Source of the DNA: a virus
Length of the DNA: 37,690 nucleotides
IMG/VR virus record: IMGVR_UViG_3300024999_000230
Span: 1 to 37,690 of that record
Strand: one strand, 5' to 3'
Below, in pieces: positions 1 to 37,690 of this stretch (its first letter is position 1; every line of letters begins with the position of its first letter). The translations under genes were made by a program, and so were the position numbers. The notes beneath the pieces are model-generated. The model did not search any database, was not told the origin of the DNA, and saw nothing but the letters and a program-made list of their open reading frames with translations.

Positions 1-39
1 ATTTTTGATAAATTCGGGGTTTTATTGAAAGGAGAAATT

Positions 40-207
40 ATGGAAAATAAAAATACATATACATATAAATATGTTACTTCTGGTGTTAGTTTTGGATGTG
101 CGTTAGCAATTTGTATATCGTGGAGTTTACACAAATCAATTTTGTGGGCAATGCTGCATGGATTTTTTAGTTGGTTTTATGTAATTTATTATGCTATGAC
201 AAGATAA
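40..207 (+). CDS. small two-helix membrane protein
   Basis: A 55-residue protein beginning at the ATG 9 bases after a GGAG-type ribosome binding site; an upstream in-frame start (25) lacks a site and is not preferred. After a short polar N-terminus there are two hydrophobic stretches, around residues 12-30 and 36-52, separated by a His/Lys turn, so a two-pass inner-membrane protein is likely. It resembles small unnamed membrane proteins that I recall from clostridial genomes and phages, but I cannot assign a function. It is the first gene of a plus-strand run of small early genes and is followed by two hairpins. Confidence 0.7.
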   Translation: MENKNTYTYKYVTSGVSFGCALAICISWSLHKSILWAMLHGFFSWFYVIYYAMTR

Positions 208-235
208 AATCTTATTTCTATTGAAATAAAAAAGA

Positions 236-293
236 TAGGAGAGTTATCTCCTACCCCGCAACTAAAAGGCTAACTGAGAGAAAACCTAGTTGC
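236..293 (+). other. tandem hairpins after the first gene
   Basis: Two adjacent stem-loops are visible. The first is TAGGAGA / TCTCCTA with a GTTA loop (236-253). The second is GCAACT..AGG / CCTAGTTGC (258-293) with a 3-base bulge. No U-run follows the second stem, so a simple terminator is not certain; a processed 3' end or leader of the next gene is possible. No riboswitch class was recognised. Confidence 0.4.
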
Positions 294-369
294 TTATATA
301 ATATATGAAATAATCGTAGCAATATTCCATTAAAAGGTAAGTTTGATTTAAATAATGAAAGGATAAAAT

Positions 370-555
370 ATGTTTAAAGTTATTAAAACCCTACCTTATG
401 GGCTGTCTAGAGAATTACCTTTTTATTTGGTTACTTGCCCTAATTGTAAAAACTCCAATCATCTTATTACAGTATATCTAGGCGGAACATATGAATGTTC
501 AATATGTTTAGAACAATTTCAACTAACTAAAGAACATATAATTGTAGTACCATAA
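370..555 (+). CDS. small zinc-ribbon protein
   Basis: A 61-residue protein preceded by GAAAGGAT. Two CxxC pairs (CPNC near residues 23-26 and CSIC near 43-46), about 17 residues apart, form a typical zinc-ribbon knuckle pair. No other domain is seen. Such stand-alone zinc ribbons are frequent in phage early regions and may bind nucleic acid or a host protein, but the role here is unknown. Confidence 0.65.
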   Translation: MFKVIKTLPYGLSRELPFYLVTCPNCKNSNHLITVYLGGTYECSICLEQFQLTKEHIIVVP

Positions 556-587
556 AATTTCCATTTCCTATAGAGAGGAGAATAATT

Positions 588-764
588 ATGTATAAAGTTG
601 AAAAATCCATATATAAAGTAGAAGGATATATGGTGTTTTCAAATAGCACGGCATTAACATATTGTATTAGAGATAAGGATGGCTGCATGATTGCTGATAG
701 AATACCAAATGAGAAATTGGCGAATAGAATAGTTTCAGGATTAAATATAATAGAGGAGATCTAA
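588..764 (+). CDS. small hypothetical protein
   Basis: A 58-residue protein starting at ATG 588 behind a GAGAGGAG site. It is mixed-charge and soluble, has no cysteine pairs and no membrane segment, and no family is recognised. Its last codons (GAG GAG ATC) contain the ribosome binding site of the thymidine kinase gene, which starts 2 bases after this stop, so translation of the two is probably coupled. Confidence 0.65.
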   Translation: MYKVEKSIYKVEGYMVFSNSTALTYCIRDKDGCMIADRIPNEKLANRIVSGLNIIEEI

Positions 765-766
765 AA

Positions 767-1354
767 ATGGCAAGTTTGATTTTTAATTATGGAAATATGG
801 GGAGCATCAAGTCAGCGATTTTGATTTGTCGTGCATATAAGTATAAAGAAATAGGCATGAATCCTTTGATTTTAACATCGGCAAAAGATACTAGGTCTGG
901 ACTTAATAAGGTTAAATCAAGAATTGATGCATTAGAGTACAAAGCTATATCTATTAAAGATAGTGAAAATATATATGAAATAATCAATAACGTATTAGAG
1001 AGTTCAGAAGATAAAGTTGATGTAGTTCTTTGTGATGAGATTCAATTTTTTACACCAGAACAAATAGATCAATTATCAGATGTGGTTGATTTTATGGATA
1101 TACCTGTTTATTGTTATGGTTTATTAAATGATTTTAGGACACTTTCTTTTGCTGGAAGTGAAAGATTATTCAATATTGCAGACGAAAGAATTGAAGTTGA
1201 CTCTATTTGCTCCTGTGGGCATAAAACAAATTTTAATGCAAAGATAGTTAACGGTAAGATTATTACAGAAGGTAAGCAGATACAAATAGGCGGAGACGAA
1301 TCTTACGTTGCCCTATGTAGGAAGTGCTATAAGCTAAGTAAACTCAATAAATAA
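767..1354 (+). CDS. tdk: thymidine kinase (type II, TK1-like)
   Basis: A 195-residue protein of usual length for bacterial and phage TK1-type thymidine kinases, which phosphorylate thymidine with ATP in dTTP salvage. Visible features are a P-loop region at residues 9-16, the Walker B/catalytic DEIQF (D90-F94, E91 the likely base), the YGL..DFR segment near 117-124, the lasso region and a structural zinc site (C148, C150, C184, C187). The P-loop reads GNMGSIKS instead of the usual GxMxSGKS: the Gly before the catalytic Lys15 is Ile14, which may weaken ATP binding. It sits with a nucleotidase-like gene, fitting nucleotide pool remodelling during infection. Confidence 0.9.
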   Translation: MASLIFNYGNMGSIKSAILICRAYKYKEIGMNPLILTSAKDTRSGLNKVKSRIDALEYKAISIKDSENIYEIINNVLESSEDKVDVVLCDEIQFFTPEQIDQLSDVVDFMDIPVYCYGLLNDFRTLSFAGSERLFNIADERIEVDSICSCGHKTNFNAKIVNGKIITEGKQIQIGGDESYVALCRKCYKLSKLNK

Positions 1355-1378
1355 AATATAAAACAATAGGTGATTAAT

Positions 1379-1567
1379 ATGATAAACAATGAAGAAATCA
1401 GTGAAGAATATAAAAAATGGTATTTTAATAGATCTAAAATATATCCAAATCAAAATCAGATTGATTACATGACAACCTTATTGCTCGAATACCTAGAGCG
1501 GAAGGAGTTTCGAAAATTATCAATCGCTCAAATTTTAGATAAAATTGCTTTTTTAATCAATAATTAA
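1379..1567 (+). CDS. small hypothetical protein
   Basis: A 62-residue protein; the ATG at 1379 lies 8 bases after an AGGTG site, which is better placed than the in-frame GTG 9 bases upstream. It is predicted helical, charged and soluble, with a leucine-rich C-terminal half. There are no cysteines and no recognised domain. It lies between thymidine kinase and another very small gene in the same plus-strand operon. Confidence 0.6.
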   Translation: MINNEEISEEYKKWYFNRSKIYPNQNQIDYMTTLLLEYLERKEFRKLSIAQILDKIAFLINN

Positions 1568-1577
1568 GGAGAACAAA

Positions 1578-1733
1578 ATGAGTTATACAACACATGAATT
1601 AGCAAAAAAGTTACTTGAATTGCCAGATGAAGAAGTTTTTATACAAAGTTTAAATAATGGATTATATCAAATAAAAAGCGTAGAACTTTGTAAATGTGAA
1701 GCTGAAGCAATTATAACTATGGAGGAAATATGA
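1578..1733 (+). CDS. small hypothetical protein, phage early type
   Basis: A 51-residue protein with a good AAGGAG site. The start (a helix ending in LLELPDEEVF) resembles short phage proteins in which an N-terminal 'LIEKLKEFPDD' type helix precedes beta strands. It has one CxC. Its stop (TGA 1731-1733) falls directly before the start of the nucleotidase gene, and the GGAGG of that gene is inside this reading frame, so the two are translationally coupled. Confidence 0.6.
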   Translation: MSYTTHELAKKLLELPDEEVFIQSLNNGLYQIKSVELCKCEAEAIITMEEI

Positions 1734-1734
1734 T

Positions 1735-2307
1735 ATGAAATATAATTTATTTCTCGATTTCGACGATACCATAACCCAAAGTTCCAAAGCATATTGTGAC
1801 GCTTATAACTTTAGATATAAGCAAGTAGATGGTTTCAAAGAAGCTAATTATCTAAACAATAAACTATGGAACTTTGGAGAGGAATGCCCATTAGCGGTTG
1901 AGAGAATTGATGACATGTTTGCTTCATTTGAATTTTTTCATGTGCTTGAGTTTATGCCAGATGCTTATGAAGTGCTGCAAGAGCTGAATGAGAAATATAA
2001 GATTATAATCGCATCGGTTGGCACATACGGTAATATCTCTCGAAAATCTTTATTTATAAAGGAAAAGCTACCATTTATAAAGAACTCGGTGTTGCTTGTA
2101 AATGATGGAGTAAAAATGGATAAAGGAATAGTTAACATGAATGTAAATAATAAATATGAATCAATCTTTATTGATGATGTTTATAGTAATTTAAAAACTT
2201 CAAATGCTAATTCAAAAATATGTTTTGGCGAAATTAAAGATTGGAATATTAAATGGCAAGACGCAAGATGTAAAAATTGGAAAGAGATTGCAAGAAAATT
2301 ATTATAG
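1735..2307 (+). CDS. HAD-family 5'(3')-deoxyribonucleotidase-like protein
   Basis: A 190-residue single-domain HAD phosphatase. The N-terminus carries motif I as D8-F-D10-D11-T, where D8 is the expected nucleophile and D10 the acid/base. A Ser in IIASVGT near residue 95 fits motif II, a Lys near 120-130 fits motif III, and FIDD near 145 fits motif IV. Length and layout match the NT5C-type deoxyribonucleotidases that dephosphorylate dNMPs. Together with thymidine kinase it suggests tuning of dTMP/dUMP pools, although substrate cannot be read from sequence. It is directly followed by an AP2/HNH endonuclease gene. Confidence 0.8.
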   Translation: MKYNLFLDFDDTITQSSKAYCDAYNFRYKQVDGFKEANYLNNKLWNFGEECPLAVERIDDMFASFEFFHVLEFMPDAYEVLQELNEKYKIIIASVGTYGNISRKSLFIKEKLPFIKNSVLLVNDGVKMDKGIVNMNVNNKYESIFIDDVYSNLKTSNANSKICFGEIKDWNIKWQDARCKNWKEIARKLL

Positions 2308-2322
2308 TTGAAAGGATTTAAA

Positions 2323-3225
2323 ATGGGGGCATTTATAGATTTAACGGGTATACAATTTGGAAGATTTACAGTATTAAAACGAGTAGAAAACAATAAATAT
2401 AATAAGCCACAATGGTTGTGTGAATGTAATTGTATAAATAAAACACAGAAAATAATATGTGGAAATAGTTTAAGAAGTGGATTAACACAATCTTGTGGTT
2501 GTTTAAATAAAGAAATTGTCTCACAAATACATTTAAAACATAACTTATCGAATCATAAATTATACAAAGTTTATCATGGGATGAAACAGCGTTGCTGTAA
2601 TTCTAAAAATCAATATTATTATAATTATGGAGGCAGAGGTATAAATATTTGTGATGAATGGTTAAATGAAGATAACGGGTTTATCAATTTTTATAATTGG
2701 GCGTTAAAAAACGGATATGATGAAAAATTAGAAATAGATAGAATAAATAATGATGGAAATTATGAGCCTACAAATTGTAGATGGGTAACTGACAGTATTC
2801 AAAATATAAATAAAAGAAAACCTTTTAAAAAATTTAGTAGAAAAAGAAAAAAAGAAATAAATTATGATAAATTAAAACAAGTAGAAATAAATGGAGAAAA
2901 GAAATCAATTGTAGAATTACCTAAAATATATAATATATCATATAAAACAATATATAGAAGAATTGAAAAGGGAGATAAAAATAACGATATTATTCGTCCA
3001 ATAAATAAAAGATCAAGTAACATTTCTGATAAACCTCTAAAAAGAAATATTACTCAAATTAAAAATGTATCTTGGAGCGAGAAAGAACAAAAATATATTG
3101 TACGATTTAAAATTGATGGCAAGCAAAAAAGACTAGGTACTTTTAAAAAGGATGAGTTAAACAATGCGAAGTTATTTGCTGAAGAAATAAGAAATAAAAT
3201 AAGCAGAGGAGAATTAAGGTATTGA
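2323..3225 (+). CDS. homing-type HNH endonuclease with AP2 DNA-binding domain
   Basis: A 300-residue protein. The ATG at 2323 has an AAAGGAT site; the in-frame TTG at 2308 overlaps the upstream stop and is less likely. Residues 1-60 form the N-terminal domain common to these proteins (LTGxxFGRxTVLKR, then cysteines ending in SCGC). The central nuclease has the EIDRINNDGNY..NCRWV signature of phage HNH enzymes near 140-160. A basic helical linker follows, and residues about 245-295 form an AP2-type DNA-binding domain (YIVRF..GKQKRLGTF). Such free-standing genes spread by cutting cognate alleles. Its very AT-rich, Lys/Asn-heavy codon use differs from the neighbouring enzymes and fits recent acquisition. 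Confidence 0.88.
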   Translation: MGAFIDLTGIQFGRFTVLKRVENNKYNKPQWLCECNCINKTQKIICGNSLRSGLTQSCGCLNKEIVSQIHLKHNLSNHKLYKVYHGMKQRCCNSKNQYYYNYGGRGINICDEWLNEDNGFINFYNWALKNGYDEKLEIDRINNDGNYEPTNCRWVTDSIQNINKRKPFKKFSRKRKKEINYDKLKQVEINGEKKSIVELPKIYNISYKTIYRRIEKGDKNNDIIRPINKRSSNISDKPLKRNITQIKNVSWSEKEQKYIVRFKIDGKQKRLGTFKKDELNNAKLFAEEIRNKISRGELRY

Positions 3226-3252
3226 ACAAAAATATAAAAATAGGAGAAAAAC

Positions 3253-3342
3253 ATGAGTAATTACCTAGAATACGTAATTTTGTTTTTAGTCTGTTTTGTA
3301 ACTGGCATGGCTGTAGGGTTTGCGGTTACGGTTTTACGATGA
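3253..3342 (+). CDS. 29-residue membrane peptide
   Basis: A very short gene: ATG at 3253 behind TAGGAGAAA, stop TGA at 3340. The product is almost entirely one hydrophobic helix (from about residue 7 to 27) with a C-terminal Arg. It could be a small membrane effector or a chance frame; the good ribosome binding site and uniform hydrophobicity favour a real gene. Confidence 0.5.
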   Translation: MSNYLEYVILFLVCFVTGMAVGFAVTVLR

Positions 3343-3377
3343 AAGAGTGATTCTATTGAAATTTAGGAGGTGAAGGA

Positions 3378-4013
3378 TTGGAAGAATTAAAACAATGTAC
3401 TAAATGCAGAGAATACAAGCCTGCAACAGAGGAATATTTTTACAAAGTAAATGGAAAACTGGGGCAACCATGTAAGCATTGTAGGGATGAATACCAAAAA
3501 ATATATAGAGAGAAAAATTTAGATAAATCAAGAGAATCTCAAAGACAATGGAAACAAAGAAATAAAGAAAGAGAATCAACTAAAGATAAATTGTGGAGAA
3601 AAAATAATAAAAAACACATCTTAGAATATACCAAAGAGTATCAAAAACAACATCGTGATAGAGTTAATGAATATAGTAAAATAAGAAGAAACAAAAATCA
3701 TAAAATAAATAATAAAGAATGGAAATATTGCTTAGATTGTTTTAATCATAAATGTGCTTATTGTGGAACTACCGAACAAGACCACAAAGAAAAATATAGA
3801 CAACAATTACATAAAGAACACGTAATACATAATGGAGATAATACAATAAATAATTGTGTCCCATCATGTAAAGGGTGCAATAGTAGTAAAAGACAGTTAG
3901 ATATGGAAACTTGGTTTAGATCCAAAGATTTTTTCTCAGAAGAAAAGCTTATAAAAATAAAGCAGTGGTTAAAAGAAGCTGAAAATTTAAATAAATCAGC
4001 TCCAATAAAGTAA
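3378..4013 (+). CDS. HNH endonuclease with N-terminal zinc knuckle
   Basis: A 211-residue protein starting at TTG 3378, 7 bases after a perfect AGGAGG. The N-terminus has two CxxC pairs (CTKC and CKHC), then a long, highly charged basic helix (residues about 35-110). The HNH domain follows: CAYC, then an EHV histidine, an N/NNC segment and CKGCN before a short C-terminal helix. This order is typical of phage HNH nucleases of homing type. It may cut DNA near its own insertion point; target unknown. It is the second HNH gene within 2 kb. Confidence 0.85.
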   Translation: MEELKQCTKCREYKPATEEYFYKVNGKLGQPCKHCRDEYQKIYREKNLDKSRESQRQWKQRNKERESTKDKLWRKNNKKHILEYTKEYQKQHRDRVNEYSKIRRNKNHKINNKEWKYCLDCFNHKCAYCGTTEQDHKEKYRQQLHKEHVIHNGDNTINNCVPSCKGCNSSKRQLDMETWFRSKDFFSEEKLIKIKQWLKEAENLNKSAPIK

Positions 4014-4035
4014 AATATAAAACAGTGAGGTAAAA

Positions 4036-4464
4036 ATGTTAATAACTATAGATAATAAAATACTTGAACAATATAACGAGTACTATTTTAAAAAATATCC
4101 GAAGCGAAAAGTCATACCAATTAAATCCCCAATATCTCCATCATTAAATCAATGGATGGTAATGAAAAGACCTGCAATGAACAATGAAAAACAGAAGTGG
4201 AAGGAGTTTATAATTTGGTTGGTTGAGCATTACGGATTGGAAAATAAGAAGATAGAAAAGGCAACTATGACTTTTACATATTATTTTAAAACTAAAGCAC
4301 GGCACGACAGCGATAACTATACGCCCAAGAACATTATGGATGGATTCACTCAAAGCGGATTGCTAGTAGACGATGATTTTGAGCATATACAAATGCTTTG
4401 CATTAAGGGCGGATATGACAAAGAAAATCCAAGAACCGAAATATTAATAGAAGAAACAAAGTGA
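4036..4464 (+). CDS. rusA: RusA-family Holliday junction resolvase
   Basis: A 142-residue protein matching the usual length of RusA-type crossover junction endodeoxyribonucleases. These dimeric nucleases resolve four-way DNA junctions during phage recombination and replication. The N-terminal SPSLNQW segment is followed by a long strand/helix region, and the metal-binding acidic cluster is intact in the form HDSDNYTPKNIMDGF and VDDDF near the C-terminus. It sits at the end of the early plus-strand block, shortly before the integrase, a common place in temperate phages. Confidence 0.85.
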   Translation: MLITIDNKILEQYNEYYFKKYPKRKVIPIKSPISPSLNQWMVMKRPAMNNEKQKWKEFIIWLVEHYGLENKKIEKATMTFTYYFKTKARHDSDNYTPKNIMDGFTQSGLLVDDDFEHIQMLCIKGGYDKENPRTEILIEETK

Positions 4465-4471
4465 GGCTGAA

Positions 4472-4687
4472 ATGAATAATGAACAAATTATAGAATTTCA
4501 AGGTGATAAATATAATTTAATTATAAATGAAGACGGATCGTCAAGTGTAAGTAGATTTAATAAAAAAGTAAAAATGTGGGTTGAAATAAATTTTCCAAGT
4601 CATTCAACGGTTGATGCAAAAGAAGTAGAAAACTCAATAATTAAATTACTTTCAAAACAATTTATAGATAGGGCTATTAGTAAATAA
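4472..4687 (+). CDS. hypothetical protein
   Basis: A 71-residue soluble protein that begins 7 bases after the RusA stop, behind a GAGGCTG site, so the two genes are probably co-transcribed. The first half looks beta-rich (repeated ILE/TYR/ASN strands with an EDGSS turn) and the second half helical. No cysteines, membrane segment or known motif were seen. Confidence 0.6.
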   Translation: MNNEQIIEFQGDKYNLIINEDGSSSVSRFNKKVKMWVEINFPSHSTVDAKEVENSIIKLLSKQFIDRAISK

Positions 4688-4760
4688 TAGTCCTATTGAC
4701 ATTGCATGAAGATTAAATTAACATAGGGATGTGAAGCTATACACTAAGGAGGAATATTTA

Positions 4761-6527
4761 ATGGAATCCCCCCAAATTAACTATAATGTAAAAAGAGTTG
4801 CCTGTTTATATAGAGTATCAACAAAAGGTCAAGTGGATAATAATGATATACCTATGCAAAAAACCGCATGTAGAGAATTTATTGATAAGCAAGCAGAGTG
4901 GAACTTAGTAAAAGAATATTATGAAAAGGGAGTATCAGGGTTTAAAAAATCTGCGAAGGACAGAGACGTACTTCAAAAAATAAGAACCGATGCGAGCATG
5001 GGGTTATTTGATATTTTATTGGTATTTATGTTTGACAGATTGGGAAGAAAAGATGACGAAACGCCATTTGTTGTAGAATGGTTTAGTAAACAAGGAATAG
5101 AAATATGGTCTGTAATAGAAGGAGAGCAAAAATTTGATAATCATACAGACAAGCTTTTAAACTATTTAAGATACTGGACATCAAGCGGAGAAAGTATTAA
5201 AACATCGATAAGAGTAAACGAAAGCCATGTTCAAATGACAAAAGAGGGTTCTTTTAGAGGTGGTAAACCTCCATATGGTTATGAATTAGTAAAATCGGGG
5301 AAACAAAATAAGAAGAACAAGGAATTACATAAATTAAGCATTGATGAGAATGAAAGTAAAACAGTTAAAGAAATGTTTAGACTGGCATGTGAAGAAGGAT
5401 ATGGAGGTAAAAGAATCTCTACATATTTAAATTCTCTTAAAATACCATCTAAAACAGAATCGGGATGGAGAGAATCTGTTGTAAACTATATTTTAAGAAA
5501 TCCAATTTACAAAGGCTATATGTCTTATGGTAAAACATCTTCTGATGGGGCATCAAAAAATAGAATTAATTCAAATGACTGGATATTATCGGCAACTCAA
5601 ATACCTGAATTAGCTATAATTGAAGAAGAATTGTGGGATAAATTACAGCAATTGAGAAAGAAAAGAAATACAATGAACAGGAAGAGTGATAACACTATTC
5701 ATTTCCCAATTCAAACAAAAAGCCCGTTATTATTTGTAGGATTTATAAAATGTGGGCAATGTGGATCTCCACTTACAACTACATATAATAATCGAAAATG
5801 GAAGAATAAAGATGGAGCCATAAAAACAAAACAGCGAGTATTTTATAGGTGTAGTGGAAAATCCACTGGTAAAACTGATTGTGACGGACAAACTCTTCAT
5901 GCTAAAAATAAAGTTGAAGAAGCAGTTATGATGGAAATTAATAAATATTTAGAACAACTCAGACAGGTTGATCTAGTAGCTCAAATAGAAAACTTTAAAG
6001 TAAAAAATATATCCCAAGATACGCTAGAATTAAAAAGATTTCAAAAACAAAATGAAGAAAATTATAAAGAATTAAATATATTAAATAAGGAGGTTACTAA
6101 AAGTATAATGGGTAAAAGTGAATTTAAACCATATCAATTATCTAATTTAATGGAACAAAAAGAAAACGAAATAAAGGATATTAACTCTAAAATCATTGAG
6201 TTAGAAAATAAATTTAAAGATAAAAAAATAGAATTAGATGACATGATTAGTTTACAAATATCTATTCCATGTTGGAAAGAAGAGTTTGAATTAGCATCGA
6301 ATGAGCAGAAAAAAATGATGATGTCACAAATTATAGATGAAATTATAGTGTATAAAAGTAAGATAAAAATTAAAGTTAAGCTATATATAGATGAGTTTGT
6401 AAAATCAATTAAGAGCAATGATTTTGGGATGCAAAAAGCACTCAACGGGGAGCGCAAGCAAGTGCCTTTAACTACCCATAAAATTATAGAAAATTTAATT
6501 GTTGTAAATATCAAAGAGGCGGGTTAA
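4761..6527 (+). CDS. int: large serine recombinase / phage integrase
   Basis: A 588-residue site-specific recombinase. The ATG at 4761 follows AAGGAGG; the upstream in-frame GTG at 4731 has no good site. The N-terminal catalytic domain (about 1-150) has the nucleophile in LYRVS (Ser20), the Q-rich MQ segment and FDRLGR. The Recombinase domain (about 160-290, GGKPPYGYE) comes next, then a zinc ribbon (CGQC near 330 and cysteines near 363-373), then a long coiled coil (about 395-530) of the type that controls integration versus excision. This is the architecture of phiC31/TP901-like integrases joining attP and attB. It lies next to tRNA-Ala and the lysis genes, the normal int-attP-lysis arrangement. 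Confidence 0.92.
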   Translation: MESPQINYNVKRVACLYRVSTKGQVDNNDIPMQKTACREFIDKQAEWNLVKEYYEKGVSGFKKSAKDRDVLQKIRTDASMGLFDILLVFMFDRLGRKDDETPFVVEWFSKQGIEIWSVIEGEQKFDNHTDKLLNYLRYWTSSGESIKTSIRVNESHVQMTKEGSFRGGKPPYGYELVKSGKQNKKNKELHKLSIDENESKTVKEMFRLACEEGYGGKRISTYLNSLKIPSKTESGWRESVVNYILRNPIYKGYMSYGKTSSDGASKNRINSNDWILSATQIPELAIIEEELWDKLQQLRKKRNTMNRKSDNTIHFPIQTKSPLLFVGFIKCGQCGSPLTTTYNNRKWKNKDGAIKTKQRVFYRCSGKSTGKTDCDGQTLHAKNKVEEAVMMEINKYLEQLRQVDLVAQIENFKVKNISQDTLELKRFQKQNEENYKELNILNKEVTKSIMGKSEFKPYQLSNLMEQKENEIKDINSKIIELENKFKDKKIELDDMISLQISIPCWKEEFELASNEQKKMMMSQIIDEIIVYKSKIKIKVKLYIDEFVKSIKSNDFGMQKALNGERKQVPLTTHKIIENLIVVNIKEAG

Positions 6528-6540
6528 TATATACATATAC

Positions 6541-6615
6541 GGGGGCGTAACTCAGCGGGAGAGTGTCACGCTGGCAGCGTGAAAGTCGTGGGTTCAACCC
6601 CCATTGCCTCCACCA
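6541..6615 (+). tRNA. tRNA-Ala (anticodon GGC)
   Basis: A complete cloverleaf can be drawn: 7-bp acceptor stem GGGGGCG/TGCCTCC (two G-U pairs), D stem ACTC/GAGT, anticodon stem TCACG/CGTGA with loop CTGGCAG giving anticodon GGC, a 5-base variable loop, T stem GTGGG/CCCAT and loop TTCAACC, discriminator A and encoded CCA. It starts 13 bases after the integrase stop. The intact structure argues for a functional phage-borne alanine tRNA; it could also mark a captured host attachment site. Confidence 0.92.
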
Positions 6616-6634
6616 TAATTTTAAGGAGATATCA

Positions 6635-6976
6635 ATGTTATTTAGTTCACTAATTCGTTGTCAAAGTTGCAACCATACATACAAAGGTAGAAAAGAACGT
6701 AACCAAATAAATTATCGCTGCAACAACCGTTTAAAAAATGGCACACTAGCATGTATAAATAAAAGCTACATAAACGAAGAAGAATTAGCTTCTGTAATTT
6801 TAAAACAATGCAATATATATGATACTCTCTTTATTAAAGATAATAAATTTATGAGAGAGCTAATAAGCGAAATAAATATTCTAGATGACGGATCATACAT
6901 AATTTATTATAATGACCCAAATTTCAAGCCAACTATCATTTCTGACACAAAATTGTCGTGGGGTACAACAAACTGA
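6635..6976 (+). CDS. orphan recombinase-type zinc-ribbon protein
   Basis: A 113-residue protein starting at ATG 6635 behind TAAGGAG; the longer frame from 6563 begins inside the tRNA and is rejected. Residues 5-55 look like the zinc beta-ribbon domain of large serine recombinases (C9, C12, C29, C40, with IRCQSCNHTYKG), but no catalytic or Recombinase domain accompanies it. The C-terminal half is not recognised. Because it sits next to a complete integrase carrying its own ribbon, it might modulate recombinase oligomers (for example as a directionality partner) or be a leftover of a second integrase. Both ideas are inference. Confidence 0.7.
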   Translation: MLFSSLIRCQSCNHTYKGRKERNQINYRCNNRLKNGTLACINKSYINEEELASVILKQCNIYDTLFIKDNKFMRELISEINILDDGSYIIYYNDPNFKPTIISDTKLSWGTTN

Positions 6977-7052
6977 CACTGTAACCATTGGGGGAGTAGG
7001 GCTAAAAACCCAATAAAATCAACCTTTTATACAATTCCTAGGGTACAACAAA
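6961..7052 (+). repeat. 12-bp direct repeat pair, possible attP region
   Basis: GGGTACAACAAA occurs at 6961-6972 (overlapping the 3' end of the zinc-ribbon gene) and again at 7041-7052, exactly 80 bp apart. The segment lies between integrase and lysis genes where attP is expected. The repeat may be recombinase or accessory-factor binding DNA, but the crossover core cannot be identified from one sequence. Confidence 0.4.
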
Positions 7053-7070
7053 AATAGGCAAAAAAATAGT

Positions 7071-7102
7071 GGGGAAGAGGCAACCGAAGTCACATCTTCC
7101 CC
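7071..7102. terminator. hairpin between convergent genes
   Basis: GGGGAAGA (7071-7078) pairs perfectly with TCTTCCCC (7095-7102) across a 16-base loop. It separates the plus-strand zinc-ribbon gene from the minus-strand late genes and probably stops transcription from both sides. Flanking T-runs are short, so efficiency is uncertain. Confidence 0.55.
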
Positions 7103-7115
7103 TAAGAGTATCCAT

Positions 7116-7445
7116 TTATTTCTTTTCTAATTTATCAATCAATCTCCCAATTGCTGGCTTAAAAAATATCTCAATCCGCTCTCTAGTAAAAAATTCTCTA
7201 ATATCTTCTGGTAAATTATTAACTTTAAGCATGATGATATCAATTATTTCTATGATAAATAATGTTCTATCTTTTTTAGAGTTATATAATTTTATCAATT
7301 CATCAATAGTTTCTGAACCAATTTTAGATATTTTATTCCAACCATCTTCTGTGAACTTTCCATCACTAGATTTCACAAGTTTAATAATTTCTAGAACTGC
7401 CAATATAGATGTGATGACGAATAGTATATAAAATATGTAATCCAT
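7116..7445 (-). CDS. membrane-anchored hypothetical protein near lysis genes
   Basis: A 109-residue protein with a strong AAGGAGGG site. One hydrophobic segment at residues 3-22 is followed by a charged, helical, soluble domain, so it is likely anchored in the inner membrane with the C-terminus in the cytoplasm or outside. It is the last gene of the late minus-strand unit, immediately after the endolysin. A role in lysis timing (antiholin or spanin-like) is possible from position only; no family recognised. Confidence 0.6.
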   Translation of the reverse strand: MDYIFYILFVITSILAVLEIIKLVKSSDGKFTEDGWNKISKIGSETIDELIKLYNSKKDRTLFIIEIIDIIMLKVNNLPEDIREFFTRERIEIFFKPAIGRLIDKLEKK

Positions 7446-7456
7446 AAAATCCCTCC

Positions 7457-8089
7457 TTATTGTTTGATTAGGTAAATTTTATCACCCTGAACAACTTTGA
7501 TGGACTTAACTCCTATTGATAATATATCTCTAAGATTTACGTATGTACTTCCATCAATCTTATAGTTATCAACCTTTACTGGAGTTCCATCTGAATAAAA
7601 AAGTTTCATAGTATTATGCTCCACATTATCATCTCCTTTATCTTTTGATGTAATAGGCACTTTACCAGCTTGCACTTCTTTTAAAGTCAAGCCACCTGTC
7701 CATTGAAAATGCGGTAGATCTACGAAATTTCCAAAATCTGTTCCGCCCCAAGTTAACCCTAGAGACTTACCGATAGCACCTACTTCATAATAATCTTTCT
7801 GCCCATCCTTATCTGTATCACAAGAAGAAGACCAATTTACTGTCGTTCCGTCTACATTTAAAACAGCGAAATCAAATGCGAGGCGAAAATTGTGGAAACT
7901 GCTTCCTCCTTTTGCGTTGGAAATTATTGCGCCTACTTTAGTTCTTCCTTGTGCATAGATTTCATTTTGTTCTTTAATAGTTCTATAGGTTTGAGTAATG
8001 ATTATGTTTATACCTTGTTTCTTGCTTTTTTCTATAAGCTTTTCTGCTAGATATTTGACATAAGGATGAAGAACACTTAAATCTTTCAT
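7457..8089 (-). CDS. endolysin, M15-family peptidase (CwlK/VanY-like)
   Basis: A 210-residue peptidoglycan peptidase. Residues about 7-140 match the M15C L-alanyl-D-glutamate endopeptidase fold, with the zinc ligands visible in SSFHNFRLAFD (H66, D73) and DLPHFQW (H127). The enzyme would cut the stem peptide at lysis. Residues about 160-210 form a partial copper amine oxidase N-domain-like 'stalk' module (YVNLRDI pattern) that probably binds or positions it on the cell wall. It follows the holin gene directly, completing a standard lysis cassette. Confidence 0.9.
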   Translation of the reverse strand: MKDLSVLHPYVKYLAEKLIEKSKKQGINIIITQTYRTIKEQNEIYAQGRTKVGAIISNAKGGSSFHNFRLAFDFAVLNVDGTTVNWSSSCDTDKDGQKDYYEVGAIGKSLGLTWGGTDFGNFVDLPHFQWTGGLTLKEVQAGKVPITSKDKGDDNVEHNTMKLFYSDGTPVKVDNYKIDGSTYVNLRDILSIGVKSIKVVQGDKIYLIKQ

Positions 8090-8118
8090 ATAATCACCTT
8101 CTATTCATTTTATATTTT

Positions 8119-8646
8119 TCATACAACTGGAGCATCATCTTCTTTATCAATCTCACTTTCTATTTGTTTCTTTTTTTTATTAATCAATCTCAACAAAGGG
8201 TCAACAAATGTACTCCCGCAATCATGCAAATTCTCTAATATACTTTTAATTTCAATAATTACTAACCATGAATAAAAGATCATAGAAATTTGCTGACCTC
8301 CAAATATTTCGGGAATTATAGACGCTTGATTAGCTATATATAAAATGGGCAAATAGCAAACTGCTTTTACGCTTGTTCCCACTCTCATAGCTTTACTGGT
8401 AATCTTTTTGTCAATGAAACTCGCTTTATAATAGTTGGCGAAACTAAATACTTTATAATTAATCACCACTATTGAATAATGCTTTGTAAGAACGTCTATA
8501 ACTACCAGTGCAGCAATAAATATTAAGATTTCTTTTGGATACCCGATTGCCGAAAGAAATATCCCTAAAACTAAACTACAAAACCATATTGCCCCATTTT
8601 TAGCCAGTTCTAATAAATTTAAAACCTGAATACATAATACATTCAT
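8119..8646 (-). CDS. holin (phage holin family 4 type)
   Basis: A 175-residue protein from ATG 8646, which follows an AAGGGGG site; a longer in-frame extension to 8730 crosses a terminator and is unlikely. Hydrophobic segments lie near residues 16-36, 40-57, 92-112 and 121-140, and the C-terminus is strongly charged (KKKKQ and acidic tail). Size and topology match toxin-secretion/phage-lysis holins that form lesions letting the endolysin reach the wall. It precedes the endolysin in the same transcript. Confidence 0.85.
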   Translation of the reverse strand: MNVLCIQVLNLLELAKNGAIWFCSLVLGIFLSAIGYPKEILIFIAALVVIDVLTKHYSIVVINYKVFSFANYYKASFIDKKITSKAMRVGTSVKAVCYLPILYIANQASIIPEIFGGQQISMIFYSWLVIIEIKSILENLHDCGSTFVDPLLRLINKKKKQIESEIDKEDDAPVV

Positions 8647-8670
8647 CACCCATCCCCCTTGAAATTTAAA

Positions 8671-8703
8671 AATAAAAAGAGACACCCATAAATGAATGTC
8701 TCT
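8671..8703 (-). terminator. rho-independent terminator upstream of holin
   Basis: Reading leftward, AGAGACA / TGTCTCT form a 7-bp stem (8703-8697 with 8684-8678), followed by TTTTTATTT. It lies between the small gene 8762-8956 and the holin, so lysis genes probably depend on read-through or a local promoter. Confidence 0.75.
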
Positions 8704-8761
8704 AACCTCTATATTAACCTGCTTCCGCAAGTAATTTTAAAAAGAGAAGGGCAAATAAGCC

Positions 8762-8956
8762 CTATTTAGAAAATACCCCAACTAGCCATTCCTTATTCGT
8801 TTTTTCAATTAAAATGATAGTTTCATCTAGTTCGACTACTTTTAGTGGATAGCTGACAACAGACAATGCCCGTTCTATTGATATAAATTGAACTAAAAAT
8901 TTTGAAACTTCTTTTGAATTAGGAAAATTAAAGAATTTCTTATCTTTGATTCTCAT
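8762..8956 (-). CDS. small hypothetical protein
   Basis: A 64-residue protein; the ATG at 8956 lies 7 bases after AAAGGAGTG. It has a basic N-terminus and beta-strand-rich remainder with alternating valine/leucine, no cysteines and no membrane helix. No family recognised. It lies between a small HNH gene and the holin terminator. Confidence 0.55.
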   Translation of the reverse strand: MRIKDKKFFNFPNSKEVSKFLVQFISIERALSVVSYPLKVVELDETIILIEKTNKEWLVGVFSK

Positions 8957-8977
8957 TTTAATCACTCCTTTATTTTT

Positions 8978-9241
8978 TTAACTTCTTAGATAAATTGTTG
9001 GTGGTTCACTATAATCTGTAACTCTAGTATCAATTGAGTGTCCCCATTTGGGGCAATCGTCACAGAGCAACATTGCATTTTTTCTTGTATTTACTCTACG
9101 GTCATTATTATAATGGTGTATTTGAATTAAAATAGTTGACCCGCATATTTCACATACACAACCACGTTCCTTGATAATATTTTTTTTTAACTTTCTTGCT
9201 TGATCACGACCTTCTTTTTTACCACGTTTTGCTTGAGTCAT
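8978..9241 (-). CDS. small HNH-type zinc protein
   Basis: An 87-residue protein with a strong AAAGGAGTG site. A basic N-terminal helix (residues 1-27) precedes a compact HNH/zinc fold: CEIC, IHH, a conserved Asn and CDDC, ending in a short polar tail. It is shorter than most free-standing endonucleases, comparable to the small HNH proteins that accompany terminases and packaging enzymes. Nuclease activity is plausible since the paired histidines are present; target unknown. Confidence 0.75.
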   Translation of the reverse strand: MTQAKRGKKEGRDQARKLKKNIIKERGCVCEICGSTILIQIHHYNNDRRVNTRKNAMLLCDDCPKWGHSIDTRVTDYSEPPTIYLRS

Positions 9242-9330
9242 TGAGACCCCACTCCTTTCATTTCACATCCGTTAGTAAAACCAACAATTGTATATGAAAA
9301 GGGATAATTCCCTTGAGCTTACAAAGCAAA

Positions 9331-9360
9331 AACAACTTCCTGCTTTCACAAGAAGTTGTT
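9331..9360 (-). terminator. terminator after the subtilase gene
   Basis: AACAACTTC (9331-9339) pairs perfectly with GAAGTTGTT (9352-9360). On the minus strand the stem is followed by TTTTGC, so it would end transcripts from the subtilase and upstream tail genes. A second small stem AAGGGA/TCCCTT lies at 9298-9313. Confidence 0.75.
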
Positions 9361-9389
9361 TAATAAATTGAGAGAATTATATTAAAATC

Positions 9390-10379
9390 TTAATCTGTAA
9401 ATATCGCAATTTCTTTAGTGGTGTTATTCCATTTTAAATCCTTTATTGATCTTCCTTTTAATTTTTCACTTATAAGTCTTAAAGGTAAATAAGTGCTTCC
9501 ATTCATTAATCTTGCTGGGGTTGTGGTAGTCTCTTTTACTCCATCTACGTAAATATCGTTACTGTCTATTTTCATTACAATAGTCATATTTTTCACCTCT
9601 GGAATAATTTTGGGGAGAATAAAATTTCCATGACCAGTAAAGGAATCAACTCCTACATTTTCTAAATCAACGCAATTGCTAAAAATAAACTCCTTAATTT
9701 CTGGTATAGTTGGAACCCTTTTATATATTATTTTGAACCATAGCCAATATAAAGCAATCATCCCTACAGTTAAAGGAGAGGAAAAACTAGTACCTTCTAA
9801 TGTATCACCATTTACTTCTAATCCACTAAAATTCATTATATCAAGTTCTTCTCCATAACTTGAATAATCTGTTCGAACCAAAACTCCATCAACTAAATGT
9901 TCTGCACCAACAGAAAACCATTGAGATTCTTGTGCTTGAGTAGACATTTTATTCCCGAAGTTTCCGCTTGCACATACTAAAAAAGTGCTGCTGTTATAAA
10001 CATCTAATTCTGCTTTTCTGATCACGTCATTCTCAATATTGTTCATCGACATATTTACTAGTGGGATTTTGTTGTCTTTGCAATATTTCAATCCCTCGAT
10101 ATATCCTTTTCCATTAGATGAAGGATAGTTACTAGACAATATATGTATTTCTGCATTAGGACAAGCTTGAAGTATAATGTTACAAACCTGATTTCCATGA
10201 CTGTTTAATTCTTTAGAGGTAATATTGAATGGGTCTTTAATTTTGCCCGATAAATAAGGAGCATTGACATTTACGTTCTCGTCAAACACTCCTATTTTTA
10301 TCGTTTCTTTGCAGTTATTTTTAATCCAGTTTTTCCATATTAGTATATTGGAATATTCAAATTCTTTTTGGTTTAACAT
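9390..10379 (-). CDS. subtilisin-like serine protease with stalk domain
   Basis: A 329-residue peptidase S8 protein. The catalytic set is complete: D33 in IGVFDEN, H61 in SHGNQ, oxyanion N140 in CASGN and nucleophile S198 in GTSFSSP. No signal peptide or propeptide is visible, so it acts inside the cell, in the virion or after lysis. Residues about 265-329 form a copper amine oxidase N-domain-like module (YLPLRLISEKL, then TKEIAI), normally found in wall-associated proteins. The gene lies in the tail-fibre operon before the lysis cassette. Processing of tail proteins, degradation of surface protein during infection or host release are candidate roles; none is shown. Confidence 0.88.
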   Translation of the reverse strand: MLNQKEFEYSNILIWKNWIKNNCKETIKIGVFDENVNVNAPYLSGKIKDPFNITSKELNSHGNQVCNIILQACPNAEIHILSSNYPSSNGKGYIEGLKYCKDNKIPLVNMSMNNIENDVIRKAELDVYNSSTFLVCASGNFGNKMSTQAQESQWFSVGAEHLVDGVLVRTDYSSYGEELDIMNFSGLEVNGDTLEGTSFSSPLTVGMIALYWLWFKIIYKRVPTIPEIKEFIFSNCVDLENVGVDSFTGHGNFILPKIIPEVKNMTIVMKIDSNDIYVDGVKETTTTPARLMNGSTYLPLRLISEKLKGRSIKDLKWNNTTKEIAIFTD

Positions 10380-10398
10380 TATGCCTCACCTCTTTATT

Positions 10399-10797
10399 CT
10401 AAACGACTTCAGATACAAATCCTAATTCAACTTTTTTATCATGTCCCCATATTCTGCACTGTTCAATATAGCTATTATAAGCCGCAAAATCTGAATTACT
10501 TGCATCTAGAATTCCAAGTCGCAACATTTTGTACTCTTCGTTCTGGTCATATTCTCGCCTGATCATTTCGATTACTTTGCTGTCGACATCTTGTACAGTT
10601 GCAAATTCGGGAGGTTCAGGAGCGTTGGTGATAGAAACTATGTTGCCCAATTCATCCTCTGTGAAATCGGCAGGCAATCTTATTAGTTCGTTATATATTT
10701 CTTCCGATACTTCTTTTTGATTTTCAGCCAAAGCAACTTCAACACTTACATGTCCTTTACCGATAATTTTATTATCCTTAATTTCTATGTAAAACAT
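10399..10797 (-). CDS. tail-associated protein, possibly XkdW-like
   Basis: A 132-residue protein; ATG 10797 follows GGGAGGTG, and this start leaves a 2-base gap to the preceding tail-fibre stop, so the genes are coupled. A beta-rich N-terminus is followed by a helical C-terminus with the phrase YKMLRLGILDAS and a final WGHDKKVELGF. Position directly after a tail fibre and before lysis genes matches XkdW-like proteins of Bacillus prophages. The resemblance is from memory and not verified. Confidence 0.6.
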   Translation of the reverse strand: MFYIEIKDNKIIGKGHVSVEVALAENQKEVSEEIYNELIRLPADFTEDELGNIVSITNAPEPPEFATVQDVDSKVIEMIRREYDQNEEYKMLRLGILDASNSDFAAYNSYIEQCRIWGHDKKVELGFVSEVV

Positions 10798-10799
10798 TT

Positions 10800-11462
10800 T
10801 TACCACACCTCCCAATAAACTGTGCAATCTAACGAATAAGTTGAAACTGTTTCTGCACTTCCAAAATCTATCTGTAAATTAGTTCCATTTATATATACCT
10901 CTTTTATATACAGTTTAGAGACGCCACTAGCAACTCTATCCCCAAATGTAGGGGATGATGCACCTTGTGTTATCGAACCTGCATTTTCTCTTGTCCATAC
11001 ATTGTAATACTGACCTAAGCCAGTTACTTTTGTTTTAATGCTATTAGTACCAAAAAAAACAACAATAGAGTATACTAGAGAGGTATGTTTTATTACTGCA
11101 ATACCATTTTTATAAGCTCCGCCTAATGCGATATTTTTAGTTAAACTACCGCTTGCTGCTATAGCGTCTGTAAACGCATTAGTGCCGTAAACTTTTACCC
11201 CTCCCATAAAGCTACTCGCATGCAATCCATCAACGGTATCAGCATCTAACCCACTGCCAATACCATCAACGGTTTTAATTTTAGCCAATAGATTACTGGC
11301 GGTATCTACATTGGTAATATTAGTCGATATCTCCTGCAAAACATCCTCAACATTTGTAGCTGTATATTTATTCCCAGCGTCAACTATCCCTACTTTTGAA
11401 GCGGAATAATCTACTTCTTCCCATGCTAAAGTCGTTGTATTATATTTTTTTATTATTGGCAT
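10800..11462 (-). CDS. short tail fibre protein
   Basis: A 220-residue protein with a good AAGGAGG site. The N-terminus carries an adaptor-like segment followed by the tail-fibre repeat VDGIGSGLDADTVDGLH (about residues 68-85). The C-terminal half is glycine- and beta-strand-rich, ending in YWEVW, as in receptor-binding distal domains. It belongs to the leftward tail operon between the larger fibre gene (11496-12815) and the XkdW-like gene. Confidence 0.75.
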   Translation of the reverse strand: MPIIKKYNTTTLAWEEVDYSASKVGIVDAGNKYTATNVEDVLQEISTNITNVDTASNLLAKIKTVDGIGSGLDADTVDGLHASSFMGGVKVYGTNAFTDAIAASGSLTKNIALGGAYKNGIAVIKHTSLVYSIVVFFGTNSIKTKVTGLGQYYNVWTRENAGSITQGASSPTFGDRVASGVSKLYIKEVYINGTNLQIDFGSAETVSTYSLDCTVYWEVW

Positions 11463-11495
11463 TAAATAATCCTCCTTTATTTTATATTTTATTTA

Positions 11496-12815
11496 TTAAA
11501 CTGATAAGTCTAGCCACAGCTCGCCATTGCCTGTAGGTGAAGTTGGAGCAGTTGAAGATATCGTGATTCTCACACCGTTAACCTTACTTGCATTTAAATT
11601 AGTGCATAAAGTTCCGTTAGAAACAGGGATGTTTCCAGAAGCATTACCTGCCTCATATCCGTCAATTTTGTCAGAATTTAGATTAACATTTAAAGTTCCA
11701 TTAGAAATAGGAACACTACCACTAGAGTTTCCGACAGTATATCCAGCAACCTTTTCAGCATTATCTACAATGCCATTATTGGTTGTATCATATTGCGACT
11801 TTAGCATGTCTCCAAGCCCTGCACTAGTCATACTATCAATGACATACTTTTTTGTGGCTGGGTGATAATCTAATGTAGGATTAAAAGCAGTAGTGTTATC
11901 TAGGGTCAAAACATTAGATGTATCTGCTTTATTAGAAATGGTGTTCCATGTATCTATTAATGTTTGAGTTATTATATCTAATATACTTTTATTTAAATGA
12001 CTATGCCTAGCCACAGTATTAGACGATACATCAGAGTTGTTAGAGACTTCTGTGTCAAAATCTGATATTTGATTTACAGTATGTGATGTAGGATGGGTAT
12101 ATACAACTGTCTCTGCATTATTTATTTTTATATTCCCATTTATTGTAGAAGATATTACCTTGCTTGCATCTGGTGATATACCATCTAATTTAGTTTTATC
12201 TGTACCACTCATTGAACCAGAATTGCCACCTGCTATTGCATTTGGTATTACATCAGTACCACCAGTCACATGAGAAGATGCATGTGATGTAGGAGTTCTT
12301 GCATTGCTTAATCTACTGTCGTCTCCTGCACAAGCCGTATTTGTAGTGGTTCCAGTTATAATATCAATATCAACTTCATTATTGGCGGTATCATCTGTTA
12401 TTGAGACCTTTGAGCTACCAGCATTTATTTTTTTAAATTGTAGGTCTACACCTAGCTTTTGTTTAAATAGTCCGATACCAGCAGAACCAATATTTGACGC
12501 TGTATTAATTTCTCCTGTTCCCTCTCCACCTCCGCTTAATACATTTGCACACAAATCAACATACATATCTTTTAAATTGTTATTTAAAATACTCATCGTA
12601 ACTACTTCCCCAATTGTTGGGGAGAGTCCACTTCTTACTTTTACATTTGAATATGTTTGACCATTCATTACTATATTCACTGTGCCGTCTTCGTTGATTT
12701 CTTGGATAATAGCTTTTTTAGAAGTGTTAAATGATAATTTGGAGTTTGCAGATTCTATCATTTTTGCAATTGCGTCTAATATTTTTTTACCTTGTTCTAC
12801 AGAATTATCAGCCAA
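11496..12815 (-). CDS. tail fibre / baseplate protein
   Basis: A 439-residue protein that begins with TTG at 12815 behind GGAAGGAG. Residues about 25-95 look like a small OB-type beta domain (AIIQEINEDGTVNIVMNG), as in baseplate proteins. The rest is low-complexity fibre sequence with repeats: N-A/S-D-K-I-D-G-Y-E-A-G-N type units near 375-415, a KYV segment, and a C-terminal STAPTSPTGNGELWLDLS motif common to phage fibres. It probably connects the baseplate to host-recognition fibres. Confidence 0.78.
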   Translation of the reverse strand: MADNSVEQGKKILDAIAKMIESANSKLSFNTSKKAIIQEINEDGTVNIVMNGQTYSNVKVRSGLSPTIGEVVTMSILNNNLKDMYVDLCANVLSGGGEGTGEINTASNIGSAGIGLFKQKLGVDLQFKKINAGSSKVSITDDTANNEVDIDIITGTTTNTACAGDDSRLSNARTPTSHASSHVTGGTDVIPNAIAGGNSGSMSGTDKTKLDGISPDASKVISSTINGNIKINNAETVVYTHPTSHTVNQISDFDTEVSNNSDVSSNTVARHSHLNKSILDIITQTLIDTWNTISNKADTSNVLTLDNTTAFNPTLDYHPATKKYVIDSMTSAGLGDMLKSQYDTTNNGIVDNAEKVAGYTVGNSSGSVPISNGTLNVNLNSDKIDGYEAGNASGNIPVSNGTLCTNLNASKVNGVRITISSTAPTSPTGNGELWLDLSV

Positions 12816-12854
12816 TGGGTATCACTCCTTCCTTGCTGAAGTTTAATATTTTAT

Positions 12855-13991
12855 TTAACCAATATTTCTAACTCTCCAAAGTGTTAAATTCATAGTAGCG
12901 TTGAATCCCAAAGAATAAGAAATACCTTGAATAATATAATTGCCTTCGCAACCATTTGAATCATCTCTTAAGGAAATTACATCATTAATGTCATGAGAGA
13001 AATTTGGGATTAGATTTGTCTTAACTGATTCATTTGACTTTATGTGTTTTAAAAGCTCATAATCACTTCTAGTTTTTGCCAATTCTGTTGTGTATATCTT
13101 ATCGTCCTCAATTGCCTTAACTCGTTCTCCTATCACATCTATAGAAAGCTCGCTACCAGTTGAGTCAGATGAAAATGCGGTATATTGCACTCCTAAATCT
13201 GAATCCGTCATGCCGTAAACCGCAATGCTGTTTCTTATATCGTTCCATTGTAGTTCTCTATTACTTTCTAAATATAGGTTGGCGACTCCATTTTCACTAA
13301 CTTCTGTATAATCCCAACTAGAAGGAATAGTATCGTAATCAATTTCATCTAAAGATTTAGTAAAATGGAAATATCCGTCCAAATTATACGCTCCACTAAA
13401 TGAAACTATTTCTCCAAGATCTTCTAAAATTTTTGAGTAGTTGTCAGACGGAGAATATTTCAAAGTGTATGGTACTGTAGTACTGCACGTATCTATGATA
13501 TATTTTGTTTCGCCAGCGTCAATTAAAACTGCCTGTATAGCTTCATCAATTCTAGTACCAATTTCTATTTCATATTTATATTTTAGTTCTCCAGAAACCG
13601 TACCATTCAATAGATTATATTTGTCAATAGCTTGAAAACTAACCTCTTTATGAGTGGGATTACTTAGCACTGTAGGATTCCCTAAAATATATACCCCTTG
13701 GTTATATAAAATCTGAGTACCATCTAGCGATTCATATCCAGCTTTTATTTTTATTCGATTATTTATCCAGAGATTAGAAGTTGAAGAAGGGGTATATTTA
13801 CCATCTAAATTTCTAAAGGTTAAATTAAAGCTTCTGCGACAATTGTTTGTCGCATCAAAATTAGCACTTCCAGAAACAACATCAACTAAAGCTTCTCCTA
13901 ATGTATTTTCGTCTTTGTCTAGCCACTCGACGGAGTAAATATATTTTCTATAACTGAATGTAATAATTTGTTTCTCTGCGTCTGTTACCAT
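12855..13991 (-). CDS. tail hub-like baseplate protein
   Basis: A 378-residue beta-rich protein with a GGTGG site. The layout (two related beta domains, early RRSFNLTFRN..Y phrase, then a segment with YSKILEDLGEIV) resembles siphophage hub or baseplate proteins of the gp27 fold. The C-terminal NYIIQGISYSLGFNATMNLTL fits the 'lysM-less' end of such proteins that wraps the tail tube. Exact family not confirmed. It lies in the tail operon just before the fibre gene. Confidence 0.6.
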   Translation of the reverse strand: MVTDAEKQIITFSYRKYIYSVEWLDKDENTLGEALVDVVSGSANFDATNNCRRSFNLTFRNLDGKYTPSSTSNLWINNRIKIKAGYESLDGTQILYNQGVYILGNPTVLSNPTHKEVSFQAIDKYNLLNGTVSGELKYKYEIEIGTRIDEAIQAVLIDAGETKYIIDTCSTTVPYTLKYSPSDNYSKILEDLGEIVSFSGAYNLDGYFHFTKSLDEIDYDTIPSSWDYTEVSENGVANLYLESNRELQWNDIRNSIAVYGMTDSDLGVQYTAFSSDSTGSELSIDVIGERVKAIEDDKIYTTELAKTRSDYELLKHIKSNESVKTNLIPNFSHDINDVISLRDDSNGCEGNYIIQGISYSLGFNATMNLTLWRVRNIG

Positions 13992-14003
13992 ATATCCACC
14001 ACC

Positions 14004-14801
14004 TTATACATTGTCAACAGAACCAATTTCCATAAAGGAAAAGGTTATGCTTGATAGGGGATCACTAAGCCCTTGTAACATGTTATATGAGCTACTGTTG
14101 GTATCAACCTTCCATAAGTCGCCATCTGGATTTTTTAATATTTTAGGAAGTCCGTTATTTATAAAATCAACAACGTTTTTTCTGTATGAGATACTAACTT
14201 CCATAAAAGAATCTAGCAATGCGGCGGTTATACTTCCACTAATATATTGCTGGTTACCATATGAAACTATTGGGTATTTATTAAATGTATCATCATACAC
14301 ATATCTTTGTTTATTTACTAAAATATCAGAAACTTGAAGTCCAGCATTTATTCCTGCAAAAAATGGGTATGATTCATTTGTAGTTCCCGTAGCATCGCTT
14401 AACCACCAATAATCAAAATCTACTGATATTTGTGCTGTTACGGGTTGTCCTTCTATATCTGCGCTCATAGGAGATACTTGATATTCGTAAATCACATTCG
14501 GCTTTACCGTAGGGTCTAAGTATGAGAAATCCTCATCTGTTCCCAATGCTATAGTTGCCAATTCTTGAATTGAAGTGCTATCAATTCTCCTTTTTCTTAT
14601 TTTCCAACCATCTATTGTTAAGCCACCTAAACTAACATTCCCTCCCTCGGTGTTAGATAGAAACTTACACAATAGAAAAGTATCTATTTGCCACTCTTTT
14701 TTAGCTGATGTTAAATCTATTCCTGAAGTGCTTTCTCTTACATTAATTTCATCCAAAATACAGTTCTTAATTTCAAGATAGTCAATATTAGAAACCGACA
14801 T
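14004..14801 (-). CDS. tail structural protein with fibronectin-III-like domain
   Basis: A 265-residue protein with a perfect AGGAGGTGAT site. Residues about 60-130 look like a fibronectin type III fold (GWKIRKRR..., then VIYEYQVSPMSAD with aromatic strand positions). The rest is beta-rich without recognised motif. It starts 13 bases after the previous tail gene and precedes the hub-like gene, so a baseplate or surface-decoration role is likely. Confidence 0.65.
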   Translation of the reverse strand: MSVSNIDYLEIKNCILDEINVRESTSGIDLTSAKKEWQIDTFLLCKFLSNTEGGNVSLGGLTIDGWKIRKRRIDSTSIQELATIALGTDEDFSYLDPTVKPNVIYEYQVSPMSADIEGQPVTAQISVDFDYWWLSDATGTTNESYPFFAGINAGLQVSDILVNKQRYVYDDTFNKYPIVSYGNQQYISGSITAALLDSFMEVSISYRKNVVDFINNGLPKILKNPDGDLWKVDTNSSSYNMLQGLSDPLSSITFSFMEIGSVDNV

Positions 14802-14814
14802 ATATTATCACCTC

Positions 14815-16086
14815 CTAAGAAATCACTTCTGCGTGAAGTGTTAAATCGCTTCCGATTTGTTGAATATATAAATAATAATTACTACCAGATACAATTACTT
14901 TATCAATTAGTTCATCGTTTCTATATAAATTAAATGCCCCATTAAAATATCTAATCGAGATGAATTCCCCATTTGCGTTCCTCATTTTAAAAACTTCCAA
15001 ATCTACATCAGCTCCATTTGATAAATCAAGCCATAAACTATTTATATTTGTAGGATGATATACGTCACAAATAACCTGTTCAAATTGTGTTGTTCCCGAT
15101 ATGTTAATATCATATATCCATAAATAATCTGGACTTATCGGTGCTTGATTACCTATTACTACGTTCAAAGCTATCTCAGTGTTCTGTGACGAATCTACAA
15201 GCCATAGTGCATTGGTGTCACCAATCACATTTTTATAAGATATTAGCTGTGTATTTGTGTTTATGTTAAAAGTATAATCAGTCACAGATGACAGCCACAG
15301 TTCAGTTGTAAAATTGTTAGATATGCTGAATCCATCATCGAAATAAACTTTTTTCCCACCAGTTAAGTCTAATTTTTCAGCACCTATATAAGTGCTACTA
15401 TCTGATGTACCTATAATTTGAGACACATTCCACTGGAGCTGCACGGATGCCTTTTCATCAACTGATATTGCCTCCAATGCTATAGCGGATTTAGGAACTT
15501 CAAAACTAACATTAAATGATTGTTTGCCTGTAGTCGCCAATAAGTTGTCTTGTGATCTCGCCTGAAGCTCAATTTTGTAATTATTTAAATTTATTAAACC
15601 AAAAAATTCATGAGAAATTGTAGAATTGTAGATAAGACCAGAGTCACCTATTATTTCATTGTATATATTATAAAGAATTATCTGCCACGATTTAATAGCT
15701 ATACTTTCTAATTGTGAATACTCACCAGTAAAAGTATAGTTCGAGTTTTGAATTGTAGACGACAAATTTGTAAATGAAACTACTGGAGTAGAGCTACATT
15801 TAAAAATAACCCATTCTGAAACAGCAGATACATCGCTTTGATTCCAGACAGTAACATTAAATTTATAGGTAGTTCCATTAGTCAATGTGTTGGCGGCAAC
15901 GACATAAAAAGCATTAAGGCTTGATATTTTTGTCGTGTTTAGAACTAAGGAGTTATCTGAGTTTTTGTATATTTGTACTTGATAGTAGTATTGTCTATCC
16001 CCCAAGTTCTTCCAGCTTATAGTAATAGGAGAAGTTGCTGTTACTGGAATTGATGGAGACATAGAAGTAGGCTTTAAAATAGCCAT
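14815..16086 (-). CDS. fibronectin-III repeat tail protein
   Basis: A 423-residue protein from ATG 16086 behind AAAGGAGTG; the longer frame to 16125 lacks a site. Two Ig/Fn3-like domains occupy about residues 1-200 (LKPTSMSPS..., TISWKN, YYYQVQIYK, then WNQSDVSAVSEW). Two further beta domains resembling carbohydrate-binding or concanavalin folds end near ELIDKVIV. Such proteins decorate phage tails and bind cell-surface sugars. It is the first gene of the leftward tail segment after the island at 16.1-18.7 kb. Confidence 0.72.
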   Translation of the reverse strand: MAILKPTSMSPSIPVTATSPITISWKNLGDRQYYYQVQIYKNSDNSLVLNTTKISSLNAFYVVAANTLTNGTTYKFNVTVWNQSDVSAVSEWVIFKCSSTPVVSFTNLSSTIQNSNYTFTGEYSQLESIAIKSWQIILYNIYNEIIGDSGLIYNSTISHEFFGLINLNNYKIELQARSQDNLLATTGKQSFNVSFEVPKSAIALEAISVDEKASVQLQWNVSQIIGTSDSSTYIGAEKLDLTGGKKVYFDDGFSISNNFTTELWLSSVTDYTFNINTNTQLISYKNVIGDTNALWLVDSSQNTEIALNVVIGNQAPISPDYLWIYDINISGTTQFEQVICDVYHPTNINSLWLDLSNGADVDLEVFKMRNANGEFISIRYFNGAFNLYRNDELIDKVIVSGSNYYLYIQQIGSDLTLHAEVIS

Positions 16087-16179
16087 TTTATCCACTCCTT
16101 TCTTAAAATAAGTATAAAAAGACACCCTTTAGATGTCCCATTTTCAAATAAAATAAAACACTCCTTTCGTGCAAAACAA

Positions 16180-16313
16180 AAAGACATCTATTGGATGTCT
16201 TTGGGAAACTCATTATTTAATTCAAATAAAAGTGCTGTTTTAATACGTAAAAAAGACCTCTGGCTAGAGAGGTCTGATAAAAGTTAAAAACCTCGCCATT
16301 CCGCAAGGTTTTT
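16180..16313 (-). terminator. cluster of three terminators in the 16.1-16.4 kb gap
   Basis: Three perfect stem-loops occur in a row. They are AAAGACATC/GATGTCTTT (16180-16202), AGACCTCT/AGAGGTCT (16254-16275) and AAAAACCT/AGGTTTTT (16286-16313). All are followed by T-runs on the minus strand. A weaker GACA/TGTC stem lies near 16121-16137. The gap from 16087 to 16421 otherwise holds only a 16-codon coding remnant (16327-16374). The cluster insulates the tail genes from the toxin island. Confidence 0.8.
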
Positions 16314-16421
16314 AAAAATCTTTAAGTTACTTATTAAGTGATTCAATCATCGCCACAATTGAACCGATACTGCTTTATAATTATATTATATGCTGCTATT
16401 ATTTTTGTGTCAACCAAAAAA

Positions 16422-17030
16422 TTAACTATTTTTTACTATTTTAAAATAATTATCTAGAATATTATTTACGGCTTCACTACCAGTTCGTACGTTTCTAACT
16501 TTATTATTAGCGGTAGTGATATTTTCTATTCTACGTTGATGAATATATTTTATATGGCAAAAACTAACGTAACTAATATTGGTCTTTTTGGATAAATTTA
16601 AATTATTGAATGAATAGTTTAAATCGCCATAATCTTGAGGTACAGAAGTCAATGGTGCAATTAAAAACATCAAACCTTTTCTTGCTAAAACAATTCCAAA
16701 ATGATGTTCTTTTAATTCATGCCCAACACCTACTCCAAATTTAATATGAACCACATCGCCTATTAAAATTGGTTTCGGAACATTCTTTTGAGATACTTTG
16801 TTAATTCTTTCTTTTAATTTGTTTTTTATGGCTAAATCAGTTGTAGTATTTATTTGCTTCTTTAATTGAGATTCTTCTTGATGATTTTTATTCATCATTA
16901 TTTTATCATAAAACCAATCAACGGCAAATAAAGATTGTGATGTCTCAATATCTAACAATAATCCTTTAATAGTATTCACCTTACCATCTAAATGTTTTCT
17001 TGCTTCTTTATTTATCCTAGGTGTATCCAT
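16422..17030 (-). CDS. PemK/MazF-like toxin-fold protein
   Basis: A 202-residue protein with a GGAGGATG site. Residues 1-85 are a charged helical extension; residues about 88-170 match the PemK/MazF endoribonuclease fold (IGDVVHIKFG, then FGIVLARKG, then LIAPLTSVP). The Arg of the usual RPVLV strand is replaced (HHFGIVLA), so activity is uncertain. A typical small antitoxin gene is not seen next to it. It may be an orphan growth regulator or the enzyme of a longer fused type II system in which the N-terminal extension plays the antitoxin part. It is the leftmost gene of the island. Confidence 0.7.
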   Translation of the reverse strand: MDTPRINKEARKHLDGKVNTIKGLLLDIETSQSLFAVDWFYDKIMMNKNHQEESQLKKQINTTTDLAIKNKLKERINKVSQKNVPKPILIGDVVHIKFGVGVGHELKEHHFGIVLARKGLMFLIAPLTSVPQDYGDLNYSFNNLNLSKKTNISYVSFCHIKYIHQRRIENITTANNKVRNVRTGSEAVNNILDNYFKIVKNS

Positions 17031-17107
17031 ATATTCTCATCCTCCACAAAATACTTCTCACATTATAACATATTTTGGAGGATTGTGGGAGGGATAGGAA
17101 ATTCTTT

Positions 17108-17183
17108 TGGTCTGAGTAGCATGACTTGAATCTACGACCACTTGATCCCAAATCAAGCAATCTTCCATTTAAAATATATCCAG
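17108..17183 (-). tRNA. degenerate tRNA-Pro (anticodon TGG)
   Basis: Exactly 76 bases with an encoded CCA and every position in canonical register: T8, A14, G18-G19, A21, T33, anticodon TGG, G37, T54-T55-C56, A58. The anticodon stem CTTGA/TCAAG is perfect, with loop TTTGGGA. The acceptor stem has 6 of 7 pairs (A5.C68 mismatched). The D stem (TTTT/GATT) and T stem (GTAGA/CATGC) have two mismatches each. It is therefore a decayed or highly divergent proline tRNA on the minus strand; I favour a pseudogene. Confidence 0.6.
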
Positions 17184-17202
17184 ATAATTTGGAAAAAAAG
17201 TA

Positions 17203-17232
17203 TTGCTATAAAAGAAATGTTTATTGTAAGAT
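17203..17232 (+). promoter_or_regulatory. promoter of toxin RNA I
   Basis: TTGCTA (17203-17208), an 18-base spacer and TAAGAT (17227-17232) give a plausible sigma-A promoter. Transcription would start near 17239 and cover the leader hairpin, the peptide and the terminator at 17446. Confidence 0.5.
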
Positions 17233-17260
17233 ATATATAGTCGAATAAGTGTTTGCGTGA

Positions 17261-17279
17261 CCTCTCTAAGTTTGAGAGG
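17261..17279 (+). promoter_or_regulatory. leader hairpin sequestering the toxin ribosome site
   Basis: CCTCTC (17261-17266) pairs with GAGAGG (17274-17279), and the second arm overlaps the AGGAGG ribosome site (17277-17282). This mirrors the upstream helix that hides the Fst start in Enterococcus par, keeping the toxin untranslated until processed. Confidence 0.65.
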
Positions 17280-17287
17280 AGGTGATG

Positions 17288-17303
17288 AACTTGGTCAACA
17301 ATC
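17288..17303 (+). repeat. direct repeat DR1 over toxin start
   Basis: AACTTGGTCAACAATC spans the toxin start codon TTG. An identical 16-bp copy lies at 17459-17474, transcribed in the opposite direction into the antisense RNA, so the two RNAs share 16 complementary bases here. Confidence 0.85.
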
Positions 17304-17407
17304 AGACGAAAAATGATTTAAAAGCACTTATGAAAACAGCTTGGATAGGGTTAAAAGAAATACTTACTGTATTGGCATTACTTCATGACATATTTCCAAA
17401 ATCTTAA
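17291..17407 (+). CDS. candidate type I toxin peptide
   Basis: A 38-residue peptide read from TTG 17291, 8 bases after AGGAGG; the ATG at 17285 is only 2 bases from the site and is less likely. A polar N-terminus (NNQTKND) precedes a hydrophobic amphipathic segment (AWIGLKEILTVLALLHDIF) and a short polar end. It does not obviously match Fst, but gene layout does: a bidirectional terminator, an antisense promoter and a repeat covering the start codon follow (see neighbouring entries). Membrane action is inferred from hydrophobicity. The peptide family is not recognised. Confidence 0.65.
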   Translation: MVNNQTKNDLKALMKTAWIGLKEILTVLALLHDIFPKS

Positions 17408-17413
17408 CAAGCG

Positions 17414-17446
17414 AAAAACCCAGAATGTACAAGATTCTGGGTTTTT
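17414..17446. terminator. bidirectional terminator of the type I locus
   Basis: AAAAACCCAGAAT (17414-17426) pairs perfectly with ATTCTGGGTTTTT (17434-17446), loop 7 bases. TTTTTCTTTTT follows on the plus strand and TTTTTCGC on the minus strand, so both converging RNAs end here and share the stem-loop as a second pairing site. Confidence 0.9.
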
Positions 17447-17458
17447 CTTTTTGTAATA

Positions 17459-17474
17459 AACTTGGTCAACAATC
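17459..17474 (-). repeat. direct repeat DR2 in the antisense RNA
   Basis: Second copy of AACTTGGTCAACAATC. Because RNA II runs leftward through it, it becomes complementary to DR1 around the toxin start codon. Confidence 0.85.
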
Positions 17475-17494
17475 GTTTATTGTTTGTAGTCAAT

Positions 17495-17524
17495 ATTCTA
17501 CCACATTGAATTCTAAATATACAA
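17495..17524 (-). promoter_or_regulatory. promoter of antisense RNA II
   Basis: On the minus strand: TTGTAT (17524-17519), 18-base spacer, and an extended -10 TGGTAGAAT ending at 17495. The extended -10 suggests strong constitutive expression, as needed for a labile antitoxin RNA. Start predicted near 17488. Confidence 0.65.
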
Positions 17525-17657
17525 GAACTAAAATTCGTTTTATAGGAACAATATTTCATTTTATAGGTAATTTGTTACGTTTTTCACTACTTTTATTTCG
17601 TTTTCGATAGTTTTGCTGGTGCTGGAGGAGTTTCAATATAAGCTTAAAATAAAAGTT

Positions 17658-18200
17658 TTATTGGGAATTGTGTGTGATATTTATGCCAGAAGCAACTTGC
17701 TCTTGAGCTTCATTAATTTCTATATCAATAATTAAAGCCTTTTCTATTGTTAAAACATCTGGAAAAATTAATTTATTACCTTTTCTTTGAAGAGATAAAA
17801 CTTTTTTAGCTTTCGATATAATTTCCTTATCAAAAATTCCATTTACTTTTACAGGAGTATTTGAATTTTTATCTATGTATTCATTTTGTATATATTTAGG
17901 AATAACTGGACACATGTTTTGAATCAAAAACGCTTTAGCATGTCCTAAAATTTCTCCAAAAATAATTGTATCACATTTACCATAACGAGTAATTTTATCA
18001 TTGTAGATTTTGCGATACTTTAACACTTTTGAAGAAAACGGAATCATCCAATAAACATTGGTTTTATTATCTAAGAAAGAATAAAAACATGGTCTATCGT
18101 GTATCTCGCCGTTTATTTTTTCACTATTGCGCATTAAATTTTCATCTGGAAAATCAATAAAATAATCATCAGTTAAGAAATAAAATTTACCTAAATCCAT
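17658..18200 (-). CDS. type III toxin (ToxN/TenpN/CptN-like endoribonuclease)
   Basis: A 180-residue protein from ATG 18200; a longer frame to 18233 starts inside the terminator stem and is rejected. Signature features of type III toxins are visible: an N-terminal KFYFLTDDYF strand, RPCFYSF, the core WMIPFSSKVLKY with the Ser/Lys region expected to carry catalysis, then FGEILGHAKAFLIQNMCPVIPKYI. I recall this pattern from TenpN/CptN-type proteins, which cut RNA and are held inactive by pseudoknot RNA repeats. The repeats and terminator directly upstream make the assignment firm; which of the three subfamilies it belongs to is open. Expected role: plasmid-like maintenance or abortive infection against other phages. 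Confidence 0.85.
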   Translation of the reverse strand: MDLGKFYFLTDDYFIDFPDENLMRNSEKINGEIHDRPCFYSFLDNKTNVYWMIPFSSKVLKYRKIYNDKITRYGKCDTIIFGEILGHAKAFLIQNMCPVIPKYIQNEYIDKNSNTPVKVNGIFDKEIISKAKKVLSLQRKGNKLIFPDVLTIEKALIIDIEINEAQEQVASGINITHNSQ

Positions 18201-18219
18201 AATACCCTCACTTAATTTT

Positions 18220-18248
18220 AAAGCTCTATCCAATGAAGATAGAGCTTT
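18220..18248 (-). terminator. terminator between antitoxin repeats and toxin
   Basis: AAAGCTCTATC (18220-18230) pairs perfectly over 11 bp with GATAGAGCTTT (18238-18248). In type III systems such a leaky terminator separates the repeat RNA from the toxin gene and sets the antitoxin excess. The toxin start is 20 bases further on. Confidence 0.85.
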
Positions 18249-18250
18249 AA

Positions 18251-18383
18251 AAAAACATTTGAACTCGACCTCTTGATTAGTCGCATATCGAGTAGCGACA
18301 AATATTTGCGCTCGACCTTATTTTAGTTGTATATCGAGTAACAACAAACATTTGATTTATTAAAGGTAGAATGAGCTATCTTT
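18251..18383 (-). ncRNA. type III antitoxin RNA with pseudoknot repeats
   Basis: Two tandem repeats of 46-47 bases (18309-18354 and 18262-18308) plus a partial third (18251-18261). Each unit holds an H-type pseudoknot. In unit 1, GTTGT pairs ACAAC and CTCGA pairs TCGAG, interleaved. In unit 2, GTCGC pairs GCGAC with the same CTCGA/TCGAG. The first stem changes in both arms between units (two compensatory pairs), so pairing is conserved. Processed units would wrap and inhibit the toxin. Confidence 0.88.
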
Positions 18384-18389
18384 AATAAA

Positions 18390-18398
18390 ATTATACCA
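18390..18398 (-). promoter_or_regulatory. extended -10 promoter of the antitoxin RNA
   Basis: TGGTATAAT on the minus strand (18398-18390) is a consensus extended -10 box. No good -35 is seen, which is acceptable with TGn-TATAAT. Start predicted near 18383, just before the repeats. Confidence 0.65.
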
Positions 18399-18420
18399 TG
18401 CATTAAAACTCTCATTTACG

Positions 18421-18602
18421 GCTGAGACACACCGAGCATTAAATAATTTAAATTATTTAAAATTGTAAGACAACAGATTGGATATAAATACCACCAATCA
18501 CGGTGCGTCTTGGCTATTTAGAGTCCCCAAGCGGAATAGATGGTTATCTTATACATCTACCACAAACCCCATGTCGTTTGTGCGACCATTAACTATGTCA
18601 TT
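18421..18602 (-). ncRNA. structured non-coding RNA candidate
   Basis: About 180 bases read leftward from a near-perfect promoter, with no reading frame of note. Stems in order: CACAAA/TTTGTG (18582-18561), TAGATG/CATCTA (18559-18537), then a 14-position helix GCCAAGACGCACCG with CGGTGTGTCTCAGC (18514-18501 with 18434-18421; one mismatch, two G-U). That helix encloses GATTGG/CCAATC (18499-18476) and a palindrome AAATAATTTAAATTATTT (18458-18441). The stems are richer in G+C than surrounding DNA. No clear terminator precedes the antitoxin promoter, so it could also lead into the type III operon. RNA class not recognised. Confidence 0.6.
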
Positions 18603-18608
18603 AATTTA

Positions 18609-18636
18609 ATTATACTACCCCTTGTGGTATTGTCAA
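18609..18636 (-). promoter_or_regulatory. consensus sigma-A promoter
   Basis: TTGACA (18636-18631), 16-base spacer, TATAAT (18614-18609) on the minus strand: both hexamers are perfect. It drives leftward transcription into the structured RNA, with start near 18602. Confidence 0.8.
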
Positions 18637-18710
18637 GACTTATTCAAGATAAAATGTAAAATATTTTCAATTATGTAAATAGGGATATTGATACTTGAGG
18701 TTTGTTGGTA

Positions 18711-18742
18711 TTTGGTGAATACCTATTGTGATATTCACCAAA
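18711..18742 (-). terminator. hairpin after antirepressor A
   Basis: TTTGGTGAAT (18711-18720) pairs with ATTCACCAAA (18733-18742), 10 bp. It lies just after the antirepressor stop. The following T-run is weak, so it could be an operator instead. Confidence 0.55.
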
Positions 18743-18750
18743 ATGTATTA

Positions 18751-19569
18751 TTATATAGCTATAGATTTTTTGTTGAGGGCTAAACTGTTGACGCAGAAGC
18801 CTTTTTCTTTTAGTAATTTTAGCATAAACTCTAATCCTTTAGCTGTAACCAAGCACTGACAACCATTGTACTCATAATTTCCTCTAATAAAATGAATTTC
18901 TCTAACCGTAAAATATTCACTATCACAAAATCTTTGATACGGTAAATTGTCAGACATTAAGATGTCGTTTTGCCGTAAAAATCTAAATAGCTTATTGCGT
19001 CCAATTTTTAATACTTTAGCACACTCGTTCATTGTTTGAGCATTCTTAGCACTTAAAAAATCATCATATCCTTCAGCTTTGGGAAGAAGCACTTTGTTTT
19101 GTTCTTCAATCTTTTCTTTCTCCTCGACTACTGTAAGTAATTGTATTAGTGCTTCTTTGTAGGTAGTCGGTAAATTATGTTGTGGTTGCTGAATTTGTTT
19201 TGCTTTAAAATATACATTCACTAATTGTCTTTGTACTTCCCATGCTAAATCATCTTGTAAACTTTTTACTAACATTAAATATCCTGATTCAGTGATTAAG
19301 TAAAATGAGAAGTTTGGACTATTGTTCAACTTTGTAAAATTTACTAAGTTAGCCTGTGCCAAGGCTTTGCGTCCATTATTACCTTTGAAATTAAAATAAT
19401 CTATACCTTCAACAAAGTGCTTTTTATGATTACAAAAATTTCTATAAGATATTCCTTCTGGTCTTCGATGAAGCATATCGATATCTTCAAAAGTTACAAC
19501 TCTGGTGTTATTGTATTCCTTAATGTTGACATCTTGATTATTAATTTGGACTACAGATAAATTATTCAT
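18751..19569 (-). CDS. phage antirepressor, ORF6N + KilAC domains (cassette A)
   Basis: A 272-residue protein from ATG 19569; the start overlaps the stop of the previous gene, so translation is coupled. Residues about 12-100 resemble the ORF6N domain of KilA-type proteins (VVTFEDID, then an FxKGIDYF-like HFVEGIDYFNF). A charged helix covers about 140-165. Residues about 165-265 are the antirepressor KilAC domain (NECAKVLKIGRNKLFRFLR, then YFTVREI and TAKGLEFMLKLL). Such proteins bind repressors or DNA and promote induction. The last ~15 residues are almost identical to the cassette B paralogue although the N-terminal domains are unrelated: modular swap. Confidence 0.88.
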   Translation of the reverse strand: MNNLSVVQINNQDVNIKEYNNTRVVTFEDIDMLHRRPEGISYRNFCNHKKHFVEGIDYFNFKGNNGRKALAQANLVNFTKLNNSPNFSFYLITESGYLMLVKSLQDDLAWEVQRQLVNVYFKAKQIQQPQHNLPTTYKEALIQLLTVVEEKEKIEEQNKVLLPKAEGYDDFLSAKNAQTMNECAKVLKIGRNKLFRFLRQNDILMSDNLPYQRFCDSEYFTVREIHFIRGNYEYNGCQCLVTAKGLEFMLKLLKEKGFCVNSLALNKKSIAI

Positions 19570-19870
19570 GATCAACGTCCCCCTGTAAATTGATTTCCAA
19601 TCCATTCTTCAGGAATATATGAGTATCTTTAAAATCGGATATTCTGTCATCTTGAACAATACAGGTTATGGCTGATTTTTTGATATTGAAATCACTTTCG
19701 TTATTATTATCAAAAAATGTGATATTGTTTTCATCCTGCCATACATTAAAGCCAGTTATTACTTGTAAGAAGTTTATATCTCCTTTAATGTCTACACAAA
19801 CTGATTTGCCTTCTAATTTGATGAAATCATTTTCTAACTCATTGATAGTTATTTCTTTTACTTTACTCAC
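19562..19870 (-). CDS. antirepressor-partner protein (cassette A)
   Basis: A 102-residue acidic protein starting with GTG at 19870 behind a strong AGGAGGG site. It is paralogous to 24215-24526: same length, same opening (KEITINELEN), shared VWQDEN/IWQDEN and an identical-type end (LEINLQ.DVD.E). No domain recognised. In both cassettes it lies directly before the antirepressor with an 8-base overlap, suggesting a partner or regulator of that protein. Confidence 0.75.
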   Translation of the reverse strand: MSKVKEITINELENDFIKLEGKSVCVDIKGDINFLQVITGFNVWQDENNITFFDNNNESDFNIKKSAITCIVQDDRISDFKDTHIFLKNGLEINLQGDVDHE

Positions 19871-19988
19871 AATAAAACCCTCCTATATATTATTTTGCAT
19901 AAGGTAAAATCTACCTTGCATTAATAGTATACGAAAGGTTTCAAAAAATGTCAATATATATGGTTGAAATAATTGAAATGTTTTTGTT

Positions 19989-20216
19989 TCAATAATTAGT
20001 TACATTGTATTCATATAAGTCAGATACTTCGCAACGCAGAAAGGTTGCAAATTTAATCAATAATTTTAAAGTAATATTATTTCCATTGACTATTTGATTT
20101 AATCTCTGTATAGACATTCCCATTTGTTTAGCTACCCAACTCCGAGTAGTACCTGTGTCACTTCTATACGCTTCTATTTTTTCATTTATCTTCATCTTAA
20201 TTATTATTACCGCCAT
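19989..20216 (-). CDS. Cro/CI-type HTH repressor (cassette A)
   Basis: A 75-residue protein, little more than one XRE helix-turn-helix: residues about 12-70, with WVAKQMGMSIQRLNQIVNG as the helix-turn-helix. The ATG at 20216 follows GAGGG. Its control region carries a 17-bp palindromic operator overlapping the -10 box, so autorepression is likely. The paralogue 24640-24849 has the same layout and an almost identical upstream region. Confidence 0.85.
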   Translation of the reverse strand: MAVIIIKMKINEKIEAYRSDTGTTRSWVAKQMGMSIQRLNQIVNGNNITLKLLIKFATFLRCEVSDLYEYNVTNY

Positions 20217-20332
20217 TAAAATCCCTCATCAACATTTTTTGTTTAATTATACCATAAAATTAACCAATATAAAATTTCTTTATATATTGATATTATCAAT
20301 AAAACTAATATATGTCAAGAGTAAATATTAAT
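20208..20332. repeat. 125-bp control region, copy A
   Basis: Nearly identical (two differences by eye) to 24841-24965. It contains the first codons of the repressor gene, its ribosome site, two promoters and the operator. Only the regulatory DNA is conserved to this level; coding parts diverge strongly. Confidence 0.85.
20285..20318 (-). promoter_or_regulatory. autoregulated promoter with palindromic operator (A)
   Basis: Minus-strand promoter TTGACA (20318-20313), 17-base spacer, TAATAT (20295-20290). The -10 box lies inside a perfect palindrome TATTGATA-T-TATCAATA (20285-20301), the probable repressor operator. A second extended -10 (TGGTATAAT) occurs closer to the gene. Confidence 0.7.
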
Positions 20333-20449
20333 AAAACTGATAATACTAATAAAATATGTCACATATATTACCTAAAACTGTAAACAATTGTAGAAATTAA
20401 TATTTTGTTGTTGTATAATTAAGGAAATAAATTAAAAGGAGGTAGAATA

Positions 20450-20647
20450 ATGGCTACATGTCCAATGTGTAAAACAGAAGAATTAGCGAAAGTTAATGCA
20501 CCAGAAGGAACGACATCTTATGTTATAACTACGGTTAACACCAACTCAAACCCACCTTCGTTCAATCCAACATCGGGATTACCAGTAAATTTACTAGGAT
20601 GTAAAAAATGCGGAATAATGCTATTACATACGGGCACATTAAAATAA
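20450..20647 (+). CDS. small zinc-ribbon protein
   Basis: A 65-residue protein with a strong AAAGGAGG site. Two knuckles, CPMC (residues 4-7) and CKKC (about 51-54), are separated by a Ser/Thr/Asn/Pro-rich linker. It is oriented opposite to the surrounding late genes, as expected of an accessory (moron) gene. A TATAAT box lies about 30 bases upstream. No function recognised. Confidence 0.7.
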   Translation: MATCPMCKTEELAKVNAPEGTTSYVITTVNTNSNPPSFNPTSGLPVNLLGCKKCGIMLLHTGTLK

Positions 20648-20649
20648 CT

Positions 20650-20763
20650 TTATTTTAATGCTATTTGTATTTGTTGCATAACTGTAATATCTAAAATTCC
20701 GCTTATTGTATTTGCAGAAAGTTGCTCATTATTTTGGGCAACTACATTTTTATTGTCTTCCAT
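20650..20763 (-). CDS. 37-residue hypothetical peptide
   Basis: A short frame with an AAGGAAGTGG site before ATG 20763, convergent with and 2 bases from the preceding plus-strand gene. The N-terminus is polar (EDNKN), the rest amphipathic. A good minus-strand promoter (20835-20864) lies upstream. No homology recognised; existence is moderately supported by site and promoter. Confidence 0.45.
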   Translation of the reverse strand: MEDNKNVVAQNNEQLSANTISGILDITVMQQIQIALK

Positions 20764-20808
20764 ACTACCACTTCCTTTCTTATTATATTTTAGTTCTATA
20801 TGTTTACA

Positions 20809-20877
20809 AATTCCTCCAAAAGAAGTATAGTATAATTATAGTAGGTTAAACTACAACTATACAATTTTGGAGGAATT
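20809..20877. promoter_or_regulatory. inverted repeat around the stalk-protein ribosome site
   Basis: A perfect 13-bp inverted repeat, AATTCCTCCAAAA (20809-20821) and TTTTGGAGGAATT (20865-20877), extended inward by GTATAGT/ACTATAC (20825-20831, 20856-20862). The right arm is the GGAGG site of the gene at 20881. A minus-strand promoter (TTGTAT-18-TATAAT, 20864-20835) reads away from it. An RNA spanning both arms would hide the ribosome site. Confidence 0.7.
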
Positions 20878-20880
20878 ATA

Positions 20881-21579
20881 ATGAATAAATACAAACAATT
20901 TATCTTAGGGGTTTTAACTGGGACAACGCTATTCTCGGGAGCTGTATTCGCTGCTAATGAATTAAACATTAAATTAAATTCATATCCTGTACTTATCAAT
21001 GGAACAAAGGCAAATGTTGAGGCATACAACATAGATGATTACACTTATTTAAAATTAGCTGATGTTGGAAAAGCGTTAGGCAGTAAAGTAGTATTTAATC
21101 AAGTTGATAATCAAATAGAGATAACTACAGTAACTCAAGGCGTATATGAAGAAGCAAAAGCTGAAGTAGTAGAAATAGATATTAAATCTCTTAGCCCTCA
21201 AGAACAAAAGTATCATAAGAATGTTCCTAAAACTTCTGACGGATTGCCAATAGTCTATATTGACAACGACCAATATATCCCTATTTCGTTTATATCAGAA
21301 AAATATAATGAAAAAGATGTCTGTCGTTATGATATAGAAATAAGAGAAAATAATATGAGTCTACGTAAAGTTGATTTAGTACAAATTGCAGCAGAATATA
21401 AAACATTGAAAGATAAAAACATATCAGCAAATGTTATATCTAAATCTTTTAGTAAAATGCATGAACTTCGAAAGGGAAGTTTATTGTTAGATAATATACA
21501 ATACATTGATCAAAAAAGTGATGGACGCTACATTCCATATGATTATTATATTCAAAATATTTTACCATTACTAAAATGA
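20881..21579 (+). CDS. secreted copper amine oxidase N-domain ('stalk') protein
   Basis: A 232-residue protein. A clear signal peptide covers residues 1-25 (basic MNKYK, hydrophobic core, cleavage near VFAAN). Residues about 28-85 form the stalk module (YPVLINGTK, DYTYLKLADVGKALG, VDNQIEI), followed by a second domain with YIPISFI. No catalytic motif is seen. It would be exported to the wall of the lysogen. It stands alone on the plus strand within the late region, with its own leader and terminator: a likely lysogenic conversion gene. Confidence 0.8.
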   Translation: MNKYKQFILGVLTGTTLFSGAVFAANELNIKLNSYPVLINGTKANVEAYNIDDYTYLKLADVGKALGSKVVFNQVDNQIEITTVTQGVYEEAKAEVVEIDIKSLSPQEQKYHKNVPKTSDGLPIVYIDNDQYIPISFISEKYNEKDVCRYDIEIRENNMSLRKVDLVQIAAEYKTLKDKNISANVISKSFSKMHELRKGSLLLDNIQYIDQKSDGRYIPYDYYIQNILPLLK

Positions 21580-21604
21580 AGGGATATTTTATAAAATATC
21601 CCTT
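21579..21604. terminator. bidirectional terminator between convergent genes
   Basis: AAGGGATATTTT (21579-21590) and AAAATATCCCTT (21593-21604) form a 12-bp stem shared by the stalk gene and the tail-fibre gene 21606-23339. Confidence 0.85.
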
Positions 21605-21605
21605 T

Positions 21606-23339
21606 CTAACTAACGCTAAATAACCCATATTCTGCTAATTTATTTAATATACCATTAACTTTATTATACAAATTTCCTACATCAGACTTTAAGTGAGTTA
21701 ACATAGAAACCTCAGTGCTACCATAAGTGAGGTCTGCTGATTCAGTTGTAAGCTTATCCCCTAATAACTCAGCGGTTTGTTGAAATGTGGGAGCTTTACC
21801 AAAAAAACCTATATCTGAACCCGTATGTTTTAAATTCCCATCAATATGACAATAAGAATTAGAACTCAATAATATATCTCCAACAGCATAAATATCCATA
21901 TTTTGAGATGCAGTTACATATACACTCCCAGTGGATCCCATAGCAGTCATCTGAACACTCCCTTCGTAAGCCGTTAAAGCAAGATTCTTATCACCATCCA
22001 CACGAAAATCGCCATTACTAACAAGCCCTATTCCAGTCATGTTACCACCATTGTAGAATACTAGGCTTTTTTCTAAGAGGGTATTTTCATTTCCAACATA
22101 AATATTATCACCAACCCTCAAATCAGTTGTCACATTTATTGTAGAATTAGATGTTATACTCCCTCCAGTAATAGTACCACCAGTAATACTTGGACTTTCG
22201 ATGGTGGTAGATGTAATTTTTGTAGAAGTAATATAGCTCGGCAATGTTGGAATAGTAGGTTTACTAGTTATTTGTGACCACGATATTGTTGCGTTTGCAC
22301 CCATAATTACATTACTACCTACTACTAAAGTTTCTATATAATTAGATAATATCTTATTATCACCCAAAATACTTGTTCCATTTATTTTGAAATCTTGAGC
22401 ATCTATTATTCCATTGACAACAAGTTTTTGAGCCGTAGAATCATAGTAGAACCTTTTCGACCACGTATTTCCATTATCTGAGCTAGTTTCAAAGTTTAAA
22501 TCAGTTGCATTAAATGTTCCCCTAAATTTATTGTCACTCCTAGTTATAGTTAAACCATTAGTAGGATTTAATTCTATGCCGTTGCTAATTCCAGCAGCTT
22601 TAGAAATTTCAAATGAACCATTACTGATCTTTATACCTCTCTTACTTAAACCATCCTGCCCAATATAGTTACCCACCTCTACATCAAGTAAATTCGTAGT
22701 AGGATTATACATTTCAATTTTATTGAATTTTCCAGAATTTCCTACTATTTTATAGCATTTTTCTGAAATATTATATTTGTATGTTTTAATAGACTTACCA
22801 TCTTTGAGTATATATAATATTAAATCTCCACCAATATATTCATTTGAGCAAAAATTGTAAATATCCTTGTATAAATCTATAAGGTTTAAATTATTAATAT
22901 TTTTGTTATAATAATCAATCGCTTTTTCTGTTTCAATACCACCAAAGAAATTAGACATATAGTTATCTTCTGGAATACTTCTAATTATTTTATATTTATT
23001 ATATGTGGCAATATTATATAAAACATAACTATTATTTTCATAAGCAACCCATGTCAATTCTATAAAATAGATATCTTTGTCAATATTGTATTCGTTATCT
23101 AACTGATTACAGATATTATATAATTCAGCATAGTCATAATCGGATTTATTAATTAAGTCAATAAGAATATTTGTAGCAAAATAATCTCCACCAAAAGTGA
23201 ATACTTTATTGTGTTTGTTAATAATCTTACAAGCATTGTCGTGAATTTTATAATATGAATTATCTTTTAACCCACATAATCTTGTGTCAGCCCCGATAAT
23301 AGCAAAGTTTTTTGTGTAATTGTAAACATATAAACTCAA
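21606..23339 (-). CDS. tail fibre with N-terminal proteasome/HslV-like domain
   Basis: A 577-residue protein starting at TTG 23339 behind AGGAGGTG. Residues about 1-185 have the look of an Ntn-hydrolase (proteasome beta/HslV) fold: early strand FAIIGADTR, NACKIINKHNKVFTFGGD, a helix pair, paired strands around YVLYNIATY, and FFGGIETEKAIDYY. No Thr, Ser or Cys follows the initiator Met, so proteolytic activity is doubtful unless processed. The remainder is typical phage minor structural sequence: IDAQDFKINGTSIL, Ser/Thr/Gly repeats, a beta-rich fibre and a C-terminal coiled coil that probably trimerises. It sits between cassette B and the cargo genes. The fold assignment is by pattern only. 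Confidence 0.7.
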   Translation of the reverse strand: MSLYVYNYTKNFAIIGADTRLCGLKDNSYYKIHDNACKIINKHNKVFTFGGDYFATNILIDLINKSDYDYAELYNICNQLDNEYNIDKDIYFIELTWVAYENNSYVLYNIATYNKYKIIRSIPEDNYMSNFFGGIETEKAIDYYNKNINNLNLIDLYKDIYNFCSNEYIGGDLILYILKDGKSIKTYKYNISEKCYKIVGNSGKFNKIEMYNPTTNLLDVEVGNYIGQDGLSKRGIKISNGSFEISKAAGISNGIELNPTNGLTITRSDNKFRGTFNATDLNFETSSDNGNTWSKRFYYDSTAQKLVVNGIIDAQDFKINGTSILGDNKILSNYIETLVVGSNVIMGANATISWSQITSKPTIPTLPSYITSTKITSTTIESPSITGGTITGGSITSNSTINVTTDLRVGDNIYVGNENTLLEKSLVFYNGGNMTGIGLVSNGDFRVDGDKNLALTAYEGSVQMTAMGSTGSVYVTASQNMDIYAVGDILLSSNSYCHIDGNLKHTGSDIGFFGKAPTFQQTAELLGDKLTTESADLTYGSTEVSMLTHLKSDVGNLYNKVNGILNKLAEYGLFSVS

Positions 23340-23370
23340 TTAGCTCACCTCCTTTAAATTTTATTATAAT

Positions 23371-23398
23371 AAAAAAGACCTTTAAATAAAAAGGTCTT
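23371..23398 (-). terminator. terminator after cassette B
   Basis: AAGACCTTT (23375-23383) pairs with AAAGGTCTT (23390-23398), followed on the minus strand by TTTTTTATT. It separates antirepressor B from the tail-fibre gene. Confidence 0.85.
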
Positions 23399-23421
23399 GA
23401 AATATTTTTAAATATATATTA

Positions 23422-24222
23422 CTATATAGCTACATTGTTTTTGTTGAGGGCTAAACTGTTGACGCAGAAGCCTTTTTCTTTTAGCAAATTCTTCAAAAAA
23501 TCTAATCCTTTTGGCTTGATGAAGGTTTGAGTGCCATTAAAATAATATTGTCCACGAAGTATGCTAACCTCCTTTACTAAGAAATAATCATTATTTAAGT
23601 ACTTCTGATATGGAACATTGTTATTCATGAGAATTTTTTCCCTTCTTAATAAAGAATATAATGAATTGCGTCCGATCCCGAAGCACTTAGCCACCTCACC
23701 AAAGTTTTGAAAATTATGAGCGTCAATTAGTATATCATACCCTTCAGCTTTGGGAATAAGTACTTTATTTTGCTCCTCTAATTTTTCATTTTTCTCAATT
23801 GTAGTAAGTAACTGAACTAATGCTTCTTTATAGGTAATTGGTAAATTGAATTGTTGAGTTAATTTTAATTCACCTTTTCTTAATCCTTTTAGTACATCTC
23901 TTACCCATTTTCTAAACTGCTTTGCTTTTTCTGTTTTGGCTAGAAGAGTTACTTCATATATGCCATCTTCAGTGAAAACTCTTGTTTTCCTTGATACTTC
24001 ACGATTACCTTCAACTACATTCAATTTGTGGGTACTTGAAAATTCATTATTCTTCAAATATTCATTTCTGTTTAAGATGTTTTCAATACCACTCTTACTA
24101 GAATAACCTAATACTTCTGCTAATTGTATAATACTCATAAAAATATCATCATTATTATTGCTCCAAAAATCACAAGTTGTATTTTCGAACTTTTCGCTTT
24201 TAAATAATATTAAATTATTCAT
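23422..24222 (-). CDS. phage antirepressor, BRO-N + KilAC domains (cassette B)
   Basis: A 266-residue protein with a GGAGG site, overlapping the preceding stop by 8 bases as in cassette A. Residues about 15-110 match the BRO-N fold (IIQLAEVLGYSSKSG, FTEDGIYEVTLLAK, AKQFRKWVRDVL). The C-terminal KilAC domain (about 160-255) is paralogous to that of cassette A: shared LPKAEGY/IPKAEGY, GRNKLF/GRNSLY and an almost identical tail (LLKEKGFCVNSLALNK). So the N-terminal DNA/repressor-binding domain differs while the C-terminal domain is shared. Confidence 0.9.
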   Translation of the reverse strand: MNNLILFKSEKFENTTCDFWSNNNDDIFMSIIQLAEVLGYSSKSGIENILNRNEYLKNNEFSSTHKLNVVEGNREVSRKTRVFTEDGIYEVTLLAKTEKAKQFRKWVRDVLKGLRKGELKLTQQFNLPITYKEALVQLLTTIEKNEKLEEQNKVLIPKAEGYDILIDAHNFQNFGEVAKCFGIGRNSLYSLLRREKILMNNNVPYQKYLNNDYFLVKEVSILRGQYYFNGTQTFIKPKGLDFLKNLLKEKGFCVNSLALNKNNVAI

Positions 24223-24526
24223 TATCTACGTCCTCCTGCAAATTTATTTCTAATCCATTTCTCAGGAATATGTTGGCTGTTTTAATACTTGATATTCTTT
24301 CATCTTGAACAATGCAAACAATGTCTTGCTTCTGAATACCAACTTCACTTTCGTCATTACAATCACATAAAGCAATTTTATTTTCATCCTGCCAAATATC
24401 AAAATCATTGACTATCTTCAAAAAGCTTATACTTCCCCTTACGTCTATACTAACTGTCTTACCTTCTGATGTTTTAAATTCATTCTCAAACTCATTAATA
24501 CTTATTTCTTTTATTTCTCTAGACAT
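24215..24526 (-). CDS. antirepressor-partner protein (cassette B)
   Basis: A 103-residue paralogue of 19562-19870 with a perfect GGAGG site. Both share the opening (KEI.INE.EN), GK.V..D..G.I, the W-Q-D-E-N motif, the CIVQD.RIS phrase and the LEINLQ end. Differences are spread along the length, in contrast to the near-identical upstream DNA. Function unknown. Confidence 0.75.
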   Translation of the reverse strand: MSREIKEISINEFENEFKTSEGKTVSIDVRGSISFLKIVNDFDIWQDENKIALCDCNDESEVGIQKQDIVCIVQDERISSIKTANIFLRNGLEINLQEDVDNE

Positions 24527-24639
24527 TACAAGACCTCCTATACATTATTTTGAGATTAAATTAAAACCATAATTTACCTCGCAATATGATTATATAGAAG
24601 TATATGTTGCGTGTCAACATATTTTATAAAAAATATACA

Positions 24640-24849
24640 TCATTTTATGTTGTCGCTCAACTCAAAGATATCTTCAACTTTTAAATTTAATACAAACGCT
24701 AGTTTAAGAGCTACTTCCAAAGAGGTGTTATATCTATTGTGTAATATATTTCCTAATGTTGTCGGAGTTATATTAACTTGTTCCGCTAACCAAGTTTGCT
24801 TTATACCTCTGTTATATAATATTTCTTTTAGTCTATTCTTTACCGCCAT
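24640..24849 (-). CDS. Cro/CI-type HTH repressor (cassette B)
   Basis: A 69-residue XRE-family protein with TWLAEQVNITPTTLGNILHN as helix-turn-helix and a leucine-rich dimerisation end. It differs clearly from the cassette A repressor outside the first four residues, yet the two genes share the same promoter and operator DNA. It may therefore bind the same operator and cross-regulate with cassette A. Confidence 0.88.
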   Translation of the reverse strand: MAVKNRLKEILYNRGIKQTWLAEQVNITPTTLGNILHNRYNTSLEVALKLAFVLNLKVEDIFELSDNIK

Positions 24850-24965
24850 TAAAATCCCTCATCAACATTTTTTGTTTAATTATACCATAAAATTAACCAA
24901 TATAAAATTTCTTTATATATTGATATTATCAATAAAACTAATACATGTCAAGAGAAAATATTAAT
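24841..24965. repeat. 125-bp control region, copy B
   Basis: Copy of 20208-20332 with two differences by eye. The palindromic operator is at 24918-24934 and the same TTGACA promoter is present. Confidence 0.85.
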
Positions 24966-25047
24966 GATATTAATAAATGTTGATATGAAATCCACTCTTA
25001 TCAATTGAGGCAATTAAGCTCAGTCTATCTTTGCGAAATTTTATATT

Positions 25048-27156
25048 TTATATTTTATATTTAACGGATGAAAACTTGCCTTTGGATTTTAGGTAAATTT
25101 TGCCACTGATGATTTCTCCGTGAATGACCCCTTTGCTTGCTCCGATGGAGAATGAGTTTCCAAAATCCTCGCTGAGACCCCAAGAGCCACATACGAACCG
25201 CTGCACATATTGAGGTTCAGTAGGATCAACAATAGTTATTCCCCTATTATTAATCTGAACTTCATTATTTACTCCAGCAGTTATCATTTGTTTAGTGGCA
25301 TCCATGCTATTATTCAAGAAACCTGATATCAAATCATTTGCAGATCCACCATTAGACCACAAATCAGAATTCAAAGATAAAAAAGCACTAGTAGTAGAAA
25401 CATTTTTCAAGATATCTTTTATAAGAGTAAATCCATTCTTAATACTTTTCTCATTAGCAATTTTTATTGTAATTTTATAATTAAAATAATCACGCTCAAT
25501 CTCTATAATCTTACAAACTAAATCTATATTCAATTTTGAATGTCTTACCATTACTATGCTACCAATTTTTAATCTATCTTTTTCTGAAATATCAACATTT
25601 ACTGCCTGACAAAAATCAACTACATCAACGGTAGCATTAAATCTTGGTTGGTTTTGTAATGATAATTGCTTTTGAGCTTCAGTCAATAATTGCTGCAAAA
25701 CATCTAGTGAATCACCTTGTTCTGTAATAGCGGTATCTGTATAAACCTTTTCAATAGTCCAATCATTCAATTCCTCTAATTGGTCTGAAGTTAAGTAAGT
25801 TGAAATATCTATAGAGTTTCTAAGTGTTGAAATATCATCATCAATATCACTAATTTGCAAAGCTATATAATCTACCTCATCTTGGATTGTATTAACCACA
25901 TTCTGTCTTCTAGTTTCTTCAGCTAAAATAGAAGAATTGGTTATATTGTACATTGAAGTATTATTAGGTATTGTCGACCAATTACTATTCACGATTATAG
26001 TCTTACTACTTGCAACATAATCAGTAATAGTCTTAGTTTGACCTACGCCAGCTCCAGAAGTAATAGTTATACTACAACCGTTATAATAATCATCTCTATC
26101 ACTCAATGTATTAGTACTCAACACCGCGGTGTTTAAAGTTGCTGATTGTAATATTCCATTCTCAATTGTAGTTTGAGTAGCATTTATATCTTGACCATTA
26201 CTTATTGCAATATCTTTAGCTTGCTGTATTGCATTAAGTCCCAATGTTGAATCTGTTATATAAACATCTAGTTCATGTTCTTTATCTGAGAGCTGAGTTT
26301 GCAAAGTTGTTTTCTGAGATACATAATTCTGAAAAGTTGTTTGATTATTACTTATAGCTGTTTCATAATTTTCAAGAGCTGTTTTTAATCCCGAAGTCAT
26401 ATATCCATCTTGCTTGAAATAACTGAAATCACTAATGTAATTTTGACCACTTGGATTCACTTGGTTTATGCTAATGTTGTTTTTCCCGAATATTTTAAGC
26501 TTGGTGCAAATTGAATCTTCTTCCATTTCAAATTGTATGTTCTTTAGGTACTTATTTTCAGATATATATAATCCTAAATCCAAACCATCTGTTTTATAAT
26601 TAACGAATGACATCTTTCTGGTTTCTGTCGAAAACTTAGGGACACAATCCCACTTAATACACACATCATTAATTATTGCATCCAATACTGATTTATCAGA
26701 TATTTCAATGGCTCTATATAGTAAATCGAGAGAAACATCTACGTGGTCTACCGACCAGTTTGTATTAACCAATATTAAATTCATTGTGTCTGTTAAATTT
26801 TTTACAGGATTATCAACAATTCCAGTTTTAAATCCTCTTATATTTTTATTTTTTAGTTCATATCCTAACGAATGAGTTTTTATATTAAGAACACTTTTAT
26901 CGTCCGATATCTTATCAACTTTATCTATAATAAACCACTCATCGTTAAATTTTACTAAATAAAAAGGTTTAATTAAACTAATCGCTGGATTGTCTATCAT
27001 TTCATGAGTTAAAAAATCAGGGCAAGTATAAGGAATGCTAAAATCAAGAGTGTTAATTCCTCCATAAACTTCGATGTATACTGGATTAATTATGTCATAA
27101 AGATTATAGACCATTGTGCGGTCACGCTTATGTAGGGTTATTTTTATATTATCCAA
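25048..27156 (-). CDS. tail hub / tail-associated protein (Tal-like)
   Basis: A 702-residue protein. Residues about 1-230 are the prophage endopeptidase tail hub fold (VYNLYDIINPVYIEVYGGINTLDFSIP, DEWFIIDKV, SLGYELKNK), which forms the tail tip ring. A coiled-coil-rich insert with an immunoglobulin-like region follows (about 265-490), then a second hub part (RFNATVDVVDFCQAV, KIGSIVMVRH) and a C-terminal fibre connector. It starts 14 bases after Dit, the standard order tape measure-Dit-Tal. No peptidase motif is visible. Confidence 0.85.
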   Translation of the reverse strand: MDNIKITLHKRDRTMVYNLYDIINPVYIEVYGGINTLDFSIPYTCPDFLTHEMIDNPAISLIKPFYLVKFNDEWFIIDKVDKISDDKSVLNIKTHSLGYELKNKNIRGFKTGIVDNPVKNLTDTMNLILVNTNWSVDHVDVSLDLLYRAIEISDKSVLDAIINDVCIKWDCVPKFSTETRKMSFVNYKTDGLDLGLYISENKYLKNIQFEMEEDSICTKLKIFGKNNISINQVNPSGQNYISDFSYFKQDGYMTSGLKTALENYETAISNNQTTFQNYVSQKTTLQTQLSDKEHELDVYITDSTLGLNAIQQAKDIAISNGQDINATQTTIENGILQSATLNTAVLSTNTLSDRDDYYNGCSITITSGAGVGQTKTITDYVASSKTIIVNSNWSTIPNNTSMYNITNSSILAEETRRQNVVNTIQDEVDYIALQISDIDDDISTLRNSIDISTYLTSDQLEELNDWTIEKVYTDTAITEQGDSLDVLQQLLTEAQKQLSLQNQPRFNATVDVVDFCQAVNVDISEKDRLKIGSIVMVRHSKLNIDLVCKIIEIERDYFNYKITIKIANEKSIKNGFTLIKDILKNVSTTSAFLSLNSDLWSNGGSANDLISGFLNNSMDATKQMITAGVNNEVQINNRGITIVDPTEPQYVQRFVCGSWGLSEDFGNSFSIGASKGVIHGEIISGKIYLKSKGKFSSVKYKI

Positions 27157-27170
27157 AAGTTAACACCTCC

Positions 27171-27959
27171 TTAAATTAAATATTTGTACTGATAATACAT
27201 TGTAATAATAGCTTTTCCAGACACGTTGATGTTGTTATTTCCTCTTACTAAACCAAAAAATTCAGAACCACTTAATAAATTACTATATCTATACAGTCCT
27301 AACTGGTCAGTTGATATAATTTCTGAATCAGTATTTATTTCAATATTTTCATTTGCTACTAATGGGTTGCTGGAATTTGTTCCGAAAGATATAAATTTTC
27401 CAGCGTTTGTTGAATTGGTTAATGTTATTGTGCTATTACTTTCTATCACCTTTAATTTTATATATGGGTAAATTTCTATATCTCCTAAATTTTCAATAGT
27501 TATTGCTTGAGTTGTAATGCTAGTTGAAAGATCATAAACTTGAGTGTACCAATTGCTATAAGAAAAACTATCTTGAGTAGTTACATCAAAAGATATAATT
27601 CCACATGTTCCGTTAGTAGTAAATTCTGGCTCGCCAGTTACTAATATATAATAAACTCGGTTTGTATCTGTAGGAATAAATGGTTTATAATCTTGCTGAT
27701 CGAAAAACCATCTAGCAATTTCACGTTGCTTGTCATTATCTAAGTTTTCGTGGTATAATTCGATTTTGAATGTGTGTGGGGTTTTGTTTATTTTATAGAG
27801 ATAGTTTTGATATTTATTGTTGTTTTGGATAGTTTCAGATACGATATCTCTGCCAGAAACAAATATATCTTTTATGGATTGATCTATATATCTACAGAAT
27901 GTTACTCCCATGGACTCACTTGTGATGTCAGCAAAAGTAAAAAGAGTTGTTTGATACAT
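27171..27959 (-). CDS. distal tail protein (Dit-like)
   Basis: A 262-residue protein from ATG 27959 behind AAGGAGGTG; the longer frame to 28010 lacks a site. The N-terminal half (FTFADITSES, GRDIVSET, HTFKIELYHEN, REIARWFFDQQDYKPF) is the SPP1 gp19.1-type ring domain. The C-terminal half is a beta-sandwich (galectin-like) that carries surface proteins. It joins the tail tube to the hub. Located directly between tape measure and Tal genes. Confidence 0.88.
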   Translation of the reverse strand: MYQTTLFTFADITSESMGVTFCRYIDQSIKDIFVSGRDIVSETIQNNNKYQNYLYKINKTPHTFKIELYHENLDNDKQREIARWFFDQQDYKPFIPTDTNRVYYILVTGEPEFTTNGTCGIISFDVTTQDSFSYSNWYTQVYDLSTSITTQAITIENLGDIEIYPYIKLKVIESNSTITLTNSTNAGKFISFGTNSSNPLVANENIEINTDSEIISTDQLGLYRYSNLLSGSEFFGLVRGNNNINVSGKAIITMYYQYKYLI

Positions 27960-28050
27960 TTGTATACACCTCCTTATTTTATTTTTATATGTAAAATTTA
28001 TTGTTTTCAAAGGGAATAACCCACCTAAATTAATAGACGGGCTATATAAA

Positions 28051-31000
28051 TTACTTTCCTTCTATAGCTAATTTTCTCCACATGTCAGTCCAAACTTCGG
28101 ATTTTATACGTTTAAGTAATCCATCTACGCTTTCTGATGGGATTCCATTAATATTTACAGTAGATTGGACTGTTACATTTTTATTGGAATTATTACTTGC
28201 TAAATTAGGCATATTAGTATTAATCATAGGCATTATAGTTTTTGTGATATCCACTATTTTAAGTAAATTTGTAAAATCCATAGACTTTAATACATATTCT
28301 GGATTGCTTTTGCTACCGTCTAGCCATGCTGCGCCAGTAAAGTCAACTAGCCCGCCATTTTTGTATACTCTATTTTTAATGTCTTCTTTATATTTTTTTA
28401 GCTCTTCAGTATTTAATTCGCTAGTCCTTTGTGCTACATCGGAAGGCAATTGAGTTCTGATAGAATCAGCTTCTCCACGTATTGAGGTACGCTGAGATGC
28501 AGTAGTTGCTTTTTCGTACTGTTCTTTTAAGCTAATTATTTTATCAATTAATTTTCCGTTTACATCTTTTCCAGAGGCTTCATTATAATCCTTTGTAATG
28601 TCAGTAGGGTTGTGGTATGCAGACGACTCATCGTTAACGACTTTTTTAGCTGCTGAAATCGTATTGAAAAACTTAGCCTTTTCTATCATGGTGTCATAAT
28701 TTCCACCAACTGCTTTTGCCATTTTTTCATACTCGTCAATTATCTGATCTACTGTTGAGTTAGTTAATTCTAATTGAACGGTATTAAATAATTTAGCATC
28801 GCTTAATTGTTCATCAATTGCAGATTTTTTCTCTTCAACTTTTTTACTTTCTACGTCTTTTAAATTCTGCAACGTCTTTTTTTCTTCGTCTTGACTATGC
28901 TTGCGTATATCATCATCTTTTTTAGATTTTAAATCAGCTAAATCCATTTCTAATTGAGCTTTTCGTGCTAATCCTTCAGCAGAATTATCGAGAGCTAAAG
29001 CATCTATTTCTGCTTGCTTTTTGTTTATATCTTTGTCTTGATTTTGAATACTAGTATCATAGTTTTCTTTATCAATTAAATCATCAAGAGCTTTTATTTT
29101 TTTATCTATGTTGTCCGTATATGTTTTTAGATCTTTTTCTAAGATTCTCTTTTCTTCTTCGCCAGCTTTTCTACGGATATCCATCATTGCGTTTTGAGCA
29201 TCTTCTACGTATTTAAGCTCATCTTCCTGACGTTTTTTTATCAATGAACTTATATTTTGTTCTTCGTCCCACCAGCCACTAGACCTAGCATCAATTTTCT
29301 GTTGAATTTGATTACGGTCTTCTTCGGTTAAATTTTTGTTTGTTGCTAATATCTTTTTAAGTCTTTCTGCTTCGTCTTCTAATATTTTTTGTTTTTCTTT
29401 ATGCAGATTAACTTGTACGTCTATTTCTTTACTGTATTCTGGAGTTCCTTCTTTCAATAATGATTGGTGCCCTTGAGATTGTTTTAAAAGAAGTTCATTT
29501 TTAGCAATACGTTTAGACTGATAATCCTCGACTTGTTTAACTTGATTATCTACTAGTTGTTTTCTGTTAGCGAATATTTCTTTAACTGTACTAAAATAAG
29601 CATCATCATTCTGTATAATTCCGTTACTTGTTTCTTGCCAATCTTTATACAGTTCATTAAATAATTTTCTCTTATCTGTGTTTTTGTCCCAAGAATCAAA
29701 TATGTTATTCTTTTTTGATTCTGACCAGTTTGGATTGATTCCTATACCAATCATTTGTGATTCTAAGTCTGATTTTTTACCTTTTAACTTTTCGGATGCT
29801 AGATGTATTTTCTCAAGTTTGTTTTTCTGTTCATCAAGAATTTCGTTAACTTTTTTATGTTTTTCTCTGTAATTAGATGTTGATGCGTTTAATACATCTA
29901 ATTCATTTGTGAGATGCTTAATTTTGTTTACAGATTTGTCAACTTCTGCGTTATATTCTTTAACATATTTTTCATCAAAAGATTGACCAGTCGAGGAGCC
30001 TTTTTTATCTTTATTGTTAGCACCATTAATATCTTGCATTAAAGATAAATATTTCTCAGTTTCTTCTTTAGTTTTTGGATCTAATAGCATTGCATTTAAT
30101 GCTTTAACATCTTTACCTATAAAACTTCCAAATTTATCTTTTTTAATTTTTTCTAATTGAGATACATATGTTGATAAAGAAATTTTATCTGCATCAAGTA
30201 ACTGTTTTAGGGTTTCTTGATTATAAATATTATTGATTTTAGGTATATTGTCATTATTATTAGCTTTTGCTTTGGGATTTTGTAATTCTTTAATAGTTGT
30301 ATCAAGATTATTAAATTGTTCAATTTGACCTTGGACATCTATCAACTGCTTATCTACTTCGCTATATTTATTATATGCAATATCTCCCAATCTTTTTATA
30401 GCATCTTTGTTTAAAGTTTTTTGATCGTTACCATAACCTTGCATTTTAATAGTCTTAATATTATAATCTCCGCCAAGCTCCTTTATTAGCTTACTATCGG
30501 CAGTACTCCAGAAATCACTTTTATACCCTAATGCTAAAGCCACATCTTTTAATTCATTTTCCGAAAAACTAGTCTTGTTTAAATTACCATAACTGTCTAA
30601 AATTTTATTTTTGGTTGGTAGCATAGTTGCTTTTTTCTGTATCAAGGAAGATTCTTGTATTTTAAAGTCAGACATCTTAAAGCCTAAAATCTGTTTTTGT
30701 TGATCTAGCCCTTGAATATATGCACTCTTTTGTTCTTTAGTGAAATTCCTTATTTTTTCGATATTATTAGTATAGGCATCTCCAACACTATCAATTCCAT
30801 CCGCAAGATTAGGATACAATGCTACCATTTTAACTTGTAAACTATGTAGCGTATCTTCTTCTTCTTTAGTCCCTTTAGAACTTTTCTTTAAATCGTCATA
30901 AGACTTAACTAACTCATCTAATTTTCGTCTTTTTTGTTCATCTATATTTAATTTATTTACACTTGTTTGAACTTCTTCAAGTGTTTGTTTACTTAATTTC

Positions 31001-33357
31001 TCTTGCTCTTCTCTAGCCCGTTTAGATGCACTAGCGAAACCAAGAACTACTGGTATTAAAGCTGAAATAGCCAAAGCAATCCAACCTATTACTGGTACAG
31101 AAGCAACAAATCCTTTAATTGCTAAAGAAGCAGCGGTTATTTGAGTTGTGAATGCTTTAGCCGCTATTGTAAGCAATGTAAATGAAAATACTGCCAATGA
31201 AAGTTGACCAGTCAATGTGCTTAAACCATCTAATATACCTGTTACTCCACTGATAACTGCTTTAAAAAACCCTGAATTTAATACTGCCTTTGTCAAGCCT
31301 TCCCATACTGCTTTTAATCCATCGAGTTTTGACTGAGTTCCTTCTTGCCAAATATTAAATTTTTCCTGTGCCGTTCCTGCTGAAACTAATGACCCCTCAT
31401 ACAATGCAATAGATCTCGTGTAGTTCTCCATCAGGGCAGCGAATTTATCTCCCTGATAATTTCCCGCTAACGCAGTTTGTAAATATGCTTTTTGTTTAGG
31501 ATTAAGATCATCCCAAACTTTAGATAAATCATCAAGTACATCTGTATAATTTCTAAGCATACCGCTACTTTTATCAATAGCACTAATAGAAAACCCTGTT
31601 TGTTTACTAACGTCCTCCAATGCTTTTGTCACTTGATTGATATTTGTTGCATCTTCGGCGTTAAATCCATTTTCTTTAATAGCTTGGTATCGTATCATCA
31701 AACTTCGCATGGAATTACCAATAGTTTCAGCAGATACTCTCGTAGTACTAGACACTACCGCAATATAAGATGCTAATTTTTTATAATCAACTCCTGCTAT
31801 AGAGGCTACAGATGCACTTCTTTGAAATGCTTTTCCTATCTCATCGGCTCCAGTCGCCGTAGCATCTCCTAAATAACTAAATACATCTATTATTTCATTA
31901 ACGCTCGCCTTCGTTCCATTTGCACTTGCTGTAATAATAGTATCAGCTTCTTTTAAGCTTATTCCCGATATCTTAGCATATTTTATAATTGCTTGCATAC
32001 GTTCATTTATGTTATCTTCCGACAAACCCTGTCTGTATAAACTAACGGCTGTCGAAGCAATTTCTGTTGTAGTTACACTCATTTCTTTTGCTAAATTATT
32101 ATAGCTAGATGCAAGTTTTTCTACCTCTAATTGAGTTTTTCCAGTTACTATTCTAATTTCGTTAAGTGCAGTGTCTAATTGTGTTATATATTGAACACCA
32201 TCTTGTAATGCCCTCCATGTACCGAATATAGCAGTTCCAACAGCAGCCCACTGTAACATTTTATAGGCATTATGGAATAAGTCATTTGCAAAACTATTAG
32301 ATGCAGCTCTCGCTTCGTTTAAATTAGCACGAATATGACCTATATCAGTATTTATCCGTTCAGATTGTTCATGAAAGTTGCCCGCATTTAAGTTTGCTAT
32401 ACTGCTTTGAACTCCCGAAACCTGAGATCTTACGTTGGGACTATTGTAAGAGCTACCATATGTTGATTGTAAATTTTGCATTTGGATAGCTTTTTGTTCT
32501 TTAAACAAAGCAATCTGACGTCCTAATTCAAAAGTTCTTTGTCTCTCTGCTTGTTGTTGTTGCATTTGATTTCTCAATAATGAGGACTGTTGTTCGCCTT
32601 CGAGCCTTCTTAATCTTATTCCCTCATCAATTAAATTAGCCTGCTTACCCTGTGCTTGCTCTATTAGTTTAGCATTGGTTAATTTCTTACTCGCAGATTG
32701 TTGCTCTTTTGCAATCTGCTCATTCAGTAAGTTTATATTTTTTTGATGGCTAGCTTTCAATTCATTTTCTATTTGTGATATCTGTTGTTTCCAGACCTGT
32801 AATTTTGCAGGGATACTGTCAATAGACTTAAAATTAAGCATACCATTATTTAATTCTTTTTGCATTTGTTGAGATGTGGATTGATTACCATAACTATATT
32901 TAGTAGATAACCCTTTAAGTTTTTCAGCAGTTATCTTTATATATTCCTGAGCTTCCAATCTTAAAGTTTCAAGTCTTTTTTGTGCTGTGGCTTGTTGCTC
33001 CAACTCTAAGCGAATTAGTTTTTGTTTTTGCTCATATTGTTGTTCTAGGTTTTTATTCTGAGCAGAAGATTGTGTTTTTTCTATTTGTTGGATTCTATTT
33101 CTGGTGTTAGATTCTGTTTTAGATATTGCTTTTTGCATTCCTTCATGTTCACGAATAATGTTTGAATACATTGCTTTATATTCTTTAGTAGCTTGAACCG
33201 CTTGCGCTTTTAATACTCCAGTACTTGACTCAATACGTAGCTGCATTGGGGTTTTATTTATTTCTGCTTCAACTTGCTTTATTTGTTTTCTGGCGGTTTG
33301 AGTTGTTTGAGTTGTATTTAGTTTCGCATTAATAATTATATCGAGATTGTCTGCCAT
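28051..33357 (-). CDS. tail tape measure protein
   Basis: A 1768-residue protein with an AAAGGAGAG site. Long coiled coils fill residues about 1-340. The conserved TMP core follows (ALNEIRIVTGKT...SYNNLAKEMS, then SLYRQGLS and SGISLKEADTIITASANGT, about 380-500). Hydrophobic segments at about 690-790 may insert in the host membrane during DNA ejection, then more charged coiled coil reaches the C-terminus. Length would set a tail of roughly 250 nm by the usual 1.5 angstrom per residue rule. The usual upstream tail assembly chaperone pair is missing: a recombinase gene precedes it. Confidence 0.93.
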   Translation of the reverse strand: MADNLDIIINAKLNTTQTTQTARKQIKQVEAEINKTPMQLRIESSTGVLKAQAVQATKEYKAMYSNIIREHEGMQKAISKTESNTRNRIQQIEKTQSSAQNKNLEQQYEQKQKLIRLELEQQATAQKRLETLRLEAQEYIKITAEKLKGLSTKYSYGNQSTSQQMQKELNNGMLNFKSIDSIPAKLQVWKQQISQIENELKASHQKNINLLNEQIAKEQQSASKKLTNAKLIEQAQGKQANLIDEGIRLRRLEGEQQSSLLRNQMQQQQAERQRTFELGRQIALFKEQKAIQMQNLQSTYGSSYNSPNVRSQVSGVQSSIANLNAGNFHEQSERINTDIGHIRANLNEARAASNSFANDLFHNAYKMLQWAAVGTAIFGTWRALQDGVQYITQLDTALNEIRIVTGKTQLEVEKLASSYNNLAKEMSVTTTEIASTAVSLYRQGLSEDNINERMQAIIKYAKISGISLKEADTIITASANGTKASVNEIIDVFSYLGDATATGADEIGKAFQRSASVASIAGVDYKKLASYIAVVSSTTRVSAETIGNSMRSLMIRYQAIKENGFNAEDATNINQVTKALEDVSKQTGFSISAIDKSSGMLRNYTDVLDDLSKVWDDLNPKQKAYLQTALAGNYQGDKFAALMENYTRSIALYEGSLVSAGTAQEKFNIWQEGTQSKLDGLKAVWEGLTKAVLNSGFFKAVISGVTGILDGLSTLTGQLSLAVFSFTLLTIAAKAFTTQITAASLAIKGFVASVPVIGWIALAISALIPVVLGFASASKRAREEQEKLSKQTLEEVQTSVNKLNIDEQKRRKLDELVKSYDDLKKSSKGTKEEEDTLHSLQVKMVALYPNLADGIDSVGDAYTNNIEKIRNFTKEQKSAYIQGLDQQKQILGFKMSDFKIQESSLIQKKATMLPTKNKILDSYGNLNKTSFSENELKDVALALGYKSDFWSTADSKLIKELGGDYNIKTIKMQGYGNDQKTLNKDAIKRLGDIAYNKYSEVDKQLIDVQGQIEQFNNLDTTIKELQNPKAKANNNDNIPKINNIYNQETLKQLLDADKISLSTYVSQLEKIKKDKFGSFIGKDVKALNAMLLDPKTKEETEKYLSLMQDINGANNKDKKGSSTGQSFDEKYVKEYNAEVDKSVNKIKHLTNELDVLNASTSNYREKHKKVNEILDEQKNKLEKIHLASEKLKGKKSDLESQMIGIGINPNWSESKKNNIFDSWDKNTDKRKLFNELYKDWQETSNGIIQNDDAYFSTVKEIFANRKQLVDNQVKQVEDYQSKRIAKNELLLKQSQGHQSLLKEGTPEYSKEIDVQVNLHKEKQKILEDEAERLKKILATNKNLTEEDRNQIQQKIDARSSGWWDEEQNISSLIKKRQEDELKYVEDAQNAMMDIRRKAGEEEKRILEKDLKTYTDNIDKKIKALDDLIDKENYDTSIQNQDKDINKKQAEIDALALDNSAEGLARKAQLEMDLADLKSKKDDDIRKHSQDEEKKTLQNLKDVESKKVEEKKSAIDEQLSDAKLFNTVQLELTNSTVDQIIDEYEKMAKAVGGNYDTMIEKAKFFNTISAAKKVVNDESSAYHNPTDITKDYNEASGKDVNGKLIDKIISLKEQYEKATTASQRTSIRGEADSIRTQLPSDVAQRTSELNTEELKKYKEDIKNRVYKNGGLVDFTGAAWLDGSKSNPEYVLKSMDFTNLLKIVDITKTIMPMINTNMPNLASNNSNKNVTVQSTVNINGIPSESVDGLLKRIKSEVWTDMWRKLAIEGK

Positions 33358-33394
33358 TTAATTCACTCTCCTTTCAATAAATTTTCATAAAAAA

Positions 33395-33445
33395 ATAATC
33401 TCCACTTTTCAATTCACATCACATGAACTCAAAAATGAAGATTAT
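33395..33445 (-). terminator. terminator after the tyrosine recombinase
   Basis: A long imperfect stem (about 20 positions) bounded by ATAATCT (33395-33401) and AGATTAT (33439-33445), followed on the minus strand by seven T residues. It isolates the recombinase from the tape measure gene. Confidence 0.8.
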
Positions 33446-33499
33446 AAAGCCCTAGAACTGTTGAGGCTCTAAGGCTAGATTTTGGTTAAAATAAGGGTT

Positions 33500-34531
33500 T
33501 TATTTTAAATCAGTTAAGCTTTTCTTTTCAACTTCCTTAACACCATTTTCGTCAAAATACTTACCTATTTCTTCATCAACTTCCGTATCATTGTAAGTCG
33601 CTATCATTGTCACAGATTCCCATCCAACAATATCTTTTATAATTTCAGCAGGGATGTTTGCTTTACAAAGAGATGTAGTGAAGAAGTGTCGCAATGAATG
33701 CCAATAAAAATCTACCTCTAGTATTTTAGAGAATGTTATTGCCCAACTATCTAATGTTGTAATATCCATAGACTTTAAAACGCCTTTTCTTGTCACCATA
33801 AATAATTCATCAGAATCTATTCCTAATTTTTCACGCTCTTCCATCCATAAGTCAAAATAAGGTTTAAATTTGCTTACTAACGTCCACTTATAGATAAGCT
33901 TGCCTTTTGAACTCCTACCTTTTGTTTTTACTAGTTCTGGAGTTTTATATAATGCTCCATACTTAATATATTCATCTTTAAAATAACTTACTTTAAATCT
34001 TAGAAGCTCAGATTTTCTTGCTCCAGAAGCAACTGCTAATGCTAAAACACAAGCTTGCTGATATTTCTTATTTTCTATTAAGTAATCGAATAAACTCTGC
34101 AATTGTTCTTCGGTTATCACAGTTTTTAACCTTACCGTTTGCTTAATCGGAGCAGGAATTTTGTTTACTATATTTTTGAATTTTGGAAAATCCTCATCTA
34201 GAACAGATTCAATAAAATTAGACATACTACTAATGGAAGCTTTCAATCTTCTAACTCTGCTAGAGCCAACATTTAGCTCATTCATTAAATAGTTTTGATA
34301 TTTCATAATATCTCGTTTATTAAAATCGGTAAATTCTTTATTTTTATTGCTCTGTAGATTCCAAATAAAACAAATTTTAATATCTCCAATATAGCTATCA
34401 ATAGTTTTTGGCGATTTATCCGTACTTTTTAAGTACTCAACAAATTCATCCAACAAGTCTTTATTATCTTGGCAAACTTGATTATATAGTTCAGGAGTAC
34501 ATATATTATTATAAACTGTAGAACGACCCAT
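33500..34531 (-). CDS. tyrosine recombinase / integrase
   Basis: A 343-residue protein with a GGCGGTG site. An N-terminal SAM-like core-binding domain (about 25-115) precedes the catalytic domain. Conserved residues are visible: Arg in SGARKSELLRF, His-x-x-Arg in HSLRHFF, a Trp in GWESV where His/Trp is expected, and the nucleophile Tyr in MIATYND. It appears catalytically complete. It lies inside the tail gene region, between a gp10-like gene and the tape measure, and has its own terminator, so it is probably an accessory resolvase or a regulator. SPbeta-like phages use a related protein as repressor, which is a reminder rather than evidence. Confidence 0.88.
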   Translation of the reverse strand: MGRSTVYNNICTPELYNQVCQDNKDLLDEFVEYLKSTDKSPKTIDSYIGDIKICFIWNLQSNKNKEFTDFNKRDIMKYQNYLMNELNVGSSRVRRLKASISSMSNFIESVLDEDFPKFKNIVNKIPAPIKQTVRLKTVITEEQLQSLFDYLIENKKYQQACVLALAVASGARKSELLRFKVSYFKDEYIKYGALYKTPELVKTKGRSSKGKLIYKWTLVSKFKPYFDLWMEEREKLGIDSDELFMVTRKGVLKSMDITTLDSWAITFSKILEVDFYWHSLRHFFTTSLCKANIPAEIIKDIVGWESVTMIATYNDTEVDEEIGKYFDENGVKEVEKKSLTDLK

Positions 34532-34588
34532 TTTCCCACCGCCTTTTATATTTTATATCTATATAAATTTAATAATTTCCGAAAACAG

Positions 34589-34615
34589 GAATAGACCTCT
34601 TTTTGGGGTCTATTC
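34589..34615. terminator. hairpin after gp10-like gene
   Basis: GAATAGACC (34589-34597) pairs with GGTCTATTC (34607-34615). T-runs are poor on both sides. A short direct repeat TAATTAAGGT lies just to the right (34618 and 34651 region). Confidence 0.5.
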
Positions 34616-34676
34616 TAATTAAGGTTACTGATGGTTTATTCAACCACTAATTAAGGTAATCAAAGCACAATTTTAT

Positions 34677-35153
34677 TTAAATAACCTTAATTCCCCTAGC
34701 CATTAGCCCTTCACGCATTCTCTCTATGTGGTATTTATTACTTTTAAGATTCTCTTTAGCTTTTGCTATAAATGGTCTTGGCTTGTTGTACCATAATGAT
34801 TTGCTTCCATATCCATATTCAATATTTTCAGTTAAACTTTTAGATAAATCAACTGATCCATACCCATCATGGTTATTTGCAAAATCATGGTTAAAATCAG
34901 CATTATCAGTAACTGTTAAAGTTCCATCCGTAGTTACTGTGTGATGCATTTGTGATTTACCACCTAGCCCATTTGAGGATGGGGATAATCCACGCCTTAT
35001 ATATTCTTTAGGATCTCCTGCACCATATACAACATCGTCTACAGCCATTACTATTTCGTCCTTTACTGCTGTTGCAACTTCCTTATTAAGCACATCTATT
35101 ATTTGCTTTTTAAGATATATATTTAAATCAGCAATACTTTTAAATTCTGGCAT
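34677..35153 (-). CDS. HK97 gp10-like tail completion protein
   Basis: A 158-residue protein. The helical N-terminus (LNIYLKKQIIDVLN), the middle glycine-rich loop and the closing phrase YGYG...PRPFIAKAKENL are typical of HK97 gp10-like/minor tail proteins, which sit at the head-tail interface or tail terminator. In most siphophages it is followed by the major tail protein and chaperones; here neither is seen before the tape measure gene, and the tyrosine recombinase occupies that place. Confidence 0.75.
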   Translation of the reverse strand: MPEFKSIADLNIYLKKQIIDVLNKEVATAVKDEIVMAVDDVVYGAGDPKEYIRRGLSPSSNGLGGKSQMHHTVTTDGTLTVTDNADFNHDFANNHDGYGSVDLSKSLTENIEYGYGSKSLWYNKPRPFIAKAKENLKSNKYHIERMREGLMARGIKVI

Positions 35154-35248
35154 TTTATCACCACTTTCAAAATTGTAAAAATTGTAACCTTACTCTCCAA
35201 AGGGTTTCAAATTACAGAATTTCCATAAAACAGACATTTCATTAAATA

Positions 35249-35276
35249 TAAAAAAGAGCCTACAATTGTAAGCCCT
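35249..35276 (-). terminator. terminator after YopX-like gene
   Basis: Stem AGCCTACAA (35257-35265) and TTGTAAGCC (35266-35274); on the minus strand it is followed by CTCTTTTTTATA. The 35154-35367 gap holds nothing else that I can identify. Confidence 0.7.
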
Positions 35277-35367
35277 TGGTGAATAATTTAGTCCGTTTAT
35301 CTTACATATCCACAAAGTCGCATTAATAGTGACTTGTAGAGATTAGTATGGATTAGTATATTGCGTA

Positions 35368-35607
35368 TTAAGCTACGTAACACCCTCCTGATTTTTTGAT
35401 TTCTTCTTCGGGTTTAATATATGGTTCTACAGTATCCCATATTACTTCATATACAAAAACCGAAATCATCATTCCGTCATTGCATGATATTTGTGTGTCA
35501 ATAATCGGTGATGTTTTAATAAAAATTTGACAATTTGATGTTATTAACTCTCCACGAACCCATTCTCCCGTATCTTTTCTTTGCCCTTTAAATCTATGGT
35601 CATGCAT
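35368..35607 (-). CDS. YopX-family protein
   Basis: A 79-residue protein from ATG 35607, 8 bases after GGAGG. The opening RFKGQRKDTGEWVRGELI matches the YopX pattern (FRGKR..tGeWvyGdli), and the end EVIWDTVEPYIKP is consistent. YopX proteins are small and common in Firmicute phages, with unknown function. A CCxxC-like end (GGCYVA) adds a single cysteine. It is followed by a terminator. Confidence 0.75.
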   Translation of the reverse strand: MHDHRFKGQRKDTGEWVRGELITSNCQIFIKTSPIIDTQISCNDGMMISVFVYEVIWDTVEPYIKPEEEIKKSGGCYVA

Positions 35608-35641
35608 TGTTATAGCCTCCATTTAGCTATTTTTAGAAAGA

Positions 35642-35658
35642 GCACTCATTACGAGTGC
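35642..35658 (-). terminator. terminator overlapping the RHH stop codon
   Basis: GCACTC (35642-35647) and GAGTGC (35653-35658) form a stem with the TAA stop in its loop; TCTTTCT follows on the minus strand. Confidence 0.6.
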
Positions 35659-35813
35659 CCCTTCTTGGTTACTTTCGATTCCTCTTCCTCAATAAACTCT
35701 TTCATTTTTAGATTAACCCACGTTGAGATCTTAATGCCCTTACGTCCTGCAATAGTACAAAACTTTTCGAACACTTCAGGGTCAAGCGTTATGTTTTGCC
35801 TTTTAACAGCCAA
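35649..35813 (-). CDS. ribbon-helix-helix (CopG/Arc-like) regulator
   Basis: A 54-residue protein starting at TTG 35813, 6 bases after AGGGGGTG. The sequence RQNITLDPEVFEKFCTIA gives the beta strand and first helix, then GIKISTWVNLKMKEFI the second helix of a ribbon-helix-helix DNA-binding fold. The basic KVTKKGHS tail follows. Such proteins bind operators as dimers, often as phage regulators or antitoxins. No toxin partner is visible beside it. Confidence 0.75.
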   Translation of the reverse strand: MAVKRQNITLDPEVFEKFCTIAGRKGIKISTWVNLKMKEFIEEEESKVTKKGHS

Positions 35814-35883
35814 TATAACCACCCCCTACAGGTAATTATATTACATTTTATGACTTTTGTCACATTAGTGTATATTTGTAGTA

Positions 35884-35965
35884 GGGTGAAGGTCGGACTT
35901 GAACCAACGACACAGAGCTTGCGGCTCCCGTGCGGCTCCCGCTCTACCAACTGAGCTACATCACG
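35884..35965 (-). tRNA. tRNA-like sequence with duplicated anticodon arm (pseudogene)
   Basis: On the minus strand the 5' half (TAGCTCAGTTGGTAGAGC) and T arm (GTTGG/CCGAC, loop TTCAAGT) are textbook tRNA. The acceptor pairs at 5 positions with a T.T mismatch and an unpaired end, and no CCA follows (CTA). The anticodon arm has stem GGAGC/GCTCT but a 16-base loop containing no T33, because TGCGGCTCCCG (plus strand) is repeated with an 11-base period. Anticodon unassigned; probably nonfunctional. Confidence 0.6.
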
Positions 35966-36101
35966 TACATATCAGTTCGTTTGCTTTATATGCGCACTAC
36001 CTAACAAACCAGCTGACCGTATTTTCCTACTAAAATAATTATAACATATTTTATCATTGTATACTAATATTTATTAATACACACTAGTACATACTTTTGT
36101 C

Positions 36102-36257
36102 CTATTGCGAATTATATTTCTGCAACGAGCAATCTCCACAATTAAATTCCCTATTAAGATATTGAAGACATTGAAAACAACTTCGTGGCTGGGATATATC
36201 AACAGTTAATTTTTTTGTAAATTTAAACATCGTCCATCTTATTAATATCTTTATCAT
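36102..36257 (-). CDS. small CxxC zinc-binding protein
   Basis: A 51-residue protein; ATG 36257 follows GTGGAAG, with a second in-frame ATG nine codons later. Two CxxC pairs (CFQC and CGDC) about 10 residues apart suggest a compact zinc site. The first nine residues are basic/hydrophobic. No family recognised. Located between the tRNA-like sequence and the tail spike. Confidence 0.5.
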   Translation of the reverse strand: MIKILIRWTMFKFTKKLTVDISQPRSCFQCLQYLNREFNCGDCSLQKYNSQ

Positions 36258-36288
36258 TTTATCTACTTCCACGTATATATTTGTCCTA

Positions 36289-37690
36289 TTATGTAGTAAT
36301 ATTGTTAGCTAACGTAGAGCTTGTTGAAACATCAGTAATAGCTCCTGTGTAGTTTCCTACGCAATTATTATTTACGCAAATATGTCCACTACCAGCTAAA
36401 CGCATGCCATAATGTTGATTACCAGCACTATCTACATTTTTACACAAATTACCTTCTGCTACGCAGTTAATACCACCATCAATATTTATACCATTGTAAT
36501 TATTAGCTATAGCTACACCATTATCCAAGCAAATATTACCTTTGATTAAACAATTTGATGCAGCAACAATAATACCTTCATTGCCGCAATTTCGAATTAC
36601 ATTACCCAAAACCGAAATTAATGAAGTTGTACTACGTATACAAACCCCACGCCAGCTTGCATAGTTAATCACATTTTCTGATATTAAAATTGCTTTAGTG
36701 GAACTATCTAAGTCAATTCCCCCAGAACCCGAACTCTTGATAGAATTACCTTTGATAACAACATCTCTTGTATTTGCACCTAAAATTTCAATTGAGCCAT
36801 TACAGTTAGCATTACCGCACGAATCCAAAGAATTTCCTTCTATTAGTATATTGTTGATAGTTCCAGTTCCATCATGAAATACTGCAATACCAGTTCTTGA
36901 TGTATTTTTTATTATATTATTAGAAATAACAACATCTTTTACTGAACCGCCAGTACTCGTCCAAACCTCAATTCCACGAACTCGGCAGTCATGTATTAAA
37001 TTATTGGTTATCACTACACGTTCAATAATAGATGTAGTTCCATCCGTCAAGTAATAAGCCATCGAAATAGCATGACCGTCACCCGCACCATCTTGGGCTA
37101 ACGAATTGCCTATATTCCAAAGAGTATTTCCTCTGACCTGAACGTTATAACTTGAGTTGCCCATTTCGATTCCGAATCCTGCTAAGTCAGAAAACCAGTT
37201 GTCTATAATTCGAATATCATTGGAGTTTGATAATATAATACCTCGTGGAAGGTTGCCTAAATCTGATGCAACATCACCAGTTCCCAAGAAATATAATCCT
37301 TCAACTGTTACTTTGTTTGAACCATCAATTACCAATAAATTATTCCCCGCACCAGAAGGTCGTTTTATGATTGAACTTCCATCTTTTGCGCCAATACAAT
37401 GCATATGGGTAACAGATGATATAGATAACTGATTACTAATTAGGTATGTACCTTTTGGGAATAACAATGTTCCCCCACCAGCAGTTTTTACGGCGCTAAT
37501 AGCTGTTTGCAAAGCGGCTGTATCGTCAGTTGTACCGTCTCCTTTAGCCCCAAAAAGTTTTACGTTAAACGCAATTTCCGCCAATTGCGCACTGTGACTT
37601 GTCACTTGTGTATTTACATTGCTGATACTAGAAGCAACTACATTAACTTGTGAATCAACATAATCTTTATTTGTATAATCGTTTTTTGCA
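36289..37690 (-). CDS. tail spike, right-handed beta-helix (5' end outside window)
   Basis: The frame is open to the right edge (37689), so at least 466 residues are present and the start lies outside. The GTG at 37605 is not needed as start. N-terminal residues seen form a coiled linker (YVDSQVNVVASSISN), then the pectate-lyase-like entry FGAKGDGTTDDTAALQTAI and GGGTLLFPKGTY. More than ten NN-I/V-I repeats (ITNNLIHD, ISNNIIKN, IEGNSLDS) wind a parallel beta-helix. This is the pattern of receptor-binding spikes that bind or cut surface polysaccharide. No signal peptide or catalytic site identified. Confidence 0.82.
   Translation of the reverse strand, partial: AKNDYTNKDYVDSQVNVVASSISNVNTQVTSHSAQLAEIAFNVKLFGAKGDGTTDDTAALQTAISAVKTAGGGTLLFPKGTYLISNQLSISSVTHMHCIGAKDGSSIIKRPSGAGNNLLVIDGSNKVTVEGLYFLGTGDVASDLGNLPRGIILSNSNDIRIIDNWFSDLAGFGIEMGNSSYNVQVRGNTLWNIGNSLAQDGAGDGHAISMAYYLTDGTTSIIERVVITNNLIHDCRVRGIEVWTSTGGSVKDVVISNNIIKNTSRTGIAVFHDGTGTINNILIEGNSLDSCGNANCNGSIEILGANTRDVVIKGNSIKSSGSGGIDLDSSTKAILISENVINYASWRGVCIRSTTSLISVLGNVIRNCGNEGIIVAASNCLIKGNICLDNGVAIANNYNGINIDGGINCVAEGNLCKNVDSAGNQHYGMRLAGSGHICVNNNCVGNYTGAITDVSTSSTLANNITT

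Follow-up and report, generated by a model that had tools for sequence, protein, structure and literature searches.

The virus record analyzed here carries a folded stretch of about 200 nt ahead of the antitoxin CptI, and this stretch is lacking in the other CptIN copies examined. The window, by which we mean the whole 37,690-base IMG/VR virus record, holds this segment at 18400-18602, on the minus strand, between a perfect promoter (P1) and the CptI repeats. We see about an even chance that the segment serves a CptIN operon carried by the phage as an extra, structured, noncanonical 5' leader on its antitoxin transcript. This is the simpler reading, because the corresponding promoter of a sister phage serves CptI directly and no convincing terminator stands before CptI. 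The features are collected in Table 1.

Table 1. Positions of the segment's features and of their surroundings in the window
Feature	Position	Strand	Basis or remarks
Antirepressor gene	18751-19605		upstream of segment
Left anchor of cargo slot	18631-18708	minus	conserved DNA upstream of promoter, running into TTGACA
Promoter P1, TTGACA-N16-TATAAT	18609-18636	minus	exact 12/12; homologous promoter drives CptI directly in sister phage
Leader hairpin 1 (CACAAAC/GTTTGTG, 7 bp)	18561-18582	minus	MFE fold
Leader hairpin 2 (GTAGATG/CATCTAT, 7 bp)	18536-18560	minus	MFE fold
Structured core, 123 nt	18405-18527	minus	outer helix, ten-pair long-range helix, three enclosed hairpins
Long-range helix of core, ten pairs	18425-18434/18501-18510	minus	contiguous pairs
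Hairpins within core	18476-18499, 18462-18474, 18439-18460	minus	MFE
Second, extended -10 (TGGTATAAT)	18390-18398	minus	without good -35; ~34 nt before CptI repeats
CptI antitoxin, two 46-nt pseudoknot repeats	18252-18355	minus	repeat period, CptI similarity, H-type pseudoknots
Perfect 15-bp stem between CptI and CptN	18216-18252	minus	inverted repeat; place of type III attenuating terminator
CptN toxin, ribonuclease family, 180 aa	17658-18200	minus	ATG at 18200
Right anchor of cargo slot	17035-17092	minus	promoter-like DNA before next gene; 88-91% identical, four related phage records

The phage and its CptIN operon

The window probably represents one fragment of a large phage genome, since a 139-kb phage record (L092, L096) overlaps it at 99.9-100% and records of 66, 154, and 349 kb (L093-L095) match it more distantly. 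The 139-kb record represents the sister phage (IMGVR_UViG_3300025030_000046; L092/L114), which is ~99.9% identical to the window up to 18748 and diverges beyond. A cassette that encodes a protein of 102/103 aa and, after it, an antirepressor bearing a KilA-C domain is duplicated within the window (18751-19870 and 23422-24526); the two antirepressors differ in their N-terminal domains (ORF6N vs. Bro-N).

Downstream of the segment, the operon is recognizable as a phage-borne CptIN type III toxin-antitoxin system, with a CptN family toxin gene and tandem pseudoknot repeats upstream of it. The toxin matches NCBIfam NF047359 above its cutoff (E 1.1e-59) as well as the solved CptN structure (PDB 4rmo, E 2.9e-20). 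The CptI repeats are up to 94% identical, over ~104 nt, to the CptI of dozens of loci, with similarity beginning at 18355, and the stem energies of their two pseudoknots are -14.1 and -8.9. The stem that separates CptI from CptN is perfect, yet the terminator scan did not list it. The operon resembles the CptIN system of Eubacterium rectale (PDB 4RMO; PMC4627078) in its CptN family toxin, in the pair of 46-nt pseudoknot repeats that make up CptI, and in the terminator-like stem that parts antitoxin from toxin. It differs in having 250 rather than ~21 nt from the strong promoter to the repeats, an interval that holds the structured segment, and in adding a second, extended -10 beside the repeats.

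In the published account, type III operons have a single promoter, followed by the antitoxin repeats, a terminator, and the toxin (PMC5086642). The loci gathered for comparison were 80 CptIN loci in bacterial and archaeal genomes, ten in viral records, six of which were recovered twice, and three on plasmids. Among the 51 other CptIN loci with a promoter of at least 10/12, the -10 and the repeats lie 1-112 nt apart (median ~21), compared with 250 nt in the window; in the sister phage the CptI repeats begin ~56 nt after the -10. The length of this gap, together with the direct link between promoter and CptI in the sister phage, points to an extra structured segment of ~200 nt before the antitoxin.

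Promoters ahead of CptI

The first-pass annotation had reported a near-perfect TTGACA-TATAAT promoter of the sigma-A type with a 16-nt spacer, and such a promoter is indeed present: it lies on the minus strand at 18636-18609, and the window has no other exact 12/12 match, against 0.03 expected by chance (shuffles). Two promoter-like sites precede CptI, the perfect P1 at 250 nt and the extended -10 at ~34 nt. The latter lies at roughly the usual promoter-to-repeat distance of other CptIN loci and is likely the proximal CptI promoter. The terminator scan found no convincing terminator between the segment and the CptI repeats, so transcription from P1 should enter CptI. The earlier suggestion that the structure reads into a type III antitoxin accords with this result, the antitoxin being CptI.

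The cargo slot

The left anchor comprises 78 bp that are 91% identical to positions 7185-7265 of the sister phage, where they occur as a single copy in 139 kb. The promoter that follows in the sister phage, TTGACA-16-TATAATTAAATT, is identical to that of the window in both boxes and in six bases beyond, and it leads directly into a different CptIN, whose CptN is 43% identical to the window's. At the other side, the promoter region of the next gene is conserved in all five records. Compared across the phage records, the two anchors behave like the borders of a slot for cargo, and modules have clearly been exchanged between them. The two cassettes thus have in common their phage locus, a homologous promoter, the 78 bp upstream, and their gene order, but the sister phage carries another CptIN and lacks the leader segment, for which neither its 139 kb nor the 349-kb relative contains a match.

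Several further observations concern this slot, which spans 17035-18748 in the window and which in the sister phage contains another CptIN, with another gene after it, between conserved promoter regions. At 17282-17447 the window carries a 41-aa hydrophobic ORF on the plus strand, equipped with a good Shine-Dalgarno sequence (AGGAGGTG) and with a hairpin that forms a strong terminator; the other strand has two occurrences of GATTGTTGACCAAGTT, and the whole looks like a type I toxin-antitoxin pair. An element conserved between sister phages (L092 6895-7130 and L095 6690-6930), absent from the same locus of the window, includes a small membrane peptide resembling a type I toxin (MIMIVVTTVLCIIYYAECIVEKYIKIKNALHKRS, minus strand, read by eye). 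A weak tRNA match at 17111-17183 (minus strand; 30.9 bits, just above gathering, missed by ARAGORN) appears to be a degenerate tRNA or tRNA-like remnant. Finally, a 202-aa protein encoded at 16422-17030 (minus strand) has weak similarity to MazF-like PHROGs and may add another toxin to this part of the slot region.

Fold of the segment

The region had been described as free of genes, and we found in it just short, unsupported ORFs and no Rfam match. The fold of its core exceeds chance: for 18405-18527, a sub-region picked after looking, z reaches -3.8 in the minus-strand and -6.0 in the plus-strand direction, and in each case 0 of 200 shuffles equalled it. For the whole of 18400-18602 on the minus strand, z is -2.2, and 5 of 300 shuffles are equally stable. 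In the minimum free energy (MFE) structure of the minus strand, the core is closed by an outer helix (ACTCT/AGAGT plus G-U pairs).

The first-pass annotation had described this architecture as a 13-of-14 long-range helix enclosing two hairpins and preceded by two more, a description that stands in part. The helix (18421-18434/18501-18514) does form 13 of 14 pairs, two of them G-U, on the untranscribed plus strand; on the transcribed strand it forms 12 of 14, with one G-U, a tandem mismatch, and ten contiguous pairs, and the bare helix is matched by 9 of 200 shuffles. Hairpins are enclosed as described, but the minus-strand MFE structure contains three. The two preceding hairpins are likewise predicted, at 7 bp each, but the 5' part that contains them is no more stable than shuffles (z = -0.6). 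Stability is about the same for both strands, so the signal agrees with a DNA inverted repeat as readily as with a selected RNA.

Searches for homologues

The class of the structure had not been recognized at first pass, and the Rfam check proposed there returned nothing: with 18380-18640 alone, no covariance model of Rfam 15 matched at gathering or up to E 10. By blastn, no homologue was found in phages, plasmids, 91 loci, and 50 whole CptIN genomes, nor in 391 + 398 + 299 + 300 genomes sampled from Clostridia, Bacillota, Bacilli, and Negativicutes (with some overlap; more than 1,000 Bacillota genomes in all); the same search recovered the promoter anchor in the sister phage, and the searched genomes contained no positive control. 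The blastn matches to the segment were AT-rich palindromes and one stretch of a gene for a HAD hydrolase (L103; per-genome E 2.8e-4, among ~400 genomes), which was dismissed on reading. Exact patterns across IMG/VR yielded two chance 16-mers and no homologue, and a single-sequence covariance model (R1), run against 95 sources and 148 Clostridia genomes, matched the window alone. Nor was the segment found in the ~100 CptIN loci examined, so that it is known from one record among the collections searched.

Candidate identities were also considered for the segment and dropped. A tRNA, an integron attC site, and a TPP-like CTGAGA motif were abandoned on reading or for want of a match, as was a trp-like leader peptide (MVAQTTWGLW), which has no ribosome-binding site.

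Discussion

If the segment is a 5' leader of CptI, P1 would be the promoter of the phage's cargo slot, and ~200 nt of structured sequence would have come to sit between it and the CptI repeats in this phage. We infer that transcription from P1 would then yield one RNA of leader and CptI repeats, continuing into CptN by read-through of the terminator-like stem, while the second, extended -10 may also give CptI a proximal start, possibly as a back-up. CptN processes CptI, cutting the precursor at repeat boundaries (PMC4627078), and this cutting of its own antitoxin precursor would presumably detach the leader where the first repeat is reached. Any regulatory effect of the leader would most likely act on the antitoxin precursor, by altering its level, timing, or stability. 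Several points weigh against a leader. CptI may in truth be transcribed from the second -10, with P1 serving a separate RNA; the structural signal is equal or stronger on the untranscribed strand, as for any DNA inverted repeat; and because the segment is found in one record alone, neither conservation nor covariation supports a function.

Somewhat unlikely, in our estimation, is that the segment is structured DNA without present function, either flank of a donor locus or a small palindromic element carried along in the CptIN exchange. The uniqueness of the segment and its place in a recombining slot make hitchhiking of this kind possible: the exchange of modules between conserved anchors is clear, all relatives and ~100 CptIN loci lack the segment, the two strands fold with nearly equal stability, and the ends of the fold (ACTCT.../...AGAGT) resemble imperfect terminal inverted repeats. 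A mobile palindromic element, however, would sit poorly with a single copy, no second having been found in the window phage, the related phages, or the genomes searched, and with flanks in which no target-site duplication was seen by eye. The position of the segment, exactly between an intact promoter and the antitoxin, also speaks against passive carriage.

An independent small RNA of ~200 nt, transcribed from P1 as its own promoter and acting in trans while CptI uses just the proximal extended -10, we consider unlikely. The perfection of P1 and the presence of a -10 belonging to CptI, at the usual distance from the repeats, make such an RNA possible, and the compact, closed fold would suit it. 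Yet no terminator marks the end of the segment, P1 is homologous to the promoter that drives CptI in the sister phage, and no homologue was recovered from the collections searched. A scan for RNA-RNA targets also gave nothing convincing, with only one modest candidate, the start region of 16125- (z = -3.0, uncorrected for 38 targets). The first-pass annotation had named an immunity-type RNA beside the independent small RNA, and the analysis supports neither of them and rejects neither.

More doubtful is a structured RNA module fitted by the phage between a distal strong promoter and the repeats, where it would sense a condition or be released by the toxin as a separate regulator, under two-promoter control.

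It is highly improbable that the relevant RNA lies on the plus strand, as a structured 5' UTR preceding a hydrophobic peptide of 39 aa (18540-18659, plus strand), with the P1 transcript as the antisense antitoxin of a type I module. The stronger z and better helix pairing on the plus strand, the hydrophobic ORF just downstream, and the type I-like modules noticed by eye close by, as well as in the sister phages, would all accord with such a module. The absence of an upstream plus-strand promoter and the interruption of the reading frame in the sister phage, where the DNA of its 3' end is nonetheless conserved, make it unlikely, and the ribosome-binding site is weak. Scarcely credible is a remnant of a second type III antitoxin, with the 5' part as an H-type pseudoknot (GTCG CACAAA CGAC ... 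TTTGTG): its GTCG/CGAC stem also occurs in the first CptI repeat of the sister phage, but its stem energy of -6.8 does not surpass that of pseudoknots formed by chance within this stretch (-7.5) and falls short of those of the true CptI repeats, and the pseudoknot is not repeated.

Phage-borne noncoding RNA beside a defense or toxin gene has a counterpart in the AbiF-associated RNA of Clostridioides difficile phages (PMC12373285). The segment in the window differs in having no Rfam match, even up to E 10, and in having CptN as the gene downstream.

Descriptions of type III operons present them as compact, their one promoter lying immediately ahead of the antitoxin repeats. The retention of a promoter and the addition of 200 nt of folded RNA before the antitoxin in a large phage, within a slot where near-identical phages exchange entire toxin modules, would show how modules of this kind are swapped and re-wired. 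If the leader is functional, it would represent a new layer of control for an RNA antitoxin; if it is not, the locus would be a clean example of promoter-anchored cargo exchange.
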